Shown in pieces: positions 1 to 64,000 of a stretch of DNA of 64,000 nucleotides. Both the position numbers and the translations under genes were made by a program. The stretch is from Deltaproteobacteria bacterium. GTDB lineage: Bacteria > Desulfobacterota > Desulfobacteria > Desulfobacterales > Desulfosarcinaceae. The notes beneath the pieces were generated by a model. That model did not search any database. It saw only the letters and a program-made list of their open reading frames with translations, and was not told the DNA's origin. Location of the stretch: positions 112,005 to 176,004 of the forward strand of contig JAKALP010000002.1 in the NCBI GenBank assembly GCA_021824175.1. Reading direction: 5' to 3'. Numbering within the stretch: position 1 is the stretch's first letter; every line of letters begins with the position of its first letter.

Positions 1-268
1 AACGAAGCCTGCATTTGGGACAAGAATCTTCGATTTACTTCTGGCGCGATTCCGGCGGCAACGAAGTGGATGTCCTGATTGATGGAGAAAAAGGGATAGT
101 TCCGGTCGAAGTCAAATCCGGCCAAACCGTTGCCGCCGATTTCTTCAAGGGCCTCGACTACTGGAAAAAAAATTGCGGGCCTCAAGTGATTCCGCAGGCT
201 TGATCTACGGCGGCAACAGCTCTTACTTCCGTCAAGGCGCCACCGTTTACGCCTGGTGGAATTTCTAA
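1..268 (+). pseudogene. C-terminal fragment of a DUF4143-type AAA ATPase, frameshifted
   Basis: The window opens inside a gene. The visible part reads IYFWRDSGGNEVDVLI and VPVEVKSGQTVAADFFKGLDYWKK, a typical C-terminal end of the AAA/DUF4143 ATP-binding family, whose role is poorly known and often suggested to involve toxin-antitoxin or defence functions. The frame hits a stop at 203, but the family-typical ending (SDSAGLIYGGNSS, then YAWWNF) continues in the next frame to a TAA at 266-268. The frames join at a run of eight A residues (165-172). Nine A residues would restore one reading frame. This is either a real frameshift or a homopolymer sequencing error. The N-terminal ATPase part lies outside the window. 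Confidence 0.75.
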
Positions 269-282
269 GGTGCCTTGGCTTT

Positions 283-1080
283 TTAAGGCACGCTCCACAC
301 CGGGGCCGGCGTAATGACCCCGCCATTGGCTGTTCCTTTGACCACGGGGCCGGAATGAATATTTGCAGCAGGATTGAAGGTCGGCACGGGGCCGGTGCCA
401 AGGACCTCTTTAATGGTGGCCGTGGAGAGCCAGGTTGAGAACCCTGAATAGAACCAGGTGCAGAACTCCTTGATGGCGGCCTGGGCTTCGGGGGTTGCGG
501 CCTCTTTGCCAAGACGCGTCTGGATGGTCATGGTCAGCATGGAGGGCTCGAGAAATGCTCTCGTTTGAATCAATGCGGCAAGCGGTGTGGCCGGGCTCTT
601 GGTGGGCGGGGCGATGGGCGCGGGCACAACGAGAAAGGATGGGTACCAGGGAAGATTCGGCACCCTCACGCTTGAGGCCCAGGAGGTCACGGCTTCGGCC
701 ACCGGCCCCATGAGCCCGTTGATGATGGAATTGGGAACGCCATCGGCCATCATGGTCGGCGTCAGCATCGCGGACGGCGAGGGACCGGCCAGTGACCCCT
801 CGGTCACGTTGGCGCCGTTCACGATGCCGTCTTTCAGTCCAACCATATTGACCCATTGGGGGATGCCGGTGCGGATGCTTTTTTTGGCGCTGTTGATCCA
901 CTGGGGCCATTGGTTTTGCACTACCGGGATTTTTTCCGGCAAAGAGATGGCGCGCTCAGGCGTCAGCGCCGGAGCGATATTTCTGACCGGCTTTTTTAGA
1001 TCGGTTTCGGCCGCCGATACCAAACCGACGCACGCCATCACGAAAAACAGGAAGTATAGGAATGTCTTAACGCGTTTCAT
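283..1080 (-). CDS. exported protein of unknown function
   Basis: A 265-residue protein starting MKRVKTFLYFLFFVMAC, with a clear Sec signal peptide (basic start, hydrophobic core, cleavage near SAA at about residue 22). I chose the ATG at 1080 over the longer frame because the signal peptide begins there and a GGAGAGG element lies just upstream. The mature part is proline- and alanine-rich with scattered Trp, and has no motif I recognise. It follows the lipoprotein gene at 1180-1998 by about 100 nt on the same strand, so the two may be co-transcribed and both act in the envelope. The function is unknown; the reading frame and the signal peptide are convincing. Confidence 0.7.
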   Translation of the reverse strand: MKRVKTFLYFLFFVMACVGLVSAAETDLKKPVRNIAPALTPERAISLPEKIPVVQNQWPQWINSAKKSIRTGIPQWVNMVGLKDGIVNGANVTEGSLAGPSPSAMLTPTMMADGVPNSIINGLMGPVAEAVTSWASSVRVPNLPWYPSFLVVPAPIAPPTKSPATPLAALIQTRAFLEPSMLTMTIQTRLGKEAATPEAQAAIKEFCTWFYSGFSTWLSTATIKEVLGTGPVPTFNPAANIHSGPVVKGTANGGVITPAPVWSVP

Positions 1081-1179
1081 ATGGGCCTCTCCAAGGAGTA
1101 ATTTTCGATTACTATCACATAATCCGGGGTCCACGGCTTCGGAAGCATTAATCTCTTCTTTACAAGGTCATAGGCTTTT

Positions 1180-1998
1180 CTAAAAAAGCTTGTATTCCGT
1201 TCCAATCACCAGGGCGGCGATGTAGTACTCTTCGGTGGTCAAGACGATGTCGGTGGGCGCCAGCAGGGAGTCGATGACCATTAAAGAGGCGGTAAACTCC
1301 AAGATTGAGGAAATGCGGGCTTCCGAGGAGGGGCCGGCGGACAATGCCGTTTGGCTGTCCAAGACTTGCAGCAGGCGTTGATAATGAGGGTCGAAGTAAT
1401 CCTGATCGTCCGGTCCCGCGAAGTTCGAGAGGATAATCGAGCTGTTTCGGATGATGCGCATCAAATCATACTCGGTAGTAATCTGAAAACGCTGCATGAA
1501 CTTTTCACTGACATGGAGGGCCTGACCTTCCTGGGTTTGCAGGCCATAGGGGCGGGCCAGCGTGGTGCTGGGTTCGAACCCCGGACCCACGGCGATGAAT
1601 TTGACCTCTTTTCTTTCCTTGGGTGGTGTGTTTTTCAGCATCTGATCATAGGAGCGCATGGTGTCGGCATTGATCTCGCCCTTTTGGAATTTGGCTTTCA
1701 TGGCTGCATGCAACTGTTCGATGGAGGGCAGCATGATGATCAGGTTCAACCCGGACTTCTCCAGATAAGCCAACCCCGGCCCACTCTCTTTTTTGATATC
1801 GAAGGAATGCTTCCTTATAATCTGGTCCGCGGAGTCGGGCAGCAAGCTTTGGCTTTGGGCTTTTTCGGCGGCTTGCGGGCTTATTTGCGAGGGTGTGCCG
1901 CACGCCGTCAATTGAATCGTGGCCGCGAAGATCAGGGCAAGGGTGGCGCAAACGCCAACGAGTTCGGAATAGCATCGTGGGGTGGTTCCGGGGCGCAT
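1180..1998 (-). CDS. predicted lipoprotein of unknown function
   Basis: A 272-residue protein whose N terminus has a hydrophobic stretch ending in LTAC at residues 30-33, a good lipobox, so it is probably processed at Cys33 and anchored in the outer membrane or the periplasmic face of the inner membrane. The remainder is mixed alpha/beta in character, with charged stretches such as KNTPPKERKEVKF, and matches no family I can name. It probably shares an operon with the downstream exported protein. Nothing marks it as foreign. Product role unknown. Confidence 0.7.
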   Translation of the reverse strand: MRPGTTPRCYSELVGVCATLALIFAATIQLTACGTPSQISPQAAEKAQSQSLLPDSADQIIRKHSFDIKKESGPGLAYLEKSGLNLIIMLPSIEQLHAAMKAKFQKGEINADTMRSYDQMLKNTPPKERKEVKFIAVGPGFEPSTTLARPYGLQTQEGQALHVSEKFMQRFQITTEYDLMRIIRNSSIILSNFAGPDDQDYFDPHYQRLLQVLDSQTALSAGPSSEARISSILEFTASLMVIDSLLAPTDIVLTTEEYYIAALVIGTEYKLF

Positions 1999-2154
1999 GG
2001 TTTATTCTCCATTTTCTTGTTTTGGGGGGTGGTTTACAGAGGGATATCCATAAGGATTCTTAAAGCTTGAACGGGGTTACACGTCAAGCCGCTTTTTGAT
2101 GCGATGATGAACGGCTCTCGCTGGATATGAGCATAAGTCACAAGTGTTGCTTTG

Positions 2155-2211
2155 ATCCGAGATCGGCATCGGCATCGGAATCGCAATCGTAGTGTTTCGA
2201 TTCCGATAGCG
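2155..2211. repeat. hexamer inverted repeat (ATCGGC type)
   Basis: The left arm is an imperfect run of hexamers (ATCGGC, ATCGGA, ATCGCA) and the right arm (CGATTCCGATAGCG) is its partial inverse complement, separated by a short AT-rich loop. It has the same architecture as the TCGTAC hexamer repeats elsewhere in the window but uses another hexamer. It lies in the gene-free stretch 1999-2610. Confidence 0.5.
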
Positions 2212-2338
2212 AAAACAAGGTCATGCAACGGTCCTGGTTCGCACGCGTTTGATACCCAAACACATCGTTTTGCAACCAATTGAAATAGTTGTTATTTGAC
2301 CACACAGGATCCAGAGCGGCCGGGCAATGCAAACACCG

Positions 2339-2368
2339 AAAATTTCTTTTGAGCGGCCCTGAAATTTT
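2339..2368. repeat. 8-bp inverted repeat next to the FliA promoter
   Basis: AAAATTTC (2339-2346) and GAAATTTT (2361-2368) are perfect inverse complements around a 14-nt loop. The element ends two bases before the sigma-28 -35 box. It could be an operator, an insulating terminator, or chance in AT-rich sequence. Confidence 0.3.
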
Positions 2369-2370
2369 AC

Positions 2371-2397
2371 TAAAGTTGTTCGATGAAATGCCGATAA
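2371..2397 (+). promoter_or_regulatory. sigma-28 (FliA) promoter
   Basis: TAAAGTTG (2371-2378), an 11-nt spacer, then GCCGATAA (2390-2397). This matches the known enterobacterial FliA consensus TAAAGTTT-N11-GCCGATAA at 15 of 16 positions with the exact spacing. Transcription would start at about 2402-2406, right at the foot of the first hairpin. No flagellar gene follows; the next CDS starts 200 nt further on. Confidence 0.75.
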
Positions 2398-2401
2398 TCA
2401 G

Positions 2402-2491
2402 TCAGAGGCTTCGCGGGGGAGCCTCTGGGATATATGCAAATATATCTTCCTTTAGCCGGCGGGGCGGCTGCGGCAGCCGCCCCGTTCCTTT
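2402..2491 (+). ncRNA. candidate FliA-dependent small RNA with three hairpins
   Basis: The sequence starting at the predicted FliA start site folds by eye into three consecutive perfect stems. Stem 1 has 8 bp (2403-2410 with 2420-2427) and a 9-nt G-rich loop. Stem 2 has 7 bp (2429-2435 with 2440-2446) closed by a GCAA tetraloop. Stem 3 has 10 bp (2461-2470 with 2474-2483), a CGG loop, and is followed by TTCCTTTT. The gaps are short: one base between stems 1 and 2 and about 14 between stems 2 and 3. A dedicated promoter, no open reading frame and a terminator-like end suggest a free RNA of about 90 nt. It could instead be the structured 5' leader of the peptidase gene at 2611. I do not recognise it as a known RNA family. 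Confidence 0.6.
2461..2491 (+). terminator. intrinsic terminator of the candidate small RNA
   Basis: A 10-bp perfect GC-rich stem with a three-base loop followed by GTTCCTTTT. The U tract is interrupted by two C residues, so read-through into the peptidase gene is possible. Confidence 0.6.
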
Positions 2492-2610
2492 TAAAAAGCA
2501 AGTCAGGGGTTCTGAAATTCCAATTGCACCGGCTGTTTATTTCAAGCGCCTCCCTCATTTCATCCCCCTACGTTTTCTAAAAATCCAATTCATCCCCGCG
2601 GAAGGTGCCT

Positions 2611-4305
2611 ATGCATTCCAATCCCCGTATTGCCAAATTATTCAAAAGAGTTAGCCTCCAAGCGGTCGTCAGAATGCTGTTGGTTCTACTCCTGCCGGCC
2701 TTCCTGCTGGTTTCCAATGGGTGGAGTGCGCCGGTGGATCTGGCCACGGCCCATCTGGTGGCTCAAAACACCGTGCGCCACCACCTGGCCCTTCATGGTC
2801 ACTGGAACGGCAGCACCGCTCCCACGGTAGGTCCGGGGGAGGAGGTTCAGTATCAAGGCTGCACCGTGGCCTATGATTTCAACGTCAGCCCCAGCGGCCA
2901 TGTGCTGGTGTCGGTGGATGACACCCTGAGCCCGGTGCCGCTGTATTCCACCCGTTCAGCCTTTGTTGCGGCGCGGGCCGGCCAGCCCCAATCCCTCGAG
3001 TCATGGATTGTGCCGGAGCAGCATGCCAAAGTGGCGGGATTGGAGCAGGTCCGCACACGCGCGGCCGGGTTTCAAACCAGCGCATCGTTCTATCCGGCGC
3101 GCATCGCCCGGGCGTGGGAGATATATTTGCAACCCGCGCAGGATGGTTCCAGTCAGGCAAGCTTGACTGCCAGCGTCACGCAGCGCTCGGCGGTCAGCCG
3201 TTCAGCCACCGTGGCGCCTTTGCTGACCACCCTATGGGGGCAATCGTCGCCTTATTATTTGATGACCCCATCGGTCAACGGCGCCCATGGCTGCACCCAC
3301 ACCCTGACCGGCTGCGTGGCCACGGCCTGGGCCCAGGTGCTCAACTACTGGCAGTGGCCGGCCCAAGGCCAGGGCAGTGTGAGTTATTCTTGGAACGGCC
3401 GGACCCTATCAATGGATTTCAGCCAGAGCGTGTATGATTGGAGCCACATGGGCGACACCCCCAGCGGCACTGACACGGTTGAAAACCAGGCCATTTCCAA
3501 ACTGCTCTACGATGTGGCCCTGGCGGCCCAAACCGTTTTCGGATGCACCGAATCGACCAGTCAAATGTGGGCCGACGATGTGCTGGATGTCTATTTCGGG
3601 TACAAAGCCATGACCTTCCATGACCGTCTGGACTACTCCGATCCCGACGCCTGGTTTGCCATGTTTCAGACCGAGCTGGATGCCACGCCGCCACGGCCGG
3701 TGATCTTTTCAATTTTTTCCGACACCATCGGCCATGAAGTGGTGGTGGATGGCTATCAGACCGACACCACCAACATGGTGCACATCAATTTCGGCTGGCC
3801 GACTTTGGCCGATGCATATGAAGGCTATTTCGACATCAGCGACCCGAGCACTTTTTATCTTCAGTACTACTGGGACGTGAATGAGCAGTATTTGGTCACC
3901 GGCATCCAGCCCAACGAGAACGCGACCCTGCCCACGGTGAATGCCGGAGCCGATCAAAGTGTTGATGAAGGCGCCGCCGTGACCCTCAGCGGCAGTGCCG
4001 TCCACGACGGTTACACCATCGAGACCTTGCAGTGGCGCAAGGTGGATGATCCTGAATTCCAGATCACCGGCTCGAACCAGTCCACGGCCACCTTCACGGC
4101 CCCCAGCGTGAGCGCTGACACGACCATGGTCTTCCGCTTTAAAGCCATTGATAACAGCGGCAACGTGGGCTTTGATGATTGCACCGTCACGGTGCGCAAC
4201 ACCGATGCGCCCCCGGCCACGCCGCCGGCGACTCCAACGCCAGTGCCTTTCGCCGGTGATGGGGGTGGTGGTGGCGGCGGGTGTTTCATCGCAACCCTGA
4301 GGTAA
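2611..4305 (+). CDS. secreted C10 (streptopain-like) cysteine peptidase with PKD domain
   Basis: A 564-residue exported protease. After an N-terminal hydrophobic signal sequence comes a Spi-like propeptide region, then the C10 catalytic core: the nucleophile motif TGCVATAWAQ (Cys235) and the catalytic histidine in GHEVVVDGY (His375), the two signatures of the streptopain family. Residues from about 445 (GADQSVDEGAAVTLSG) form a PKD/Ig-like domain, followed by a Pro/Thr linker and a glycine run. The C terminus reads CFIATLR and stops; related proteins usually continue CFIATAAYGS into a hydrophobic anchor, so the tail looks truncated. Start: ATG 2611 with GGAAGG five bases upstream, rather than GTG 2605. 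The FliA promoter and hairpins lie upstream. Confidence 0.85.
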   Translation: MHSNPRIAKLFKRVSLQAVVRMLLVLLLPAFLLVSNGWSAPVDLATAHLVAQNTVRHHLALHGHWNGSTAPTVGPGEEVQYQGCTVAYDFNVSPSGHVLVSVDDTLSPVPLYSTRSAFVAARAGQPQSLESWIVPEQHAKVAGLEQVRTRAAGFQTSASFYPARIARAWEIYLQPAQDGSSQASLTASVTQRSAVSRSATVAPLLTTLWGQSSPYYLMTPSVNGAHGCTHTLTGCVATAWAQVLNYWQWPAQGQGSVSYSWNGRTLSMDFSQSVYDWSHMGDTPSGTDTVENQAISKLLYDVALAAQTVFGCTESTSQMWADDVLDVYFGYKAMTFHDRLDYSDPDAWFAMFQTELDATPPRPVIFSIFSDTIGHEVVVDGYQTDTTNMVHINFGWPTLADAYEGYFDISDPSTFYLQYYWDVNEQYLVTGIQPNENATLPTVNAGADQSVDEGAAVTLSGSAVHDGYTIETLQWRKVDDPEFQITGSNQSTATFTAPSVSADTTMVFRFKAIDNSGNVGFDDCTVTVRNTDAPPATPPATPTPVPFAGDGGGGGGGCFIATLR

Positions 4306-4349
4306 AATCCCATTGCCTTGCCCCCCCGCGCGTGTCATACAATTTGGGC

Positions 4350-5567
4350 ATGAGCCCAATGCCTCTGATCGGGATCGATGAAGCCCTTCATCTGACCCTG
4401 TCGCATATCGCCCCCCTGGCCGCGCAAACCATTGCCCTGGCCGATGGGGTGGATCGCGTGGCTGCCGAGGATCTGCGCGCTCTGGTGGATTCGCCTTCCG
4501 TGGATGCTTCCCTCAAAGACGGCTATGCCGTGCGCTCCAGCGATGTGGCCGCGGCCGGCCCGGACCATCCGCTGCGTTTGCCCTTGACGGGCTATGCGGC
4601 CGCGGGCGGAACCCACAAGGTTTCGTTAGCGCCGGGCGCCGCGGCCCGGATTTTGACCGGGGCAGCCATCCCCCTGGGCGCTGACGCGGTCTTGTCCGAG
4701 GAGTTCGCCTGCCAGGAAAAGGATCAACTCATTGTACACAACGATGCCGAGCCGGGCCGCAACATTCTGCCCAAGGGCAGCGATGTGGCCATTGGCGAGG
4801 TGGTGGTCCAGGCCGGCCAGGTGCTCACGCCGGGCATGGTCGGGTTGTTGGCCGCGGCTGGCCACAGCCAGGTGGCCGTGGTGCGGCGGCCCACGGTGGC
4901 GATCCTGGCCACCGGGGATGAGGTGGTGGCCCCCGGCCGGCCCTTGCCCCAAGGGAAACTCTACGCCAGCAACATGGTCACCCTGGGCGCCTGGTGCCGG
5001 CGCTTCGGTATGAGCGTGGAAATGGACACGGCCCGGGACGATGCCGAAGCTATCGGCCGGATGGTTCAAACCTTGCTGGCGCGCTGCGACGCGCTCTTGA
5101 CCAGCGGCGGGGCCTGGAGCGGGGACCGCGATTTGATTGCCAAAGTCTTGCAGCACCTGGGCTGGCATCAGGTATTTCATCGCGTGCGCATTGGTCCGGG
5201 CAAGGCTGTGGGCTTTGGTTTGCTCTCCGGCAAGCCCGTATTTATTCTGCCCGGCGGCCCGCCCTCGAACCTGATGGGTTTTTTGCAGATCGCCCTGCCG
5301 GGCCTGATGCGCCTGGGCGGCCTGCGCGCCCCTGGGCTGCCCACGGTGAACGCCACTCTGGCCCACGACGTGAAGGGCCGCGACATCGAGTGGACCCAGT
5401 TTGTCTTCGGCCGCCTGGATCATGGACCGACGATCGCCCAATTCAGCGCCGACCGCCCCCGCAGCCGCCTGCGCGCCATGGCCCAGGCCACGGCCATTGT
5501 GGCAGTGCCGGAAGGGGAAACGGTTTTGAGGGCTGGGACGGTGGTGAAGGCGCAGGTGTTGGAGTAG
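4350..5567 (+). CDS. moeA: molybdopterin molybdenumtransferase MoeA
   Basis: A 405-residue cytoplasmic protein of normal MoeA length. It inserts molybdate into adenylylated molybdopterin, the last common step of molybdenum-cofactor synthesis. Seen: the N-terminal GIDEAL and SVDASLKDGYAVRS motifs, GAAIPLGADAV, the ATGDEVV motif, the Mg/ATP-binding region as TSGGAWSGDRD (TTGGVSVGDYD is more common) and the glycine-rich LPGGPPSNLMGF (usually LPGNPVS). These replacements suggest a divergent MoeA subgroup. ATG 4350 is chosen; ATG 4359 is also possible and neither has a strong ribosome site. It stands upstream of moaA and mobA on the same strand, consistent with a cofactor gene cluster. Confidence 0.9.
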   Translation: MSPMPLIGIDEALHLTLSHIAPLAAQTIALADGVDRVAAEDLRALVDSPSVDASLKDGYAVRSSDVAAAGPDHPLRLPLTGYAAAGGTHKVSLAPGAAARILTGAAIPLGADAVLSEEFACQEKDQLIVHNDAEPGRNILPKGSDVAIGEVVVQAGQVLTPGMVGLLAAAGHSQVAVVRRPTVAILATGDEVVAPGRPLPQGKLYASNMVTLGAWCRRFGMSVEMDTARDDAEAIGRMVQTLLARCDALLTSGGAWSGDRDLIAKVLQHLGWHQVFHRVRIGPGKAVGFGLLSGKPVFILPGGPPSNLMGFLQIALPGLMRLGGLRAPGLPTVNATLAHDVKGRDIEWTQFVFGRLDHGPTIAQFSADRPRSRLRAMAQATAIVAVPEGETVLRAGTVVKAQVLE

Positions 5568-5623
5568 ATGAAAGATTGATAGTAGAAGGTATAAGGCATA
5601 AGATAGAAGGTGCCTGTGTATTT

Positions 5624-5735
5624 AGAATTCAGAAGTCAGAATCCAGAATAGCATTAGCTGCCAGAGGCTTGTCCACTTTCACACCGGTAAGTCTTCAAAT
5701 GCTTCTGGTAGTCTGACTCCTGGCTCCTGAATACT
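5624..5735. repeat. imperfect inverted repeat, CAGGAGTCAGAATTC family (copy 1)
   Basis: Left part reads AGAATTCAGAAGTCAGAATCC and the right part, about 70 nt on, GTCTGACTCCTGGCTCCTGAATAC. Similar paired blocks occur at 9931-10070 and 26943-27022. It lies between moeA and moaA and could fold as a long imperfect hairpin. Confidence 0.5.
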
Positions 5736-5788
5736 TGTGTGACTGCTGAAGTGGGAAGGTCGCGGTTTTGGATTTGGAGGGGATAGTA

Positions 5789-6793
5789 ATGAGCAACAGC
5801 AAAGCGAATAACCATCTCATCGACAACTTCCAGCGCCGGGTCAACTACATGCGGGTCTCCATCACCGACCGCTGCAACCTGCGCTGCCGTTATTGCATGA
5901 CCGGGCCGGCCAACTGGCGGCCCAAGGGGCAGATCCTGACCCTGGAAGAGATTCAGCGCATGGTGCGCATTGCCGTGGGCCTGGGCATTACCAAGGTGCG
6001 CCTGACCGGCGGCGAGCCCCTGGTGCGCAAAGGCGTGGTCGGGTTGGTCCAAACGCTGCACGGCATCCAGGGGCTGCAGGACATCGCCCTGACCACCAAC
6101 GGCACCCTGCTGGGCAAATTCGCCCAGCCGCTCAAGGAGGCTGGCCTGCGGCGGGTCAATATCAGCCTGGACACCATGGATGCGGCCGGGTTCAAGCAGA
6201 TCACCGGCCTGGATCTGCTAGACACCGTGTGGCAGGGCATTGATAAGGCGGCCGAAGTGGGCTTCAATCCCATCAAAATCAACTGCGTGGTGATGCGCGG
6301 CACCAATGACGATCAGATCGAGCGCCTGGCCGGGCTGACCCGCGAAAAGCCTTTCCATGTGCGCTTCATCGAATATATGCCCATTGGCATTAATCCCAAT
6401 GGGGCCCAGCACCATTTTCTCTCCCTGGCCGACATGCGGGCGCGCCTGGAACGAATGGCGCCCCTGATCCCGGTGGCTTCCCAGAACGGCGACGGCCCGG
6501 CCCAGCGCTTCCGTTTCGAACAGGCCCAGGGTGAAATCGGGTTGATCGGCTCCATGAGCAGCCATTTTTGCAACCGCTGCAATCGCATCCGGCTGACCGC
6601 CGACGGCCATTTGCGGCCCTGTCTGCTGGCCGATGATCAAATTGACATCCTGACGCCCCTGCGCCAGGGGGCCGGCGATGACGAGATCGCGGCCCTGTTC
6701 GGTACGGCCTTGGCCAGCAAAAAAGGGGGGCATCAGATCAGCTTTTCCGGCAATTGCACCCTGCGCACCCAGATGACCCGCATTGGAGGTTAA
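5789..6793 (+). CDS. moaA: GTP 3',8-cyclase MoaA
   Basis: A 334-residue radical SAM enzyme for the first step of molybdenum-cofactor synthesis, converting GTP to 3',8-cyclo-7,8-dihydro-GTP (with MoaC, not in this window). The radical SAM cluster motif CNLRCRYC lies at residues 29-36. The second cluster is held by the C-terminal CNRCNRIRLTADG ... RPC cysteines. The protein ends in the essential Gly-Gly pair (RIGG). LTGGEPLVR is the SAM-binding GGE motif. Start: ATG 5789 with GGAGGGG a few bases upstream. The stop is six bases before the GTG start of mobA, so the two are translationally linked. Confidence 0.96.
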   Translation: MSNSKANNHLIDNFQRRVNYMRVSITDRCNLRCRYCMTGPANWRPKGQILTLEEIQRMVRIAVGLGITKVRLTGGEPLVRKGVVGLVQTLHGIQGLQDIALTTNGTLLGKFAQPLKEAGLRRVNISLDTMDAAGFKQITGLDLLDTVWQGIDKAAEVGFNPIKINCVVMRGTNDDQIERLAGLTREKPFHVRFIEYMPIGINPNGAQHHFLSLADMRARLERMAPLIPVASQNGDGPAQRFRFEQAQGEIGLIGSMSSHFCNRCNRIRLTADGHLRPCLLADDQIDILTPLRQGAGDDEIAALFGTALASKKGGHQISFSGNCTLRTQMTRIGG

Positions 6794-6798
6794 AGACG

Positions 6799-7422
6799 GT
6801 GGAGGCCTGGAATGCGAAAAGCAGATGTTGCGCCGTGATTCTGGCCGGGGGCCGCAATACTCGTATGCTGGGCCGCAACAAAGCCTTTTTGACCATCGAC
6901 GGCCGCACCTTGCTGGAACGCCTGCTGGAAACGCTCTCAGCGATTTTCAAAGAGATTGTGCTGGTCACCCGGGAGCCGGAGCTCTACGCCCATTATCCCC
7001 TTCAGGTGGTGGAAGATATCTTCGAGGCGCGCTCATCGCTCACCGGCATCCACGCCGGGCTCAAGTTTGGAGCCGCGGATTACTGCTTCGTGGTACCCTG
7101 CGATGCGCCGCTGCTCAAGCCGGAGCTGGTGCATTTACTTCTCAGCGAAATCGAACCGGCCGTGGATGCCGTGATTCCCTTCATCGGCGGCTATTATGAA
7201 CCTTTGTGCGCCATTTACTCCAAGCGCTGTATTGCCCCCATCGAAGCCCAATTAGAACGCGGCGATTTTCAGATCATTCGAATTTTTGGAAGCCTCAATG
7301 TCAAGAAAGTAGAAGAAGAAAAAATCAAGCGCGTTGACCCGCAACTGCACTCCTTTCTCAATATCAATACGCCCGAAGCTTTTGAATCCCTTAAGGCGCT
7401 GATCCGGCCGTCCAAGATTTAG
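6799..7422 (+). CDS. mobA: molybdenum cofactor guanylyltransferase MobA
   Basis: A 207-residue nucleotidyltransferase that attaches GMP to Mo-molybdopterin to make the bis-MGD cofactor of DMSO-reductase-family enzymes. The GTP-binding signature AVILAGGRNTRMLGRNKAFL is complete near the N terminus, followed by TLLERLLETL and VVPCDAPLL (metal-binding Asp). I place the start at GTG 6799, preceded by GGAGG at 6785-6789 inside the end of moaA. Longer frames would overlap moaA. It completes a moeA-moaA-mobA run. Confidence 0.93.
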   Translation: MEAWNAKSRCCAVILAGGRNTRMLGRNKAFLTIDGRTLLERLLETLSAIFKEIVLVTREPELYAHYPLQVVEDIFEARSSLTGIHAGLKFGAADYCFVVPCDAPLLKPELVHLLLSEIEPAVDAVIPFIGGYYEPLCAIYSKRCIAPIEAQLERGDFQIIRIFGSLNVKKVEEEKIKRVDPQLHSFLNINTPEAFESLKALIRPSKI

Positions 7423-7450
7423 GCCGCGGGTCGATTCCCGGGCCGTTTTA
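7422..7450 (+). terminator. possible terminator after mobA
   Basis: GGCC-GCGGG and CCCG-GGCC pair with a small bulge around a TCGATT loop, followed by GTTTTA. It overlaps the mobA stop codon. Weak U tract. Confidence 0.35.
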
Positions 7451-7459
7451 TGGCCGAAG

Positions 7460-7488
7460 TTGACACATCCCAGCCATATGTTCATACT
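7460..7488 (+). promoter_or_regulatory. sigma-70 type promoter of the diguanylate cyclase gene
   Basis: TTGACA (7460-7465), 17-nt spacer, CATACT (7483-7488). It lies 50 nt before the GGDEF gene start and after the mobA terminator candidate, so the cyclase gene is probably its own unit. Confidence 0.6.
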
Positions 7489-7537
7489 GGGAAGGGTTGT
7501 ATAGCTCGGGATTCGCTCAGAGTCTTTGGATATCCAT

Positions 7538-8917
7538 ATGAAAAAAAAGCGGCTGACAGAAAAGGCGCGTCTGGAGAGCCTGCTGAGGATCGGCCAGTAC
7601 GAGGCCAAATCCACCCAGGATCTGCTGGATTACGCCCTCAGTGAGGCCCTGGACCTTACCCAAAGCGCCATTGGCTACATCTATTATTATGACGATCAGC
7701 GCCGGCAGTTCATTCTCAACACCTGGTCCAAGGGGGTCATGGAAGCATGTACGGTCATGGACCCCCAGACGATCTATGATTTGGATAAGACCGGCATCTG
7801 GGGCGAGGCCGTGCGACAGGCGCGACCCATTCTCGTCAACGATTTTGCCGCGCCCCATCCCCTGAAAAGAGGCTACCCGGACGGCCATGTGCCGTTGCGG
7901 CGCTTCATGACTGTTCCGGTGAGCCATCAGGGCCGCATCGTGGCGGTCATCGGCTTGGCCAATAAAGAAGAGGAATACACCGAAAAGGACCTGCAGCAGG
8001 TGGCCCTGCTGATGAGCTCGGTCTGGCAGATCGCGGAGCGTAAAAAGGCTGAAGTGGAGCTGCTGCGCTACCGCGACTTCATCGAGAATATCAGCGACGG
8101 CTGTTTTGAAGTGGATTTAAAAGGCAATATGACTTTTGCCAATGAAGCCGTGGCCAAGCATTTGGGCTATTCCATCCAAGAACTGATCGGCATGAACACC
8201 CGGCAGTATGCCAGTCCCGAGGAAACCAAGCGGCTCTTCGGCATCTTCAACCAGATCTTCCGTACCGGCGAGCCGGCCACCATCCAGGAATCCGTGCTGG
8301 TTAATCGCGAAGGCCAAAACCGGTATATCGAAATGTCGGTCTCCCTCATCCGCGACCCCAAAGGGCAACCAACCGGTTTTCGCGGCACCACAAGGGACAT
8401 CACGGAGAAGAAAAAAGCCGAAGATTATCTTCAATACATCAGCATCCACGATTCCCTCACCGGGCTGTATAACCGCTTTTACGCGGATTCCGAGATTGAT
8501 CGCCTGGCCGTCAGCCGCGTACGCCCCATCAGTGTCATCATCATCGATCTCAACGATCTGAAAAAAGTAAACGACCAATATGGTCATGCCATGGGGGATC
8601 AGTATATTAAAAACGCCGCGACGGTGCTCAAACAGACCTTCCGTCCCGAGGATATGATCGCACGGATCGGCGGCGATGAGTTTTTGGTTTTACTTCCATT
8701 GGTAGACGTTGATGTTTGCGCCCAGACCATTGAGCGCCTGCGCGGCCACATCCATTCCTTTAATCAGAGCCATGAACAGCCCGTGCATTTATCCGCCGGC
8801 AGCGCCACGGCGCAAACCGGCGATCATCTGACCGAAACCATCCGCAAAGCAGACCGGCGCATGTACGAAGAAAAAGCCTGCATGAAATCGGGTTGCGAAC
8901 CAGCCAAGGCCATTTGA
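7538..8917 (+). CDS. GAF-PAS-GGDEF diguanylate cyclase
   Basis: A 459-residue soluble signalling protein predicted to make cyclic di-GMP. Order of domains: GAF (about 15-165, with VMDPQTIYDLDKTGIWGEAV and FMTVPV typical of the GAF_2 class), PAS/PAC (about 170-290, ENISDGCFEVD ... RGTTRDITEKKKAE), GGDEF (about 295-450). The active-site motif is intact as GGDEF at 378-382, and RPED five residues before it fits the product-inhibition I-site, so the enzyme is probably active and feedback controlled. No membrane segment, so it senses something cytoplasmic. ATG 7538 is preferred to TTG 7526. Neighbours are molybdenum-cofactor genes with no obvious functional link. Confidence 0.92.
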   Translation: MKKKRLTEKARLESLLRIGQYEAKSTQDLLDYALSEALDLTQSAIGYIYYYDDQRRQFILNTWSKGVMEACTVMDPQTIYDLDKTGIWGEAVRQARPILVNDFAAPHPLKRGYPDGHVPLRRFMTVPVSHQGRIVAVIGLANKEEEYTEKDLQQVALLMSSVWQIAERKKAEVELLRYRDFIENISDGCFEVDLKGNMTFANEAVAKHLGYSIQELIGMNTRQYASPEETKRLFGIFNQIFRTGEPATIQESVLVNREGQNRYIEMSVSLIRDPKGQPTGFRGTTRDITEKKKAEDYLQYISIHDSLTGLYNRFYADSEIDRLAVSRVRPISVIIIDLNDLKKVNDQYGHAMGDQYIKNAATVLKQTFRPEDMIARIGGDEFLVLLPLVDVDVCAQTIERLRGHIHSFNQSHEQPVHLSAGSATAQTGDHLTETIRKADRRMYEEKACMKSGCEPAKAI

Positions 8918-8959
8918 GAGCCATTTAATTTTTGTAATTCGGGGAACTCGGCAGTTCTT

Positions 8960-9043
8960 CCGTCATACCCGCGCAGGCGGGTATCCAGCAAGAGAGCGAT
9001 AACATTCAAGATACTGGATTCCCGCCTTCGCGGGAATGACGTG
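8960..9043. repeat. CGTCATTCCCGCG-type palindromic repeat
   Basis: CGTCATACCCGCGCAGGCGG begins the left arm and GGATTCCCGCCTTCGCGGGA lies in the right arm, which ends in ATGACG. This palindrome type is scattered through many proteobacterial genomes. It sits between the GGDEF gene and an opposing small gene. Confidence 0.7.
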
Positions 9044-9090
9044 CCTTAATTCGAGGACTCAATAACTGAAAGGGTTGGATGTGTGTATTC

Positions 9091-9369
9091 TTATTTCTTT
9101 AAAACCAATTCTATCTCATCTGAGTTTAAACTAATGCTGTGACTATGAATCATTCCGTTCCCATCATCCAAAATCTTTTCAATCCAAACACCTCCATATT
9201 CATCTATTTCATCAACGATAAATACTTCTCCAATCATTGATTTAATGCTTTTAACTTCATCTTCAGGCAATTTATCCAACAGCCATTTGGGGACGGAGAG
9301 CAATCTAACTTTATCGCCGAGCCCGACGGGTTGATCCCTGCAATCCATTGGAGGTGAGTATTCAGGCAT
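9091..9369 (-). CDS. small hypothetical acidic protein
   Basis: A 92-residue protein starting MPEYSPPMDCRDQPVGLGDK and ending in IELVLKK. The body (VGLGDKVRLLSVPKWLLDKL, GEVFIVDEIDEYGGVWIEKI) looks like a small beta-barrel (SH3-like) fold, as in some accessory hypothetical or immunity-type proteins; that is inference. The start at 9369 is chosen because upstream codons run antisense through mobB and read as shadow sequence; ATG 9375 is the alternative. The base composition is clearly more AT-rich than the neighbours, suggesting recent acquisition. Family not recognised. Confidence 0.5.
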   Translation of the reverse strand: MPEYSPPMDCRDQPVGLGDKVRLLSVPKWLLDKLPEDEVKSIKSMIGEVFIVDEIDEYGGVWIEKILDDGNGMIHSHSISLNSDEIELVLKK

Positions 9370-9391
9370 ACCCATAATACACCACAACAGT

Positions 9392-9892
9392 CTATCGCCG
9401 TAGACAGCGCGCCGCGATAAAATCCGCGATGGCCGCCACATCATTGACGTCAAAGCGCGGCACATCCAGATCCACGGGCCCATCGGAAGCAATGGCGATC
9501 AGGGTGCCCAGATGGTCCTTGCCGTGCAGGGGGGTTTCGTGGGCCGCGCGGCGAAAGACTTCGATCTGGGGTTTGCCGCCGCGCTTGTAACCTTCGGTGA
9601 GCACCAGGTCCATGTCGCCGAAGTACTTCTCAACGATCTGATCGATTTCCAGCTCTTCTTCCACATCCTTGATCAGGGCGATCTTTTTGGGCGAAGAGAT
9701 GACCACGGCCTGGGCGCCGGCCCGCTTGTGGCGCCACGAGTCCTTGCCCTCACGGTCCACTTCAAAGCCGTGCGCGTCGTGCTTGATGGTACCCACGCGG
9801 ATTCCCCGCCGAACCAACTCTGGAATCAACTTCTCCAGCAACGTGGTTTTGCCGGAGTTCTTCTTGCTGACTATGGAGATAATGGGAGGCAT
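9392..9892 (-). CDS. mobB: molybdopterin-guanine dinucleotide biosynthesis adapter MobB
   Basis: A 166-residue GTP-binding protein that assists MobA in guanylylating the molybdenum cofactor. The P-loop SIVSKKNSGKTTLLEKLI is at residues 6-23, followed by GTIKHDAHGF, SWRHKRAGAQAVVISS and DLVLTEGYKRGGKPQIEVFR, all hallmark MobB motifs. It faces the mobA/GGDEF genes from the other strand, and the only gene between is the small AT-rich one. The MOSC-domain gene upstream on the same strand may share a transcript, though 195 nt of repeat sequence separate them. Confidence 0.93.
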   Translation of the reverse strand: MPPIISIVSKKNSGKTTLLEKLIPELVRRGIRVGTIKHDAHGFEVDREGKDSWRHKRAGAQAVVISSPKKIALIKDVEEELEIDQIVEKYFGDMDLVLTEGYKRGGKPQIEVFRRAAHETPLHGKDHLGTLIAIASDGPVDLDVPRFDVNDVAAIADFIAARCLRR

Positions 9893-9930
9893 GTTGCGTT
9901 TTAACGTCGGATATTAATGTCCTTTAAGAG

Positions 9931-10070
9931 TTAAGGAGCCAGAATTCAGATGACAGAGGTCAGAATATTTGAACGGTGGCAAAACCAAGTAGGACGCATT
10001 TTATGCGCCATAATATACGGTGCGCGAAGCGCGCCCTACTGACTCCTGAATTCTGGCTGCTGGATACTTA
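9931..10070. repeat. inverted repeat, CAGGAGTCAGAATTC family (copy 2), enclosing a GGTGCGC element
   Basis: AAGGAGCCAGAATTCAGATG at the left and CTCCTGAATTCTGGCTGCTG at the right pair as an imperfect hairpin. The spacer holds GCGCCATAATATACGGTGCG and a CGAAGCGCGCCC palindrome, related to the GGTGCGC repeat at 59705-59765, so one repeat family appears nested in another. Confidence 0.5.
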
Positions 10071-10087
10071 TGCATTGAGCGATCTGT

Positions 10088-10525
10088 TTATTCTTTAACC
10101 ACTTCAATCGCATCATCCACCCGCACTTTGCCACCCTTAAGCACCTTGGCAAAGATTCCTTCCCTGGGCATGATGCAATCGCCGGCCTGGTAGTAAATGG
10201 CGCAGCGGTGGGGGCACTCCTTGCCGATCTGGGTGATCTCCATCTCCACCTCAGAGCCGATACGCAAGCGGGTACCCACCGGCACCTGGGGCCAATCGAT
10301 GCCCACGGTGGCGATGTTTTCGGCGAAATCGCCGAACCCCACTTTCAACCCGCTCTGTTTGGCGCGCTCGATGCTCTCGGCGGCCAGAAAACTCACCTGG
10401 CGGTGCCAGGGCCCGGCATGGGCGTCGCCTTCAATGCCATGATTCTCGATGACCGCCACTTCATTCACTTGGGTTTTGCGGGTGCCTTTCTTTTTGCTCA
10501 GGGCCAGGGAAACAACTTTCATCAT
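10088..10525 (-). CDS. MOSC domain protein
   Basis: A 145-residue stand-alone MOSC (molybdenum cofactor sulfurase C-terminal) domain. Family features seen: GIEGDAHAG near residue 32, RQVSFLAAESI, GDFAENIAT, and the conserved cysteine region IGKECPHRCAI. Small MOSC proteins of this type are thought to handle the molybdenum cofactor or sulfur; the exact reaction is unknown. The context with mobB, mobA, moaA and moeA supports a role in cofactor handling. AAGGAG lies a short distance before the start; ATG 10525 and 10522 are both possible. Confidence 0.88.
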   Translation of the reverse strand: MMKVVSLALSKKKGTRKTQVNEVAVIENHGIEGDAHAGPWHRQVSFLAAESIERAKQSGLKVGFGDFAENIATVGIDWPQVPVGTRLRIGSEVEMEITQIGKECPHRCAIYYQAGDCIMPREGIFAKVLKGGKVRVDDAIEVVKE

Positions 10526-10650
10526 CGCGTCAACTCCTTTGATTTCGTTATTTAGTTCATATCACACTCGGCCAAGGGATTCAAAACACGGGATCGGCGG
10601 GAGCGCAAATCTTGGCCGTTGCTTGCAGCATAGAAACGAGGCCGATATTT

Positions 10651-10737
10651 TCGTATTCGTATTCGTATTCGTACTCGTCGCGTACGTGTATTCGAAGGGC
10701 TTTTATCAATCATTTCGAGCACGCGTACGAGTACGTT
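10651..10737. repeat. TCGTAC hexamer inverted repeat (copy 1)
   Basis: The left arm is a degenerate tandem of TCGTAT/TCGTAC hexamers, the right arm is TTCGAGCACGCGTACGAGTA plus CG, with about 20 nt between. This copy has diverged more than those at 50697, 53068 and 60642. It lies between the divergent MOSC and glnS genes. Confidence 0.7.
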
Positions 10738-10929
10738 TTGGACATACATCGATTATCTGCGATGGCTCAGGCATTTGTGCGCGGTTCACCCGTGAGAACC
10801 GGTTTGACACAACCCCCGGATTTGCCGTATTTTAGCGGCACCATTTATGAACCAGGGCCGCGAATTTGAAGGAAATTCCTTCAGCAGGCGGCGGCCGGCC
10901 CCACTTTGAAACAAAAGGAGCATAGTCCC

Positions 10930-12624
10930 ATGGCCGAGATCGAGACCAAAAGCCCTTCCAACTTTATCAAAATGATCATCGATGAGGATCTGAAGGCCGG
11001 CAAAAACGAGAGCCGGGTGGCCACCCGTTTCCCGCCGGAACCCAATGGGTACCTGCATATCGGTCATGCCAAGTCCATCTGCCTCAATTTCGGTCTGGCC
11101 AAGGAATACGAAGGCACCTGCAACCTGCGCTTTGACGATACCAACCCGGTCAAGGAAGATGTTGAATATGTGGAATCCATCAAGGAGGATGTGCGCTGGC
11201 TGGGGTTTGACTGGGAGGCGCGCGAATACTATGCCTCGGATTATTTCGAACAGCTCTACCATCTGGCCATCCGCCTGATCAAGGACGGCAAAGCCTATGT
11301 GGACAGTTTGAGTGCCGACGAGATCCGGGAGTTTCGCGGCACCCTGACCGAGCCGGGCAAGGAGAGCCCCTACCGCAACCGTTCGGTGGAGGAGAACCTG
11401 GATCTGTTCCAGCGCATGCGCGATGGCGAATTCGAGGACGGCCGGCATGTGCTGCGGGCCAAAATCGACATGGCCCATCCCAACTTGCTTTTACGGGACC
11501 CGACCCTGTACCGCATCCGTAAGACCGCCCATCACCGCACCGGCGACCAGTGGTGCATTTATCCCATGTACGACTATACCCACTGCATTTCGGACGCCAT
11601 CGAATGCATCACCCACTCCATTTGCACTTTGGAGTTCGAAAACAACCGCGCCCTTTATGACTGGGTGCTGGAACAACTGGGGCTTCCCTGCCGGCCCCGG
11701 CAGTATGAGTTTGCGCGCCTCAATTTGAATTACACCGTGCTGAGCAAACGCAAGCTGATCCAGTTGGTGACCGAAAACCGAGTCAGCGGCTGGGATGATC
11801 CGCGCATGCCCACCATCTCCGGGCTGCGCCGCCGGGGCTTCACGCCTGAATCGATCCGCACCTTTTGCGAACGCATCGGCGTGGCCAAGGCCAACAGTAT
11901 TGTAGACATCGCCTTGTTGGAGCACACCATCCGCGAAGATCTCAACAAAAGCGCTCCGCGCATGATGGCCGTGCTGCGGCCGCTCAAAGTGGTGATCGAA
12001 AACTACCCGGAAGATAAAGTGGAGCTGCTCGAAGCAGTGAACAATCCCGAAGACCCGGCCGCGGGCACGCGCCAGGTGCCCTTTTCCAGGGAGATCTATA
12101 TTGAGCAGGAAGACTTCATGGAAGATCCGCCCAAGAAGTACTTCCGCCTGGCGCCGGGAAGAGAAGTGCGCCTGCGCTACGCTTACTTCATCACCTGCAA
12201 GGAGGTGATCAAGGACCCAGCCAACGGTAGGATCGTGGAGCTGCGTTGCACCTATGACCCGGCCACCCGGGGCGGCGACGCCCCCGACGGCCGCAAGGTC
12301 AAAGCCACCTTGCACTGGGTTTCGGCGGCTCAGGCCGTGGGCGCCCAGGTGCGTCTCTATGACCGGCTGTTTGTCAAACCCGATCCCGATGAAAAGGTGG
12401 AAGGCAAGACTTTTTTAGATTTTATCAATCCCAACTCCCTGGAAGTACTCAATGACTGCAAATTGGAGCCGGCCCTGGCCCAGGCCGCGCCGGGCCGCAT
12501 GTTCCAGTTCGAACGCCTGGGCTATTTCTTCGCGGACCCCAAGGAGTGCGCGGCCGGGCGGCTGGTGTTCAACCGCACCGTGACCCTGAAAGACAGTTGG
12601 GCGCGGATCGCGCAGAATGGTTGA
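10930..12624 (+). CDS. glnS: glutaminyl-tRNA synthetase
   Basis: A 564-residue class I aminoacyl-tRNA synthetase that charges tRNA-Gln directly. The HIGH motif is at residues 43-46 ([18 protein letters not shown]), the KMSKS loop reads VLSKRK, and the GlnRS-specific stretch [16 protein letters not shown] is present, distinguishing it from GluRS. The C-terminal half has the anticodon-binding beta-barrels ([20 protein letters not shown]). Start: ATG 10930 with AAGGAG upstream; the longer frame adds only eight residues. A genome with GlnRS does not strictly need the GatCAB route for glutamine. Confidence 0.96.
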
Positions 12625-12740
12625 TTGGGTTACTGGTTGATTCGTTGATTAGGCCTGCCCTTTCGTCGGTGGTCCTATTCTTCAACTACCTAACCAATAA
12701 ACCAATCAACCAATTAACCATTCGACCAATCAACCAAATT
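12623..12740. repeat. GGTTGATTGG/CCAATCAACC inverted repeat (copy 1)
   Basis: The left arm has tandem units of TTGATTGGGT and GTTGATTCGT, the right arm tandem CCAATAAACCAATCAACCAA. It fills almost all the space between glnS and the antiporter gene and could fold into a long imperfect stem. Related blocks occur at 16568 and 33357. Confidence 0.65.
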
Positions 12741-12742
12741 CA

Positions 12743-14404
12743 ATGACTCTTTGGGTATTCTTAATCGAGCTCATTATGCTGCTGGGCGGCGCTTTTCTTC
12801 TGGGCGCCGTGGCCCAGCGGCTGCGCCAGAGTCCCATTATCGGCTATCTGCTGGCCGGCACCATCGTGGGGCCGCTTTTATTTGACCATGAGGTCATTCA
12901 ACAGACCGCCGAGCTCGGAGTATCGCTCCTGCTTTTCTCCATCGGGTTGGAATTCTCCTTTGGTCGCCTCAAGAGCATGGGCCGCATGGCTTTTGGCGGC
13001 GGCGCCGTTCAGGTGAGCGCCACCATGGCCGCGGTGATCCTGGCGACTCTTCTTCCCCTTGGCTTGGCTCAGGCTCTGACCATGGGCGCCATAGTGGCCT
13101 TGAGTTCCACGGCCATGGTGATGCGGGTTTTGGTGGAGCGCTCCGAAATCGATTCGGTACGCGGCCGGGCCTGCCTGGCCATTTTGTTGATGCAAGACAT
13201 CGCCATTGTGCCCCTGGTGATCATGGTCAGCTTGCTGCCCGCGACCGGCACCGGCGCTCCCGTATCGCTGCAGATTCTTAAGATTCTGGCCGCCGGCAGC
13301 GGGCTGGTGGGGCTGCTCTATCTGTTGTTGCGCTGGGTAGCGCCGACCCTGCTGTCCATGCAAGGGCTTTTCGCCAACCGGGAGCTCAGCGTCTTGCTGG
13401 CCATCAGCGTGGGGCTGGGCGCCACCTGGGCCGCTCACCGCGTGGGCATTTCGCCGGCCTTGGGAGCCTTTGTGGCCGGTATGCTGCTGGGCGAATCTCC
13501 CTTTGCCAACCAGATTCAGAGTGACATCGGATCGCTGCGCATCGTGATGGTGACCCTTTTCTTTGCTTCGGTGGGCATGCTGGTCCAGCCCATCTTCTTC
13601 GCCCATCATCTGCGCTGGATTTTCCTGGCGGCCCTGGCCATCTGGCTGCTTAAGACCCTGGTGGTCTATGTCGCCACCCGGTTGTTTGGTCTCGATCATC
13701 GCCATGCCCTGGCCACGGGCATCAGTCTGGGGCAGATCGGAGAGTTTTCTTTGGTGCTGGCCGGTTCGGCCTTACAAAGCGGCCTCTTCGACAAATTCAC
13801 CTTTGATTTTATGCTCTCCAGCATTATTGTGTTGATGTTCGCCACGCCCTATATGGTGGCCGGCGCATTTCCGCTCGCCAACCTGCTTTCCCGGCGCGGC
13901 CGTCGGGGGCAGGGATCCGCCGCTTCGCAGGCCTTGCCATCCCATAACCGAGTGCTGGTCATCGGCTTCGGGCCGGCCGGGCGCCAGGTGGTTCGTCATC
14001 TGCAGGAACGCGAGCTGGAGAGCGTGGTTGTTGATGTCAATCCCCGCAGCCGGAGCGAAGCGGCCCAAATGGGACTCACGCTGTATTTGGGCGATGCCTG
14101 CAATGAAGAGATTCTTCTGCATGCCGGCCTGGACAGCGTTTGCATGGCGGTGGTCACCGTGCCTGATCCGGCCACCGCGATCCGGGTCGTAAAGACCCTG
14201 CGCCGGCTGCGCCCGCACCTGGCCATCGCCGCGCGTTGCCGGTATCATCGCCACCTGGAGGCGCTGCGCAAGGCCGGCGCCGACATCGTGGTGGATGAAG
14301 AGACCAGCATCGGCCATTTACTGGCCCACGACATCATCGATTTTATGCGTGAGTCGCCCGGCCAAACCCTGGCCTGCCGCCTGGGAGGCCAAACTTTAAC
14401 TTAA
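12743..14404 (+). CDS. Kef-type cation/proton antiporter with TrkA-N domain
   Basis: A 553-residue inner-membrane transporter of the CPA2 family. About twelve hydrophobic segments cover residues 1-380, with family motifs [39 protein letters not shown] and [14 protein letters not shown] cytoplasmic Rossmann RCK/TrkA-N domain follows ([17 protein letters not shown], about 405-520), which in relatives binds NAD(H) or glutathione and gates K+ or Na+/H+ exchange. The specific ion cannot be told. The ATG has no visible Shine-Dalgarno sequence because the repeat element abuts the start. Confidence 0.92.
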
Positions 14405-14505
14405 TTAAGCATTCAATCCACCTTCACCGTTGCCACCGTGCTCTGCGTCATCGGGATCTACTTCTCTTTTTCCAGGGACAATGTGAGATAGTAAAGGAGT
14501 TTTCC

Positions 14506-15354
14506 ATGAAATATGTCGGCGCCCATGTCAGCACCAGCGGCGGGGTTGAATTCGCCCCCCTCAATGCCAAAGCCATTGGAGCCACGGCGTTTGGCTTGTT
14601 CACAAAAAACCAGCGCCAGTGGCAGGCCAAGCCGTTGACTGCCCAAAGCATTGAGGCATTTAAAGCCAATTGCACCCAGGCCGGGTATGATGCCAGCCAC
14701 ATCCTGCCCCATGACAGCTATTTGATCAATCTGGGCCATCCCGAGGAAGAAGGCTTGGCCAAATCCCGCGCGGCGTTTCTCGACGAAATGCAGCGTTGTC
14801 AGCAGCTCGGCTTGCGCTATCTCAACTTCCATCCGGGCAGCCATCTGAAGAAGATAACTGAAAGTGAAAGCCTGGCGCGCATCGCCCAATCCATCAATAT
14901 GGCCCTGGATCAGACCAGCGGCGTGACGGCGCTGATCGAAAATACTTCCGGCCAGGGAAGCAATGTGGGTTATCGTTTCGAACATCTGGCTGAAATTATC
15001 CGCCAAGTGGAAGATAAATCCCGCGTGGGAGTCTGCCTGGACACCTGCCACACCTTTACTGCCGGCTACGATATCCAAAATAAAAATGGATATGAAGAGA
15101 CGCTGAGGCAATTCGACCGTATCGTGGGCCTCAAGTATCTCAAAGCCCTGCACCTCAACGATTCCAAAAAAGGGGTGGGCAGCCGGGTGGACCGCCATGA
15201 AAGCATCGGCAAAGGCACGTTGGGCCTGGAGATCTTCGGCTGCATCATGAACGATGCGCGTCTGGATAATCTGCCCCTGATTCTGGAAACGCCGGATGAA
15301 ACCCTGTGGCCGGAAGAGATTAAATTGTTACTCTCTTTGCGGAAGAAGAAATAG
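14506..15354 (+). CDS. nfo: endonuclease IV (apurinic/apyrimidinic)
   Basis: A 282-residue TIM-barrel DNA repair enzyme that cuts 5' to abasic sites and removes 3' blocks. Features seen: [20 protein letters not shown] at the start, [82 protein letters not shown] and ILETPDE. These carry the zinc-binding His, Glu and Asp residues of the family. AAAGGAG lies seven bases before the ATG. Full length. Confidence 0.96.
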
Positions 15355-15458
15355 TTAAGGGGGTGGGGCTTTATCGGTTCGCCGTGCTTCCTGCCGGCGT
15401 TGTGCCGTCCTAAAAATCGAATCGGCACTATCGAAGAACTCCGCGACCCTACAAATAG

Positions 15459-15977
15459 TTACGGCCGCACGCCAAGGGTTTTGATATAGGCGATGATCCG
15501 CCAGCGATCATCGATGGCAATGGTGGTGGCCAGGGCGGGTTGGCGGCCGTTGGGAATGCCATAGCTGATTTCGTGAAAAAGACGGCCGATGGGCAGGGTC
15601 TGGACCCGGGCGCTGCGCAGATCCCCCGGCTTCGGGGCAAAGCTTTGGCCCACGGTACCGTAGCCATCATAATTGGGCCCGTGGCAGTGAATGCAGAAAT
15701 AGCGGTAGTTGAGTTTGCCCTGGGCGATGGTTTGGGCATCGTCCAGACCAAAGGCCGGCTTGAGGGTATCGGGATCAGCGGTGCGCAAGAAAATCTCTCC
15801 ATCGGAATATGGAACACTTCCGCCGGCCATAACCGGCAGGGGCTCTTCATGGGGGCGAATGGCGGGTGTCTCCCACATGCGGCCCACCTGCATGGTTTCG
15901 TCGTAAAGGGTGATGGCCCCAAAGGCCGCCAAGCCTATGATAGTGACGATCGCTACGGCACAGAGAATCCGAACCAT
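15459..15977 (-). CDS. monoheme cytochrome c, ActE-like
   Basis: A 172-residue membrane-anchored or exported cytochrome: hydrophobic N terminus (ILCAVAIVTIIGLAAFGAI), then MWETPAIRPHEEPLPVMAGG, and one c-type heme motif CIHCH followed by GPNYDGYGTVG. The length, single heme and N-terminal layout fit the ActE subunit of alternative complex III, or a cytochrome c handing electrons to the oxidase. It is the last gene of the minus-strand respiratory cluster and directly follows the 75-residue membrane protein with no spacer. ActE versus generic cytochrome c is inference from context. Confidence 0.8.
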   Translation of the reverse strand: MVRILCAVAIVTIIGLAAFGAITLYDETMQVGRMWETPAIRPHEEPLPVMAGGSVPYSDGEIFLRTADPDTLKPAFGLDDAQTIAQGKLNYRYFCIHCHGPNYDGYGTVGQSFAPKPGDLRSARVQTLPIGRLFHEISYGIPNGRQPALATTIAIDDRWRIIAYIKTLGVRP

Positions 15978-16205
15978 TTACTCCCCCTTGGCGCCCCGGA
16001 TGTGCTGCGAGTAGGGCAAATGCGGATAGACGGCATAGGGTGACGAGGCCGGCACATCCGGCATGGGCCGATAGTTCCAGGTAGGCTGGCCCATATCTGA
16101 CACTACGAAAAAGGATAGAAACCCCTTGAGTAGAATAATGGCAACGGCCACCGCTATCCATATCCAGGTTCGCAGCAATGACTCTTTATGTTCAGCGGCT
16201 TCCAT
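15978..16205 (-). CDS. small membrane protein of the respiratory cluster
   Basis: 75 residues with one transmembrane helix (TWIWIAVAVAIILLKGFLSF) and a C-terminal tail rich in Pro and Tyr (QPTWNYRPMPDVPASSPYAV, HLPYSQHIRG). GGAGAG precedes the ATG. Its stop immediately adjoins the next start, so it belongs to the same transcript. A small oxidase or complex III accessory subunit is likely from position; I do not recognise the family. Confidence 0.7.
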   Translation of the reverse strand: MEAAEHKESLLRTWIWIAVAVAIILLKGFLSFFVVSDMGQPTWNYRPMPDVPASSPYAVYPHLPYSQHIRGAKGE

Positions 16206-16279
16206 GGTGATCTCTCCGTTAAATACTGATAAATACTGATTAACTTAAAATGCGATCGCTTCCATCGTTTCAAGGGCAA

Positions 16280-16555
16280 CTATATTTTAACGCCCAGGAG
16301 ACCGTGCATCACAATGTAAAAAAAGCCCCAGATAAAGGCTCCGGCGATAATCAGGATCATCACCAGGGGAAAGGGAGCATCGCGGTCCTCGATGCCTTCC
16401 CGGAAACGCCCCACGATTTCGGTCAGGCGCCGGTCGCTGTCCGCCGTGCGAAAATGGGCAAAGGCCAACCCCACGCCGAAGACCACCATGAAGAGCAGGC
16501 CTACGAAGAGATAGCCCATTACATGCTGGAAGTTGAGAAGTTGGAAGAAACGCAT
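16280..16555 (-). CDS. small two-helix membrane protein of the respiratory cluster
   Basis: 91 residues with two hydrophobic segments (MGYLFVGLLFMVVFGVGLAF and MILIIAGAFIWGFFYIVMHG) separated by a charged loop (TADSDRRLTEIVGRFREGIE). GGAGG stands seven bases before the ATG. The two-helix layout recalls the N-terminal anchor of CcoP/FixP without the heme domains, which would fit an oxidase small subunit. That is inference; the heme-bearing CcoP subunit itself is absent from this cluster. Confidence 0.7.
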   Translation of the reverse strand: MRFFQLLNFQHVMGYLFVGLLFMVVFGVGLAFAHFRTADSDRRLTEIVGRFREGIEDRDAPFPLVMILIIAGAFIWGFFYIVMHGLLGVKI

Positions 16556-16567
16556 GGTATCCTCCGG

Positions 16568-16645
16568 TGCGTTGATTCGTTGATTGGTTGATACGTTGAT
16601 TCGTTAGCCAACCCGAATATTTTGTCTTCACCTCATCAACGTATC
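16568..16645. repeat. TTGATTCGTTGATTGG inverted repeat (copy 2)
   Basis: Tandem units GCGTTGATTCGTTGATTGG and GTTGATACGTTGATTCG, with a short inverse partner CATCAACGTATC downstream. Same family as 12623-12740. It lies inside the respiratory cluster between two small genes. Confidence 0.5.
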
Positions 16646-16659
16646 TATGTCCTTAACAA

Positions 16660-16917
16660 TTAACGAAAATATAATGCACAAACCAACACCGCGCCACTGG
16701 CCGACAGCCCCGCCACAGCCAGGAAGAATAAGCCGTAGATCTCCAGACGCCCGGCCCGCGTGACCCTTGTCGGCGACACGCCCTCGTCCCCGCGCAGGGG
16801 AATGTAGCGCGCCCGCTGCTGTTCCTGAAACTGGCCGTTTTTCAAGGCCCAGAAAAAAGTAATCAAACTGACGGCCAAGCCGATGCTGATGTAAGCAATA
16901 AAATACGGAAAGTACAT
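16660..16917 (-). CDS. CcoS-like cbb3 oxidase maturation protein
   Basis: An 85-residue protein starting MYFPYFIAYISIGLAVSLIT with one N-terminal helix, then FFWALKNGQFQEQQRARYIP, resembling the CcoS signature FLWAVRSGQFDD, followed by a second hydrophobic segment that normal CcoS lacks. CcoS helps incorporate redox cofactors into cbb3 oxidase. ATG 16917 is chosen because GGAGG immediately precedes it; ATG 16935 would add six residues. The position right after ccoN and ccoO supports the call. The extra C-terminal helix makes it a variant. Confidence 0.65.
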   Translation of the reverse strand: MYFPYFIAYISIGLAVSLITFFWALKNGQFQEQQRARYIPLRGDEGVSPTRVTRAGRLEIYGLFFLAVAGLSASGAVLVCALYFR

Positions 16918-17084
16918 TCTCCTCCAATTTTTCATACGAGCGGAATCGGTTTTAGTAGTTTCATTCAGGTCCAAGGTCGAGGCGGGTCGAGAGGTGCAAC
17001 CGGAGGCGTAGTGAGCTACGCTGAGAATTGCATCCCTCGGCCCAACAAAGAGATTGGGCCTGAGGGGAACTGTTAAAATCGATT

Positions 17085-18026
17085 CTACGGTTCATACGCC
17101 GCATCAATACCTCGCGGTTCCGTGTTCGCATCACTATGGTTAATAAAATAGACCGCTACATAGTCGCCCACATCCCAAATCTTCTCCGATTCCAGATCGC
17201 GTTTGAAGTAGGGCATGGCCGTGCCGGTAATGCCGTTCATGATCTGGTAGTAAAGAATGCCGCCACTGATCTCGCGATTCTTTAAAATGGTGAAGTTGAG
17301 CGGCGGCGGGTAGATCCAGGGTTGGGCCGGTCCCATGCCGTCGCCCACCGGACCATGGCAGCCCAGGCAGAAATCCTGGTAGATCTTGTGGCCTCGGGCC
17401 AGGCCCGCCTCGGTGGTGGGATAGGGATTGGGAACTTCGCGCCAGCCTTGGGGGATGTTGGTGTTGAGCCACTGCACGTTGGCATCTGGTCCGGCTTCAA
17501 ACGCCTTGATCGCCTCGGCCTTCCAGATGGTCTGGCGCGCCATGCGGTGATCGGCATTTTTCAGCCCCAGGCTTTGGGCGTAGCGGATCAATTGCTCCAA
17601 TTGCTCCACATTCAAAAACCCAAACTCAGGCATGATGGATAAGGGGCGGGTGTATCTGGGATTGGCAAAGTGGGCATGATGCCAGTCGTCGGGGTGCTCG
17701 CCTCCTTCCTGGGAGAGATCGGGGCCGGTGCGTTCAGAGCCGAGCAGAATGGGATAGTCCGCGACATAATCACCGGCCTGGGCAATGCGTTCGGCGCCCA
17801 GGTCCCAGTCAAAGCCGCGAATGGACTGGCTGTGGCAGTAAACGCAGCCATTGGCGATGTAAAGTTTGCGGCCGGCCGATTCAAATTCCGTGCGTTGTCG
17901 GAAGATCTCCGAAGGCTGCGTTTTATTGGTGTTGGCATAAGGCAGCAGCACCACCACAAACACAATGGTCGCCAAAATGAGCAGGCTGCCGATGACCACG
18001 GACAGGGGTGTCATTTTCATGTTCAT
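17085..18026 (-). CDS. ccoO: CcoO-like diheme cytochrome c subunit of cbb3-type oxidase
   Basis: A 313-residue membrane-anchored cytochrome. One N-terminal helix (VVIGSLLILATIVFVVVLLP) is followed by a CcoO/FixO domain with heme motif CVYCH at 61-65 (YIANGCVYCHSQSIRGFDWD) and a likely axial Met in MPEFG. A second cytochrome c domain follows with CLGCH at 220-224 and a likely Met in TAMPYF. Ordinary CcoO has one heme, so this looks like CcoO fused to a second cytochrome domain that may replace the missing CcoP. The start overlaps the ccoN stop by four bases (ATGA). It should pass electrons from complex III to CcoN. Confidence 0.87.
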   Translation of the reverse strand: MNMKMTPLSVVIGSLLILATIVFVVVLLPYANTNKTQPSEIFRQRTEFESAGRKLYIANGCVYCHSQSIRGFDWDLGAERIAQAGDYVADYPILLGSERTGPDLSQEGGEHPDDWHHAHFANPRYTRPLSIMPEFGFLNVEQLEQLIRYAQSLGLKNADHRMARQTIWKAEAIKAFEAGPDANVQWLNTNIPQGWREVPNPYPTTEAGLARGHKIYQDFCLGCHGPVGDGMGPAQPWIYPPPLNFTILKNREISGGILYYQIMNGITGTAMPYFKRDLESEKIWDVGDYVAVYFINHSDANTEPRGIDAAYEP

Positions 18027-19393
18027 GGCCGGCCTCCGCTTCTGGTCTGGAAAGATCGCACCACATTGTAAAATCCCAGCACCGCGGAAGAAAAGATCAT
18101 CAACCCCAGGCCGGCCCGGGTGACATAGTAGGCATGGATCTCCGGCAACACGCGGTAGACCGTTTCGCCATTGAGCCAGGCATTGCCCTGGATCAAACCG
18201 GCGATGGTCAGCACGATGGTGAATCCCACCATGCCGATGAGAATCATCCAGTATTGGAAATCGGCCAGAAACCGGCTGAAGAGCGGCCGGCCGGTGATTT
18301 TGGGGATGGTGTAGTAAAGTCCGCCCAGGGCGATCATGCCGGCAAATCCCAGCACGCCGATGTGGGCATGGGCCACCACCCAGTTGTTGAAATGGGTGAC
18401 CCGCTGCACGTCCGGCAGAGCCATGAACGAGCCCTGGATGCTGACAAAGAAGTACATGATGGTGCCGGTGAAGACAAACTTGGCGCCGATGTCGGCGTGA
18501 ATCTCTCCCAGTTTGCCTTTGGCCGTGTACCAGATGTTGATCAGGAAGGCCATGACCGGAATCACCATGGCGATGCTGTCGACGATGGCTACCACTTTGA
18601 GCCAGGTGGGCACCGGCACCTGGAGTAAATGGTGGGTGCCGATGTGGGTGTAGACCACCAGCAGGGACCAGAACCCCAGCAGGGACAAGGTGTGGCTGTA
18701 GAGCGGGCTGCGGGTGGCCCGCGGAATCACATAGTAGGCTACGCCGGCCGACAGCGGTGTCAGCAACAGGCCGAAGACATTGTGGCCGTAAAACCAGAGC
18801 AGGATGGCATCGGGGATGCCCACCAGGGCGCCGCTGTTGGGCCGCCAGATCACGTTGCCCAGGGCATAGGTGCAGGCGGTCAGGATGCAGCCGGCCAATA
18901 CATACCAGACCGACACATAGAGTACTTTTTCTTCCCGTTGGCGCACGGTCATGATGAAGTTGAAAAAGACCAGAAGAAATGCGGCTACCACCGTGACATC
19001 GATGGGCCAGATCAGCTCGGCATATTCACGGCCCTGGGTCATACCCATGGCCAGCGTAATCACCGCGGTGGCCAGGGCCAGATTCCAGGCCACGGCCGTG
19101 AATACCCCCAGTTTCTCGCTGAAGAGCCGGGTCCCCAGCAGGCGCGGGATGTAGTAAAAGGCCGCGGCCAACAAGCCCGGCGTCACAAATCCGAAGAGCA
19201 CCAGATTGATATGGGTGGGCCGCACCCGGCCAAAGACAATGTGGCCCAGATTGCCGGTCAGATCGGGCGCCACCAGCTCCGTGGCCCCCAGCAGTCCGTA
19301 AAAGGTGGCCACCATCATCCAGAAGGCCGAGGTGTAGCAGAAGGCCTTGGCCGTGGCGTAGCTTGGGGCACTCTCATTTATTTCCGCGTTCAA
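18023..19393 (-). CDS. ccoN: cbb3-type heme-copper oxidase catalytic subunit CcoN
   Basis: A 456-residue integral membrane protein with about twelve helices. Histidine ligands are in place: THINLVLFGF (low-spin heme), FYGHNVFGLLLTP and THIGTHHLL (CuB), and HFNNWVVAHAHIGVLGF (hemes). The sequence sides with the C family (cbb3), but a nitric oxide reductase activity cannot be excluded from sequence alone. The start codon is TTG (19393), with AGGAG nine bases upstream; no ATG fits. It overlaps ccoO downstream and follows the actA-like gene. Confidence 0.9.
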   Translation of the reverse strand: MNAEINESAPSYATAKAFCYTSAFWMMVATFYGLLGATELVAPDLTGNLGHIVFGRVRPTHINLVLFGFVTPGLLAAAFYYIPRLLGTRLFSEKLGVFTAVAWNLALATAVITLAMGMTQGREYAELIWPIDVTVVAAFLLVFFNFIMTVRQREEKVLYVSVWYVLAGCILTACTYALGNVIWRPNSGALVGIPDAILLWFYGHNVFGLLLTPLSAGVAYYVIPRATRSPLYSHTLSLLGFWSLLVVYTHIGTHHLLQVPVPTWLKVVAIVDSIAMVIPVMAFLINIWYTAKGKLGEIHADIGAKFVFTGTIMYFFVSIQGSFMALPDVQRVTHFNNWVVAHAHIGVLGFAGMIALGGLYYTIPKITGRPLFSRFLADFQYWMILIGMVGFTIVLTIAGLIQGNAWLNGETVYRVLPEIHAYYVTRAGLGLMIFSSAVLGFYNVVRSFQTRSGGRP

Positions 19394-19425
19394 ATTGAAA
19401 ATCTCCTAAGATTAACGACAGGACA

Positions 19426-19592
19426 GTTTTAAGTTTAAAGTTTTAAGTATAAAGTTAAGGAGTGCCGCCATTGGATAAACTCCCAACCTTGATTTTTGGA
19501 ATCAATTAAACTTAGCCGGTCTTCACAAGGCACCCAGAATAAATGGCCCTTCTTCCATAACTTTAAACTTAACACTTTAAACTTAAAACTAT
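19426..19592. repeat. AGTTTAAAGTTTTAAG inverted repeat (copy 1)
   Basis: The left arm is AGTTTTAAGTTTAAAGTTTT plus a further unit, the right arm is AACTTTAAACTTAACACTTT and AAACTTAAAAC, about 100 nt apart. It fills the 200-nt gap between the actA-like gene and ccoN. A second copy is at 49199-49378. Confidence 0.65.
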
Positions 19593-19594
19593 CT

Positions 19595-20224
19595 TTAACT
19601 ATGACACGCCAGCCAACAATCCACATTTACCTTCTTGGCCCGATGGCACTTCAGACAGAAACCCATTTTAAACCGTGTGCCTTTGAGCCGATCCATTTTC
19701 TTGACATCTCCATGACATGACTCGCAGGCAATCTCTTTTTTTAGGTGGCGCTGGTGGTTGAACAAGACATGCTCGGGCAGATAGAACACTTTGACCCAGG
19801 GCGTCGGCGTATTGGAGTTGTAATAGTTATGCTCCTTGCGGATTTCCGGATGATTGGCGATGATGTAGTTATGGCAGTATAAACACTTTTCCACCGGCGG
19901 AATGCCCGGATAAATGGAGCGTTCCACGTAAGGGTGGCAGAAGCGGCAGTCGATGGCCTTGATCCCGGCATGAAGTTGGTGGCTGAAGGAGATGGGCTGG
20001 ACGGCCCCAATGCGCGTGGCCGGCGAAGCATAAAAGAAAAACACGAATCCCAGGCATAGGAATACTGACGCCGCCACCCAAAACAGCGGTCCCCGGTTGG
20101 CCCAGATGGCTTTCATGCTTTCGCCAAAAGCGGTGAAAAAGCGCATGGGACGGCCGCGCGTGCCGATCAGGATGGCCACCACCAGCAAGGTTAAGAGTGA
20201 AAAGGAGGTGATCAGTATTTCCAT
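19595..20224 (-). CDS. actA: alternative complex III pentaheme cytochrome c, ActA-like
   Basis: A 209-residue multiheme cytochrome anchored by N-terminal hydrophobic segments (about 5-20 and 47-66). Heme motifs seen: CRFCH, CLYCH, CESCH, CLKCH and a final CWLACH. The last has three residues between the cysteines (CX3CH) rather than two, and lies two residues before the stop codon. Many His residues outside the motifs (SHQLHAG, NHQRHLKK) can serve as distal ligands. In this complex ActA takes electrons from the iron-sulfur subunit ActB. The start overlaps the stop of the ActF gene by one base (TAATG). Confidence 0.85.
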   Translation of the reverse strand: MEILITSFSLLTLLVVAILIGTRGRPMRFFTAFGESMKAIWANRGPLFWVAASVFLCLGFVFFFYASPATRIGAVQPISFSHQLHAGIKAIDCRFCHPYVERSIYPGIPPVEKCLYCHNYIIANHPEIRKEHNYYNSNTPTPWVKVFYLPEHVLFNHQRHLKKEIACESCHGDVKKMDRLKGTRFKMGFCLKCHRAKKVNVDCWLACHS

Positions 20225-21441
20225 TAGTGGCTCTCCTCCAGCCGGGGGGACAGTACTTCCGGAAACTGCCGCAAATAAATTGTGATGGCGGCCATTAACA
20301 GCCCCAGAAATCCCAGGGCCGTGGCGCCGTCCACCCAGCTCAGCGGTAGCCGATGGACGTGTTCATGATACGCCGGCCCGAGCAGCAGAAAATGCTCCAG
20401 CCACATACCGATGATTACCAGGCCGCAAATGGCGACCATGGCGGCCGGAATGGTTTTGATCTTTTTGTTCAGCAAAATCAGGAACGGCGCTATAAAACAC
20501 GCGGCGAACACGGTCCAGGCCAACCCCTGCCATGGCGCGGTCATGGTGCGCTCGATGATGTAGGTCGTCTCCTCGGGCAGGTTGCCGTACCAGATGACCA
20601 CAAACTGGGCGTAGAAGAAGTCGGCCCACACCAGCCCGAAGGCAAAGAAGAGTTTGCCAATGTCGTGAAACTGGGAAGATTGGAGGGTGAAGCCATTGGC
20701 GCGGCGCAGGTGCAATACAGCCGCCAGGATGATCAGCGCGCCGAATCCCACATAAACAGCCTTGATGAACGAATAGGCGCCAAAAAGCGTTGAATACCAG
20801 TGGGGGTCCATGCTCATGACCAGATCATATCCCAGCAGCGACAAGACTACGGCAAAGGCCAGCATATAGAGCATGGCGAATATGGTCCGCCGGCGCTGGT
20901 AGCGTTCCCGGTCGGGCGGCCGCTGTTGCCAGCGGTTCAGCAGCCAACGCCCTAGCGCCCCGCGGGCGCCACGGGCAGTGACCTTGAACCACAGGGTGTG
21001 ATAAAGGTAGGCAAATCCCAGTCCGTAGAGAAGCATCAGGCCGGTCAGATCCCGTGAAAACAGGAAGGGCAGGTTGAGCCACGACTCCTTGCCGTGCAGA
21101 TCATGGCCCAGCCAGGTGAAGATGTAATGGCTGCCCAGAAACAGCCCTAGATACAACAGAAAGGAGAGCGGAAAGAAAGCGCTGAAGGCTTCGGCCAGAT
21201 CCGCCAGGGGACCGCTCCAGCGCGCCCGTACGGTGTGCATGAGGGTGGAGAACAGCAAGGCGCCGTGGGCCATGGCCGAAAAGAGTAGAAAATTGAGGAA
21301 GTACGCCTGCCAGGCCCGTTCCGCGTGGCCGGTCAGAGCTTGGGAAGCAAATGTGACGGCGCCGGCGATGACTAGTAAGCTGCAAATGATCACCGTCAAT
21401 GAAGAGGATTTAGGTGCGGATTGCTCTGACGGCATATTCAT
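20224..21441 (-). CDS. actF: alternative complex III membrane subunit ActF
   Basis: A 405-residue integral membrane protein with about ten helices, of the ActF type. Recognisable stretches: LFSAMAHGALLFSTLMH, LGYDLVMSMDPHWYSTLFGA, YSFIKAVYVGFGALIILAAV and DIGKLFFAFGLVWADFFYAQ. ActF resembles part of ActC (NrfD fold) and may provide a proton path. GAGG precedes the ATG. It sits between actD and the actA-like gene, a different order from the usual actABCDEF. Confidence 0.88.
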   Translation of the reverse strand: MNMPSEQSAPKSSSLTVIICSLLVIAGAVTFASQALTGHAERAWQAYFLNFLLFSAMAHGALLFSTLMHTVRARWSGPLADLAEAFSAFFPLSFLLYLGLFLGSHYIFTWLGHDLHGKESWLNLPFLFSRDLTGLMLLYGLGFAYLYHTLWFKVTARGARGALGRWLLNRWQQRPPDRERYQRRRTIFAMLYMLAFAVVLSLLGYDLVMSMDPHWYSTLFGAYSFIKAVYVGFGALIILAAVLHLRRANGFTLQSSQFHDIGKLFFAFGLVWADFFYAQFVVIWYGNLPEETTYIIERTMTAPWQGLAWTVFAACFIAPFLILLNKKIKTIPAAMVAICGLVIIGMWLEHFLLLGPAYHEHVHRLPLSWVDGATALGFLGLLMAAITIYLRQFPEVLSPRLEESH

Positions 21442-21469
21442 GGATTTATTCCTCTTTCATCTATACTCG

Positions 21470-21979
21470 CTATGCAGGCGACTTTACTTCCGCCCCTTTG
21501 GCTTCGAACAGCCGGCGCAGGCTGTCTTGTTGGCTTTTTTCGCAACTGGCCAGTATGCCGAATTTATGTCCCGTAAAGCGTGGATCGTACCCCAGGATCG
21601 CACCGAACCGCGGCAGCCGGGCCTGGGAAATCAATCCCAGCACATTGCCGAAGACGGAGAAGAGAATCGTGAACTCAAACCCTACGATGACAAAGGGTAC
21701 CAGCGCCATCACGGGTTTGCCCCCAACGATCAACCCCCAGCGGCTGGCGGTGAAAGCGGCCAGCAAAAACCCACTGAAAAAACCGGTAATGCCACCGGCC
21801 AGCGTGAACCAACCCACTTTGCTCTTCGGCAGCTGCAGGGCCTCGGCGATCACATGGCTGGGAATGGGGCTGTGCACCCGTTCGATGGTATATGCCTCGT
21901 TGCGCAGGCCGCGAAGGGCCGCGGCGGCCTGATCTTCGGTGTCAAATATGCCCATCAGGGAAGCACGATCAGTCGCCAT
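21470..21979 (-). CDS. actD: alternative complex III subunit ActD (DUF3341)
   Basis: A 169-residue protein with an N-terminal cytoplasmic domain (MGIFDTEDQAAAALRGLRNE) and a two-helix hairpin (VGWFTLAGGITGFFSGFLLA, KPVMALVPFVIVGFEFTILF), then a short C-terminal domain (GYDPRFTGHKFGILA). This is the typical layout of ActD, a structural subunit without cofactors. Its start overlaps the end of actC by eleven bases and GGAGGGG precedes the ATG. Confidence 0.9.
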   Translation of the reverse strand: MATDRASLMGIFDTEDQAAAALRGLRNEAYTIERVHSPIPSHVIAEALQLPKSKVGWFTLAGGITGFFSGFLLAAFTASRWGLIVGGKPVMALVPFVIVGFEFTILFSVFGNVLGLISQARLPRFGAILGYDPRFTGHKFGILASCEKSQQDSLRRLFEAKGAEVKSPA

Positions 21980-23291
21980 GGGCCCCTCCCGTATGCAAAG
22001 TCTCCTTGATTTCGGTCATGGAGACCGACGGCAAATGTTTGACGAAGAGGACAAACAGGAAGAAGAACAGACAGAAACTGCCGAACATGATGCCGAACTC
22101 GATGATGGTGGGCCGGTACAGGCCCCAGGCATAGGGCAAAAAGTCGTGGGCCACGGACCCGATGATGATCACGAAGCGCTCGTACCACATGCCGATGTTA
22201 ACGAAGATGGAGATGATGAAGAGCCACTTGATGGTGGTGCGCACCGGTTTGAACAGGAAGAACAGCGGAATGATGGTGTTGCAGATCACCATGATCCAAT
22301 ACTCCAGGGCATAGTCACCGAAGGCGCGGTAGCGGAAGGTCTCCATCTCCACGCTATTGTGGCTGTACCAGGCGATGAACATCTCCGTGCCGTAGGCAAA
22401 GCCCACAATAAGGCCGGTGAAGACGATGGTCTTGGCCACCATCTCCAGTACATTGATGGTGATGATCTTTTCGTAGTGAAACAGCTTGCGCAGCGGAATC
22501 ATCAGGGTCAATACCATGGCCAGTCCGGAGTGGATGGCGCCGGCCACAAAGTAGGGCGCGAAAATGGTGGTGTGCCAGCCGGGCACGATGCCCAGGGCGA
22601 AATCCCAGGAGACCACACTATGAACCGAAATGACAAGGGGCGTGGCCAGGGCCGCGAAGAAGAGATAGCCGCGGGTATAGTGGCGCCACTGCTCGTATTC
22701 TCCGGTCCATCCCAGAGAGAGAATGGCGAAAATCTTCCGACGCACGCCCTGGGCCCGGTCGCGGATGATGGCCAGGTCCGGCAGCATGCCGGTAAACCAG
22801 AACAGGGAACTGACTGTCAGGTAGGTGCTGATGGCCACCACGTCGAACATCAGCGGCGACTGGAAATTGGGCCACAGGGTGCGCTGGTTGGGGAAGGGCA
22901 ACATGTAGAAGACCATCCAGACCCGGCCCAGGTGGATGAAGGGAAAGAGTCCGGCCGTGCACACAGCGAAGACGGTCATGGTCTCGGCAGCCCGGGCAAT
23001 GGGGTTGCGCCAGCCGGCCCGGAACAGATGCAGGATGGCCGAGATCAGCGTGCCGGAGTGGGCGATACCAACCCAGAAGACGAAGTTGATCAGGTAGGTG
23101 CCCCAGTGTACGGGGTTGTTCTGCCCGCCCACGCCGATGCCGATGAGGATCTGGTAGATCCAGCAGCCGGCGCCCGTGAGGATGCCGCAGAAGAGAAGGG
23201 CCACGACCCCCCAGTAGCGCCGGTCCGGCGGCCGCAGGGTGTCGAGGACGGTTTGGTCGACGGATTGGTAGGTGAGTGTGGTTTCTGTCAT
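21969..23291 (-). CDS. actC: alternative complex III quinol-binding membrane subunit ActC
   Basis: A 440-residue NrfD/PsrC-family protein with about ten helices. Motifs seen: NNPVHWGTYLINFVFWVGIA, HSGTLISAILHLFRAGWRNP, AAETMTVFAVCTAGLFPFIH and GRVWMVFYMLPFPNQRTLWP, all characteristic of ActC. This subunit holds the quinol oxidation site and hands electrons to ActB. It is separated from the actB stop by about 420 nt of repeat-filled DNA. Confidence 0.92.
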   Translation of the reverse strand: MTETTLTYQSVDQTVLDTLRPPDRRYWGVVALLFCGILTGAGCWIYQILIGIGVGGQNNPVHWGTYLINFVFWVGIAHSGTLISAILHLFRAGWRNPIARAAETMTVFAVCTAGLFPFIHLGRVWMVFYMLPFPNQRTLWPNFQSPLMFDVVAISTYLTVSSLFWFTGMLPDLAIIRDRAQGVRRKIFAILSLGWTGEYEQWRHYTRGYLFFAALATPLVISVHSVVSWDFALGIVPGWHTTIFAPYFVAGAIHSGLAMVLTLMIPLRKLFHYEKIITINVLEMVAKTIVFTGLIVGFAYGTEMFIAWYSHNSVEMETFRYRAFGDYALEYWIMVICNTIIPLFFLFKPVRTTIKWLFIISIFVNIGMWYERFVIIIGSVAHDFLPYAWGLYRPTIIEFGIMFGSFCLFFFLFVLFVKHLPSVSMTEIKETLHTGGAHGD

Positions 23292-23317
23292 GTTGACCGG
23301 TTCTTTAATTGATTAGT

Positions 23318-23722
23318 TAGGGGCAAAGGGACTGAGGGACAAAGGGGCAAAGGCACAAAGGCACAGAGGCACAAAGGGGTAAAGTAAATCGGGAAGCACC
23401 CGTGAGGAAGTGATATTGATTTTGCTCCAAACTGCCTTCATTGTTCGATATGCTCCATTGCCTTTGTACTTCTCCATGAACTCAATGCCCTGTGCGTTCA
23501 ATATTTAGTTTTACTCCTATGGATGCATTCTCCCCTCACCCCGGCCCTCTCCCAAACGGGGAGAGGGAGTGCTCTGCCTCGATGGCCCTATCTTCATCGG
23601 AAGAATTTCTTCCGCTTACACACCTCTTTGGCATCTTCGCCCTTTACTTTCTTCGCCCCCTTTGCCCCTCTGTGCCTTTGTGCCTTTGTGCCTTTGCGCC
23701 TCTTCCCCTCTGTCCCTACATC
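23318..23722. repeat. GGCACAAA octamer repeats in inverted pair, with a CCCTCACCCC palindrome inside
   Basis: 23318-23382 carries tandem octamers of the form GGCACAAA/GGCACAGA. 23650-23722 carries their inverse (TTTGTGCC, CTCTGTGCC), so the two blocks could pair across some 270 nt. Inside, 23529-23571 is a palindrome (CCCCTCACCCCGGCCCTCTC with GGGAGAGGGAG), a repeat type seen in many genomes. No gene is supported between actB and actC. Confidence 0.7.
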
Positions 23723-26661
23723 CCCTGCAGCACCTTCTTCAAATAAATCACCGCCGGCTTTGTGTTCAGATATCCCATCACCTGATAGGCGCGCGGATCG
23801 GCGATCTTGCGGCGCACCACGCTGTCCGGGTCCAGCAGATTGCCGAACAGCAGGGCATCCGTGGGACAGGTCTGAACGCAGGCCGGAATAACTTCACCAT
23901 CGCGGATATCGCGTTTTTCATTTTTGGCCACATTATGAGCCGCCTTGATGCGCTGGATGCAGAAGGAACACTTTTCCATGACCCCTTTGCTGCGCACCGT
24001 GACATTGGGATTGAGCTGCTGGTTCAATGGCTCGGGCCACTGCCAGTCGAACCAGTTGAAGCGCCGCACTTTGTAGGGACAATTTTGGGCGCAGAAGCGC
24101 GTGCCGATGCAGCGGTTGTAGATCTGATTGTTCAGCCCCTCCTTGGAATGGTGGGGCGCAAACACCGGGCAGACCGACTCGCAGGGCGCATCATCGCAGT
24201 GCTGGCAGAGCATGGGCAAAAAGATCAGCCGCGATGGGTCGGTCTGATCATGATAGCGTTCGATACGGAGCCAGGCCATCTCCCGGCCTTCGATGATGTG
24301 CTGTTCGCCCACCACGCCCACGTTGTTTTCCGCGTAGCACCCCGCCACGCAGGCGCTGCATCCGATGCAGCGGTCCAGGTCCACCACCATGCCCCAGCGG
24401 TACCCCTGGTGTTCATGGCCGGCATAGATGTCCCGCTCACGGCTGTAGCCCTCTTTCAACGGCAGGGTGAATGGAAAATCGTTCATGGAGAGCCCGTCGA
24501 GGAGATCGGGCGTGGTGGCCTCTTTCAATGGGACACTTAAAGCGATCTTGCGGTCATGCTGGGACCGGCTGCCCGATACCGAAGCCAGCTTCTTACGGCC
24601 GCCAGCGGCTTTCAGAGCAGTCATCGCCGTGGAAAAGGCCGGTGCTCCGGTCTGGGTATCGGAAGTATCGGCGAGCAGCATGGCCGGGTTGGCGCCTTTG
24701 TCGCGGGCATAGCGTCCCATTTGGGTGTGCCCCTGACCCGCGGGAATTACTATCAGCGAAGGATGGACGCCGGAATAGGCATATGCCGGCAGGGTGATCT
24801 TGCCGTTGGCCGTTGCGATTTCAATCAATTGACCATCCGCCCAGCCCTTTTCCGTCATGGTTTGGGCGTTCACCATGGCCAGGGTTTGCCAGGCCACGTT
24901 GCTAACCGGATCAGGGATTTCAGGCAGCCAGGGTTTGTCGGCATTGCGGCCATCGTAAAAGCGCAGCGAGGCTGTGACGTAGAGGCTGGTCTGTTCGGCG
25001 GCAACGGCCGGGATATTGGCCATCTGCTCAGCCAATACTCGCACCGGCCCTTCGTTGAACCGTGGCGCGGGCGCGGTGACCGGAGCGTCGGTCCCAAAAC
25101 GACCACCGCTTTGAATCAAGCGCAACCGGTCGGCCTCGGTGCGGATCTGCTGCTCTTGCGCCAGACGCTGGAACAGGTATTCACGATAGGTTTGGGCCGG
25201 ACGGTTGTGCGGCGGCCACAGATTCATGAAGATGTCGCCAACACTAGGCGTGTCTGTGATCTTACCCAGGGTAGGCTGCAACATGGAGATCAGGGCGTTC
25301 TTGCTTTCGTAGGCATCCCACATTTCCAGTGGATGCTGTACGGGTATGATCAGGTCAGCCGCGGCCGCGGTTTCATCCATGGTGCGGGTAAAGGCCACTT
25401 TGAAAAGGTCTTTCTGGGCCATGACCCTGGTCAGCAACTCGTTATTGGGCATGGCATAGAGCGGGTTCACGTTATTGAGCAGCAATAGGTCCGTGGGCCG
25501 ATCGGTGAGCCGGTCGAAAAAAGTATGAACGGCTCCCCGCGAGAGAGCGATTTCTACCCTGTGGCGTTGGTCAAAATCATAGTGCGCAAAAGTTGGGTCA
25601 AGCAACGCATTGAGCATCACCACAGCCAGGTCGGCGCTGATGGCAGCGGGACCTGCGCAGGCGGTGGCTGAAGGCAGAACCAGCGGGCGTTTGGCTTGCC
25701 GCAATCGCCGGGCGAGTTGTTTTAATAGTTCGGCCGGCACATCGGATTGCTGGGCGGCCAACTCCACGGGATACGCTTGGGAAAACCGCGCCAGCCCGTC
25801 TTTGAACGATTCCGGTAATTGTGCACCCCGCCCTTGGTCGATTAATTCACTGACCAGGTATAGGACAATGATTGCTTCACTGCCGGGACGGCACTTCAGC
25901 CATTGATCCGCATTGGCGGCCGTCAGGGAGCGGTAGGGCCCGACATGGATGAAAAGGCCTTTATGCCCGTGGTCCCAAGCGTGCATAGCCTTGAATTTTC
26001 GGGCGTACTCCACTGGCGACAACCAAGTCTCCAGGAAGTCGGCCCCAAAGCCCACCACCAGGTCGGCCTGGTCCAGGCGATAGCTGGGAAGAATGGGCTG
26101 CCCGAACATCTGGGCGTGGGCGAATTTCAGCGACTCAAAGGCAAAGGGCTCGAAGATATGGGGTCCCTGGGTGCGATGCATTGAGAGGACGGCTTCGAAC
26201 AAGGTCAATTGATCGCGTCCCACTACTTCGGTCAGCATGGCAATGCGGTTGGCGCCATTGGTGGCGGCTTGGATCATGTGCTGCTGCAACAGGGCCGTGG
26301 CCTTGTCTATGGTAATCACTTGCCAGCCCTCTTTGGTCTTGAGCAAGGGTTTGAGGGGGCGATCAGGATGGTAAAGCCCTTGCAAGGCTGCATGGCCCCG
26401 GGCGCATAGTTTGCCCTGGTTGACCGGGTGCAGGGGGTTGCCCTCCAGTTTGATCACCCGGCCCTCGCGGTTTTGGGCCAGCACGCCGCAGCCGGCCGGA
26501 CACTCCCGGCAAGTGGAGGCATACCAGGTGGGTTCGCCGGTCACCATATCCTCGGGCATGCGAACCAGGGAGTAGATATGTCTTTCGGGATGGGCGTTGC
26601 AGCCGGCTGCAAATGCTACGCTGCCTATGCCGGCGGTCTTCAGGAATGTTCGTCGATCCAT
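23716..26661 (-). CDS. actB: alternative complex III iron-sulfur subunit ActB
   Basis: A 981-residue fusion typical of ActB. The N terminus (MDRRTFLKTAGIGSVAFAAG then Cys21) is a Tat-type signal with a plausible lipobox, implying periplasmic, lipid-anchored placement. Residues about 50-700 form a molybdopterin-oxidoreductase-like domain retaining CRECPAGCG and LCARG. The C-terminal part (from about 740) is a PsrB-like ferredoxin domain: DRCIGCSACVAGC, CQHCDDAPCESVC, CIGTRFCAQNC and CSFCIQR ... CVQTCP. The third site has Thr where a Cys is expected, fitting the known three [4Fe-4S] plus one [3Fe-4S] set. It carries electrons from ActC to ActA. First gene of the cluster. Confidence 0.93.
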   Translation of the reverse strand: MDRRTFLKTAGIGSVAFAAGCNAHPERHIYSLVRMPEDMVTGEPTWYASTCRECPAGCGVLAQNREGRVIKLEGNPLHPVNQGKLCARGHAALQGLYHPDRPLKPLLKTKEGWQVITIDKATALLQQHMIQAATNGANRIAMLTEVVGRDQLTLFEAVLSMHRTQGPHIFEPFAFESLKFAHAQMFGQPILPSYRLDQADLVVGFGADFLETWLSPVEYARKFKAMHAWDHGHKGLFIHVGPYRSLTAANADQWLKCRPGSEAIIVLYLVSELIDQGRGAQLPESFKDGLARFSQAYPVELAAQQSDVPAELLKQLARRLRQAKRPLVLPSATACAGPAAISADLAVVMLNALLDPTFAHYDFDQRHRVEIALSRGAVHTFFDRLTDRPTDLLLLNNVNPLYAMPNNELLTRVMAQKDLFKVAFTRTMDETAAAADLIIPVQHPLEMWDAYESKNALISMLQPTLGKITDTPSVGDIFMNLWPPHNRPAQTYREYLFQRLAQEQQIRTEADRLRLIQSGGRFGTDAPVTAPAPRFNEGPVRVLAEQMANIPAVAAEQTSLYVTASLRFYDGRNADKPWLPEIPDPVSNVAWQTLAMVNAQTMTEKGWADGQLIEIATANGKITLPAYAYSGVHPSLIVIPAGQGHTQMGRYARDKGANPAMLLADTSDTQTGAPAFSTAMTALKAAGGRKKLASVSGSRSQHDRKIALSVPLKEATTPDLLDGLSMNDFPFTLPLKEGYSRERDIYAGHEHQGYRWGMVVDLDRCIGCSACVAGCYAENNVGVVGEQHIIEGREMAWLRIERYHDQTDPSRLIFLPMLCQHCDDAPCESVCPVFAPHHSKEGLNNQIYNRCIGTRFCAQNCPYKVRRFNWFDWQWPEPLNQQLNPNVTVRSKGVMEKCSFCIQRIKAAHNVAKNEKRDIRDGEVIPACVQTCPTDALLFGNLLDPDSVVRRKIADPRAYQVMGYLNTKPAVIYLKKVLQGM

Positions 26662-27042
26662 GCACCGAGCCTATTGTTGAGCTGTTTTGAGCTTTACAGC
26701 TCTGGTTGTCCGCGCTGGATGAAATTAATCGCCGACCCGCGAAAAGGGCAATATCTTGGAGCGGCCAAGCGCGGAGGAGATCAACTGATCGATGAACTTG
26801 TATCGGAAGCCAACTGGGATGTGCGCAACGATTGGAATATGAAAATAGGTAACAGATGCGGGGTTGGGTTGTCAATTGGATGGTGAGTGAGGGCCTCTGA
26901 TGTGGGCGCTCTTCGCTCCGGGGGCGGAAGCGGCTTGAAAACGCAGGAGTCGGAATTTAGAAGCCAGGAGAGGAAGTTCTACCAAATTCTGAATTTTGAT
27001 CCCTGGCTCCTGAATCCTTGCTCTTTCATGCTTCCATGTATA
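26662..27042. other. gene-free stretch upstream of actB, with a repeat at 26943-27022
   Basis: No convincing gene. A 55-codon frame from 26719 has neither a ribosome site nor a recognisable product. The promoter of the minus-strand respiratory cluster should lie in 26662-26850, but I found no strong -35/-10 pair. 26943-27022 is the third copy of the CAGGAGTCAGAATTC family (GCAGGAGTCGGAATTTAGAA paired with TGGCTCCTGAATCC). Confidence 0.5.
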
Positions 27043-27699
27043 CTACTGCGGCATTGACTCTTTGAAGACCTTGTAGAACAAGGCAAAGTCCGCCATGCCG
27101 CGCTGGATGATCTTATCGAAGTCATCAATGTTGCGCAGGTTGAGAACCAGGTTGGCGCTTTTTTGATAAGCGGTCATCAGGTCCATGGTGCGGAAGCGTG
27201 TGGTCAGTAAAGTGACGAACATATTGCGGCGGGTTTCCATATAGAGCCGCTCGATATAGATTAAGACCGGGTTGGCGTCCGGGTCCTGGGTGTCGAAGAA
27301 TTCGTTGAGCAGAATAAGATCAAAAGTGTGATAGCGCATTTTCTTCAGCGCTTCGCGGCTGTTGGGCACCTCGCTGATATGGTACTCCATCAACTTCAGC
27401 GTCGGTTTTAACTTTTCACGGATCAGGGTGTCCGATTCGCACAGCAGGGCGGTCTTGCCCTCTTCTTCGATGAAGTCAAAGGGCTTTTCGGCGGCGTCGT
27501 AGGACTCTTCTTCCCCCTCGGCAAAATCAAACAGATCGTCAAAGGAGGCCTCCTCTTCGGCAGGGGGCGCCGCCGCCGGGCGGGTCACGCTCAGACGGGT
27601 TTGGCACTTGGGGCATTTGACCGTGGCGGTTTTGCCCTCGGGCAGTTTTTCATCGGGGATCTTGAATTTGGCTTCGCAATTTTGACAGGTGACGTCCAT
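27043..27699 (-). CDS. zinc-ribbon (MJ0042) protein with degenerate receiver-like domain
   Basis: A 218-residue soluble protein. Residues 1-37 form an MJ0042-type zinc ribbon with paired cysteines (TCQNCEAKFKIP and KCPKCQTRLSV). An acidic linker follows, then a receiver-like fold (GKTALLCESDTLIREKLKPT, FDLILLNEFFDTQD) in which the phosphorylated Asp appears replaced (LNEFF). The C-terminal part resembles no family I know. It lies about 70 nt after the pilU-like gene on the same strand, suggesting a role with the pilus or motility ATPases. Function unknown. Confidence 0.75.
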   Translation of the reverse strand: MDVTCQNCEAKFKIPDEKLPEGKTATVKCPKCQTRLSVTRPAAAPPAEEEASFDDLFDFAEGEEESYDAAEKPFDFIEEEGKTALLCESDTLIREKLKPTLKLMEYHISEVPNSREALKKMRYHTFDLILLNEFFDTQDPDANPVLIYIERLYMETRRNMFVTLLTTRFRTMDLMTAYQKSANLVLNLRNIDDFDKIIQRGMADFALFYKVFKESMPQ

Positions 27700-27772
27700 T
27701 CGTGGAAGTACTCCTTAAATTAAACAGCCAAAGTCCGAAGAGTGTCGGCTCAGCGTCTTGGTTGAAGAAGTT

Positions 27773-28939
27773 TTAAGGCCGTTTACCATAGGCCCGATCC
27801 AGCTCCAGATCCTTGATGTCGGTGGTGGTTTCGCCACGGGAGCTCTTCACCTTGTCGATGCCGCGGCTGGTAACGGCTTTGTGGGAAGCGTAGGCCAGTG
27901 CGGTGTCCTGGGTGATCACTCCTTGCTCGTACAGGTCGATGATGTACTCGTCAAAGGTGGTCATGCCAAAGGGTTTGCCGGTCTGCATCATCTCGTAGTA
28001 GGTCTTGCCTTCGGATTCGCCGTGCAAAATGGCTTCCTTGACCCGCAAGTTGGAGCGCAATACTTCGAAAGCAGCCACGCGGCCGCCGCCGACTTTGGGC
28101 AACAGGCGCTGGCTCACCACCCAGCGGATGGTGTCAGCCAAGCGGATGCGCACCTGCTTTTCTTCTTCATTGGTAAACATGCCCAGGATGCGGTTGATGG
28201 TCTGGCCCGCATCCACCGTATGCAAAGTGGTGAGCACCAAGTGGCCGGTTTCGGCGGCGGTCAGGCCGATTTCAACGGTTTCCCGGTCGCGCATTTCGCC
28301 CACCAGAATCACCTTGGGGGCCTGGCGCAGGGCGGCCCGCAAGCCGTTGGCAAAGGAATCAAAGTCCCGTCCCAGTTCACGTTGATTGAAGGTCGCCTTT
28401 TTGTGGGGGTGCTGATATTCGATGGGGTCTTCCAGGGTGACCACATGTACGGAGCGGCGCTCATTGATCTCTTCCAAAATGGCAGCCAGACTGGTGGTTT
28501 TACCAGTACCGGTGGCGCCAGTGAAGATGACGATGCCGTTGAGCTCTCGCCCCATTTCCTGAAACGATTCGGGCAGCTTCATGTCCCGGATCGTGGGAAC
28601 TTTGGATTCCAGGCGCCGCAGCACCACGGAAACGTGCCCGGATTGTTGGAAGATGTTGACGCGGAAACGGGCCTTGCCCGGTAGATGGTAGGAGAGGTCG
28701 CACGACCCGGTGCGCAAAAGCGCTTCGGTCAAGCGGCGGTCGCCCTCGATGAGGTTCAAAGCCAGAACCTCGGTCTGATAGGGTGTCAGATTCTTAATGA
28801 GGGGCTTGATGTTCACCGGCAGCAGCTCGCCGGAGCTTTCCACCTGCAAGGGGCGCCCCACGGTGATGTTGAGATCCGACACGTTGCTGTGGGAGTCCAG
28901 CATGCGAGTGAGAATATGTTCGAGTTCTTGTTTTTTCAT
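27773..28939 (-). CDS. PilT/PilU-type twitching motility ATPase
   Basis: A 388-residue hexameric ATPase of the type IV pilus retraction family. Walker A is GATGTGKTTS (in VIFTGATGTGKTTSLAAI), the Asp box region VVTLEDPIEY, Walker B LVGEMRDRETVEIGL and the His box TGHLVLTTLHTVDA. It is longer than PilT at the C terminus and has the divergent N terminus typical of PilU-like paralogs. ATG 28939 is chosen because family similarity starts at MKKQELEHIL. It follows pilT by about 70 nt, so the two form an operon. Confidence 0.9.
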   Translation of the reverse strand: MKKQELEHILTRMLDSHSNVSDLNITVGRPLQVESSGELLPVNIKPLIKNLTPYQTEVLALNLIEGDRRLTEALLRTGSCDLSYHLPGKARFRVNIFQQSGHVSVVLRRLESKVPTIRDMKLPESFQEMGRELNGIVIFTGATGTGKTTSLAAILEEINERRSVHVVTLEDPIEYQHPHKKATFNQRELGRDFDSFANGLRAALRQAPKVILVGEMRDRETVEIGLTAAETGHLVLTTLHTVDAGQTINRILGMFTNEEEKQVRIRLADTIRWVVSQRLLPKVGGGRVAAFEVLRSNLRVKEAILHGESEGKTYYEMMQTGKPFGMTTFDEYIIDLYEQGVITQDTALAYASHKAVTSRGIDKVKSSRGETTTDIKDLELDRAYGKRP

Positions 28940-29007
28940 ATTGGGTGCCTCGTCCAGTGGCTTAGCATCAATGCTAACCAAACTTTAGTGAGTGCCAGTC
29001 ATCTGGA

Positions 29008-30090
29008 TCATGCCTCGGTAAAATCCGTGGGTGGTGCTTTGAGCAGCGGCCGGAAGCGGCCCTTGTCATTGGCTTTCATGTAGGCATCGTCGGCGCTGAT
29101 GCGGCCTTTATTGAACAGCTCCATAATGGCGTCATCGAGCAATTGCATACCGTACTTCTTTCCGGTTTGCACCATGGAAGGAATTTGATGGGATTTGGCT
29201 TCCCGGATCAGGTTGCGCACGGCCGGTGTGGCGATCAAGATCTCCAGGGCCGGTACGCGTCCCTTTTTATCAATGCGTTTGAACAAGGTCTGGGAGATGA
29301 TGGCCCGGATGCCGTCGGCCAGGGTGGAGCGGATCTGGCCTTGTTCTTCGGCCGGAAATACTTCCACGATGCGGTCCACGGTTTTGGCCGCGCTGGTGGT
29401 GTGCAGGGTAGTAAAAACCAAGTGACCGGTGGAGGCGGCCTCGATAGCCAGGCTCATGGTGGTCAAATCGCGCATTTCGCCCACCAGAATAATATCCGGA
29501 TCTTCGCGCAACGCGCCGCGCAGCGCGGATGCGAACGATTTGGTGTGCAAGCCCACCTCGCGCTGGTTGACCAGGCAGCCTTTGCTCTTATGCACAAATT
29601 CGATGGGGTCTTCGATGGTGATGATGTGATCGGCCCGCAGCCGGTTGGCTTCGTCGATGATGGCGGCCAGGGTGGTGGATTTGCCGCTGCCCGTGGGGCC
29701 TGTGACGATAACCAAACCGCGGGGCAATCCGGCCAGTTTGGCGATCACCGACGGCAACCCCAACTGTTCGCAGCTCATGATGGTACTGGGAATTTCTCGG
29801 AAGACCGCGCCCACGCCGTTTTTCTGAACGAAGAAGTTGGCCCGGTAACGGGCCAGGCCGGGGATCTCATAACCGAAATCCACGTCACCGCTCTCTTCAA
29901 AGGTCTTGATCTTGTCTTCGGCCGCGATTTCATAGAGCATGGCCCGCAGCTCGTCGTTATCCAGGACCTTGTACTTGACGCGTTCGATGTCGCCATGAAC
30001 ACGCAAGGCTGGCGGCTGGCCGGCCATGAGATGCAAGTCCGATGCGTTCTGTTCGTGCATCAATTTGAAAAAGGCGTCGATTTTTGCCAT
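29008..30090 (-). CDS. pilT: type IV pilus retraction ATPase PilT
   Basis: A 360-residue ATPase. Motifs: SDLHLMAGQPPALRVHGDIE near the N terminus, Walker A GPTGSGKSTT, Asp box ITIEDPIEFVH, Walker B ILVGEMRDLTTMSLAIEAA, His box TGHLVFTTLHTTSAAKTVDR and the retraction motif region (RSTLADGIRAIISQTL). It powers pilus retraction at the inner membrane. The start at ATG 30090 gives MAKIDAFFKLM, the usual PilT beginning. Pilus assembly genes are not in the window. Confidence 0.94.
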   Translation of the reverse strand: MAKIDAFFKLMHEQNASDLHLMAGQPPALRVHGDIERVKYKVLDNDELRAMLYEIAAEDKIKTFEESGDVDFGYEIPGLARYRANFFVQKNGVGAVFREIPSTIMSCEQLGLPSVIAKLAGLPRGLVIVTGPTGSGKSTTLAAIIDEANRLRADHIITIEDPIEFVHKSKGCLVNQREVGLHTKSFASALRGALREDPDIILVGEMRDLTTMSLAIEAASTGHLVFTTLHTTSAAKTVDRIVEVFPAEEQGQIRSTLADGIRAIISQTLFKRIDKKGRVPALEILIATPAVRNLIREAKSHQIPSMVQTGKKYGMQLLDDAIMELFNKGRISADDAYMKANDKGRFRPLLKAPPTDFTEA

Positions 30091-30171
30091 CTTCAGCTCC
30101 CATTCCGTTTGCAGTGGCCACAAGGTTCAGCCCAGAGCCGCTGGTCGCCACTCAGGCATGAACTTTGAGGT

Positions 30172-30252
30172 TCAATATCCATTACAGCGGACACCGAGCG
30201 CACGGAGTAATCTTCTTAATCTCTCTCTGTGCCCTCGGTGTCCTCGGTGGTG
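30172..30252. repeat. ACCGAG/CTCGGT inverted repeat
   Basis: GGACACCGAGCGCACGGAG at the left and TGCCCTCGGTGTCCTCGGTG at the right can pair across about 35 nt. This is another short-unit tandem and inverted repeat type, upstream of pilT. The interval 30091-30336 holds nothing else I can name. Confidence 0.55.
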
Positions 30253-30336
30253 ATTCTTCTGATCAGGATGAAATATCACCTTGTTTGCCCCAGAGTGCTC
30301 AGCCACGTCATATTATCGGCCGCGCGCCGGTAAAGT

Positions 30337-30852
30337 TTAGCTCAGTGTGCTGGGTGGCTGTTTGAGCACCGCTACTTTTTCGTCCGAGGCATCCAAGGCA
30401 TCCATGCTTTCTTTTCCGATTTCCAGCAGCTTGCCGTGGGCCTCGATCACCGAGCGGATCTGCAGCTCGATTTGCATGCGCTGGCGTTTGAGTTCGGCAA
30501 TATCCTCGTGGAGTTGGGACAGGCGGTTGTGGGCGCGGTTGAGAATCTTTTCGGCTTTGACTTCGGCATCGGCCATGATGATTTCCGCCGATTTGCGCGC
30601 GTTATCCTTCATCTGCTCCATCACCTTCTGGGAATTGAGCATGGCACGCTTGAAGGTCTCTTCGCGCTCCTTGTACCCCTGGGTCTCCATTTTGAGCCGC
30701 CGCAACTCCTCCTTTAAGGTCTTGTTTTCAGCATGCAATGAAGCCAAAGATTCCGAGATTTGCTCCAGAAAACGATCCACCTCACGAACATCGAACCCCC
30801 GGAATCGAACCCGGAATTTTTGCTGCTGAACATCCTGGGGTGTCAGGCTCAT
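30337..30852 (-). CDS. DivIVA domain protein
   Basis: 171 residues. The N terminus MSLTPQDVQQQKFRVRFRGF followed by DVREVDRFLEQI is the DivIVA membrane-curvature-binding domain; residues 35-145 are a long coiled coil rich in Glu, Lys and Gln. Such proteins mark cell poles or septa and recruit partners. The gene is next to yggT, a common arrangement in this group of bacteria. The stop lies 246 nt before pilT, separated by a repeat, so polar pilus placement is only a speculation. Confidence 0.9.
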   Translation of the reverse strand: MSLTPQDVQQQKFRVRFRGFDVREVDRFLEQISESLASLHAENKTLKEELRRLKMETQGYKEREETFKRAMLNSQKVMEQMKDNARKSAEIIMADAEVKAEKILNRAHNRLSQLHEDIAELKRQRMQIELQIRSVIEAHGKLLEIGKESMDALDASDEKVAVLKQPPSTLS

Positions 30853-30874
30853 GAATTTACCCTCACTTTCAAAA

Positions 30875-31192
30875 TTATGGGCGCAACAGCGAGTCGCCCA
30901 GGCGCGCCAGGCTGGGGACGATCCAATTGGTCAACAAAAGGATCGCGAAAATGACCAGCATGGGAGAAAAATCAATGCCGCCGAATGATACCGGCACTTT
31001 GGCGCGGACTTTGGCAAAAACCGGTTCGGTAACCGAGTAGATGAATCGGATGATGGAGCGCGCAAAGGGGTGAAAGGGATTGGGATTGACCCATGAAAGG
31101 ACCACGCTGGCAATAATAATGAACATATAAAAGGTTAAGAGCGAACCCAAAATATTGGCGATGGCGATGAAAAAATAGCCGATGAAATACAT
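30875..31192 (-). CDS. YggT family membrane protein
   Basis: A 105-residue protein with two main hydrophobic regions (FIAIANILGSLLTFYMFIII and FSPMLVIFAILLLTNWIVPS) and the family motif WVNPNPFHPFARSIIRFIYS, which is the hallmark of YggT. The family is linked to osmotic tolerance and, in other bacteria, to cell-shape or division loci. It lies 22 nt upstream of the DivIVA gene on the same strand and is probably co-transcribed. Confidence 0.92.
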   Translation of the reverse strand: MYFIGYFFIAIANILGSLLTFYMFIIIASVVLSWVNPNPFHPFARSIIRFIYSVTEPVFAKVRAKVPVSFGGIDFSPMLVIFAILLLTNWIVPSLARLGDSLLRP

Positions 31193-31458
31193 AATGGCAT
31201 TTTATCCCTATGGCTGTAAAAGGGGGTAAAGTTCAACCGCGCCCCCTTTAGATTCTTCCAGATCACTAATCAAATTCCCGTCCCGAGACCTTCAATCGCA
31301 TAATTTCTAATAAAAATAAGGCCAAAGGCGTGAATAAGTCAAGATTTTTCGCGGGTTGCGCGGGCATGCAGACGCCTTGCCTGGCGAGAGCGCAAGGAGT
31401 GTAAGCCATCGCTTGATTATTTACGCATCACCTGTTACATGCAACAGACCCTTGACGC

Positions 31459-31535
31459 AGGCCAGTAGCTCTAATGGCTAGAGCGCCGGACTCCAAATCC
31501 GGGTGTTGGGGGTTCGAGTCCCTCCTGGCCTGCCA
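31459..31535 (+). tRNA. tRNA-Trp (CCA)
   Basis: A complete cloverleaf: acceptor AGGCCAG paired with CTGGCCT, D stem GCTC/GAGC, anticodon stem CCGGA/TCCGG with loop CTCCAAA (anticodon CCA at 31493-31495, reading UGG), T arm GGGGG-TTCGAGT-CCCTC, discriminator G and an encoded CCA end. Confidence 0.97.
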
Positions 31536-31539
31536 AATT

Positions 31540-31581
31540 AAAACACAAAGAGCGGAGGAAATCCTCCGCTCTTTGTGTTTT
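31540..31581. terminator. strong bidirectional terminator
   Basis: A perfect 19-bp stem (31540-31558 with 31563-31581) with an AAAT loop, starting AAAACACAAAGAGCGG and ending in TTTT. It serves the tRNA on the plus strand and the PEP-CTERM gene on the minus strand. Confidence 0.92.
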
Positions 31582-31599
31582 AATTCTGGATGGGTGTTT

Positions 31600-32508
31600 C
31601 TATTTCTTTTTTCTTCTGACACCCGCCAGGCCCGCCAAGCCGGTCAGCACAAGAATCATGGTGGCTGGTTCGGGAACCGGGGCGACCGTGGCCATAGCGT
31701 AATCGGCGATTTGTTGATGAACTTCCGTGGTGGGGTGAACGCCAACCGTGTCCCACCAGGCATAGGTTGTTCCTGTACAGGCATCTGGGTTGGCGGCGCA
31801 GTTGGCCAGCCAAGTGCTGTCGTAGATATCGACATCCGCCACGAAATTTCGCATGTCCAGCAGCCAGATGTTCGCATTCGGATTTAATACGCGTAATGCC
31901 GCGAGTTGCGCATCCAAGGCTGTGTTGAAGTAGTACATCCAAAGCTGTGCATCAGCGTTTTGTTGGCTGGGCGAGAGGTTCATTACCAGGAAATTATCGC
32001 CGCCCATGCCAATGAGGGTTTGGATCTGGCCGGCGATATTCGCCGCGGCATTTACCGGGTTATACAGCGTGGGGTTAGAGGCATAATTGAACATGTCATT
32101 GCCCCCGGCCGACATGGTAATCAAGGTGTTGTCGGAAACTTGCCCAAAATAGGCACTGTAAGCGCCCACCTGCCATTGCAGTCCGGTAGTGGATAGCCCA
32201 GCGGCAGGGTTATTCATTCCGGTGGTCGCTCCGCCATACGCCATGTCCAGCAGGGATGCACCCATGGACTGGGCCAGGTACTCCACCCACACCTGGCCAT
32301 TGGAAAAACGCCTGAAGCCAAATTGGTCATAGGGGTTATCGTTACCGGCCACACCGTAAGTGGGCACGGCGTAGTACTGCCCGTTGTCGGACAAGCTGTC
32401 CCCGAACGACAATACTTCGGTAAAGGCAAATGCCCCGCCAACGCCCGCAAACACAATAAAGATACTTACAATACAAGCCCCGATGAATCTTCTCATGATC
32501 AAACCCAT
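31600..32508 (-). CDS. PEP-CTERM SGNH/GDSL hydrolase
   Basis: A 302-residue exported esterase/lipase-like protein. After a signal peptide (IVSIFIVFAGVGGAFA) comes the GDSL nucleophile block (LSFGDSLSDNGQ), the GGND block (MSAGGNDMF) and the catalytic DxxH region (WWDTVGVHPTTEVHQQIADY). The C terminus has VPEPAT, a hydrophobic stretch and RRKKK, a classic PEP-CTERM sorting signal processed by an exosortase that is not in the window. Start at ATG 32508, six bases after AGGAGG. The lone-gene setting after a tRNA is typical of dispersed PEP-CTERM genes. Confidence 0.92.
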   Translation of the reverse strand: MGLIMRRFIGACIVSIFIVFAGVGGAFAFTEVLSFGDSLSDNGQYYAVPTYGVAGNDNPYDQFGFRRFSNGQVWVEYLAQSMGASLLDMAYGGATTGMNNPAAGLSTTGLQWQVGAYSAYFGQVSDNTLITMSAGGNDMFNYASNPTLYNPVNAAANIAGQIQTLIGMGGDNFLVMNLSPSQQNADAQLWMYYFNTALDAQLAALRVLNPNANIWLLDMRNFVADVDIYDSTWLANCAANPDACTGTTYAWWDTVGVHPTTEVHQQIADYAMATVAPVPEPATMILVLTGLAGLAGVRRKKK

Positions 32509-32876
32509 ACACCTCCTCCTTTTCAAAAGTAATTGAAATCCCACCCAAACGAGCTCATCGCCAACAACTGAAAACAAAAGATATTTTCATCATCAGAGTA
32601 GCTAAATTATGAAGCAATAACTGCACCACATTTATAATGTGCTGTAATGGCTTGTAATATGAATTGCGCTGCCTGCGACTAAAGAAGAGTTGTAAAGAAT
32701 TTCGACGGATCGGGCGCGGCGAAAGGCCCGTTGGCCCAGATGGGTGAAGAACATGCAATCGCTATTTAGGCTTTAACTTCTGTGGAAAAGAATACCCATG
32801 TGCTGGGCCGGTTGGGCACTAAAAGTCATACCCCGGCGCAAAACAGCTGGAGGGAGTATTGATTAATGCGGCGTTT
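32509..32876. other. gene-free stretch with a small palindrome
   Basis: No gene is supported. It holds the leader of the PEP-CTERM gene. CACATT-TAT-AATGTG at 32627-32641 is a perfect 6-bp palindrome that could be an operator. AT-rich at the left half. No clear promoter was found. Confidence 0.4.
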
Positions 32877-33296
32877 TCACTTAGGGCCGGGTTTCTTTTT
32901 GCGGTAAGCTTTGCCCAGCAGGGTGACCAAATCGATGAACCAGCGAATGCCGCCGGCATCGCCCTGGGGATGCAGGTCTTTTTCGATGACCGCCGTGGCC
33001 AGGGCCTTGGGCACCCCTTTGATCATCTTGGTCATGACCCGCACCCCGGCCTCCGGGGTGTCCCAGACAATGCGCGAAACCACCTCGGGGGCCTGGCCCT
33101 TCTGGGTGCGCACCTTGCCGCCATAGCAGTGGATGGTGCGCGCGATGGTGTCATCTTTGGATTTCATTACGATGGAGAGATCTTTTTCCAGGAGTTTGGC
33201 CTTGAATTCGTCCGAGCGCCAGGCGGTAAACCGGATCAGTCGGTACAAGGCATACAACAGCCACTTGAATTTCAACCGCACAAAATAGGATTTCAT
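32877..33296 (-). CDS. hypothetical protein, possibly SCP2-like
   Basis: A 139-residue soluble protein: an amphipathic N terminus (YFVRLKFKWLLYALYRLIRF), then LSIVMKSKDDTIARTIHCYG and VVSRIVWDTPEAGVRVMTKM. The middle part resembles sterol carrier protein 2-type lipid-binding domains in pattern, but I am not certain. GAGGTG precedes the ATG. A well-formed promoter overlapped by a palindromic operator lies 25-53 nt upstream, so the gene is probably controlled by a dedicated repressor. The operator form TGACAC-N2-GTGTCA suits a TetR-type regulator, which would fit a lipid-related role. Confidence 0.6.
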   Translation of the reverse strand: MKSYFVRLKFKWLLYALYRLIRFTAWRSDEFKAKLLEKDLSIVMKSKDDTIARTIHCYGGKVRTQKGQAPEVVSRIVWDTPEAGVRVMTKMIKGVPKALATAVIEKDLHPQGDAGGIRWFIDLVTLLGKAYRKKKPGPK

Positions 33297-33320
33297 GGTC
33301 GCACCTCGAAAGTGTGGCGG

Positions 33321-33349
33321 ACTATGTCAAAAACTGACACGTGTGTCAA
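33321..33349 (-). promoter_or_regulatory. promoter with overlapping palindromic operator
   Basis: On the minus strand: TTGACA (33349-33344), 17-nt spacer, CATAGT (33326-33321). The palindrome TGACAC-GT-GTGTCA (33335-33348) covers the -35 box and half of the spacer, a classic repressor arrangement. Confidence 0.7.
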
Positions 33350-33356
33350 TAATTTG

Positions 33357-33395
33357 GGTTGATCGGTTAATGGGTCAATCAGTTGATTGGTGGGT
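33357..33395. repeat. GGTTGATTGG-type repeat (copy 3, single arm)
   Basis: Tandem-like units (GTTGATCGGTTAATGGGTCA, then CAGTTGATTGG) related to the repeats at 12623 and 16568. No inverse arm was found nearby. Confidence 0.4.
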
Positions 33396-33462
33396 GGAGC
33401 TTATCATGGCGCAACCATTCCCTGAGAACACGAAGCGGAAAGCATCAATGGGAATATGGTAT

Positions 33463-33696
33463 TTATTTCGAAGTATTTCCCCTTCGAAAAATAAGATAAT
33501 CTGACAGCCCATGGAACATAATAGCCAATCCCATAAGCTCCAGAATAAAATAGAACCTTCCTTCAAGCAAGCCTGGGTTTGGCCACGACTCCAAAGCGAA
33601 ATTGAACTCTTTCCATTTATAAAAGGCGATTGGCATTAATATCAAGCCGCCAATAATTAATGAACTATCAATCACCGTCCAAAAAAAGTTCTTCAC
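33463..33696 (-). CDS. small two-helix membrane protein
   Basis: 77 residues with two hydrophobic segments (SSLIIGGLILMPIAFYKW and GRFYFILELMGLAIMFHGLS). The start is GTG with only a weak ribosome site. The base composition is much richer in A and T than the flanking genes, suggesting a recently acquired or poorly conserved gene. It lies just downstream of the large membrane protein gene on the same strand. No family recognised. Confidence 0.5.
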   Translation of the reverse strand: MKNFFWTVIDSSLIIGGLILMPIAFYKWKEFNFALESWPNPGLLEGRFYFILELMGLAIMFHGLSDYLIFRRGNTSK

Positions 33697-33714
33697 TATG
33701 CACCATAATCTGTC

Positions 33715-35181
33715 TTAAATGACCCCCGGAATAAATCGGTACTTCACCAGCTTGCGATACTCCCGGTAATAGGGGTCCGCACTGAGATGCCGCTCTTCGG
33801 TGATGGCTCGCATGTAGTAAAACCAGGTCATGAAGATCAAACCCAGGATCTGCACGCTGGCCAGGCCAATGCCGGTGTGAAAAGCGTTGTACACCGCGGC
33901 CGGGAACATCACGCACCACCAGGAGAAATTCTTGGAAGCATAGGCGGGATGACGGATTAAGGCATAGGGGCCCTTGCGGATGATGCCGCGGTTGGTCAAG
34001 TTGGAGAAGCGCACGCCGAACCAGAGCGTGGCGGACATGTATATAAAATAGCTAAGCACCATCATCACGGTGAAGATGGTGATGACCCATTGGTCGGAGA
34101 ATTGCAGGATCTCCCGCTCGGATGGAGCGGAGTAGTAAACCCCCAACACCCGCTGGAACGGGGGGTAGCAGGCCAGGCAAACCAGCCAGCCCAGTACGGT
34201 GGGTTCAGCGGTAACGGTTTGATTGTCGACCCAGCGCGAAGAGATCACATAACCGCACCAGGCCAGGGCCACATCAATGGAGAAGATAAAAGAGATGGAG
34301 ACATTGAAGAGATCGTTGTTGAACTGGGCGTGGGTGTATTCGGTGCTACCCGAGAGCAGTCCGGGAATGGCGCCGGCGATGAAACCCACATTATTGACCA
34401 GGTGGGGGAATTGGTCCGAAAAGAAAACCGTCATCAACGGCGTAAAGAAGAGTTTTACCAGCAGCGCCCGGGCCGCCTTCTTGTCGATTTCATTGAAGCG
34501 CGGCCGCAGGGATTTCAACCCTGGTAGCCACGAGGCCAGAAAATAGATCAGCCGGGCCGTCAAGGTAGAAAAATCACGGCGGTCGGCCGTGGGGTCGTGT
34601 TTTACGGCGCGGGTGATCAACACATAGGGCAGTCCGGCCCAGAGATAAGCCGGCCAAGCCAGGTTTAGAAAGCGGAACCAGACCTGATAATACGCGTTAT
34701 TGCGGGCAAAACCATACTCGTTGGCGGATTTGAAAAAAAGGATAGCAATGCCCAGCAGGCAGAGATAGAGCAGCCAATTGACCATGGCGTCCGTCAGAAA
34801 AGCCCCATAGCGCTTGTTGAGAAGATCCGGATGAATGGTAAAGAAGTTCTGTTTGTCGCGCATCCACAGCCGCACGAATTCCACGGCCAGCATGACCCCG
34901 GCAGCAGTCACCAATGCCAGCAGGATGGCATCTTCCCTGGAGTGGGCCAGCGTCAGGCCCGCGATGGTGACGCCATCGGTTAACGCGTTGATGGCTTTGT
35001 AGAAGATGGCCAGCAACACCACGGTGATGGCCCCGGTAAGGCCACACACCCAGGCGTAATCCGTGACCCACGGACCTGAGCTGGGTGGACTGGGAAACGG
35101 AATGTCCGTCAAGGTGTCGGTCTGGTTCTTGTCATAGGTCTTGCTCTGGCTCAATTGTTCGTCAGTTCTGGAATTCAACAT
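33715..35181 (-). CDS. multi-spanning membrane protein with C-terminal isoprenylcysteine methyltransferase-like domain
   Basis: A 488-residue protein with about ten hydrophobic segments. The last 110 residues contain KGPYALIRHPAYASKNFSWW and TEERHLSADPYYREYRKLVK, the pattern of the ICMT/phospholipid methyltransferase (PEMT-like) family, where RHPxY and the EExxL motif bind SAM. The N-terminal part adds several helices not present in simple family members. A lipid or small-molecule methyltransferase is plausible; the substrate is unknown. It is followed by a small membrane protein and preceded at 19 nt by the cobalamin adenosyltransferase gene. Confidence 0.7.
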   Translation of the reverse strand: MLNSRTDEQLSQSKTYDKNQTDTLTDIPFPSPPSSGPWVTDYAWVCGLTGAITVVLLAIFYKAINALTDGVTIAGLTLAHSREDAILLALVTAAGVMLAVEFVRLWMRDKQNFFTIHPDLLNKRYGAFLTDAMVNWLLYLCLLGIAILFFKSANEYGFARNNAYYQVWFRFLNLAWPAYLWAGLPYVLITRAVKHDPTADRRDFSTLTARLIYFLASWLPGLKSLRPRFNEIDKKAARALLVKLFFTPLMTVFFSDQFPHLVNNVGFIAGAIPGLLSGSTEYTHAQFNNDLFNVSISFIFSIDVALAWCGYVISSRWVDNQTVTAEPTVLGWLVCLACYPPFQRVLGVYYSAPSEREILQFSDQWVITIFTVMMVLSYFIYMSATLWFGVRFSNLTNRGIIRKGPYALIRHPAYASKNFSWWCVMFPAAVYNAFHTGIGLASVQILGLIFMTWFYYMRAITEERHLSADPYYREYRKLVKYRFIPGVI

Positions 35182-35199
35182 GGTTTGCCTCTTTTATCG

Positions 35200-35715
35200 T
35201 CAATATTCGATGCCTTTTCGGGCAGTGACACCATTTTCAAAGTAATGTTTGAAGGCTCGCATTTCGGTCACCAGGTCCGCCGCGGCCATCAAGGCCTGCG
35301 TGGCCCCCCGGCCGGTGAGAATCAACTCCACGGCCGGCGGACGGCGGGCAATCAGGTCCAATAGATCCGACTCGTCCAGCAAACCGCCGGCCACCGCCAC
35401 AACAGCTTCATCGGCGATGACCAGATCATAAGCCCCGCTGATCAGAGCGGCATGGACCGCTTCAAAACCCCTGCGGGCCAGGGTTAAATCCTCGGCCTCG
35501 GGCGTGCCGCGCACAAAGCGGCCGGAACCGAATTGTTCGGCCCGCACCTGAGGCTCCAGTTGCTTCAACGCCTCGATTTCACTGTAGTGCCCTTTTTTCA
35601 TAAACTGGGCCACATAAACCTTCAAGCCGGCGCCGGCCGCTCGCAAGGCCACGCCCAGGGCGGCCGTGGTTTTGCCTTTGCCGTCGCCGGTATATATTTG
35701 AACGTAGCCATGCAT
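35200..35715 (-). CDS. cobO: corrinoid adenosyltransferase (CobO/BtuR)
   Basis: A 171-residue cytoplasmic enzyme that adenosylates cob(I)alamin or cobyrinic acid diamide to make coenzyme B12 forms. It begins MHGYVQIYTGDGKGKTTAAL with the family P-loop GDGKGKT, followed by GLKVYVAQFMKKGHYSEIEA, DLVIADEAVVAVAGGLL and VELILTGRGA. The length is normal. It is upstream of the membrane methyltransferase-like gene by 18 nt; no other B12 gene is in the window. Confidence 0.93.
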   Translation of the reverse strand: MHGYVQIYTGDGKGKTTAALGVALRAAGAGLKVYVAQFMKKGHYSEIEALKQLEPQVRAEQFGSGRFVRGTPEAEDLTLARRGFEAVHAALISGAYDLVIADEAVVAVAGGLLDESDLLDLIARRPPAVELILTGRGATQALMAAADLVTEMRAFKHYFENGVTARKGIEY

Positions 35716-35817
35716 GGTTGGCTCCGAGGTTTCTTTTATCTAGTTCATTTGCAATCTATGCGAGAGGTTGCTCAAGGATTGGGAAAAAATCCGCTATGCC
35801 ATTTAAACGGTGGGGCA

Positions 35818-35978
35818 ATCCCCTCACCCCGACCCTCTCAAACCCCCAGGAGAGGGAGCACTTGCTTGTGAGACCAATGGTATAAACAAACGTATTCTGC
35901 TTCCCTCAGTCCCTCAGCCCCTCGAACCCTTTACTCCTTTGTGCCTCAGTGCCTTTGTGCCTTTGCCCCTCAGTCCCT
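35818..35978. repeat. CCCTCACCCC palindrome (copy 2) plus octamer repeat
   Basis: 35818-35861 has CCCCTCACCCCGACCCTCTC paired with GGAGAGGGAG, like 23529-23571. 35903-35978 has tandem units of CTCAGTCC, TTTGTGCC and CTCAGTGCC, the octamer family seen at 23650 and 59880. The two are adjacent here as they are at 23529-23722. The block reaches into the 3' end of the GTPase gene. Confidence 0.65.
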
Positions 35979-37754
35979 GCCATTCTCCTTTACTTCCCGA
36001 TCAACTGCCAAGGCCAACACCAAACGCGCCTGTTCCGCCACTTCCCGTCCAGCCACCATGGGATGATCGCCCAGGGATTGGCGCACCGACTGAAAAGCGC
36101 GTTCCTGAATGCGATCCCTGTTGGCGGTCAGACGCACCGCGGCCTGCAATAGAAAAAAGCAGAGCAGTAAAACAATGACGGTGCTCAACAGCGCGTGCAT
36201 GAAAAAATCACCAGCTAAATATTGGCCAGTTAAGAACCGGGAGGCGGTCAGCCAGCCGACGTAGCCCAGCAGGCCCAGGGGGGGAAGGTTAAAGACAGCC
36301 TGCAATAAAAAGTGACTCAGCCCATTGGCGCGGCGTTCGATCTCGGCATCCAGGGCTTCGTTCCACAGGTCGCGTACCAGTATGCCGGCTTCGGCATCGC
36401 GGCCCATTTCCATACGGCGAACCTGGGGGGCAAATCCACCCTGAATCAAGCGTTCGGCGATATCGGGCCACAGGGTCCACCAGGTGCGTTGGAACTGTTG
36501 CAGAGCGCTGTCGACGCGTAGGGGATTGTTCAGGCTCTCCAAGGCCGCACTACCCTCCTTATAGCGTCGCCAGGCAGAGATCAAGCCAAAGATTTGCCGG
36601 ATCGGGTTGCCCAGTTTGACCAGGGCCACCAGGCCAGTGCCAAAGAGGATCAAGCGAGACCAAATCGCCACCAGCCACCCCACCGGTCCAACCCAGCGTT
36701 GGGCCAGGGCCTGATATAGCCGCACATGCACCCCCAGCACCAGCCGGGAATCATTGCTCCGTAGCGATTCCATGGCTTTGCCCAGGGCGTGCTGACCCGC
36801 AACCGTGATTTTATCAGCCGCTTCGGCCAAAGCCGAGCGGGAGTTCTCCACGGCCTGCCGCACCTGCTCTTGCATGAACTCCACAATTTGGCGCGCATTG
36901 GCCAGGCGCCGATCCGCTCCGAATCCCGGTTGATTAAAGGCATTGAAAATAAGATCACGCAGCTCATCGAACTGATCGACCGCGTGGCGTGGGCCGGCTT
37001 GGGGCTCCCAGCGCGGGGCCTGCAAATGCCGCCGCGCCGATGTGGCCAGCAGGCGCTGGGGTGGCGTATCCCAGGCTTGCCTGAGGAAGGTGTCAAATTC
37101 AGGCAGGATCACTTCGGTCAATTCGCGAGCCTCCAGGCGATCGCACTGGTTGGCTACGGCAACTAAAGAAGCCCCATGGAAACGCCGTACCAGCGGGGCC
37201 ATGAAATCGGCGTGATCGCGGCGCTTGGGGTTTTGGGCATCGAAGACGCAGATCAGCACATCCGAGCGCGCCACGGCATGCTCGATGAGCGGCCAATGTC
37301 GATCAGCCTGGGTGCTGTCGGTGTCGGGCGTATCCACCAGGATCAGATGGGTGAGGGCCTCGGCCGCCCGGCTGGTACGGATTTGAAGCTGGTTGCTCTC
37401 CAGGGGTTCGAACCACTGGGCCACGGCTTCGGCGTCGCTGGCCAGCACCACCAGTTCCTGGGTAGTGGGCCGGTGGCGGCCCGTGGGTGAAAGATCATCC
37501 ACACCGGCCAGGGCATTGAGCAAGGTCGATTTGCCCGAACCCGACGGCCCGATGAGTGTTACGATCAGGCGGCGGTCCAGGCGGGCCTGCATTTGGGCGA
37601 TCAGGCGTTGGGCCTCCTGGGTCTGCTTGACCAGCGCGTGGGACGGCCCCCAGAGCGGCGCCTGGCCCAGGCGGTTTTCCAAGTCCCGCAGGGCGTACAG
37701 GTGACGCGCCATTTGTCCCATGGCGCCCAGGGCCGCCAAATCGTACTCAATCAT
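35970..37754 (-). CDS. dynamin-like membrane GTPase (second of a pair)
   Basis: A 594-residue P-loop GTPase. G1 is GPSGSGKST at 69-77, G3 DTPDTDS at 141-147, G4 NQCD at 201-204 (the usual form is NKxD), with TSAR as a G5-like element shortly after. A helical region of about 250 residues follows, then hydrophobic segments around 330-390 and 490-560 that should insert in the membrane. The layout GTPase-helical bundle-paddle is that of bacterial dynamin-like proteins. The start overlaps the stop of the preceding GTPase gene by four bases (ATGA), so the pair is translationally coupled. The precise role is unknown; membrane remodelling or envelope stress defence are the obvious options. Confidence 0.75.
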   Translation of the reverse strand: MIEYDLAALGAMGQMARHLYALRDLENRLGQAPLWGPSHALVKQTQEAQRLIAQMQARLDRRLIVTLIGPSGSGKSTLLNALAGVDDLSPTGRHRPTTQELVVLASDAEAVAQWFEPLESNQLQIRTSRAAEALTHLILVDTPDTDSTQADRHWPLIEHAVARSDVLICVFDAQNPKRRDHADFMAPLVRRFHGASLVAVANQCDRLEARELTEVILPEFDTFLRQAWDTPPQRLLATSARRHLQAPRWEPQAGPRHAVDQFDELRDLIFNAFNQPGFGADRRLANARQIVEFMQEQVRQAVENSRSALAEAADKITVAGQHALGKAMESLRSNDSRLVLGVHVRLYQALAQRWVGPVGWLVAIWSRLILFGTGLVALVKLGNPIRQIFGLISAWRRYKEGSAALESLNNPLRVDSALQQFQRTWWTLWPDIAERLIQGGFAPQVRRMEMGRDAEAGILVRDLWNEALDAEIERRANGLSHFLLQAVFNLPPLGLLGYVGWLTASRFLTGQYLAGDFFMHALLSTVIVLLLCFFLLQAAVRLTANRDRIQERAFQSVRQSLGDHPMVAGREVAEQARLVLALAVDREVKENGRD

Positions 37755-39619
37755 AGCGAAATTTCCTCCAGGGATGAAAGTTCTCGCTGCACCGCTTCCA
37801 ACAACTGGCTGCCCCGGTTCAGAGCCGCCTCGGCCGTGTGGCGCAGGTCGCCGCTGATCTGCTCCTCCAAAAGGTTTTGCACTGCGGTCAGCTTGTGGGA
37901 GAGCCAGGTTTGGGCCACTGGCGCCAGCAGTTGGGCCAGTTGTTTTTGGTCCGCGCGCTTCAGGCCGGCCGTGGCCGGAATGGCGATCAAGGCATACAGA
38001 TCATTGATTCCCAACAACCCGGTGAGCTTTACTTTGATGCCCACGGCGCCGGCCATGTCGCCAGTGTGCAGTATATAAGTGATGGCGGCCGTGGCCGGGA
38101 TAACATTGAGCAGGGCGGAAAAGGTCTGGCGCAGTTGGTCCATCAGTCCCATGTGTTGGCGTAAATCCAGCGCCAGGGCGCGTAAATCGCTCTCCAGTTG
38201 GCCGGACCAGCTCAGGATTTGCTCTTTTTGATCCTGGATGCGGTTAAGGGTGGCTTGCCAATCCTTCTGGCGCAGGGCCTGCTGGGCGGGCGCCACCACG
38301 GCCGGCGCTGCCAGCGACGCGCTGCCTTCCTGAAAAGCGCCTGCGGATGCGAACTGGTAAAGACCGGTGGCTGCCTGCAGAAGATCCAAGGCGATCTGTT
38401 CCGAAGGATCATCGGAGTTTCTGGAGCGCGGCGAGGACTTTTCCTTGGCTCTCAGAGTCCGCACCGCCGCCAAAACAATTTTCATGGGCCATTCCACCAC
38501 TTGGCCAGTGCGCCGCATCATCTTGATGTGGGGCGGATCAGTGGCCTGCCAGATGTCGGCAAAGCGCCGCAGCACCTGATCCGTGGGGAAATGGGACAGC
38601 GCTTGCTGGACCGCCTGCTGTTGGGCCGCCAGCAGGGCCTGGTGGTAGCGGCCCAAATGGTCATGGGCTTGGGCCGCGGCAGCGGCCATGTGGCGGGCCT
38701 GCAGTACGGCATCAGCGGTCATGGAACGCACCAGATTGCTTCGCAGCCCGCGGGCATCCAAGCCGGCCAAGGCCTCCTTTAGATCCCGTCCTGACCCGGT
38801 AACGGCGCGCAGCGCCATGGGCATCTGGCCGGCGGCCACACGGTTGTCGTCATCGGCCCGGAAGATGCCCAGCACATTGGGCTCGAAATCTCGTCCATAG
38901 ATATTTGTGGCCGCGGTCAGGGCGTGTTCACGCACCTCCTCGTCAGAGAAACTGGGATAGACCCGATAGACCAGAAAGCAGGGCCGCGTTCCAATGCCGG
39001 TGAGCAGCCGGGCGATAAAATCGGTATTATCGCGGTTGTTATAGGTGGCGTTGGTAAAGATATAGATAAAAATATCGGCGCCCATCAGGCTCTGGCGCGC
39101 CAGCTCACGATTGGCGTAGGCGCCCCGAGCGCCGGTATCGATATCCGGAGTGTCCAACAGCACCACGCTGGGCGTGCCGTCTTCTGTCAAACAGTAGACC
39201 GGGTCGCCGGGGGTGGTCAGTTGGGCGCTGTCCGTCATGGTGTGCAGTTCAGTCCCAAAAGCATGGGCCAAGGCCGATAGAAGCGCTGCATTGGTGGTTT
39301 GCCGCGGGTGCAGGGCGGCCAGTACGCGTCGGTTCAACCCAGCGCGACCTCCGGTGGGCGACACGGGGTGTCCGATCAAACTGTTGAAGAGCGTCGATTT
39401 GCCCGCCGATCCACCACCGCAGATGGCCGCCACCAGGGGGAAGTCGGGCTGCAGCTTGGGCAGCAGTTTGATATCCAAGGCTTGGGTCCACTCGTGCAAA
39501 CCCGCGGCGTCCTTCAAGTCAAGAGTGTCTATCAGAGCCGGCACATCGCGGCGTAGGGTCTGCAGGACGCCCATACTCCTGGTGCGCACGGTCATTTCAG
39601 TATTACGGGTTTTTGTCAT
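37751..39619 (-). CDS. dynamin-like GTPase (first of a pair), degenerate G4
   Basis: A 622-residue protein with G1 GGGSAGKST at 68-76 and G3 DTPDID at 156-161. Where the G4 N/TKxD motif should be, it has LVYRVYPSFSDEE, so guanine specificity or hydrolysis may be altered. Long helical stretches follow (AAAAAQAHDHLGRYHQALLA, QQQAVQQALSHF), and a weakly hydrophobic region near 510-560 (LLNVIPATAAITYILHTG, LIAIPATAGL) could act as a membrane paddle. Two different large GTPases in one operon resemble the paired bacterial dynamin systems that assemble as heteromers. Not close enough to any named family for me to assign. Confidence 0.72.
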   Translation of the reverse strand: MTKTRNTEMTVRTRSMGVLQTLRRDVPALIDTLDLKDAAGLHEWTQALDIKLLPKLQPDFPLVAAICGGGSAGKSTLFNSLIGHPVSPTGGRAGLNRRVLAALHPRQTTNAALLSALAHAFGTELHTMTDSAQLTTPGDPVYCLTEDGTPSVVLLDTPDIDTGARGAYANRELARQSLMGADIFIYIFTNATYNNRDNTDFIARLLTGIGTRPCFLVYRVYPSFSDEEVREHALTAATNIYGRDFEPNVLGIFRADDDNRVAAGQMPMALRAVTGSGRDLKEALAGLDARGLRSNLVRSMTADAVLQARHMAAAAAQAHDHLGRYHQALLAAQQQAVQQALSHFPTDQVLRRFADIWQATDPPHIKMMRRTGQVVEWPMKIVLAAVRTLRAKEKSSPRSRNSDDPSEQIALDLLQAATGLYQFASAGAFQEGSASLAAPAVVAPAQQALRQKDWQATLNRIQDQKEQILSWSGQLESDLRALALDLRQHMGLMDQLRQTFSALLNVIPATAAITYILHTGDMAGAVGIKVKLTGLLGINDLYALIAIPATAGLKRADQKQLAQLLAPVAQTWLSHKLTAVQNLLEEQISGDLRHTAEAALNRGSQLLEAVQRELSSLEEISL

Positions 39620-39677
39620 TGGTTAAGGTCCGTCGGGGGAATCATCAGAACAGAGTTTATCGCCAATTGCAGCTATC

Positions 39678-39708
39678 TTGACATTGGGCCAAGCCATACT
39701 AGGGTATG
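39678..39708 (+). promoter_or_regulatory. promoter region with short palindrome
   Basis: TTGACA at 39678-39683 with weak -10 candidates (TAGGGT after 16 nt). CATAC-TAGG-GTATG at 39695-39708 is a perfect 5-bp palindrome overlapping the start region, a possible operator for the small cysteine-rich gene. Confidence 0.4.
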
Positions 39709-39741
39709 TCCAGTATAAAAACAAGTAAGGGGTGCATGAAC

Positions 39742-39948
39742 ATGGCATGGCAAATGATTGAAGGGCTGACAGGGAAAGTATATTTGCCCGAGATGCGGGC
39801 GGACGCCAAAAAGCGCGCCTGCCCGGACTGCTATGCCTGCCAGAGTTGCAGCGACGAGCGTTGCGCGGTGTGCCGCCCCGGTTTCAAATCAAAGAGCGGG
39901 GCTGGCACATCAGCGCCACGATGCTTGGATGAGGAGGTAGATGTATGA
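39742..39948 (+). CDS. small cysteine-rich protein
   Basis: A 68-residue protein beginning MAWQMIEGLTGKVYLPEMRA, then a cysteine cluster CPDCYACQSCSDERCAVC (six Cys in 18 residues), suited to zinc or iron-sulfur binding. I choose ATG 39742, with AAGGGG nine bases upstream; ATG 39736 is also possible. The stop overlaps the next start (ATGA), so it is co-translated with a small membrane protein. I believe similar short proteins occur in sulfate-reducing relatives but cannot name a family. Confidence 0.65.
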   Translation: MAWQMIEGLTGKVYLPEMRADAKKRACPDCYACQSCSDERCAVCRPGFKSKSGAGTSAPRCLDEEVDV

Positions 39949-40139
39949 AACATTCGGATTGTCTATTTGAACGCGCTTCGAACGTGGGTGTGGCTTTATT
40001 CCTGCTGATCATGGCCGCGGGATTAAGCATCATCGGCGTCACTGTATTGCCCGTCTTGGGAATTTTCCTGGCCATTCCGGTTCTGATTGGGTCGGTAGCC
40101 TTTCTGATCGCCCCGCGCAGCAAAGAGTGTCGGCTTTAA
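39945..40139 (+). CDS. small two-helix membrane protein
   Basis: A 64-residue protein with two hydrophobic helices (VGVALFLLIMAAGLSIIGVT and LPVLGIFLAIPVLIGSVAFL) and short charged ends. GAGGAGG lies eight bases before the ATG and the start overlaps the previous stop. The pair of a cysteine-rich cytoplasmic protein and a membrane hairpin suggests a complex; the role is unknown. Confidence 0.65.
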   Translation: MKHSDCLFERASNVGVALFLLIMAAGLSIIGVTVLPVLGIFLAIPVLIGSVAFLIAPRSKECRL

Positions 40140-40256
40140 TGTGACCGCCCAATCTTGGGGTGATCGCTGGGGTTGGGTGGGTTGCGCGCGCTATGGCGGA
40201 CATGGCACCCGCCGGTTTCAATGCAAGTAGAAATGTTGAGCATGGCGTACATTTGG

Positions 40257-40284
40257 TTGACGGCCACCCATTTTTGGCTATACT
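40257..40284 (+). promoter_or_regulatory. sigma-70 promoter of the 79-residue gene
   Basis: TTGACG (40257-40262), 16-nt spacer, TATACT (40279-40284), 40 nt before the start codon at 40325. Good match. Confidence 0.7.
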
Positions 40285-40324
40285 TTTGATCATCGCAAAT
40301 GATCAGCCGACGAAAGGAGCAAGG

Positions 40325-40564
40325 ATGGCGACCCAAGCAAAGGATTTCAAGACCGACTATCGCACCATCTCCATCAAAACAAGCGACGGTGCGACCGTTC
40401 AAGGCCAGGTGAACATTTCACCCAATCAGCGGGTGTCCGACTTGTTCAAATTGGATAAAGGTCCCTTTGTAGTATTGATCAACGCCGGCTATGGCGACGT
40501 CACCGGCAAAACCTTGTTCATTAATAAAGATCACATCGTATGGGTGGAGCCGGAGGAGGGTTAA
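40325..40564 (+). CDS. small conserved-looking protein of unknown function
   Basis: A 79-residue soluble protein: MATQAKDFKTDYRTISIKTS then VQGQVNISPNQRVSDLFKLD and TGKTLFINKDHIVWVEPEE. The pattern of short beta strands suggests a small barrel (Sm-like or PilZ-like in size), as in short hypothetical proteins that end with an IVWVEPE-type strand. AAAGGAG lies five bases before the ATG, and a good promoter and a strong terminator flank it, so it is a well-formed single-gene unit. Confidence 0.75.
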   Translation: MATQAKDFKTDYRTISIKTSDGATVQGQVNISPNQRVSDLFKLDKGPFVVLINAGYGDVTGKTLFINKDHIVWVEPEEG

Positions 40565-40585
40565 TAAAAGTACTCTTGTGCCACC

Positions 40586-40618
40586 ATGCCATCTTAAAAT
40601 TATATTTTAAGATGGCAT
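40586..40618. terminator. bidirectional terminator
   Basis: A perfect 15-bp stem (40586-40600 with 40604-40618) with loop TAT, starting ATGCCATCTTAAAAT. It lies between converging genes. Ends in TTTCATT on the plus strand. Confidence 0.75.
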
Positions 40619-40622
40619 TTCA

Positions 40623-41474
40623 TTAAGGTTCGTTCCCGATCTGACGAACCAACCGGTTTTTAATACTTCCTATTTTTTCGACCCAGCACTCCACTTCATC
40701 GCCTTCCTGAAGCACTACCGGCGGGTTGCGGAAGATGCCGACTCCGGCCGGCGTGCCGGTGGAGATCACGTCACCGGGAAGTAAAGTAATATCTTCGCTG
40801 ATATTGGCGATCAGTGTGGGAATGTCGAAGATCAGATCGCGAGTGTGGCCCTCCTGCATCAACTCACCGTTGACCGTGGCCGTCAGCCGTAAGTGGTGCG
40901 GGTCGCCGATTTCATCCAGGGTCACCAGAGCCGGTCCCAGGGGAGCGAAGGTGTCAAAGGATTTGCCTCGGAACCACTGGGAGTCGGCAAACTGGGCTTG
41001 ACGGCCTGACACATCATTCATCACGGTAAGGCCGGCGATGTGATCCAGGGCATTTTGTTTGGCGATACGCTTGCCGCGCTTGCCGATCACCACCGCCAGC
41101 TCCACTTCCCAATCGACTTGGCCCGAGCTGCGCGGCAGCAGCACCGGGTCAAAGGGGCCGTTGAGGGTATTGGGGCTTTTGCAAAAGATCAAAGGCGTGG
41201 CCGGCGCCTCAAAACCGCCCTCCTTGGCATGTTCCACATAATTTTTGCCCAGGCAGATAATTTTGGAGGGCCGGGCCACGGGCGGGCCCCAGCGCACCTT
41301 CAGGGGCTGACCGATCGTCTTCACTTCAACCGCGCGCTGCAGCCAGCCTTGACCGAAAAACGTTTCATCAATGTCGGGGATATCGGGAAACAGGGCACGC
41401 AAATCCACAATGCCGTCCGACTGCCACAATCCAGGCCGCTCTTGGCCCCTGGGGCCGAACCGGATCAATTTCAT
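40623..41474 (-). CDS. fumarylacetoacetate hydrolase family protein
   Basis: A 283-residue enzyme of the FAH superfamily (2-keto-4-pentenoate hydratase / acylpyruvase / oxaloacetate decarboxylase type). Motifs: KIICLGKNYVEHAKEGG, PLIFCKSPNTLNGPFDPV, VDWEVELAVVIGKRGKRI (metal-binding Glu residues), GLTVMNDVSGRQAQ, KSFDTFAPLGPALV and GDVISTGTPAGVG. The substrate cannot be told from sequence. GAGGAAG precedes the ATG. Isolated between two unrelated genes. Confidence 0.92.
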   Translation of the reverse strand: MKLIRFGPRGQERPGLWQSDGIVDLRALFPDIPDIDETFFGQGWLQRAVEVKTIGQPLKVRWGPPVARPSKIICLGKNYVEHAKEGGFEAPATPLIFCKSPNTLNGPFDPVLLPRSSGQVDWEVELAVVIGKRGKRIAKQNALDHIAGLTVMNDVSGRQAQFADSQWFRGKSFDTFAPLGPALVTLDEIGDPHHLRLTATVNGELMQEGHTRDLIFDIPTLIANISEDITLLPGDVISTGTPAGVGIFRNPPVVLQEGDEVECWVEKIGSIKNRLVRQIGNEP

Positions 41475-41708
41475 GGTCTTCCTCGCTATGCTACAAGCTA
41501 TCCAAAAAAGAATTTTGGGCCAAAAGATTTTTTACGAGGGCTTGTCATATTTTAACAATTTGGAGCGCATAAAACCACCTTGCCAGCTACTTTAGCACAT
41601 TTGGCACACATGGAGATAGAGTCCCTTTCATCCCTTTTCCCTTGTAAAACAAGGGGCAATATGAAAAAAGAGGAAATTCCATATGGCAATCCCTGCGGAG
41701 GCATTTCC

Positions 41709-43415
41709 ATGACGCCCAAGAGGTCTTCACCACAAGAACAACCCCTTAGGCCTGACGACCGCCCGGAATCGGAGATTGATCAGAAGATCAAGAAGCTCAG
41801 CGATATTTTCAGTCTGTTGGGCGCCGATTACACCCAGAATGTTCACCTTATCGTCCAACAGACCTGTAAGGTGTTGGATTGCATTTGTGCCGTTTACAGC
41901 AGGTTAGACAATCCCCTCCAGCCCCTGATTTGCAATGCCAGCGGCCAGGTCCTGCCTTGCAACATTTCACATGACGGGTCCGATAAGGACTACATCTGCT
42001 GCAGCGTGACGAGAGACGCCCATAATTCGCCCCTAATCTACGAAGATTTGACCCAAACCCCCTTCGCCCAAACCGACCCCATTATCCGGCAATATGGGCT
42101 CAAGTCCTACCTCGGTTTTCCGGTCAACTGCAAAGGCGAAACCCTGGGCGTCCTGAGCGTGGTGGACACCCAGCCGCGTCAATTCTCCAATGTGGATGTC
42201 TATATCATTAGCACCTTGGCCAGGACCCTAGCCTTGGAAGAAGAGCGCAAAACGGTAGAAAAAGAGCAGGAACGGCTCACCTCTCGTTTGCAGCAAGCCC
42301 AAAAGATGGAGGCCATCGCCACTCTGGCGGGCGGCATCGCCCATCAGTTCAACAACGCCCTGGCTGTAATCCTGGGCAATATCGAGCTGATCCAGATGGA
42401 TGGGCTGGCCGACCCGCGCATTTTTCGCTTCATTGATCCCATCAATCAGGCTGGCCAGAAGATGGTGCAGCTCACCAGTCAATTGCTGGCTTACGCCCGG
42501 GGCGGAAAGTTTCAAACCCAGATTGTCTCCACCCATCGTTTTGTGCGGGAAGCCTTGAGCCTGGTAGGGCACACTTTATCGGCCCAGGCCGAGCTGGTGA
42601 TGGATCTGGATGAAAACACCGATCCCATTGAAGTGGACAGCACCCAGATGCAGATGCTGCTGGCGGCTATTCTTTCCAATGCTTCGGAAGCCATGGATAA
42701 AAAAGGGGTGGTGACGGTCCGCCTGTGCAATGTCGATGTCGGTGACGAGAAAGATCCGCGCCACCACGGCCTCAAACCCGGCCGCTACGTGTTGCTGCAA
42801 ATCGCGGATACCGGCAAAGGCATGGATGAGACCACGCGTCAGCGCATCTTTGAACCTTTCTTCACCACCAAGTTCCAGGGCCGCGGCTTGGGCATGGCCG
42901 CGGTCTACGGCATCGTCAAAAAGCACGGCGGCTACATCTACGTGGATTCCTCGCCCGGACAAGGCACCACCATCACCGTCTATCTGCCCGGCGCGCGCCT
43001 CGGCCCTCAAATCATGGGCAAGCAGCCGGCCTACGGCGTTCATGGCGTGGGCACGGCCCTGATCGTGGAAGACGAGCATCTGGTGATGGAAGTCAACCGC
43101 GCCATCGTGGAGAAATTGGGTTATCGGGTGCTGGAGGCCCGCTCCGGCCGCGAAGCCCTGCACATTGCGCGCACGTTTCAAGGCACCATTGATTTTGTGC
43201 TGCTGGACGTTATTCTTCCCGACATGGGCGGCAATCAAATCTATCCCATGCTCAAGGAGATTCTGCCCCATATTAAAGTGGTGGTGTGCAGCGGCTTTAC
43301 TTTGGATGGGCCGGCCCGGGAAATCATCAATGCCGGCGCCGAAAGCTTCCTGCCCAAACCTTTTACGGTGGCGGCTTTATCTTCAACCTTAGATAAGATT
43401 TTAAAAATCGAATAA
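41709..43415 (+). CDS. GAF-domain hybrid histidine kinase with receiver
   Basis: A 568-residue cytoplasmic two-component protein. A GAF domain covers about 40-180 (YLGFPVNCKGETLGVLSVVD), a coiled linker leads to the HisKA-like box AGGIAHQFNNALAVILGNIE (His212; the HxFNN form of the HPK4 group), then an ATPase domain (IADTGKGMDE, GRGLGMAAVYGIVKKHGG) and a C-terminal receiver (VEDEHLVMEVN, Asp500 in LLDVILPDMGG, SGF, PKPF). No membrane segment, so the signal is internal. ATG 41709 is chosen since GCGGAGG lies seven bases upstream; ATG 41661 is an alternative. No partner regulator lies nearby. Confidence 0.9.
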   Translation: MTPKRSSPQEQPLRPDDRPESEIDQKIKKLSDIFSLLGADYTQNVHLIVQQTCKVLDCICAVYSRLDNPLQPLICNASGQVLPCNISHDGSDKDYICCSVTRDAHNSPLIYEDLTQTPFAQTDPIIRQYGLKSYLGFPVNCKGETLGVLSVVDTQPRQFSNVDVYIISTLARTLALEEERKTVEKEQERLTSRLQQAQKMEAIATLAGGIAHQFNNALAVILGNIELIQMDGLADPRIFRFIDPINQAGQKMVQLTSQLLAYARGGKFQTQIVSTHRFVREALSLVGHTLSAQAELVMDLDENTDPIEVDSTQMQMLLAAILSNASEAMDKKGVVTVRLCNVDVGDEKDPRHHGLKPGRYVLLQIADTGKGMDETTRQRIFEPFFTTKFQGRGLGMAAVYGIVKKHGGYIYVDSSPGQGTTITVYLPGARLGPQIMGKQPAYGVHGVGTALIVEDEHLVMEVNRAIVEKLGYRVLEARSGREALHIARTFQGTIDFVLLDVILPDMGGNQIYPMLKEILPHIKVVVCSGFTLDGPAREIINAGAESFLPKPFTVAALSSTLDKILKIE

Positions 43416-43418
43416 TTT

Positions 43419-43463
43419 AAAACACAACCGGAGCGCTGGCAGGCCAGGCTCCGGCTGTGTTTT
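43419..43463. terminator. bidirectional terminator
   Basis: AAAACACA (43419-43426) pairs with TGTGTTTT (43456-43463), with CCGGAGC/GCTCCGG inside. It separates the converging kinase and PHP genes. Confidence 0.85.
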
Positions 43464-43482
43464 GACGGTAGTAAATACGCCA

Positions 43483-44319
43483 TCACACCGGCTTACGCCA
43501 TTGGGTATCAAATCCCATCTCCGCAAGAATGCGAATGCCTTCGTCCAAATGCAGTCCCACCTGGGCCACGCCATGGGAGTCGTCCGAGGGCACCGCGCAC
43601 AACTCCATGCGGCGCGCCTGGGCCAGCAGCGGACGGCTTAAGTAGGGTTCGGAGGCGCCCTTCTTTAAAGCCGCCACATTGTAGTCCAGAATCAAATTCC
43701 ATTTCTGAATCAATTCGAAATTGCGCTGGATGCGCGCTTGAACCGGCGCCAGGCCCAAATGGCGCGGATACTCCGGATCAAAAATGCGGATCAGATCAAA
43801 ATGCCCCACCACTTGGGGTCGCAGTTGTTGAAGCAATAAATACTGCCGATCAAAATAATGGCCGTAAAGGGCTTCATGGCCGCCGCAATGATCCACGGCC
43901 TGCTGGTAGGCCTCCCGGCTGTAGTCAAAGGGGATGTTATCGATATGATGCACGCTTCCCACGATATAGTCGGGCCGATAGTGATCCACCAGTTTCCGGG
44001 CCAGTTCGATGGCGCCCGTGGTGTCTTCGGTTTCAAATCCCACCAGGATTTCGATCCGGTCAGCGTAGACCGCCCGCAGGCGCCGGGCCTCGGTCATGTA
44101 ACGGTCAAAGCGTTCGGCCATGGCCGCGGCGGTGAGCCCGGCCTGGCGCTCTTCGGGGTAGAGAAAGGCATTGTCCGAGGGGGGCATATGTTCAGTCAAC
44201 CCCACCCAGGCAAATCCTTTGGCAATATAAGCCCGGACGATTTCTTCCAGATTGTCTTTGGCATGGCAGCAAAACTGACCGCTGTGGCCGCCGTGGACCG
44301 ATACGCGTTGGATGGACAT
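43483..44319 (-). CDS. PHP-family histidinol-phosphatase-like protein
   Basis: A 278-residue metal-dependent phosphoesterase. PHP motifs: HGGHSGQFCCHA at the start (His9, His12), GLTEHMPPS, ILVGFETEDT, YIVGSVHHIDNIPFDY, VGHFDLIRIFDP and CAVPSDDSHGVAQVG, which supply the trinuclear metal ligands. Length and motifs match HisK-type histidinol phosphatases of histidine synthesis, though other phosphate esters are possible. AAGGAAG precedes the ATG. It lies 12 nt after the alkylation-repair gene on the same strand. Confidence 0.87.
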   Translation of the reverse strand: MSIQRVSVHGGHSGQFCCHAKDNLEEIVRAYIAKGFAWVGLTEHMPPSDNAFLYPEERQAGLTAAAMAERFDRYMTEARRLRAVYADRIEILVGFETEDTTGAIELARKLVDHYRPDYIVGSVHHIDNIPFDYSREAYQQAVDHCGGHEALYGHYFDRQYLLLQQLRPQVVGHFDLIRIFDPEYPRHLGLAPVQARIQRNFELIQKWNLILDYNVAALKKGASEPYLSRPLLAQARRMELCAVPSDDSHGVAQVGLHLDEGIRILAEMGFDTQWRKPV

Positions 44320-44331
44320 GGAGTACTTCCT

Positions 44332-45036
44332 TTAAATGTGGCCCTTCAGATATTGTTGCCGTCTTGGCTCCGGCAGCCGCTCAATGGCGTAGCGCAGCAT
44401 GGTCCTGGGCATCCGGCGGTAGTTGTCCAATAAGAATTCTTCCAACACCTTCTGGTCGCGCTTGCCCACTTCGCGCAGCATCCAGCCCACGGCCTTGTGA
44501 ATCAGGTCATGGGCGTCGAGCAGTAAAATGGAAGACAATTGGAGCGTGTCCGTAAAATGACCATGGTAGATGAAGTACATGGTGGCGATGATGGCGATGC
44601 GCCGCTCCCAAAGGCTCTGGGACTTGGCCAGATCACAGAGCACGGCCTTGTCCGCGTCGAGCAGATGCGCGCCGACGATCTTGGGGGCCGACAAATCCAC
44701 CAGGTCCCAGTTGTTGATCCAGGTGGTGTGCGCCAGATAAAAACGATAGATGGCCTCCTGGGCGGCGCGCTCCAGGCGCGGGTATTGATAGGTCAAAATC
44801 AGCAGGGCCACCAGGCGCTGTTCGTGGATCTTGGTGGTCAGCAGCTTGGCGGCTTGGTTCAGATCCAGATCCAGGTGTTGTTTAGCCAGCTGGCGCAGCT
44901 GGGGCACCTTGATGCCCAAAAAACGGTCGCCATGGCCGTACTGGCCCGGTCCGGTCTTGAAAAAACGCTGCAATTGCTCGGCCTGCCGGGGGTCGGCCAG
45001 CACTTTGAGGGCGGATTTGATTTGGGCGGCGCTCAT
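44332..45036 (-). CDS. AlkD-like DNA alkylation repair protein
   Basis: A 234-residue all-helical protein of the HEAT-like AlkC/AlkD family. Signature parts: RFFKTGPGQYGHGDRFLGIK, VPQLRQLAKQH, TTWINNWDLVDLSAPKIVGA, SLWERRIAIIATMYFI and HKAVGWMLREVGKRD, containing the conserved Trp and Asp residues that line the DNA-facing surface. It removes alkylated bases by flipping-free excision in relatives. Gene order with the PHP gene suggests a two-gene transcript. Confidence 0.92.
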   Translation of the reverse strand: MSAAQIKSALKVLADPRQAEQLQRFFKTGPGQYGHGDRFLGIKVPQLRQLAKQHLDLDLNQAAKLLTTKIHEQRLVALLILTYQYPRLERAAQEAIYRFYLAHTTWINNWDLVDLSAPKIVGAHLLDADKAVLCDLAKSQSLWERRIAIIATMYFIYHGHFTDTLQLSSILLLDAHDLIHKAVGWMLREVGKRDQKVLEEFLLDNYRRMPRTMLRYAIERLPEPRRQQYLKGHI

Positions 45037-45084
45037 GATTTTTCCATTTAGGCTGGATGGCGGGGCATTGTCAATGCATCACGA

Positions 45085-45118
45085 TTGTTGCGTTGCGCCG
45101 TTGCGCCGTTGCGTGAGA
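45085..45118. repeat. TTGCGCCG tandem repeat
   Basis: The octamer TTGCGCCG is repeated with small changes about four times, directly next to the CGCAAAGA hairpin. AT-rich sequence follows. Confidence 0.6.
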
Positions 45119-45175
45119 TAATAAAAATATAGTTGGACGGTTCGCTCCAGTAGACCCGATTTGCAGATTTTGGCA

Positions 45176-45239
45176 CTCGCAAAGACGCAAAGACCGCCAA
45201 GAAGAGATGATCTCTTTGCGATCTTTGCGTCTTTGCGAG
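45176..45239. repeat. CGCAAAGA octamer hairpin
   Basis: An 18-bp perfect stem (45176-45193 with 45222-45239). Each arm is a tandem of GCAAAGAC units. The spacer holds a further inner pair (AGAGATGATCTCT). It lies in the 300-nt gap between the AlkD-like and DOMON-like genes. Confidence 0.75.
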
Positions 45240-45337
45240 AAAATATGTTCCAATAGCGTGAACCAAATAACAACATGAAAAATATATGACCCAACCTATC
45301 CATTGTAATGCTCCTGTTTTTGTATCGGCCATTTGAT

Positions 45338-45883
45338 ATGAGCCCGACCTGCTTTCAATTAAAGGCCCACCCGGCCACCCCGCCCAACCCTGCCATTGAG
45401 ATCCATGGCCGGATTCAGCGGCGGCAAAATATTCTAACGCTGCGTTTCGAGCTGCGTGACTCTCTAAACACTGTGCAAATTGAACCGCCGGCGGCCGAGG
45501 CGCGCCGCACGCATGGTTTATGGGAACGCACCTGTTTTGAATGCTTCTTTGCGGCCAGTGACTCGCCAGGCTACTGGGAGATCAATCTCTCGCCGGCCGG
45601 CCATTGGAACATCTATCGGTTTGATGATTACCGCCAGGGCATGCGCGAAGAGGGGGCCTTCCAAATATTACCCGTAACTTGCGCAGCCCACGGCAGCACC
45701 CTGCGCGTGGTCTGCGACGTGGATCTCACGCCCATCGTGGCCCCCCTTCAGCCGATCCAGGTTGGCATCAGCGCCGCGATTTTAACTGCGTCCGACTCCT
45801 CCTACTGGGCCTTGACCCATTCCAGCCCCCGGCCGGACTTTCACGACCGGCGGGGGTTTATCATTGTTTTGGCGGGGAGATAG
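45338..45883 (+). CDS. DOMON-like domain protein
   Basis: A 181-residue protein with the pattern of the DOMON-like family of carbohydrate- or heme-binding beta sandwiches: LTLRFELRDSLNTVQIEPP, RTHGLWERTCFECFFAASDS, GYWEINLSPAGHWNIYRFDD, then LQVGISAAI-like strands and PRPDFHDRRGF at the end. No signal peptide is seen at ATG 45338; the upstream frame adds ten residues with a hydrophobic start. Function unknown. It lies 72 nt upstream of the acyl-CoA ligase gene on the same strand. Confidence 0.8.
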   Translation: MSPTCFQLKAHPATPPNPAIEIHGRIQRRQNILTLRFELRDSLNTVQIEPPAAEARRTHGLWERTCFECFFAASDSPGYWEINLSPAGHWNIYRFDDYRQGMREEGAFQILPVTCAAHGSTLRVVCDVDLTPIVAPLQPIQVGISAAILTASDSSYWALTHSSPRPDFHDRRGFIIVLAGR

Positions 45884-45955
45884 AAAGCCCTTTCTTCTCG
45901 ACCCCAACCAGATTACACTGCCCGCTAAACCGCAACGCCACTCTAAAGGAGCCCT

Positions 45956-47530
45956 ATGCTGATCACCGAAATCCTGGCCCGCAACGCGCGCATGTTCAGC
46001 GATGAAATGGCTTTGGTGGAACGCGATCCGGCCGCCCACCGGCGCGTCCCCCTCACCTGGAACGCCTTTGATAGCCAGGCCAATCAACTGGCCCAGGCCC
46101 TGCGGGCCGCTGGTATGGCTAAGGGGGACCGGGTGGTGGAGCTGCTGACCAACTGCATCGAATGGCTGCCCATTTACTTCGGCATTTTGCGTTCGGGCGC
46201 CGTGGCCGTGCCCCTGAATTTCCGTTTCGACGCCACCACCATTGAAAGCTGCATCACCCTGGCCCAAGCCAAGGTGCTGATCTTCGGGCCCGAATTCATT
46301 GAACGCATCAACAGCGTCAAATCGGCCCTGGACCATTGGATCGAGCGCTACATCTTCGTGGGCCCGCCGGAGCAGCAACCCGCCTATGCCCTGAGCCTCA
46401 GCGCATTTATGCAAGGACATCCCCAATCGTCTCCGGAGGTGGAATTGCAGCTGCTCGATGACGCGGCCCTCTATTTTACTTCGGGCACCACCGGCACGCC
46501 CAAGGGCGCGCTGCTGACCCATCGCAACCTGGAGTCGGCCTGCATCGTGGAAAACCACCACCACGGCCAGACCCACGAGGATAATTTTCTCTGCATCCCG
46601 CCCCTGTATCATACCGGCGCCAAGATGCACTGGTTCGGCAACTTCATCGTGGGGGCCAAAGCCGTGATCCTCAAAGGCATCGAGCCGCGCTGGATTCTGG
46701 AAGCGGTTTCCGAGGAACAGGTCACGGTGGTGTGGCTGCTGGTGCCCTGGGCCATGGATATTTTGCTGGCCATCGAAAGCGGCGATGTAAAATTGCGGGA
46801 TTATCAACTGGACCAGTGGCGCCTGATGCACATCGGCGCCCAGCCCGTGCCGCCCAGCCTGGTCAAGGAGTGGCTCAAGATCTTTCCCCACCACCAGTAT
46901 GACACCAATTATGGGCTGACCGAATCCACCGGCCCCGGCTGCGTCCATCTGGGCATTGAGAACCAGCACAAGGTGGGGGCCATCGGCCGGCCGGGTTTTG
47001 ATTGGGAATTTCAGATCGTGGACGAGCAGTTGCGGCCCGTGGCCCCCGGTTCACCCGGCGAGCTCATGGTCAAGGGGCCCGGCGTCATGAAATGCTATTA
47101 CCGTAACGAATCGGCCACGGCCCAGACCCTCAAGCAGGGCTGGCTGCTCACCGGCGATATCGCCCGCCTGGACGAGCAGGGGTTTATCTGGCTGGTGGAC
47201 CGTAAAAAAGATGTGATCATCACCGGCGGTGAAAATGTCTACCCCGTGGAGATCGAAGATTTCTTGCAGGGGCATCCCAAGATTCAGGATGTGGCCGTCA
47301 TCGGCCTGCCCAGCCTGCGTCTGGGCGAAATCACCTCGGCCATCATCAAGGTCAAGCCCGGGCAAAGCCTGTCCAAAGAAGAGATCCAGCAATTTTGCGA
47401 GGCCCTGCCGCGCTACAAGCGGCCGCGCAAAATCTTCTTTGACGACGTGCCCCGCAACCCCACCGGCAAGATCGAAAAACCCAAACTGCGGTTGAAGTTT
47501 GGCGGGGCTGAGGAGAGCTTTCAAATATAG
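45956..47530 (+). CDS. AMP-dependent acyl-CoA synthetase
   Basis: A 524-residue adenylate-forming ligase that activates a carboxylic acid with ATP and CoA. The P-loop-like motif is FTSGTTGTPKGALLTHRN; later YGLTESTGPG, GELMVKGPGVMKCYYRN, TGDIARLDEQGFIWLVDRKK and the hinge/catalytic Lys region PRNPTGKIEKPKL. The sequence is of the long-chain fatty-acid or feruloyl-CoA type; chain length is not predictable. AAAGGAG lies six bases before the ATG. Confidence 0.92.
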   Translation: MLITEILARNARMFSDEMALVERDPAAHRRVPLTWNAFDSQANQLAQALRAAGMAKGDRVVELLTNCIEWLPIYFGILRSGAVAVPLNFRFDATTIESCITLAQAKVLIFGPEFIERINSVKSALDHWIERYIFVGPPEQQPAYALSLSAFMQGHPQSSPEVELQLLDDAALYFTSGTTGTPKGALLTHRNLESACIVENHHHGQTHEDNFLCIPPLYHTGAKMHWFGNFIVGAKAVILKGIEPRWILEAVSEEQVTVVWLLVPWAMDILLAIESGDVKLRDYQLDQWRLMHIGAQPVPPSLVKEWLKIFPHHQYDTNYGLTESTGPGCVHLGIENQHKVGAIGRPGFDWEFQIVDEQLRPVAPGSPGELMVKGPGVMKCYYRNESATAQTLKQGWLLTGDIARLDEQGFIWLVDRKKDVIITGGENVYPVEIEDFLQGHPKIQDVAVIGLPSLRLGEITSAIIKVKPGQSLSKEEIQQFCEALPRYKRPRKIFFDDVPRNPTGKIEKPKLRLKFGGAEESFQI

Positions 47531-47721
47531 GGCGATCCGCTTTCCCTCTTGCAAATCGACGATTTTTTTGGTCAATTGGCCCTGTTTCGTGGAGGCGTGG
47601 GATTGCCCGGAGGGGGCCATCCCGCATATCAGGCGGAGTGACGACGCTTCGCACGAAGGGATGATGTATATTAGGCGTTTCTTGCAACCGGTGTTAACCA
47701 TTATTTCTTAGAGGTGCCATC

Positions 47722-49185
47722 ATGGCCGAAGACCCCACCAACAACGACAACCCAGAATCCAATGACAAACCCGAAGAGAGCTTTGCGGAGATGTTCGAAG
47801 CCTACAGCGCGGGCATGAAAGAAGATCTTCGCATCGGCGACAAATTAAAAAGCCGGATCATCGCCATCAGCGACAGTGCCGTGTTTGTGGATACCGGCAC
47901 CAAAACCGACGGCGTAATTGAAATGGCCGAGCTCCTGGATGAAAACGGCGTGCTGCCCTTTAAGGTGGGGGATATAATAGATCTCTATGTGGTGAGCATC
48001 GATGAAAGTGAAGTGCGCCTCTCCAAAGCCATTGCGGGTTTCGGCGGCCTGGATATCCTCAAGGATGCCTTTACCGGCCACATCCCGGTGGAAGGCAAGG
48101 TCATCCAAACCGTCAAAGGCGGATTTCAGGTGGAAGTGCTCAAGCGCCGCGCCTTTTGTCCCATCAGCCAGATCGACACCCTCTTTGTAGAAAATCCCGC
48201 GGGCTATGTGGGCCAGACCTTTCAATTTGTGATCAAAAAATTTGCTGAAAACGGCCGCAACATCGTCTTGTCCCGCCGCGACCTGCTGGAAGCCGAGCAG
48301 AAAAAAGTCCAGGCCGAATTTCTGGAGAAGCTGGACATGGACAAAATTTACGAAGGCCGCGTCACGCGCCTGATGCCTTACGGCGCTTTCGTGGAACTGA
48401 CGCCGGGGCTGGAAGGCATGGTGCATATTTCCGAACTGAGCTGGTCGCGCCTGGAAAAGGCCGAAGATGCGGTTCAGCCCGGCCAGCAGATCCGGGTCAA
48501 AGTACTGAAGGTTGAGCCCGGCAAAAAAGGCAAAAAGATTTCGCTCTCGATCAAACAGGCCCTGGGCGATCCCTGGGCCCAGTTGGGTGCCGCCATCAAA
48601 CCCGGCCAGATCATTACCGGCAAAGTGACGCGCTGCGCCGATTTTGGCGCCTTCGTACAGATCCAGCCCGGCATCGAAGGCCTGGTGCACGTCAGCGAGA
48701 TGAGCTACACCCAGCGGGTTCACAAGGCCTCGGACCTGGTCTCGCCGGGCCAGTCGGTTTCGGTGATGGTCAAGGAGATCGACCTCGCCAAACGGCGCGT
48801 GGGCCTGAGCATGCGCGAGGCCGAAGGCGACCCGTGGCAGGATATCACCAAGAAGTATGCTTCCGGACAGCCCGTGGAAGGTGTAGTAGAAAAGCAGGAG
48901 CGCTTTGGCATCTTCGTGCGCGTGGCTCCCGGTATTGTGGGCCTGCTGCCCAAATCAGCCATCAGCCGCTCGCCCAGTGCGGCTCAGATCGAGAAGCTCA
49001 AGGCCGGTGACGCCATTGCCGTGACCGTTGAAAGCGTCAATGCGGCCGATCGCAAGATCTCTCTCAAACCGCGCGATGCCGAAGACGAAGAGCAGTGGAG
49101 CCAGTTCCAAACCAACACCGCGCCCGCCTCCATGGGGGTTCTGGGAGAAAAACTCTCCAAGGTGCTTAACAAGAAAGATAAGTAG
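47722..49185 (+). CDS. five-domain S1 RNA-binding protein (ribosomal protein S1-like)
   Basis: A 487-residue protein with five S1 domains, at about 38-105, 120-190, 208-275, 292-360 and 378-445. Typical strands are seen, such as EGRVTRLMPYGAFVELTPGL, EGMVHISELSW and TGKVTRCADFGAFVQIQPGI. Classical S1 in relatives has six domains, so this may be a paralog or a shortened S1 acting in translation initiation or RNA handling. GAGGTG precedes the ATG. The first two domains are the least typical, as in genuine S1 proteins where they bind the ribosome. Confidence 0.88.
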   Translation: MAEDPTNNDNPESNDKPEESFAEMFEAYSAGMKEDLRIGDKLKSRIIAISDSAVFVDTGTKTDGVIEMAELLDENGVLPFKVGDIIDLYVVSIDESEVRLSKAIAGFGGLDILKDAFTGHIPVEGKVIQTVKGGFQVEVLKRRAFCPISQIDTLFVENPAGYVGQTFQFVIKKFAENGRNIVLSRRDLLEAEQKKVQAEFLEKLDMDKIYEGRVTRLMPYGAFVELTPGLEGMVHISELSWSRLEKAEDAVQPGQQIRVKVLKVEPGKKGKKISLSIKQALGDPWAQLGAAIKPGQIITGKVTRCADFGAFVQIQPGIEGLVHVSEMSYTQRVHKASDLVSPGQSVSVMVKEIDLAKRRVGLSMREAEGDPWQDITKKYASGQPVEGVVEKQERFGIFVRVAPGIVGLLPKSAISRSPSAAQIEKLKAGDAIAVTVESVNAADRKISLKPRDAEDEEQWSQFQTNTAPASMGVLGEKLSKVLNKKDK

Positions 49186-49198
49186 GATAAGAAAAAGT

Positions 49199-49378
49199 AC
49201 TAAGTGTAAGGTTTTAAGTTTAAAGTATTGGGCGGGCCTAAAGCCCGCCCTGACACGATCCCACCCATTTTGCAGGGGCGGGCTTTATACCCGCCCCGAG
49301 TCGAAAAATTTAGGCAGAATGCCATCCGAAGGAAGAATTCCTTCACTTTAAACTTTCCTACTTTACACTTAAAACTCC
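49199..49378. repeat. AGTTTAAAGT inverted repeat (copy 2) enclosing a GGGCGGGC palindrome
   Basis: Left arm 49199-49228 (GTGTAAGGTTTTAAGTTTAA), right arm 49343-49378 (TTTACACTTAAAACTCC). Between them GGGCGGGCCTAAAGCCCGCC and CAGGGGCGGGCTTTATACCC form further palindromes. This is the same outer family as 19426-19592. It fills the gap between the S1-like gene and trxB and may act as a terminator. Confidence 0.7.
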
Positions 49379-49416
49379 TTCTCAACTCACTGATCGTTGA
49401 AAGTGAAACTCACGCC

Positions 49417-50406
49417 ATGTCTGACAATAACGCCATCTATGACCTGGTCATCATCGGCGGCGGGCCCGGCGGACTGAGCGCCGCGGTCTATGCCCTGCGC
49501 GCCGCTTTGAAAACCGCGCTGATCGAGCGCGCGGCCCACGGCGGCCAGATCAACCTCTCCGATTCCGTTGAAAACTACCCCGGCTTTACTCATGTGGGCG
49601 GCGCCGAACTGGCCATGAAGTTCGTCGAACACGCCCGCTCTTACGGACTGGAAGAGATCAGCGATGAAGTCGCGGCCGTGGAGCCCGGCTTGAGTTATCA
49701 TACCGTGCAATTGGCCGGCGGCCGCGCCTTGCTGGCCCATGCCGTCATTCTGGCCACCGGCGGCAGCCCGCGCAAGTTGGAGGTGCCCGGCGAAGACGCC
49801 CTGTACGGCAAAGGGGTCTCCTATTGCGCGGTGTGTGACGGCTTTTTCTTCCGCAACAAGAACGTCATCGTTGTAGGCGGCGGTGACAGCGCCTGCGAAG
49901 AGGGCCTGTACCTGGCCAAACTGGCGCAAAAGGTCTACCTGGTGCATCGCCGGGACGCCCTGCGCGCCAGCCGCATCCTGCAGCAGCGGGTGGCGGCCGA
50001 CTGCAAAATGGAAGTATTGTGGAACACGGTGGTGGAAGAGATTCTGGCCGATGCCGGCGGCGTCAATTCCGTGCGGCTGCGGGATACCAAAAGCCAGGAC
50101 CGGCGCGAAATGCCCATTGACGGGGTCTTCATTTTCGTGGGCTTTGAACCCAACAACCAATTGGTGCCGGCCGGTATCCGCAAAAACTCAGAAGGTTTTG
50201 TGATCACCGACGCCCAGTGCGCCACCAGCATCCCCGGCATTTATGCCATCGGCGATCTGCGGGAGAAGTATGCCCGCCAGATCGTGCTCTCGGCGGCCGA
50301 CGGCTGCATGGCGGCCCTGTCCGCGGCCCATTACGTGGAAACCCGCAAGGCCAAGACCGATGCCGATGCCTGCGAACTGCCGGCAAGCCTGGCGGTCGGG
50401 AAGTAG
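49417..50406 (+). CDS. trxB: thioredoxin reductase
   Basis: A 329-residue flavoprotein. FAD-binding motif IIGGGPGGLSAAVYALRA at 12-29, NADP-binding VIVVGGGDSACEEGLYLAKL, redox-active CAVC at 137-140 (SYCAVCDGFFF) and the C-terminal FAD motif GIYAIGDLREKYARQIVLSA. It reduces thioredoxin with NAD(P)H. ATG 49417 starts the protein; the longer frame reads through the repeat and is not credible. No thioredoxin gene is adjacent. Confidence 0.95.
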   Translation: MSDNNAIYDLVIIGGGPGGLSAAVYALRAALKTALIERAAHGGQINLSDSVENYPGFTHVGGAELAMKFVEHARSYGLEEISDEVAAVEPGLSYHTVQLAGGRALLAHAVILATGGSPRKLEVPGEDALYGKGVSYCAVCDGFFFRNKNVIVVGGGDSACEEGLYLAKLAQKVYLVHRRDALRASRILQQRVAADCKMEVLWNTVVEEILADAGGVNSVRLRDTKSQDRREMPIDGVFIFVGFEPNNQLVPAGIRKNSEGFVITDAQCATSIPGIYAIGDLREKYARQIVLSAADGCMAALSAAHYVETRKAKTDADACELPASLAVGK

Positions 50407-50412
50407 AAAGGG

Positions 50413-50650
50413 TGTTTCAACGCAGAGGCCGCGAAGCGCGCAGAGGACCGCAGAGGTTGACGGCCAAAACTAAGCCCAGCTGTAACCAATGCATGGGCGT
50501 TGAAAGTCCTCATCCGTGCCATCCGTGTAATCCGTGGTCCATTTTTTTACCACGGATCACACGGATAACACGGATAGACTGAATCGTTTGTATGAAGTTT
50601 TCCATTTACCTGTGCGATTCTTTGCGCGCTCCGCGGTCTTTGCGTTAACA
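50413..50650. repeat. nested inverted repeats: CGCAGAGG family around an ATCCGTG hairpin (copy 1)
   Basis: The outer blocks are AACGCAGAGGCCGCGAAGC (left, 50419 on) and GCGCTCCGCGGTCTTTGCGT (right, to 50646), which are inverse complements in pattern. Inside, 50512-50576 is the ATCCGTG nonamer hairpin also seen at 54417-54481. So one repeat family encloses another between trxB and the RNA methyltransferase gene. Confidence 0.65.
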
Positions 50651-50696
50651 ATATGTCCAATGTCAGCAGCTAATAATGATCGATGAAGATTTAAAT

Positions 50697-50763
50697 CGTA
50701 CTTGTACGCGTACTCGAAGGGGATTAGCTAACTATTTCGAGTACGAGTACGCGTACGAGTACG
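50697..50763. repeat. TCGTAC hexamer inverted repeat (copy 2)
   Basis: Left arm TCGTACTTGTACGCGTACTC, right arm TTCGAGTACGAGTACGCGTA and further units, 20-nt AT-rich spacer. It lies upstream of the RNA methyltransferase gene. Confidence 0.8.
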
Positions 50764-50845
50764 AAAAGAAAAAACCTGCTATGTTAATGGCATTGAACCT
50801 AAATCGCGATGTGCTTATGCGCCATTGGATAGAAATATAAATCCC

Positions 50846-51994
50846 ATGTCTTCTCTTCAATACCAGCAAACCCAACGTTACTTCGCCCAGATCGCCCAGG
50901 GCTTTGAGGAGATCGCCACCGAAGAGTTGGCGGCTCTGGGGTGCAAGCGCGTCACGCCCGCCTTTCGCGGCCTGCATTTCGAAGCTGATCCAGCCGCGCT
51001 GTATGCCGCCAACTATCAATCGCGTTTGGCGACCCGCATCCTGGCGCCCCTGATTACTTTCCGCTGCCGGGACCGTAACGATCTCTACAAGGCCGCCCGG
51101 GAAGTAAACTGGCCTGAGCTATTCGCCGTGGAGCACACCTTCGGCCTTTTTGCCAATGTCTCGGGCAACCGCAAACTGAAGCATTCCAAATTCGCGGCCC
51201 TGTGCGTCAAAGACGCCATTGCCGATTGCTTTCGGGACGCCTGCGGCCAACGCCCGGACGTGAATCGCGCTGATCCTGATCTCTGGCTCAATCTCTACGT
51301 TGAAAACGAGCAGGGCACCATCAGCCTGGATACTTCCGGCGGCTCGCTGCACCGTCGCGGTTATCGCCGCGAAAGCGTGGAAGCGCCCATGCAGGAGACC
51401 CTGGCCGCGGCCATGGTAGCTTTTTCCGGTTGGCAAGGTGCAAAACCCCTGGTGGACCCCATGTGCGGCAGCGGCACCCTCCTGTGCGAAGCCTTGATGC
51501 AGCAATGCGCCGTTCCGGCCGGATTTTTGCGGAAGAAATTCGGTTTTCAATTACTTCCCGATTTCGACGCGGCCCGCTGGCGCCAGGTCAAAGCCGCGGC
51601 CGATGCTAAAATTCGTCCCCTGAAGACCGGCGCCATCGCCGGCAGCGACATCGACGCGACCGCGGTCAAAGCGGCGCGCGCCAACTGCCGGCAGCTGCCG
51701 GGTGGCGAAGCAATCACCATCACGCGCGCCGATCTTCTGACCCTGCCCGGCTTTGCCGACACCGTCTTGATGATCAATCCGCCCTACGGCCTGCGCTTGG
51801 ATCAGGACCCATCGCTGCCCACATTCTACAAGTCTTTGGGCGATTTTCTCAAGCGCCGCTGCACCGGTTCCGAAGCCTACATTTACTTCGGCAACCGCGA
51901 GCTGCTCAAGCACATCGGTTTGCGGCCGGCCTGGAAAAAACCCCTGCACAACGCCCAACTGGACGGCCGCCTGGCCAAATTCGAACTCTACTAA
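50846..51994 (+). CDS. THUMP-domain class I SAM RNA methyltransferase (RlmL N-terminal-like)
   Basis: A 382-residue enzyme. N-terminal ferredoxin-like/THUMP region (QRYFAQIAQGFEEIATEELA) then a Rossmann methyltransferase: LVDPMCGSGTLLCEALM for SAM binding and the catalytic MINPPYGLRL, the NPPY motif of N-methylating enzymes. It corresponds to the YpsC/RlmL(N) type that methylates guanine N2 in 23S rRNA or tRNA. ATG 50846 is used. Its stop codon overlaps that of the opposing oxidoreductase gene by three bases, leaving no room for a terminator. Confidence 0.9.
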   Translation: MSSLQYQQTQRYFAQIAQGFEEIATEELAALGCKRVTPAFRGLHFEADPAALYAANYQSRLATRILAPLITFRCRDRNDLYKAAREVNWPELFAVEHTFGLFANVSGNRKLKHSKFAALCVKDAIADCFRDACGQRPDVNRADPDLWLNLYVENEQGTISLDTSGGSLHRRGYRRESVEAPMQETLAAAMVAFSGWQGAKPLVDPMCGSGTLLCEALMQQCAVPAGFLRKKFGFQLLPDFDAARWRQVKAAADAKIRPLKTGAIAGSDIDATAVKAARANCRQLPGGEAITITRADLLTLPGFADTVLMINPPYGLRLDQDPSLPTFYKSLGDFLKRRCTGSEAYIYFGNRELLKHIGLRPAWKKPLHNAQLDGRLAKFELY

Positions 51995-52977
51995 GAATTT
52001 ACTTCGAGCACGATTTTGCCGAAATGGCGCGAAGCTTCCATCTCCTGGTGGGCTGCGCCGGCCTCGGCCAGCGCAAACACCTTGTGGATGAGGGGTACAA
52101 AGTCTCGCCGGCCGATGGGCGGCAGCACCCGCGCGGCAAAGGCCGCGGTGATGGCCGCCTTCTGCGCCACCGGCAGGGCGCGCAGGGTGGAACCGATGAT
52201 GCGCTGGCGTTTGACCAGCATGACCCCCAGATTGAGTTCGGCCGCGGCCCCGCCCATCAGGCCGATTACCACCAGCCGGCCGCCCACGGCCAGGGACGCC
52301 TGATTTTTGGCCAGATAGCCGCCGCCAATATGATCCAGAATCACGTCAGCGCCGCTGCCCTGGGTGATCCGCTTTACTTCCGCGGCAAAGTCCTGTTGCT
52401 TATAGTCAATCACATGCTCGACGCCCAAGCGGCGCACGGCCTCCACTTTACCGCTGGAGGCGGTCACGATGATCCGGCCCTCGGGCACCAGGGCCCGGCA
52501 GATCTGGATGGCGGCCGTGTTCACGCCCCCTCCGCCGCCGTGCAGCAAAACCGTCTGGCCAGTCCGAAAGTCGCCGATGAGAAAGATATTCAGAAAGGCC
52601 GTGATGTAGACTTCCGGAATGGCCGCGGCTTCGTAAAAGGAGATGGACTCTGGAATCGTCATCAGGTGGCCCGCATAGGCCAGGGCATATTCGGCATACC
52701 CGCCGCCGGCCACCAGGCCCATGACGCGCTGGCCGGTCTGCCACTGGCGCACCCCGTCGCCCACTGCATCCACGATCCCGGCCACCTCCAGCCCCAGGAT
52801 CTCCGATTCACCGGGCGGTGGAGGGTATAGCCCCCGGCGTTGAACCGTATCGGCCCGGTTGACCGAAGTGGCCATAACCCGCACGCGCACCTGCCCCTGG
52901 CCGGGCTCAGGCAAAGGGCGCTCCCCCAGTTGCATGACTTCAGGACCGCCGAATCCGTTTAAAATGATGGCTTTCAT
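51991..52977 (-). CDS. NAD(P)H:quinone oxidoreductase, zinc-free MDR family
   Basis: A 328-residue medium-chain dehydrogenase/reductase of the PIG3/TP53I3 type. MKAIILNGFGGPEVMQLGER, SVNRADTVQRRGLYPPPPGE, LGLEVAGIVD, TVLLHGGGGGVNTAAIQICR (nucleotide binding), VEHVIDYKQQDF and DVILDHIGGGYLAKN are typical. It lacks zinc ligands and should reduce quinones with NADPH. GGAGG lies nine bases before ATG 52977; the longer frame is repeat-derived. It converges with the RNA methyltransferase gene. Confidence 0.93.
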   Translation of the reverse strand: MKAIILNGFGGPEVMQLGERPLPEPGQGQVRVRVMATSVNRADTVQRRGLYPPPPGESEILGLEVAGIVDAVGDGVRQWQTGQRVMGLVAGGGYAEYALAYAGHLMTIPESISFYEAAAIPEVYITAFLNIFLIGDFRTGQTVLLHGGGGGVNTAAIQICRALVPEGRIIVTASSGKVEAVRRLGVEHVIDYKQQDFAAEVKRITQGSGADVILDHIGGGYLAKNQASLAVGGRLVVIGLMGGAAAELNLGVMLVKRQRIIGSTLRALPVAQKAAITAAFAARVLPPIGRRDFVPLIHKVFALAEAGAAHQEMEASRHFGKIVLEVNS

Positions 52978-53067
52978 TTCCTTTTCCTCCGACATTGAGA
53001 ATGGTTGCGCCTCCACATCTGGGTGTGAATCACGACTGTTGCATGAAGCATGAGGCCTCTCCTTTAT

Positions 53068-53132
53068 CGTACTCGTACGCGTACTCGTACTCGAATGATT
53101 TAAAAAGTTTTTCGAGTACGCGTACGAGTACG
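53068..53132. repeat. TCGTAC hexamer inverted repeat (copy 3)
   Basis: Left arm CGTACTCGTACGCGTACTCG and a further TACTCGAA, right arm TTCGAGTACGCGTACGAGTA plus CGA, spacer about 18 nt rich in A and T. It lies between two divergent genes and may affect their promoters. Confidence 0.85.
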
Positions 53133-53249
53133 ACCTCGCCAAAGCGGATATCGTGCAACACTCCTGACTTACACTCCCCCCAGCTTGACTTGCCGCAGCC
53201 AACCCTTTATTCCATCATAATAACCCTTCACGAATTGAAAAGGACCCCC

Positions 53250-54368
53250 ATGAGCATCTTATTCACGCCCTTGAAAATAAACGGTCTGGAATTGAAAAAC
53301 CGCATTGTCATGCCGGCCATGCAATTGCGCCTGGGCATGGGCAATCCGCGGGCCCAGGCCTACTACCTGGCCCGGGCCCAGGGCGGCGTAGGCGCCATCA
53401 TCATGAGCGCCACGGCCGTGGACCTGTTGTGCCGCGATGAAGCCTGGGGCCGGCCGGATGGCGTGGCGCGCTTTGTGGAGAAGATGCGCGCTTTTACTTC
53501 TTTGATCCGGGCCAATGGCGCGCGCATCGGCATCCAGTTGTGGCACGGCAACCAATTTCCAGCCGGCAACGGCGGGGACGATCCCAACGCCGCCAAGGTA
53601 GCCCCCTCGGCAGTAGAAGAATGCCGGGCCCTGACCATTGGCGAGATCCAGGCCATTATCGCCAGATTCGGCCAGGCTGCGGCCACGGCCCAGGCGGCCG
53701 GTTTTGATTTCGTGGAGGTCCATGGCGCCCATGGGTATCTGGTGTGCCAGTTCTTCTCCGGCGCCGACAACCAGCGCATTGATGCCTATGGCGGTGATCT
53801 GGCCGGCCGCATGCGCTTCGGCCTTGACGTGGCGCAGGCCATGCGCGCGGCCGTGGGGCCGGCCTTTCCCATCTTCTTCCGCCTGGGGGCCCAGGAAGAG
53901 CGGCCAGGCGGCGTCACTCTGGACCAAAGCAAGCCCTATGCCGCGGCCCTGCAGCAGGCGGGCGTGGACGCCTTCGATGTCTCCATCGGCAAAGCCAAGG
54001 GCCGCAAAGCCTCGCCCCTGGCCAAAGCCAAAACGGGAACCTTCGTGCCCCTGGCCCAGGCTATCAAAACAGCGGTCGCGGTGCCGGTCATGGCCGTGGG
54101 TCGCATCAACATCCTGGCCGCCGCCACCGCGGCCCTGGAGATCGCCGGGGTGGACCTGGTGGGCGTGGGCCGCCAGCTCATCGCCGACCCCCAATGGCCT
54201 AATAAAATGCGCGACGGCCGCGGCGATCAGATCACGGCCTGCCTGTCGTGCAACACCTGCTTTACGCCCCTGGATCGCAAAGCCTGGAAGCCGGGCGATC
54301 CCATCTGCAAGGTGAATCCCAGGGCTGGAAGAGAAGTAGATTCTGAGGGAGTGACGTCTGGAAAATGA
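53250..54368 (+). CDS. Old Yellow Enzyme-like NADH:flavin oxidoreductase
   Basis: A 372-residue TIM-barrel flavoenzyme. FTPLKINGLELKNRIVMPAM starts the domain, then RIGIQLWHGN, FVEVHGAHGYLVCQFFSGAD and DLVGVGRQLIADPQ for FMN and substrate binding. Near the C terminus CLSCNTCFTPLD ... CKVNPR supplies cysteines for a [4Fe-4S] cluster, as in 2,4-dienoyl-CoA reductases. The C-terminal FAD/NAD(P)H domain of those enzymes is absent, so a separate electron donor is needed. AAAAGGA precedes the ATG. Confidence 0.9.
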   Translation: MSILFTPLKINGLELKNRIVMPAMQLRLGMGNPRAQAYYLARAQGGVGAIIMSATAVDLLCRDEAWGRPDGVARFVEKMRAFTSLIRANGARIGIQLWHGNQFPAGNGGDDPNAAKVAPSAVEECRALTIGEIQAIIARFGQAAATAQAAGFDFVEVHGAHGYLVCQFFSGADNQRIDAYGGDLAGRMRFGLDVAQAMRAAVGPAFPIFFRLGAQEERPGGVTLDQSKPYAAALQQAGVDAFDVSIGKAKGRKASPLAKAKTGTFVPLAQAIKTAVAVPVMAVGRINILAAATAALEIAGVDLVGVGRQLIADPQWPNKMRDGRGDQITACLSCNTCFTPLDRKAWKPGDPICKVNPRAGREVDSEGVTSGK

Positions 54369-54416
54369 TCCGGGAAGCGTGACAAGATTTTCACATTCCA
54401 TCCCACGATTTTGCCC

Positions 54417-54481
54417 ATCCGTGCCATCCGTGTAATCCGTGGTCATATTTTTTTACCACGGATTACACGGATGGCACGGAT
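54417..54481. repeat. ATCCGTG nonamer hairpin (copy 2)
   Basis: A perfect 27-bp stem (54417-54443 with 54455-54481) around an 11-nt loop rich in T. Each arm is three nonamers of ATCCGTGNN. It lies after the OYE-like gene and 30 nt before the Pho box of the pst operon, where it may stop transcription from upstream. Confidence 0.85.
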
Positions 54482-54511
54482 AAGCTAAAGTTTCGCCCCC
54501 GCCGATTTTCC

Positions 54512-54565
54512 CTAACACAAATCTAACAAAACCCAAACAAACACCAAACACCGGTTCAATAGATT
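54512..54565 (+). promoter_or_regulatory. Pho box and -10 of the pst operon
   Basis: Four direct repeats at exact 11-nt spacing: CTAACAC (54512), CTAACAA (54523), CAAACAA (54534), CAAACAC (54545), each followed by a four-base gap. The 11-nt period is that of PhoB half-sites; the sequence differs from the E. coli CTGTCAT. TAGATT at 54560-54565 is placed as a -10. pstC follows 50 nt later. Confidence 0.8.
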
Positions 54566-54615
54566 GACCCAACTGAAAGCCGTTTCCGCTGCGGCGGAGT
54601 TGGAGTCAATCGATA

Positions 54616-56007
54616 ATGCTTACACCCGCAACCATTGTGATCGCCATATTGCTGCTGACCGCGGCCGCCTACCGGATTGGCGTTCGCCGCAGCCTGAGCG
54701 TGGCCGGCGGAGCGCAGGCGATAAGGGTGCTGCACTCAAGGCCGCCCTATTATGGGGTGTTGACCGCCCTGTGGTGCGCCCTGCCGGCCCTGCTGGTACT
54801 GGCCCTCTGGCAAGCCCTGGCGGGCGGCGTGATCACCCATCTGGTCAAGGCCGATCTGCCCCCGGAAATGCGAGCCCTTTCACCGGCCCAGTTCAGCCTG
54901 GTGATCAACGACATCAAAAATATCATCAACGGCGATGTGCCGCCCGACCGCGTCAGCCCGGCCATCCAGACGGCGGCCGAACATTATCGGCGACTGCAGC
55001 AGATCAGTCATCTGGCCGCGGCGGCCGTCGTTTTATCTCTGGCCATTCTGGGACTGGCCCTGGTGCGCGGCCGCATCCATACCGGTTTGAGGGCCCGCAA
55101 CCATGTGGAGCAACTGGTGCGATGGCTGCTGGCGGCCTGTTCCACCGTGGCGATTTTCACCACCATCGGTATCGTGCTGTCCGTGCTGTACGAGGCGCTG
55201 CGTTTCTTTAAAGCGGTGCCGGTGCTCGATTTTCTCTTTGGGCTAGAGTGGAGCCCCCAGATGGCCATCCGCGCCGACCAGGTGGGATCATCGGGCGCCT
55301 TTGGGGCCGTGCCGGTCCTGGCTGGCACCGTGTTGATTTCAGCCATTGCCATGGCCGTGGCCGTGCCCATCGGTCTGATGGCAGCCATCTACATGTCCGA
55401 GTACGCCGGCAAGAAATTCCGGGCCGTGGCCAAACCCCTCATGGAGATTTTGGCCGGCATCCCCACGGTGGTCTATGGTTTCTTTGCCGCCCTGGTGGTG
55501 GCCCCCTTTATTCGCGGCATCGGCCAGGCTCTGGGTTTGGATGTGAGCTCCGAAAGTGCTCTGGCCGCGGGCCTGGTCATGGGCATCATGATCATCCCCT
55601 TTGTCTCCTCCCTGTCCGATGACATGATCAACGCCGTGCCCCAATCCCTGCGCGACGGCGCCCTGGGCCTGGGCGCCACGCGCTCCGAAACCATCAAGCA
55701 AGTCGTGCTGCCCGCGGCCCTGCCCGGCATTGTGGGCGGCGTGCTGCTGGCCGTTTCGCGGGCTATTGGCGAAACCATGATCGTAGTGATGGCCGCCGGC
55801 CTGACCGCCAACATGACCCTCAACCCTTTTAAAGCCGTGACCACGGTCACGGTGCAAATCGTCACCCTGCTGGTGGGCGACCAGGAGTTCGACAGCCCCA
55901 AGACCCTGGCGGCCTTTGCCCTGGGATTGCTGCTCTTTGCCATCACCTTGGGATTGAACATCATCGCCCTGAAGGTGGTGCGGAAGTACAAGGAGCAGTA
56001 TGAGTAG
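54616..56007 (+). CDS. pstC: phosphate ABC transporter permease PstC
   Basis: A 463-residue inner-membrane permease. After an N-terminal extension with extra hydrophobic segments (TIVIAILLLTAAAYRIG, LWCALPALLVLALWQAL), the BPD_transp_1 core runs from about 190: AVPVLAGTVLISAIAMAVAV, YMSEYAGKKFRAVAKPLMEI, LAGIPTVVYGFFAALVV, and the EAA loop GALGLGATRSETIKQVVLPA. It forms the channel for inorganic phosphate with PstA. The long N terminus is a known variant of the family. Its stop overlaps pstA by eight bases. Confidence 0.93.
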   Translation: MLTPATIVIAILLLTAAAYRIGVRRSLSVAGGAQAIRVLHSRPPYYGVLTALWCALPALLVLALWQALAGGVITHLVKADLPPEMRALSPAQFSLVINDIKNIINGDVPPDRVSPAIQTAAEHYRRLQQISHLAAAAVVLSLAILGLALVRGRIHTGLRARNHVEQLVRWLLAACSTVAIFTTIGIVLSVLYEALRFFKAVPVLDFLFGLEWSPQMAIRADQVGSSGAFGAVPVLAGTVLISAIAMAVAVPIGLMAAIYMSEYAGKKFRAVAKPLMEILAGIPTVVYGFFAALVVAPFIRGIGQALGLDVSSESALAAGLVMGIMIIPFVSSLSDDMINAVPQSLRDGALGLGATRSETIKQVVLPAALPGIVGGVLLAVSRAIGETMIVVMAAGLTANMTLNPFKAVTTVTVQIVTLLVGDQEFDSPKTLAAFALGLLLFAITLGLNIIALKVVRKYKEQYE

Positions 56008-57247
56008 AAGCATTGACATCGTCCAACGCGGCCTGAAACGCCGCTACCGGGCCGAGCGGCGTTTCCAGCGCCTGGGGCTGGCCGCCATTGTGGTCAGCCT
56101 GATCTTTTTGGCGCTGCTCTTTGCCAGCATTGTCCATCGCGGCCATGGTGCGCTCTTTCAGACCCATATTCAGCTCAATGTCTTTTTTGATCCCCAGATA
56201 TTGACCGAGACCGATCTCAACGCCGCCGACTATTCGCGTTTGGTCAAGGAGGCCCTGTACGCCATGTTTCCCGCGGTCTCCGGCCGCAATGAAAAGCGCA
56301 ATCTATCCGGCCTGGTCAGTTCGGGCGCGGCCTATCAATTGCGCGACATGGTGCTGGGCAATCGGGCCATCATCGGTACGCACCAGGAGATATGGGTGCC
56401 GGCCGATGACGATGTGGACATGATCTATAAAGGCGCCCTGGCGCGCGACAGCGGCCGTCTATCCAAGGACCAACTGGCCTGGGTCGATCAGTTGCACTCC
56501 CAGAAGAAAATCGAAAAGCAATTCAATACTGCCTTTTTCAGGTCCGGCGACAGCCGCGAGCCGGAATTGGCCGGCATCTGGGGCGCAGCCTGCGGCAGCT
56601 TTTTCACTCTCCTGGTCACCCTGGCGCTGGCCTTTCCCCTGGGCGTGGCCACGGCGGTCTATCTGGAAGAGTTTGCGCCCAAAAACAGCTGGACCGATTT
56701 GATCGAAGTCAACATCAACAATCTGGCGGCCGTGCCCTCCATTGTCTTCGGCCTGCTGGGCCTGGCCGTTTTCCTCAACGCCTTTGGCTTGCCCCGCTCA
56801 GCCCCCTTGGTGGGCGGCCTGGTGCTGGCCTTGATGACCCTGCCCACCATTATCATTGCTTCGCGCGCGGCCTTGCAGTCGGTGCCGCCCTCCATCCGCG
56901 ACGCGGCCCTGGGCGTGGGCGCCAGCAGAATGCAGATGATCTTGCACCACGTGCTGCCCCTGGCCCTGCCGGGCATGTTGACCGGCACCATCATCGGCAT
57001 GGCCCGGGCCCTGGGCGAAACCGCGCCATTGCTCATGATCGGCATGGTGGCCTTTATCGTGGATATCCCGCACGGGTTTACCGACCCGGCGGCCGTGTTG
57101 CCAGTGCAGATCTATCTGTGGGCCGACAGCCCGGAGCGGGCCTTCGTGGAGCGCACCGCCGCGGCCACATTGGTATTGCTGCTGTTTTTGATCGCCATGA
57201 ACGGCGCGGCGGTCGTGCTGCGCAAGAAGTTTGAGCGGCGGTGGTAG
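56000..57247 (+). CDS. pstA: phosphate ABC transporter permease PstA
   Basis: A 415-residue permease. An extended N-terminal domain with one helix and a periplasmic region (ETDLNAADYSRLVKEALYAM) precedes the core: GSFFTLLVTLALAFPLGVAT, YLEEFAPKNSWTDLIEVNIN, NLAAVPSIVFGLLGLAVFLN, and the EAA loop ALGVGASRMQMILHHVLPLA, then RALGETAPLLMIGMVAF. Partner of PstC. The extension is longer than in E. coli PstA. Followed by a 178-nt gap before pstS with no strong promoter seen. Confidence 0.94.
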   Translation: MSRSIDIVQRGLKRRYRAERRFQRLGLAAIVVSLIFLALLFASIVHRGHGALFQTHIQLNVFFDPQILTETDLNAADYSRLVKEALYAMFPAVSGRNEKRNLSGLVSSGAAYQLRDMVLGNRAIIGTHQEIWVPADDDVDMIYKGALARDSGRLSKDQLAWVDQLHSQKKIEKQFNTAFFRSGDSREPELAGIWGAACGSFFTLLVTLALAFPLGVATAVYLEEFAPKNSWTDLIEVNINNLAAVPSIVFGLLGLAVFLNAFGLPRSAPLVGGLVLALMTLPTIIIASRAALQSVPPSIRDAALGVGASRMQMILHHVLPLALPGMLTGTIIGMARALGETAPLLMIGMVAFIVDIPHGFTDPAAVLPVQIYLWADSPERAFVERTAAATLVLLLFLIAMNGAAVVLRKKFERRW

Positions 57248-57425
57248 TTGGCTGCGTGATTGGAAATAGTACTCGGCACAACCCCCGTAGGAGGCCCCGC
57301 GAAATGCTCTTCATGGTGACTAAAGAACAGTTATAAAGGTTTTGTCGCTCATTGAGTTCGCGGTTAATTGATAGATTGGCAGAAGTATTTTTAATAATAG
57401 TCAACTTATTTTTAAGGAGGAAGTC

Positions 57426-58493
57426 ATGTTAAAGATGGTTTCGATGTATACGGTATCAACTCTTCTTTTGTTCGCGCTATCAACCGTGCCGGTCCAGGCC
57501 GACGCGGCCCGGGATTACATCAGCATCGTGGGCTCATCCACGGTTTATCCCTTTGCGACGGTGGTGGCCGAGCAATTCGGCAAGACCACCTCATTTAAGA
57601 CCCCAAAAATCGAGTCCACAGGCACGGGCGGCGGCTTTAAGCTCTTCTGCGGCGGCGTGGGCGTGGAATATCCGGACATCACAGACGCCAGCCGTCCCAT
57701 AAAGAAATCGGAAGGCGACATGTGCGCGCAAAACGGCGTCAAGGAGATCGTGGAAGTAAAGATCGGCTATGACGGCATCGTGGTGGCCAACGCCAAGAAG
57801 GCGCCCCAGCTGCAACTCAGCCGCAAAGATCTCTTCCTGGCCCTGGCCAAACAAGTGCCCGATCCAGCCGGCGGCGAGAAGCTGGTGGCCAATCCCTACA
57901 AAATCTGGAAGGATGTGAACCCGGCTCTGCCGGCCACCAAGATCGAAGTATTGGGGCCACCGCCCACCTCCGGCACCCGGGATGCCTTTGTGGAGCTGGT
58001 GATGGAGCACGGCGCCGAATCCTATCCTTGGATCAAGGCGCTGAAGAAAAGCGATGAGAAGCAATTCAAGATCATTTCCCAGGCCTTGCGCGAAGACGGC
58101 GCCTACATCGAGGCCGGTGAAAATGACAACCTGATCGTGCAAAAGCTCGAAGCCAATCCCAGCGCCATGGGCATTTTCGGCTTCAGCTATCTGGATCAAA
58201 ACGGAGAAAAGATTCAAGGCGCCAAAGTGGACGGCGTGGTCCCGACATTTGAAGCCATTGCCAACGGCACCTATCCGGTGTCCCGCCCGTTATTCTTCTA
58301 CGTGAAGAAGGCCCACGTGGGCAAGATCCCCGGCCTGGCGGAATATGTCAAAGCCTTTGCTTCGGACAAAGCCTGGGGACCGGAGGGCTATCTGGCGGAC
58401 AAGGGGTTGATCCCCATGCCCGACGCGGAGCGCCAAAAGATGGCCGAGGCCGCCGTTCAAATGAAGCCCATTGCCATCGGCCAATTGAAGTAG
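57426..58493 (+). CDS. pstS: periplasmic phosphate-binding protein PstS
   Basis: A 355-residue substrate-binding protein with a signal peptide (MYTVSTLLLFALSTVPVQAD). Phosphate-binding loops: ISIVGSSTVYPFATVVAEQF, ESTGTGGGFKLFCGGVG, DITDASRPIKKSE and PPPTSGTRDAFVELV. It captures phosphate and delivers it to PstCA. Its place after pstA, not before pstC, departs from the usual pstSCAB order. AAGGAGG lies a few bases before the ATG. The hairpin after the stop could favour pstS over pstB. Confidence 0.94.
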   Translation: MLKMVSMYTVSTLLLFALSTVPVQADAARDYISIVGSSTVYPFATVVAEQFGKTTSFKTPKIESTGTGGGFKLFCGGVGVEYPDITDASRPIKKSEGDMCAQNGVKEIVEVKIGYDGIVVANAKKAPQLQLSRKDLFLALAKQVPDPAGGEKLVANPYKIWKDVNPALPATKIEVLGPPPTSGTRDAFVELVMEHGAESYPWIKALKKSDEKQFKIISQALREDGAYIEAGENDNLIVQKLEANPSAMGIFGFSYLDQNGEKIQGAKVDGVVPTFEAIANGTYPVSRPLFFYVKKAHVGKIPGLAEYVKAFASDKAWGPEGYLADKGLIPMPDAERQKMAEAAVQMKPIAIGQLK

Positions 58494-58524
58494 AATTATT
58501 AGATCGGATGGAAGTGGGAGCAAC

Positions 58525-58553
58525 GGGAGCCGGCCGGTTGTCGGGCGGCTCCC
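58525..58553 (+). terminator. attenuating hairpin between pstS and pstB
   Basis: GGGAGCCG (58525-58532) pairs perfectly with CGGCTCCC (58546-58553), followed by CTTTGTG. No run of T, so it is more likely a partial terminator or an RNA-stabilising stem than a full stop. Confidence 0.5.
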
Positions 58554-58594
58554 CTTTGTGATAGTAAAACCCAAGAATCTTGCAGCGTGATTCA

Positions 58595-59503
58595 ATGAAA
58601 ATGGCTTTTCAGCAGGAGCTTTGGCAGCCCAAGGAGTTGGACGTGGCCACCGACCAATTGACTCGGACGGAAGAAAAAAAAGAGCTCCGGATTCCCGCGG
58701 AGCGCGCCCAATCCGTCGGCCAGACCGTGGGCAAACCCTTTGTGGACAACCCCCGCATGATCTGCCGCGAGGTCAATGTCTACTACGGCGACAAACATGC
58801 CATCCGGCAAGTGTCGCTGGATATCGCCCGCCATGAAGTCATCGCCATGATCGGACCCTCCGGCTGCGGCAAATCCACCTTCATCCGTTGTTTGAACCGC
58901 ATGAACGACACCATCGACGGCTGCCGCGTGACCGGCCAAATTCTGCTCGACGGTCAAAATATCTACGACCGGCAGGTGGATGTGGTGCCCCTGCGGGCCC
59001 AGGTGGGCATGGTGTTCCAGAAGCCCAACCCCTTTCCCAAATCCATTTACGACAATGTGGCCTACGGCCCTAAAATCCACGGCCTGGCCCGCAACCGCTC
59101 CGAGTTGGATCAGATCGTCGAGATCTCCCTGCGCAAAGCCGGGTTGTGGGAAGAGGTCAAGGACCGCCTCTCCCAGTCGGGCACCAGCCTGTCCGGCGGC
59201 CAGCAGCAGCGCTTGTGCATCGCCCGCACCATTGCCGTGGGGCCGGAAGTGATTCTGATGGACGAACCCTGCAGCGCCCTGGACCCCATTGCCACGGGCA
59301 AAATCGAAGAGCTGATCGACGAACTGCGGCAGCAGTACTCCATCGCCATCGTCACCCACTCCATGCAGCAGGCGGCGCGGGTTTCCCAGCGCACAGCCTA
59401 CTTTCATCTGGGCGATCTCATTGAAGTGGGCCAGACCGATCAGCTATTTACCATGCCGCGGCATAAGTTGACGCAGGATTATATTACGGGGCGGTTTGGA
59501 TGA
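58595..59503 (+). CDS. pstB: phosphate ABC transporter ATPase PstB
   Basis: A 302-residue ATPase. Walker [10 protein letters not shown] at 87-95, Q-loop [23 protein letters not shown] signature [20 protein letters not shown], Walker [14 protein letters not shown] and the H-loop [18 protein letters not shown], all typical of PstB. It carries an N-terminal extension of about 55 residues of unknown use. The start is uncertain: ATG 58595 or 58601, neither with a good ribosome site, which could mean coupling to the upstream hairpin. The C-terminal half is standard. Confidence 0.94.
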
Positions 59504-59507
59504 TGGC

Positions 59508-59946
59508 GCGGAGGCACAAAGTAGCAAAGGCACAGAGGCACAGAGGCACAGAGGGACAAAGGGACTGAGGGAGTAAGTGGTGATCGTGGTGCAGGAGGCG
59601 CTTTCCAGGCTCATTGCTTCTTAGTACATTGGGAAAAATCAATGAGATGTTATTCTACTTGTTATTATGTAACCAATGTCATTAACTTAGTCGTGATTTG
59701 CTAACACGGTGCGCAGAGCGCACCCTACAACCCGCATATGCCGTAGGGTGCGCTTTGCGCACCATTTGAAGGATAACGAAAATGCTAAGTTAATGACATT
59801 GATTATATTACTACAGAGGTCGCAGCGAAGGTGGTAGCATATGTTCACTTCTTAAATATTGACTCTCGGCACCCTCTGTGCTTTTTCCCTTAGTCCCTTA
59901 GTCCCTTAGTCCCTTAGTCCCTTAGTCCCTTAGTCCCTTAGTCCCT
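59508..59946. repeat. gene-free stretch of octamer repeats and a GGTGCGC palindrome
   Basis: 59508-59575 has GGCACAGA/GGGACAAA octamers. 59880-59946 has seven or so copies of CCCTTAGT. These are partly complementary and could pair. Between them 59705-59765 is a palindrome, GGTGCGCAGAGCGCACCCTA paired with TAGGGTGCGCTTTGCGCACC. No gene is supported between pstB and phoU. Confidence 0.75.
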
Positions 59947-59964
59947 AAGCAAAGGAAGCACACC

Positions 59965-60633
59965 ATGTCCAAGCATCTACAAAGAGAAATCGCGCGGATA
60001 AAGAAAAAAATTCTCTCCCTGGGGGCCTTGGCCGAAGAAAGGTCCCGCATGACCATGAACGCCGTGGAGTCGCGCGACGGCGCCATTGCCCAGAAGATCA
60101 TCGATTCCGATTGGGAAATCGATGAGATGGAAGTCGATATCGAAGAAGAGTGCCTCAAGATCCTGGCGCTTTACCAGCCTGTGGCCGTGGATTTGCGCTT
60201 TTTAGTGGCCACCATCAAGATCAATAATGACCTGGAACGCATTGGCGACGAAGCCGTCAATATTGCCGAACGGGTGCTCATCCTGGCCAAGCGGCCGCCC
60301 ATACCCTTCGGGTTTGATTACACCCCCATGGCCCAGCGGGTGCAGTCCATGCTCAAATTGAGCCTGGATGCCCTGGTCAATCTCGACGTGGATCTGGCCT
60401 TTAAAGTGATCACCATGGACGACGAAGTGGATGCTATTCAGGTTCTGGCTTACGATCGCATCAAAGAGGCCATCAAGGCCCATCCCGACCGGGTGGGATA
60501 CCTGATCAACCTCTTATTGATTTCCCGCCATTTGGAACGCATCGCCGACCACAGCACCAATATCGCCGAAGAGGTGGTCTACCTTATTGAAGGTGAGATC
60601 GTACGACATGGGAAGTATTTGGAGGGGGCGTGA
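59965..60633 (+). CDS. phoU: phosphate signalling regulator PhoU
   Basis: A 222-residue all-helical protein of two PhoU repeats. Metal-binding motifs: EIDEMEVDIEEECLKILALY and VAVDLRFLVATIKINNDLER in the first, and TMDDEVDAIQVLAYDRIKEA with LLISRHLERIADHSTNIAEE in the second. It links the Pst transporter to PhoR and restrains the regulon when phosphate is plentiful. AAGGAAG precedes the ATG. It is cut off from pstB by 460 nt of repeats but lies in line with the operon. Confidence 0.95.
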   Translation: MSKHLQREIARIKKKILSLGALAEERSRMTMNAVESRDGAIAQKIIDSDWEIDEMEVDIEEECLKILALYQPVAVDLRFLVATIKINNDLERIGDEAVNIAERVLILAKRPPIPFGFDYTPMAQRVQSMLKLSLDALVNLDVDLAFKVITMDDEVDAIQVLAYDRIKEAIKAHPDRVGYLINLLLISRHLERIADHSTNIAEEVVYLIEGEIVRHGKYLEGA

Positions 60634-60641
60634 CGACTTTA

Positions 60642-60721
60642 TCGTACTCGTACTCGTACGCGTACTCGTACTCGAATGCTTCTCTTATCTATTTTCGAGT
60701 ACGCGTACGAGTACGAGTACG
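60642..60721. repeat. TCGTAC hexamer inverted repeat (copy 4)
   Basis: The longest and best copy: left arm TCGTACTCGTACTCGTACGC and more, right arm TTCGAGTACGCGTACGAGTA and more, spacer of about 17 nt. Arms can form some 25 bp. It lies between the converging phoU and phoR genes and may act as a terminator there. Confidence 0.85.
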
Positions 60722-60764
60722 AAGGCGGCCTCGGCTAAAGCAAATGTCGTGTCACGGCTTTGCT

Positions 60765-62534
60765 TTACTGCGGCAAATGGATCGTAAACGTGGTGCCCAG
60801 CCCTACCTCGCTCGCCACGCTCACATGGCCCCCATGGGCCTGGGCAATGTGTTTGACGATGGCCAGCCCCAGGCCCGTGCCGCCTTCACGGCGGCTGCGG
60901 GCTTTGTCCACGCGGTAGAAGCGTTCAAAAATGCGGGGCAGGTGCCGGGCCGCGATGCCCAGCCCATTGTCGCGCACATCGATTTGCAGTACCTGATCCG
61001 CCACCTTGGCCGTAACCTGCACCCGGCGCCCGTCCGGGCTGTACTTGATGGCATTGTCCAACAGATTGACGATCGCCTGTTCCATCAGATCAACATCGAT
61101 GCGGGCTGTCAGCCCCTCATCGCAACGGATCTCCACGACAATATTCTTCTCTTCGGCCTTGGGCCGGCAGACCTGGACGGCGGCCTGAAGTAAATCGTTG
61201 ATCCGGCATATTTCGGATTTCAGTTTGAAACTCTCGCCGCCCTGCTCCAAGCGGGCCAGCTTCATCAGATCATCCACGATCGCGGCCAGACGGCGCACAT
61301 GTTTGAGGGTAATGCCCAGAAAGCGCTGCACCTCCTGGGGGTCGGACACTTCGCCTTGGGAGAGGGTCTCCACAAAGCCCTGGATGGCGGTCAGCGGTGT
61401 CTTGATTTCGTGGCTGACATTGGCCGCAAAATCCGTGCGCATGGTTTCCAGCCGGCGCAGATGGGTCACATCGTTCATCACCAGAACGGCGCCCATGCGC
61501 CGGCCGTCAACATCCAGCAGCGGGGTGCAATGAGCGTGCAGAATCTGCTCGCCGCTCTGGTAAAGGGTCACATCCCCCTGATGGACCGTGGCTTTGGCCA
61601 GAGTGTCGCGCACCATCTGATGCAGGTCGCGGTTGCGCGCCACTTCCAGGATGGCCCGGTCTTGAAGCTGCTCGCCGGGAATATTCAACAGGCGCGCGGC
61701 CGCGGCATTGCAATGCAGGATGCGCTCTTCGCTGTCCAGGGCCATCACCCCTTCCACCATGCTGGACAATACCGCTTCGCTCTCGTTACGCTGACGCATG
61801 ATGGATTGGATACGCTGTTCCAGCTCATCCGCCATCTGATTCATGGCCTGAGCCAGTCCGGCCAGTTCCAGGGTATTGGGCAATGCCAGGCGGTGGGAGA
61901 GATCGCCTTTGGCAAAGGCGTCAGCGCTGCGCCGCATGGCTTCCAGGGGCCAGCTGATGCGCCGGGAGATGAACAGGCACAACAGGGCGGCCATCACGGC
62001 CACGGCCAGACCGCCCAGACCCAGGTGCCATTGCAGGGTGCGCAACTGCTGCTCCACGGCCGTGAGCGCCACCGCCACCCGCACCACGCCTTGCACCGGC
62101 GGACCTTCCAGGGGCAGAGCCAGATACATCATCCGCTTGCCCAGCGTCCCGCTGAAGCGCATGGCCGTGCCGGTCCGGCCCGCCAGGGCCGCCATGATTT
62201 CCGGCCGGTGGCCATGATTTTCCATGGTGGCGGGGTCGGTTTCAGAATCGCCCAGCACGCGGCCATCGGGCAGAATCACGGTGATGCGGGTCGGTACTTT
62301 TACCGCCGTTTGTTTGCAGAACTGGTCTACGGCCTGGGTATCCGAAGATCCCAGCAGGGGCTGGACCCTCGGCACCATCAATTGGGCTTGATTGAGCAAA
62401 TCCTGGCGCACCTGGGTCAGATGAAACTCGTGCATGACATGGGAGGCATACCCGCCCGTGGCCAGCAGAGCGGCCAGGATCAACAACAGGTAGGCTGGAT
62501 AGAGCTGCCAGAGAAGGGGTCGGCGCTGGATCAT
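60765..62534 (-). CDS. phoR: phosphate regulon sensor histidine kinase PhoR
   Basis: A 589-residue membrane sensor. Two helices (about 8-28 and 161-180) flank a periplasmic domain; HAMP (about 180-233), PAS (about 240-350), HisKA with NVSHEIKTPLTAIQGFVETL (His365) and HATPase_c (NLLDNAIKYSPDGR, DNGLGIAARHLPRIFERFYR, GTGLGLAIVKHIAQAHGGHV) follow. The periplasmic domain is larger than in E. coli PhoR. It phosphorylates PhoB under phosphate limitation. The start overlaps the end of phoB by four bases. Confidence 0.93.
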   Translation of the reverse strand: MIQRRPLLWQLYPAYLLLILAALLATGGYASHVMHEFHLTQVRQDLLNQAQLMVPRVQPLLGSSDTQAVDQFCKQTAVKVPTRITVILPDGRVLGDSETDPATMENHGHRPEIMAALAGRTGTAMRFSGTLGKRMMYLALPLEGPPVQGVVRVAVALTAVEQQLRTLQWHLGLGGLAVAVMAALLCLFISRRISWPLEAMRRSADAFAKGDLSHRLALPNTLELAGLAQAMNQMADELEQRIQSIMRQRNESEAVLSSMVEGVMALDSEERILHCNAAAARLLNIPGEQLQDRAILEVARNRDLHQMVRDTLAKATVHQGDVTLYQSGEQILHAHCTPLLDVDGRRMGAVLVMNDVTHLRRLETMRTDFAANVSHEIKTPLTAIQGFVETLSQGEVSDPQEVQRFLGITLKHVRRLAAIVDDLMKLARLEQGGESFKLKSEICRINDLLQAAVQVCRPKAEEKNIVVEIRCDEGLTARIDVDLMEQAIVNLLDNAIKYSPDGRRVQVTAKVADQVLQIDVRDNGLGIAARHLPRIFERFYRVDKARSRREGGTGLGLAIVKHIAQAHGGHVSVASEVGLGTTFTIHLPQ

Positions 62535-63223
62535 GATTTTTCCTTAAAGCGGTAGCCCACACCCCGCACGGTTTCGATGAGATGGCCCAGGGGACCCAAT
62601 TTTTTGCGCAGTCCCACGATCTGCACATCCACGCTGCGATCTGTCACGGGGTAGTCATCGCCGCGCACGGCATCCACGATTTGCGCGCGGGTGAAAACCC
62701 AGCCGGGCCGCCCAGCCAAAAAAACCAGCACCTGGAACTCGGTGAAGGTCAAGTCAATGAGGGCGCCGTCAATGGTCAAGCTGCGCCGGCCGCGGTCGAT
62801 GGACAGGCCATGAATGTGGAGCGGCGCACTTTCATCCACGCCCGGTGCGGATTTGCGCCTGAACACGGCCCGCACCCTGGCCAGCAAGACACGGGGGCTG
62901 AACGGCTTGGTGACGTAGTCATCGGCCCCCAATTCCAGCCCGGTGACGATGTCGGCCTCTTCGCCCTTAGCGCTGAGCATGACCACTGGAATCTGGCGCG
63001 TGTGCGGATCATTTTTGAGTTGCCGGGCCAAGGCCAGGCCATCGATGCCCGGCAGCATCAGGTCCACAATCAAAAGATCGATGGGCTGGGACTTGATCTG
63101 GCGCCAACCCTCCTCACCGGTTTCGGCGCACAGCACCGCATATCCTTCCCGGCTGAGATGAAAGCGCACCAGTTCGAGGATATCCTCCTCGTCGTCCACC
63201 ACCAGAATGGTCTCTTTGGCCAT
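62531..63223 (-). CDS. phoB: phosphate regulon response regulator PhoB
   Basis: A 230-residue OmpR-family regulator. Receiver with ILVVDDEEDILELV, Asp54 in LLIVDLMLPGIDGL, SAKGEE and KPFSP; a winged-helix DNA-binding domain (LTFTEFQVLVFLAGRPGWVF, YPVTDRSVDVQIVGLRKKLG). It should bind the Pho boxes at 54512 and 63456. ATG 63223 is chosen with GAGGT upstream. The transcript probably starts about 200 nt upstream, at the minus-strand Pho box. Confidence 0.94.
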   Translation of the reverse strand: MAKETILVVDDEEDILELVRFHLSREGYAVLCAETGEEGWRQIKSQPIDLLIVDLMLPGIDGLALARQLKNDPHTRQIPVVMLSAKGEEADIVTGLELGADDYVTKPFSPRVLLARVRAVFRRKSAPGVDESAPLHIHGLSIDRGRRSLTIDGALIDLTFTEFQVLVFLAGRPGWVFTRAQIVDAVRGDDYPVTDRSVDVQIVGLRKKLGPLGHLIETVRGVGYRFKEKS

Positions 63224-63455
63224 ATATTGAACCTCGCAATTACGAGCCATCTCAAAAAAGCTTTTTGGCCCAAACTCTTTGTTGGAGGCAAATTCTAAAT
63301 CCTCGAAATACTTTAATATGTCTGCGGTTTAAAATTTGCCTCCGTCGCGATTTTAGCCCAAAATTCATTTTTTGAGATGGCTTGAAGTCTGTATTATGAT
63401 AGCAAGCGAATTGCATCCCGCGCAACTCCGCGAACTTATTATTTTGTGCATTAGA

Positions 63456-63484
63456 TTGTTAGAGTATTGTTAGGGTTGGATTAG
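63456..63484 (-). promoter_or_regulatory. Pho box of the phoBR operon
   Basis: On the minus strand three repeats at exact 11-nt spacing: CTAATCC (63484-63478), CTAACAA (63473-63467), CTAACAA (63462-63456). AATAAT about ten bases downstream is a plausible -10. It implies autoregulation of phoBR with a leader of about 200 nt. It also lies 23 nt before the divergent gene at 63507. Confidence 0.75.
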
Positions 63485-63506
63485 ATTTTCTTAAGGAGGC
63501 TACCCC

Positions 63507-64000
63507 ATGCGTTATGGCGTGATGAATTCTCCCCAGCGTCCGTTAATGGAAGAAGTAGAAGCATTGGGCGCCATGGGCTTTGACTACCTGGAAATCACCA
63601 TGGACGCCCCCCACGCGCACCATGAGGCCATCCTGGCGCAGAAGGCCGCGCTGTTAAAGGCCCTGGCGCGCCTCAAGCTGGATCTGGTCTGCCATTTGCC
63701 TACCTTTGTATCCACCGCCGATCTCACCGATCGCCTGCGGGAGGCATCCCTGGAAGAAATGCTTCTCTCCCTGCAAGCCGCCGCCCAACTGCAACCATTG
63801 AAAGTAGTGCTTCATCCCAGCTTCATTCAGGGGCTGGGGGCCATGCTGCCGGACTTAGCGCGGCAACACGCCATGGTAGGCATGGAAAAACTGTTGAAGG
63901 AAGCGGATCATCTGAAATTGATCGTGTGCGTGGAGAACCTTTTTCCACGCTCTCATTCCCTGGTGCGGCCCGAAGATTTTGATCTGCTTTTCCAGAAATT
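63507..64000 (+). CDS. sugar phosphate isomerase/epimerase-like TIM barrel, partial
   Basis: The first 164 codons of a protein cut by the window end. MRYGVMNSPQRPLMEEVEAL, GAMGFDYLEITMDAPHAHHE, LKLDLVCHLPTFVSTADLTD and LKVVLHPSFIQGLG have the pattern of the xylose isomerase-like (AP endonuclease family 2) TIM barrel, with metal-ligand candidates Glu29, His68 and the His in VLHPS. AAGGAGG stands seven bases before the ATG. It is divergent from phoB, with the Pho box between the two, so phosphate control is possible. The substrate is unknown. Confidence 0.8.
   Translation, partial: MRYGVMNSPQRPLMEEVEALGAMGFDYLEITMDAPHAHHEAILAQKAALLKALARLKLDLVCHLPTFVSTADLTDRLREASLEEMLLSLQAAAQLQPLKVVLHPSFIQGLGAMLPDLARQHAMVGMEKLLKEADHLKLIVCVENLFPRSHSLVRPEDFDLLFQK

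Follow-up and report, generated by a model that had tools for sequence, protein, structure and literature searches.

FliA (sigma-28)-dependent small RNAs have already been described in E. coli (PMC10578931) and in Campylobacter (PMC4626219, PMC11187230). The closest described systems are CjNC1 and CjNC4 of Campylobacter (CJnc10, CJnc170/FlmR), described as FliA-dependent RNAs with a predicted ability to base-pair over ribosome-binding sites; in an E. coli assay they partially repressed, independently of Hfq, reporters with sigma-54 flagellar leaders (PMC4626219). Their deletion or overexpression is reported there to have had no motility phenotype (PMC4626219), while overexpression of CJnc170 is described elsewhere as lowering motility (PMC11187230). 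In E. coli, UhpU, MotR, FliX and FlgO are described as small RNAs that depend on sigma-28 and act on the flagellar network (PMC10578931).

The RNA analyzed here resembles CjNC1/CjNC4, as those sources portray them, in its apparent stand-alone position, its FliA-type promoter, its predicted 3' terminator and a candidate segment for pairing with ribosome-binding sites (PMC4626219, PMC11187230). In contrast, the Campylobacter RNAs are ∼44–47 nt long, belong to another phylum, and are described with only a 3' stem-loop and no 5' hairpin, and it is by lengths and architecture as described that we set the two apart; moreover, their predicted targets are mostly sigma-54 flagellar genes, whereas no such target was found here. 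The E. coli set is described as UTR-derived, and Hfq and RIL-seq appear as keywords of that paper (PMC10578931), whereas the present RNA lies between genes, in a family whose 30 genomes gave no Hfq match. Among the matches listed in a search of the open-access literature, with subscription papers mostly outside its scope, no RNA of this kind was found in these bacteria.

A FliA-type promoter followed by a predicted compact RNA

The locus was analyzed within a 64-kb stretch of DNA (the window). Its promoter reads TAAAGTTG-N11-GCCGATAA at 2371–2397 on the forward strand, with TAAAGTTG at 2371–2378, an 11-nt spacer and GCCGATAA at 2390–2397. FliA boxes are scored against a 16-position consensus, and this box matches it at 15 positions with exact spacing, as the initial annotation had claimed. 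The pattern TAAAGTTN-N11-GCCGATAA, in which any base is allowed at the eighth position, has a single match in the window and none in 100 shuffles, and the full consensus with at most three mismatches gave two window sites versus 0.26 expected (at least two sites in 4 shuffles). FliA-like boxes (14/16) are likewise present in the same genome upstream of genes read as flagellin, flgM and cheX-like, names that were assigned by reading translations and, for flagellin, also by Pfam. A second FliA-like box in the window, TAAACTTT-N11-GCCGATAA (15/16; 30313–30339, reverse strand), is located just after a divIVA-like gene and ∼220 nt upstream of a pilT-like gene (start near 30090, reverse strand), both of which were named by sequence reading alone.

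Downstream of the promoter, a candidate RNA of ∼90 nt extends from about 2401 to 2492 (forward strand) within an intergenic region. Its minimum free energy fold contains all three perfect stems (8, 7 and 10 bp) previously noted behind the promoter (z = −4.93), and none of 200 shuffles folded equally well. Hairpin 1 (2403–2427), at the inferred 5' end, is formed by an 8-bp stem (2403–2410/2420–2427) closing the G-rich loop UCGCGGGGG (2411–2419), and hairpin 2 (2429–2446) by a 7-bp stem (2429–2435/2440–2446) closing a GCAA loop. These are followed by the C/U element CUUCCUUUAGCC (2446–2457), an anti-Shine-Dalgarno-like candidate seed that is single-stranded in the fold except for its first base. 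The intrinsic terminator (2460–2492), supported by sequence, fold and covariation, consists of a CGGGGCGGCTG-CGG-CAGCCGCCCCG stem (2461–2470/2474–2483; 10 bp, or 11 with C2460–G2484) and the subsequent TTCCTTTT at 2485–2492.

The locus had also been described as free of reading frames. Two open reading frames of at least 60 aa do cross the RNA (2289–2654, forward; 2370–2558, reverse), but no conserved frame was seen in the aligned relatives, because the linker length shifts by single bases and the ATG within hairpin 2 is not kept, and a peptide encoded in the RNA was rejected on these grounds. A search of the window against Rfam 15 returned a tRNA at 31459 as the only match over gathering score, and none in the region 2300–2600 (best E = 2).

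Conservation in the family and related RNAs in the order

A blastn search of 60 genomes, one of them its own, recovered the RNA from 11 of the remaining genomes at E < 1e-10. A covariance model of the RNA only (R1), built from 12 copies, matched 23 of the 30 family genomes at E ≤ 0.01, and a second model (R2) added a further genome, G021, whose copy (L062) proved to be a true family member. Hence 24/30 genomes, from Desulfatitalea, Desulfosarcina and their kin, carry the RNA, each with one strong copy. Cultured species among the carriers are Desulfosarcina widdelii, D. alkanivorans and Desulfatitalea alkaliphila. Additional weak matches in G003, G006 and G015, as well as matches in G001 and G027 (including L086), were taken as chance, those in G015, G001 and G027 having been inspected directly.

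Since the promoter forms no part of R1 or R2, the box upstream of the copies constitutes independent evidence. A FliA box of at least 12/16 was found 5–10 nt before stem 1 in 22 of the 23 copies with upstream sequence, the copy of G019 being the sole exception, compared to 144 of 33,215 control windows (0.43%) from the same loci. An upstream FliA-type promoter kept in relatives, which is a feature of the sigma-28-dependent small RNA class, is consequently seen here as well.

The stems are also maintained. In stem 1, 98.6% of the aligned cells are paired, with changes on both sides in 4/7 pairs, and in the terminator stem 97.1%, with changes on both sides in 5/10 pairs; the covariation score was reached by 0/500 shuffles, values that refer to 21 of the 24 copies (L041, L054 and L062 left out) and to an alignment fitted to the structure, which favours covariation. 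Hairpin 1 reads GAGGCU-UCGCGGGGG-AGCCUC in Desulfatitalea and GCGGCA-CAUCGGGGGAU-UGCCGC in Desulfosarcina, i.e. the stem has been exchanged across the two lineages and the loop CGGGGGA kept. The covariance check in relatives that the initial annotation had proposed came out in favour of the promoter, which is kept, and of stem 1 and the terminator, which show compensatory changes, but not of hairpin 2, which is variable and not clearly present in Desulfosarcina, where the region is mostly C/U-rich. At least four consecutive T come after the terminator stem in 14 of the 20 aligned copies, whereas six lack such a run.

A DNA pattern combining the box with hairpin 1, which is blind to distant copies because it was drawn from family copies, matched 19 records among 84,980 species genomes. 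Sixteen of them are labelled as Desulfatitalea, Desulfosarcina, Desulfosarcinaceae, or unplaced Desulfobacteraceae, Desulfobacterales or Deltaproteobacteria, and the three from unrelated organisms were taken as chance.

Outside the family, R2 gave 36 weak matches in 32 genomes, of which 25 matches were inspected. A box scoring 12/16 or more was present in five of these (L063, L066, L070, L072 and L077), and the other 20, with a best box of 11/16, were dropped as chance terminators. We further made use of a model of promoter plus RNA (R3), the training of which also took four matches from other families. With the box built into R3, boxes at its matches do not count as independent evidence, but the five boxes noted above were found with R2, which has no box. 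Across 389 genomes of the order, R3 matched 62 genomes outside the family at E ≤ 0.1. The inspected set comprised 33 loci, namely all 30 outside-family matches at E ≤ 0.001 and three weaker ones, with the 36 outside-family genomes having weaker matches only lying outside this set. Twenty-nine related RNAs were kept, from 22 genomes in seven other families, six genomes carrying two or three; L218–L221 were dropped, as the hairpin and terminator are missing. The boxes of the 29 RNAs score at least 12/16 in 26 cases and 11 in three. Most of these RNAs display a hairpin at the 5' end and a terminator, together with a C/U stretch that resembles the anti-Shine-Dalgarno end of 16S rRNA and has CCUU motifs comparable to CUUCCUUUAGCC. 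A class-wide search returned, among the matches listed, only members of the same order, all of them also matched by R3.

One hairpin form, hereafter type A, was chosen by eye and accounts for 15 hairpins in 13 genomes. Its stems are CAGUGUGC-NGGCGG-GCACACUG-like with pair-preserving changes, and it continues with AUAAUUCCUU(A/G)GG in 13/15 copies. Genomes of one family (f29) that also carry type A have a second FliA-boxed RNA type (L201, L202 and L203), in which the hairpin GCGUGUUU-CGGG-AGACACGC is followed by a CACCUUCUUUUACUAACUUCGGAA linker and a terminator. Among the dropped loci, L218 and L219 (f4) and L221 (f22) have FliA boxes of 14–16/16, each followed by a leader containing GCTTCTCGG; these similar leaders, which do not follow the hairpin-terminator layout, may represent either a flagellin-type leader that is conserved or a further small RNA.

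Within the family, FliA was found over the cut-off in 27 of the 30 genomes, and 22 of these 27 carry the RNA. Both are missing over the cut-off in G013; G008 (64% complete) and G012 have the RNA and no FliA match over the cut-off, and G021 has the RNA and no flagellin match. No copy was found by R1, R2 or R3 in G001, G009 and G024, although fliA and flagellin are present in these genomes.

The C/U element and the G-rich loop

The 3' end of 16S rRNA is resembled by CUUCCUUUAGCC and by its Desulfosarcina equivalent CUCCUUCUGCC. Single-stranded and near-invariant in Desulfatitalea-type copies, CUUCCUUUAGCC had been missed in the earlier reading of the locus and appears to be the better candidate seed. 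Fourteen hand-chosen linkers, four of them from one family, jointly bind the Shine-Dalgarno consensus beyond mononucleotide shuffles (Fisher p 3e-7). Taken singly, six of the 14 fall below p 0.05 and six above p 0.1, the window's own linker shows no significant enrichment (p 0.157), and two RNAs have no C/U anti-Shine-Dalgarno motif. Hfq (TIGR02383, E ≤ 0.001) was detected in 0/30 family genomes and in 5/14 control genomes, a result under which a divergent Sm-like protein may still be present. From the C/U motif together with the lack of detectable Hfq, we infer pairing over ribosome-binding sites that would be independent of Hfq; whether the RNA acts by such anti-Shine-Dalgarno pairing is, in our judgement, evenly balanced.

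Target searches gave no convincing candidate. Sites complementary to 12 nt were not commoner in the RNA's own genome than those of a reversed control (25 versus 52), and a Shine-Dalgarno-plus-start pattern searched in two genera gave 56 matches, 42 of which were translated, with no recurrent flagellar gene. Among 33 ortholog groups from the flagellar regions of seven genomes, the highest-ranking one reached a mean z of only −1.12, compared to a mean z of −0.38 (sd 0.42) over all 33. Since these searches failed, any target and a role in feedback are put forward conditionally below. Two weak leads were noted: in the RNA's own genome, TCTAAAGGAAG precedes the start of a gene read as CorA-like, and three Desulfatitalea genomes gave z values of −3.2, −2.4 and −3.0 at flhG/minD-like starts, compared to −0.75 to +1.29 in the four remaining genomes.

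Alternatively, the working part of a FliA-driven RNA may be hairpin 1, with an NGGNGG-like loop that is bound by, or sequesters, an RNA-binding protein and a C/U stretch that is a mere linker. The loop is indeed the most constant element, CGGGGGA being invariant in 20/20 aligned family copies and NGGCGG present in 14/15 type-A copies while the stem varies, and the GGA at its edge would suit a CsrA-sequestering role, as suggested in the initial annotation. CsrA-sequestering RNAs are known from the CsrB/McaS type, to which the family copies are similar in having a GGA at a hairpin loop. However, that class requires several conserved loop GGA motifs, and the family alignment holds a single conserved one, at the loop edge, with none in the 15 type-A loops; one site per RNA is also few for a sponge. 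In addition, a crude start-motif scan of the flagellar regions fetched from four genomes found no csrA. Sequestration of CsrA is accordingly disfavoured, and we did not assign the RNA to that class. As the C/U stretch is conserved too, and several outside-family RNAs have no G-rich loop, we regard a function centred on hairpin 1, whatever the protein, as rather doubtful, and retain the C/U element as the candidate seed.

Genomic context and proposed role

The genes next to the RNA vary over the 20 loci compared and differ between the Desulfatitalea and Desulfosarcina lineages (identities from Pfam on representatives, for part of the neighbours). A Memo-family gene lies upstream in 8/20 loci and a C10 peptidase downstream in 7/20, the window included, mainly in the Desulfatitalea lineage, while Desulfosarcina neighbours comprise an HDOD protein (4 loci) and an ABC solute-binding-like protein (3 loci). 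In the window, a Peptidase C10 with PKD domain (2605–4305, forward) is directly downstream, followed by MoeA, MoaA-type, MobA-type and GGDEF genes; these five downstream genes agree with the earlier remark that no flagellar gene is near, and none was found among the neighbours examined in relatives. Given that neighbours differ between lineages, and that the RNA has a box before it and ends in a terminator, it appears to be stand-alone.

The position of the peptidase, whose start is ∼110 nt past the terminator and a relative of which adjoins the RNA in those seven loci, would be compatible with a 5' leader of this gene made of a FliA promoter and an attenuator-like terminator, as would the lack of a good T run in six of the 20 aligned copies. 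Other loci, e.g. in Desulfosarcina, have different or opposite-facing downstream genes, however, and compensatory changes maintain the terminator stem, which makes a leader quite improbable. Similarly improbable is a conserved non-RNA element, or a promoter-terminator pair devoid of its own function: GGGGCGG-type hairpins do recur in these genomes, but stem-restoring changes around an invariant loop, and the near-constant spacing of the box across several genera, indicate selection on an RNA.

Taken together, these results support in good part the proposal of a motility-linked small RNA with a FliA promoter, as relatives keep the promoter together with stem 1 and the terminator, and similar boxes precede genes read as flagellar. 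On this sequence evidence, the locus very probably encodes a FliA-driven small RNA. We lean slightly towards a fuller model in which a FliA-dependent, Hfq-independent, stand-alone small RNA would block ribosome-binding sites as feedback within the flagellar cascade, in the manner of CjNC1/CjNC4. Transcription, FliA dependence, base pairing and feedback are the predicted steps of this model. RNA polymerase carrying FliA would start the ∼90-nt RNA when the late flagellar genes are on, and the intrinsic terminator would end it. The 5' hairpin with its exposed CGGGGGA loop may cap and stabilise the RNA, or may instead be bound by a protein or engaged in a kissing interaction, and the single-stranded CUUCCUUUAGCC would pair with the Shine-Dalgarno regions of chosen mRNAs, such that translation would be blocked without Hfq and the finished flagellar cascade would feed back.

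A broader and more tentative possibility is an order-wide superfamily of FliA-driven, Hfq-independent small RNAs, many with an NGGNGG-like 5' loop read by an RNA-binding protein, with an anti-Shine-Dalgarno arm and a function in flagellar feedback, which would have arisen apart from those of Campylobacter and enterobacteria.

Overall, the conserved promoter, stems and terminator suggest an apparently undescribed family of FliA-linked small RNAs and, probably, a real regulator of swimming cells. The covariance-model family is now available to be sought in RNA-seq of cultured Desulfosarcina. The presence of a conserved structured RNA of this kind in sulfate reducers in which Hfq is not detectable would point to a wider occurrence of late-flagellar RNA feedback.
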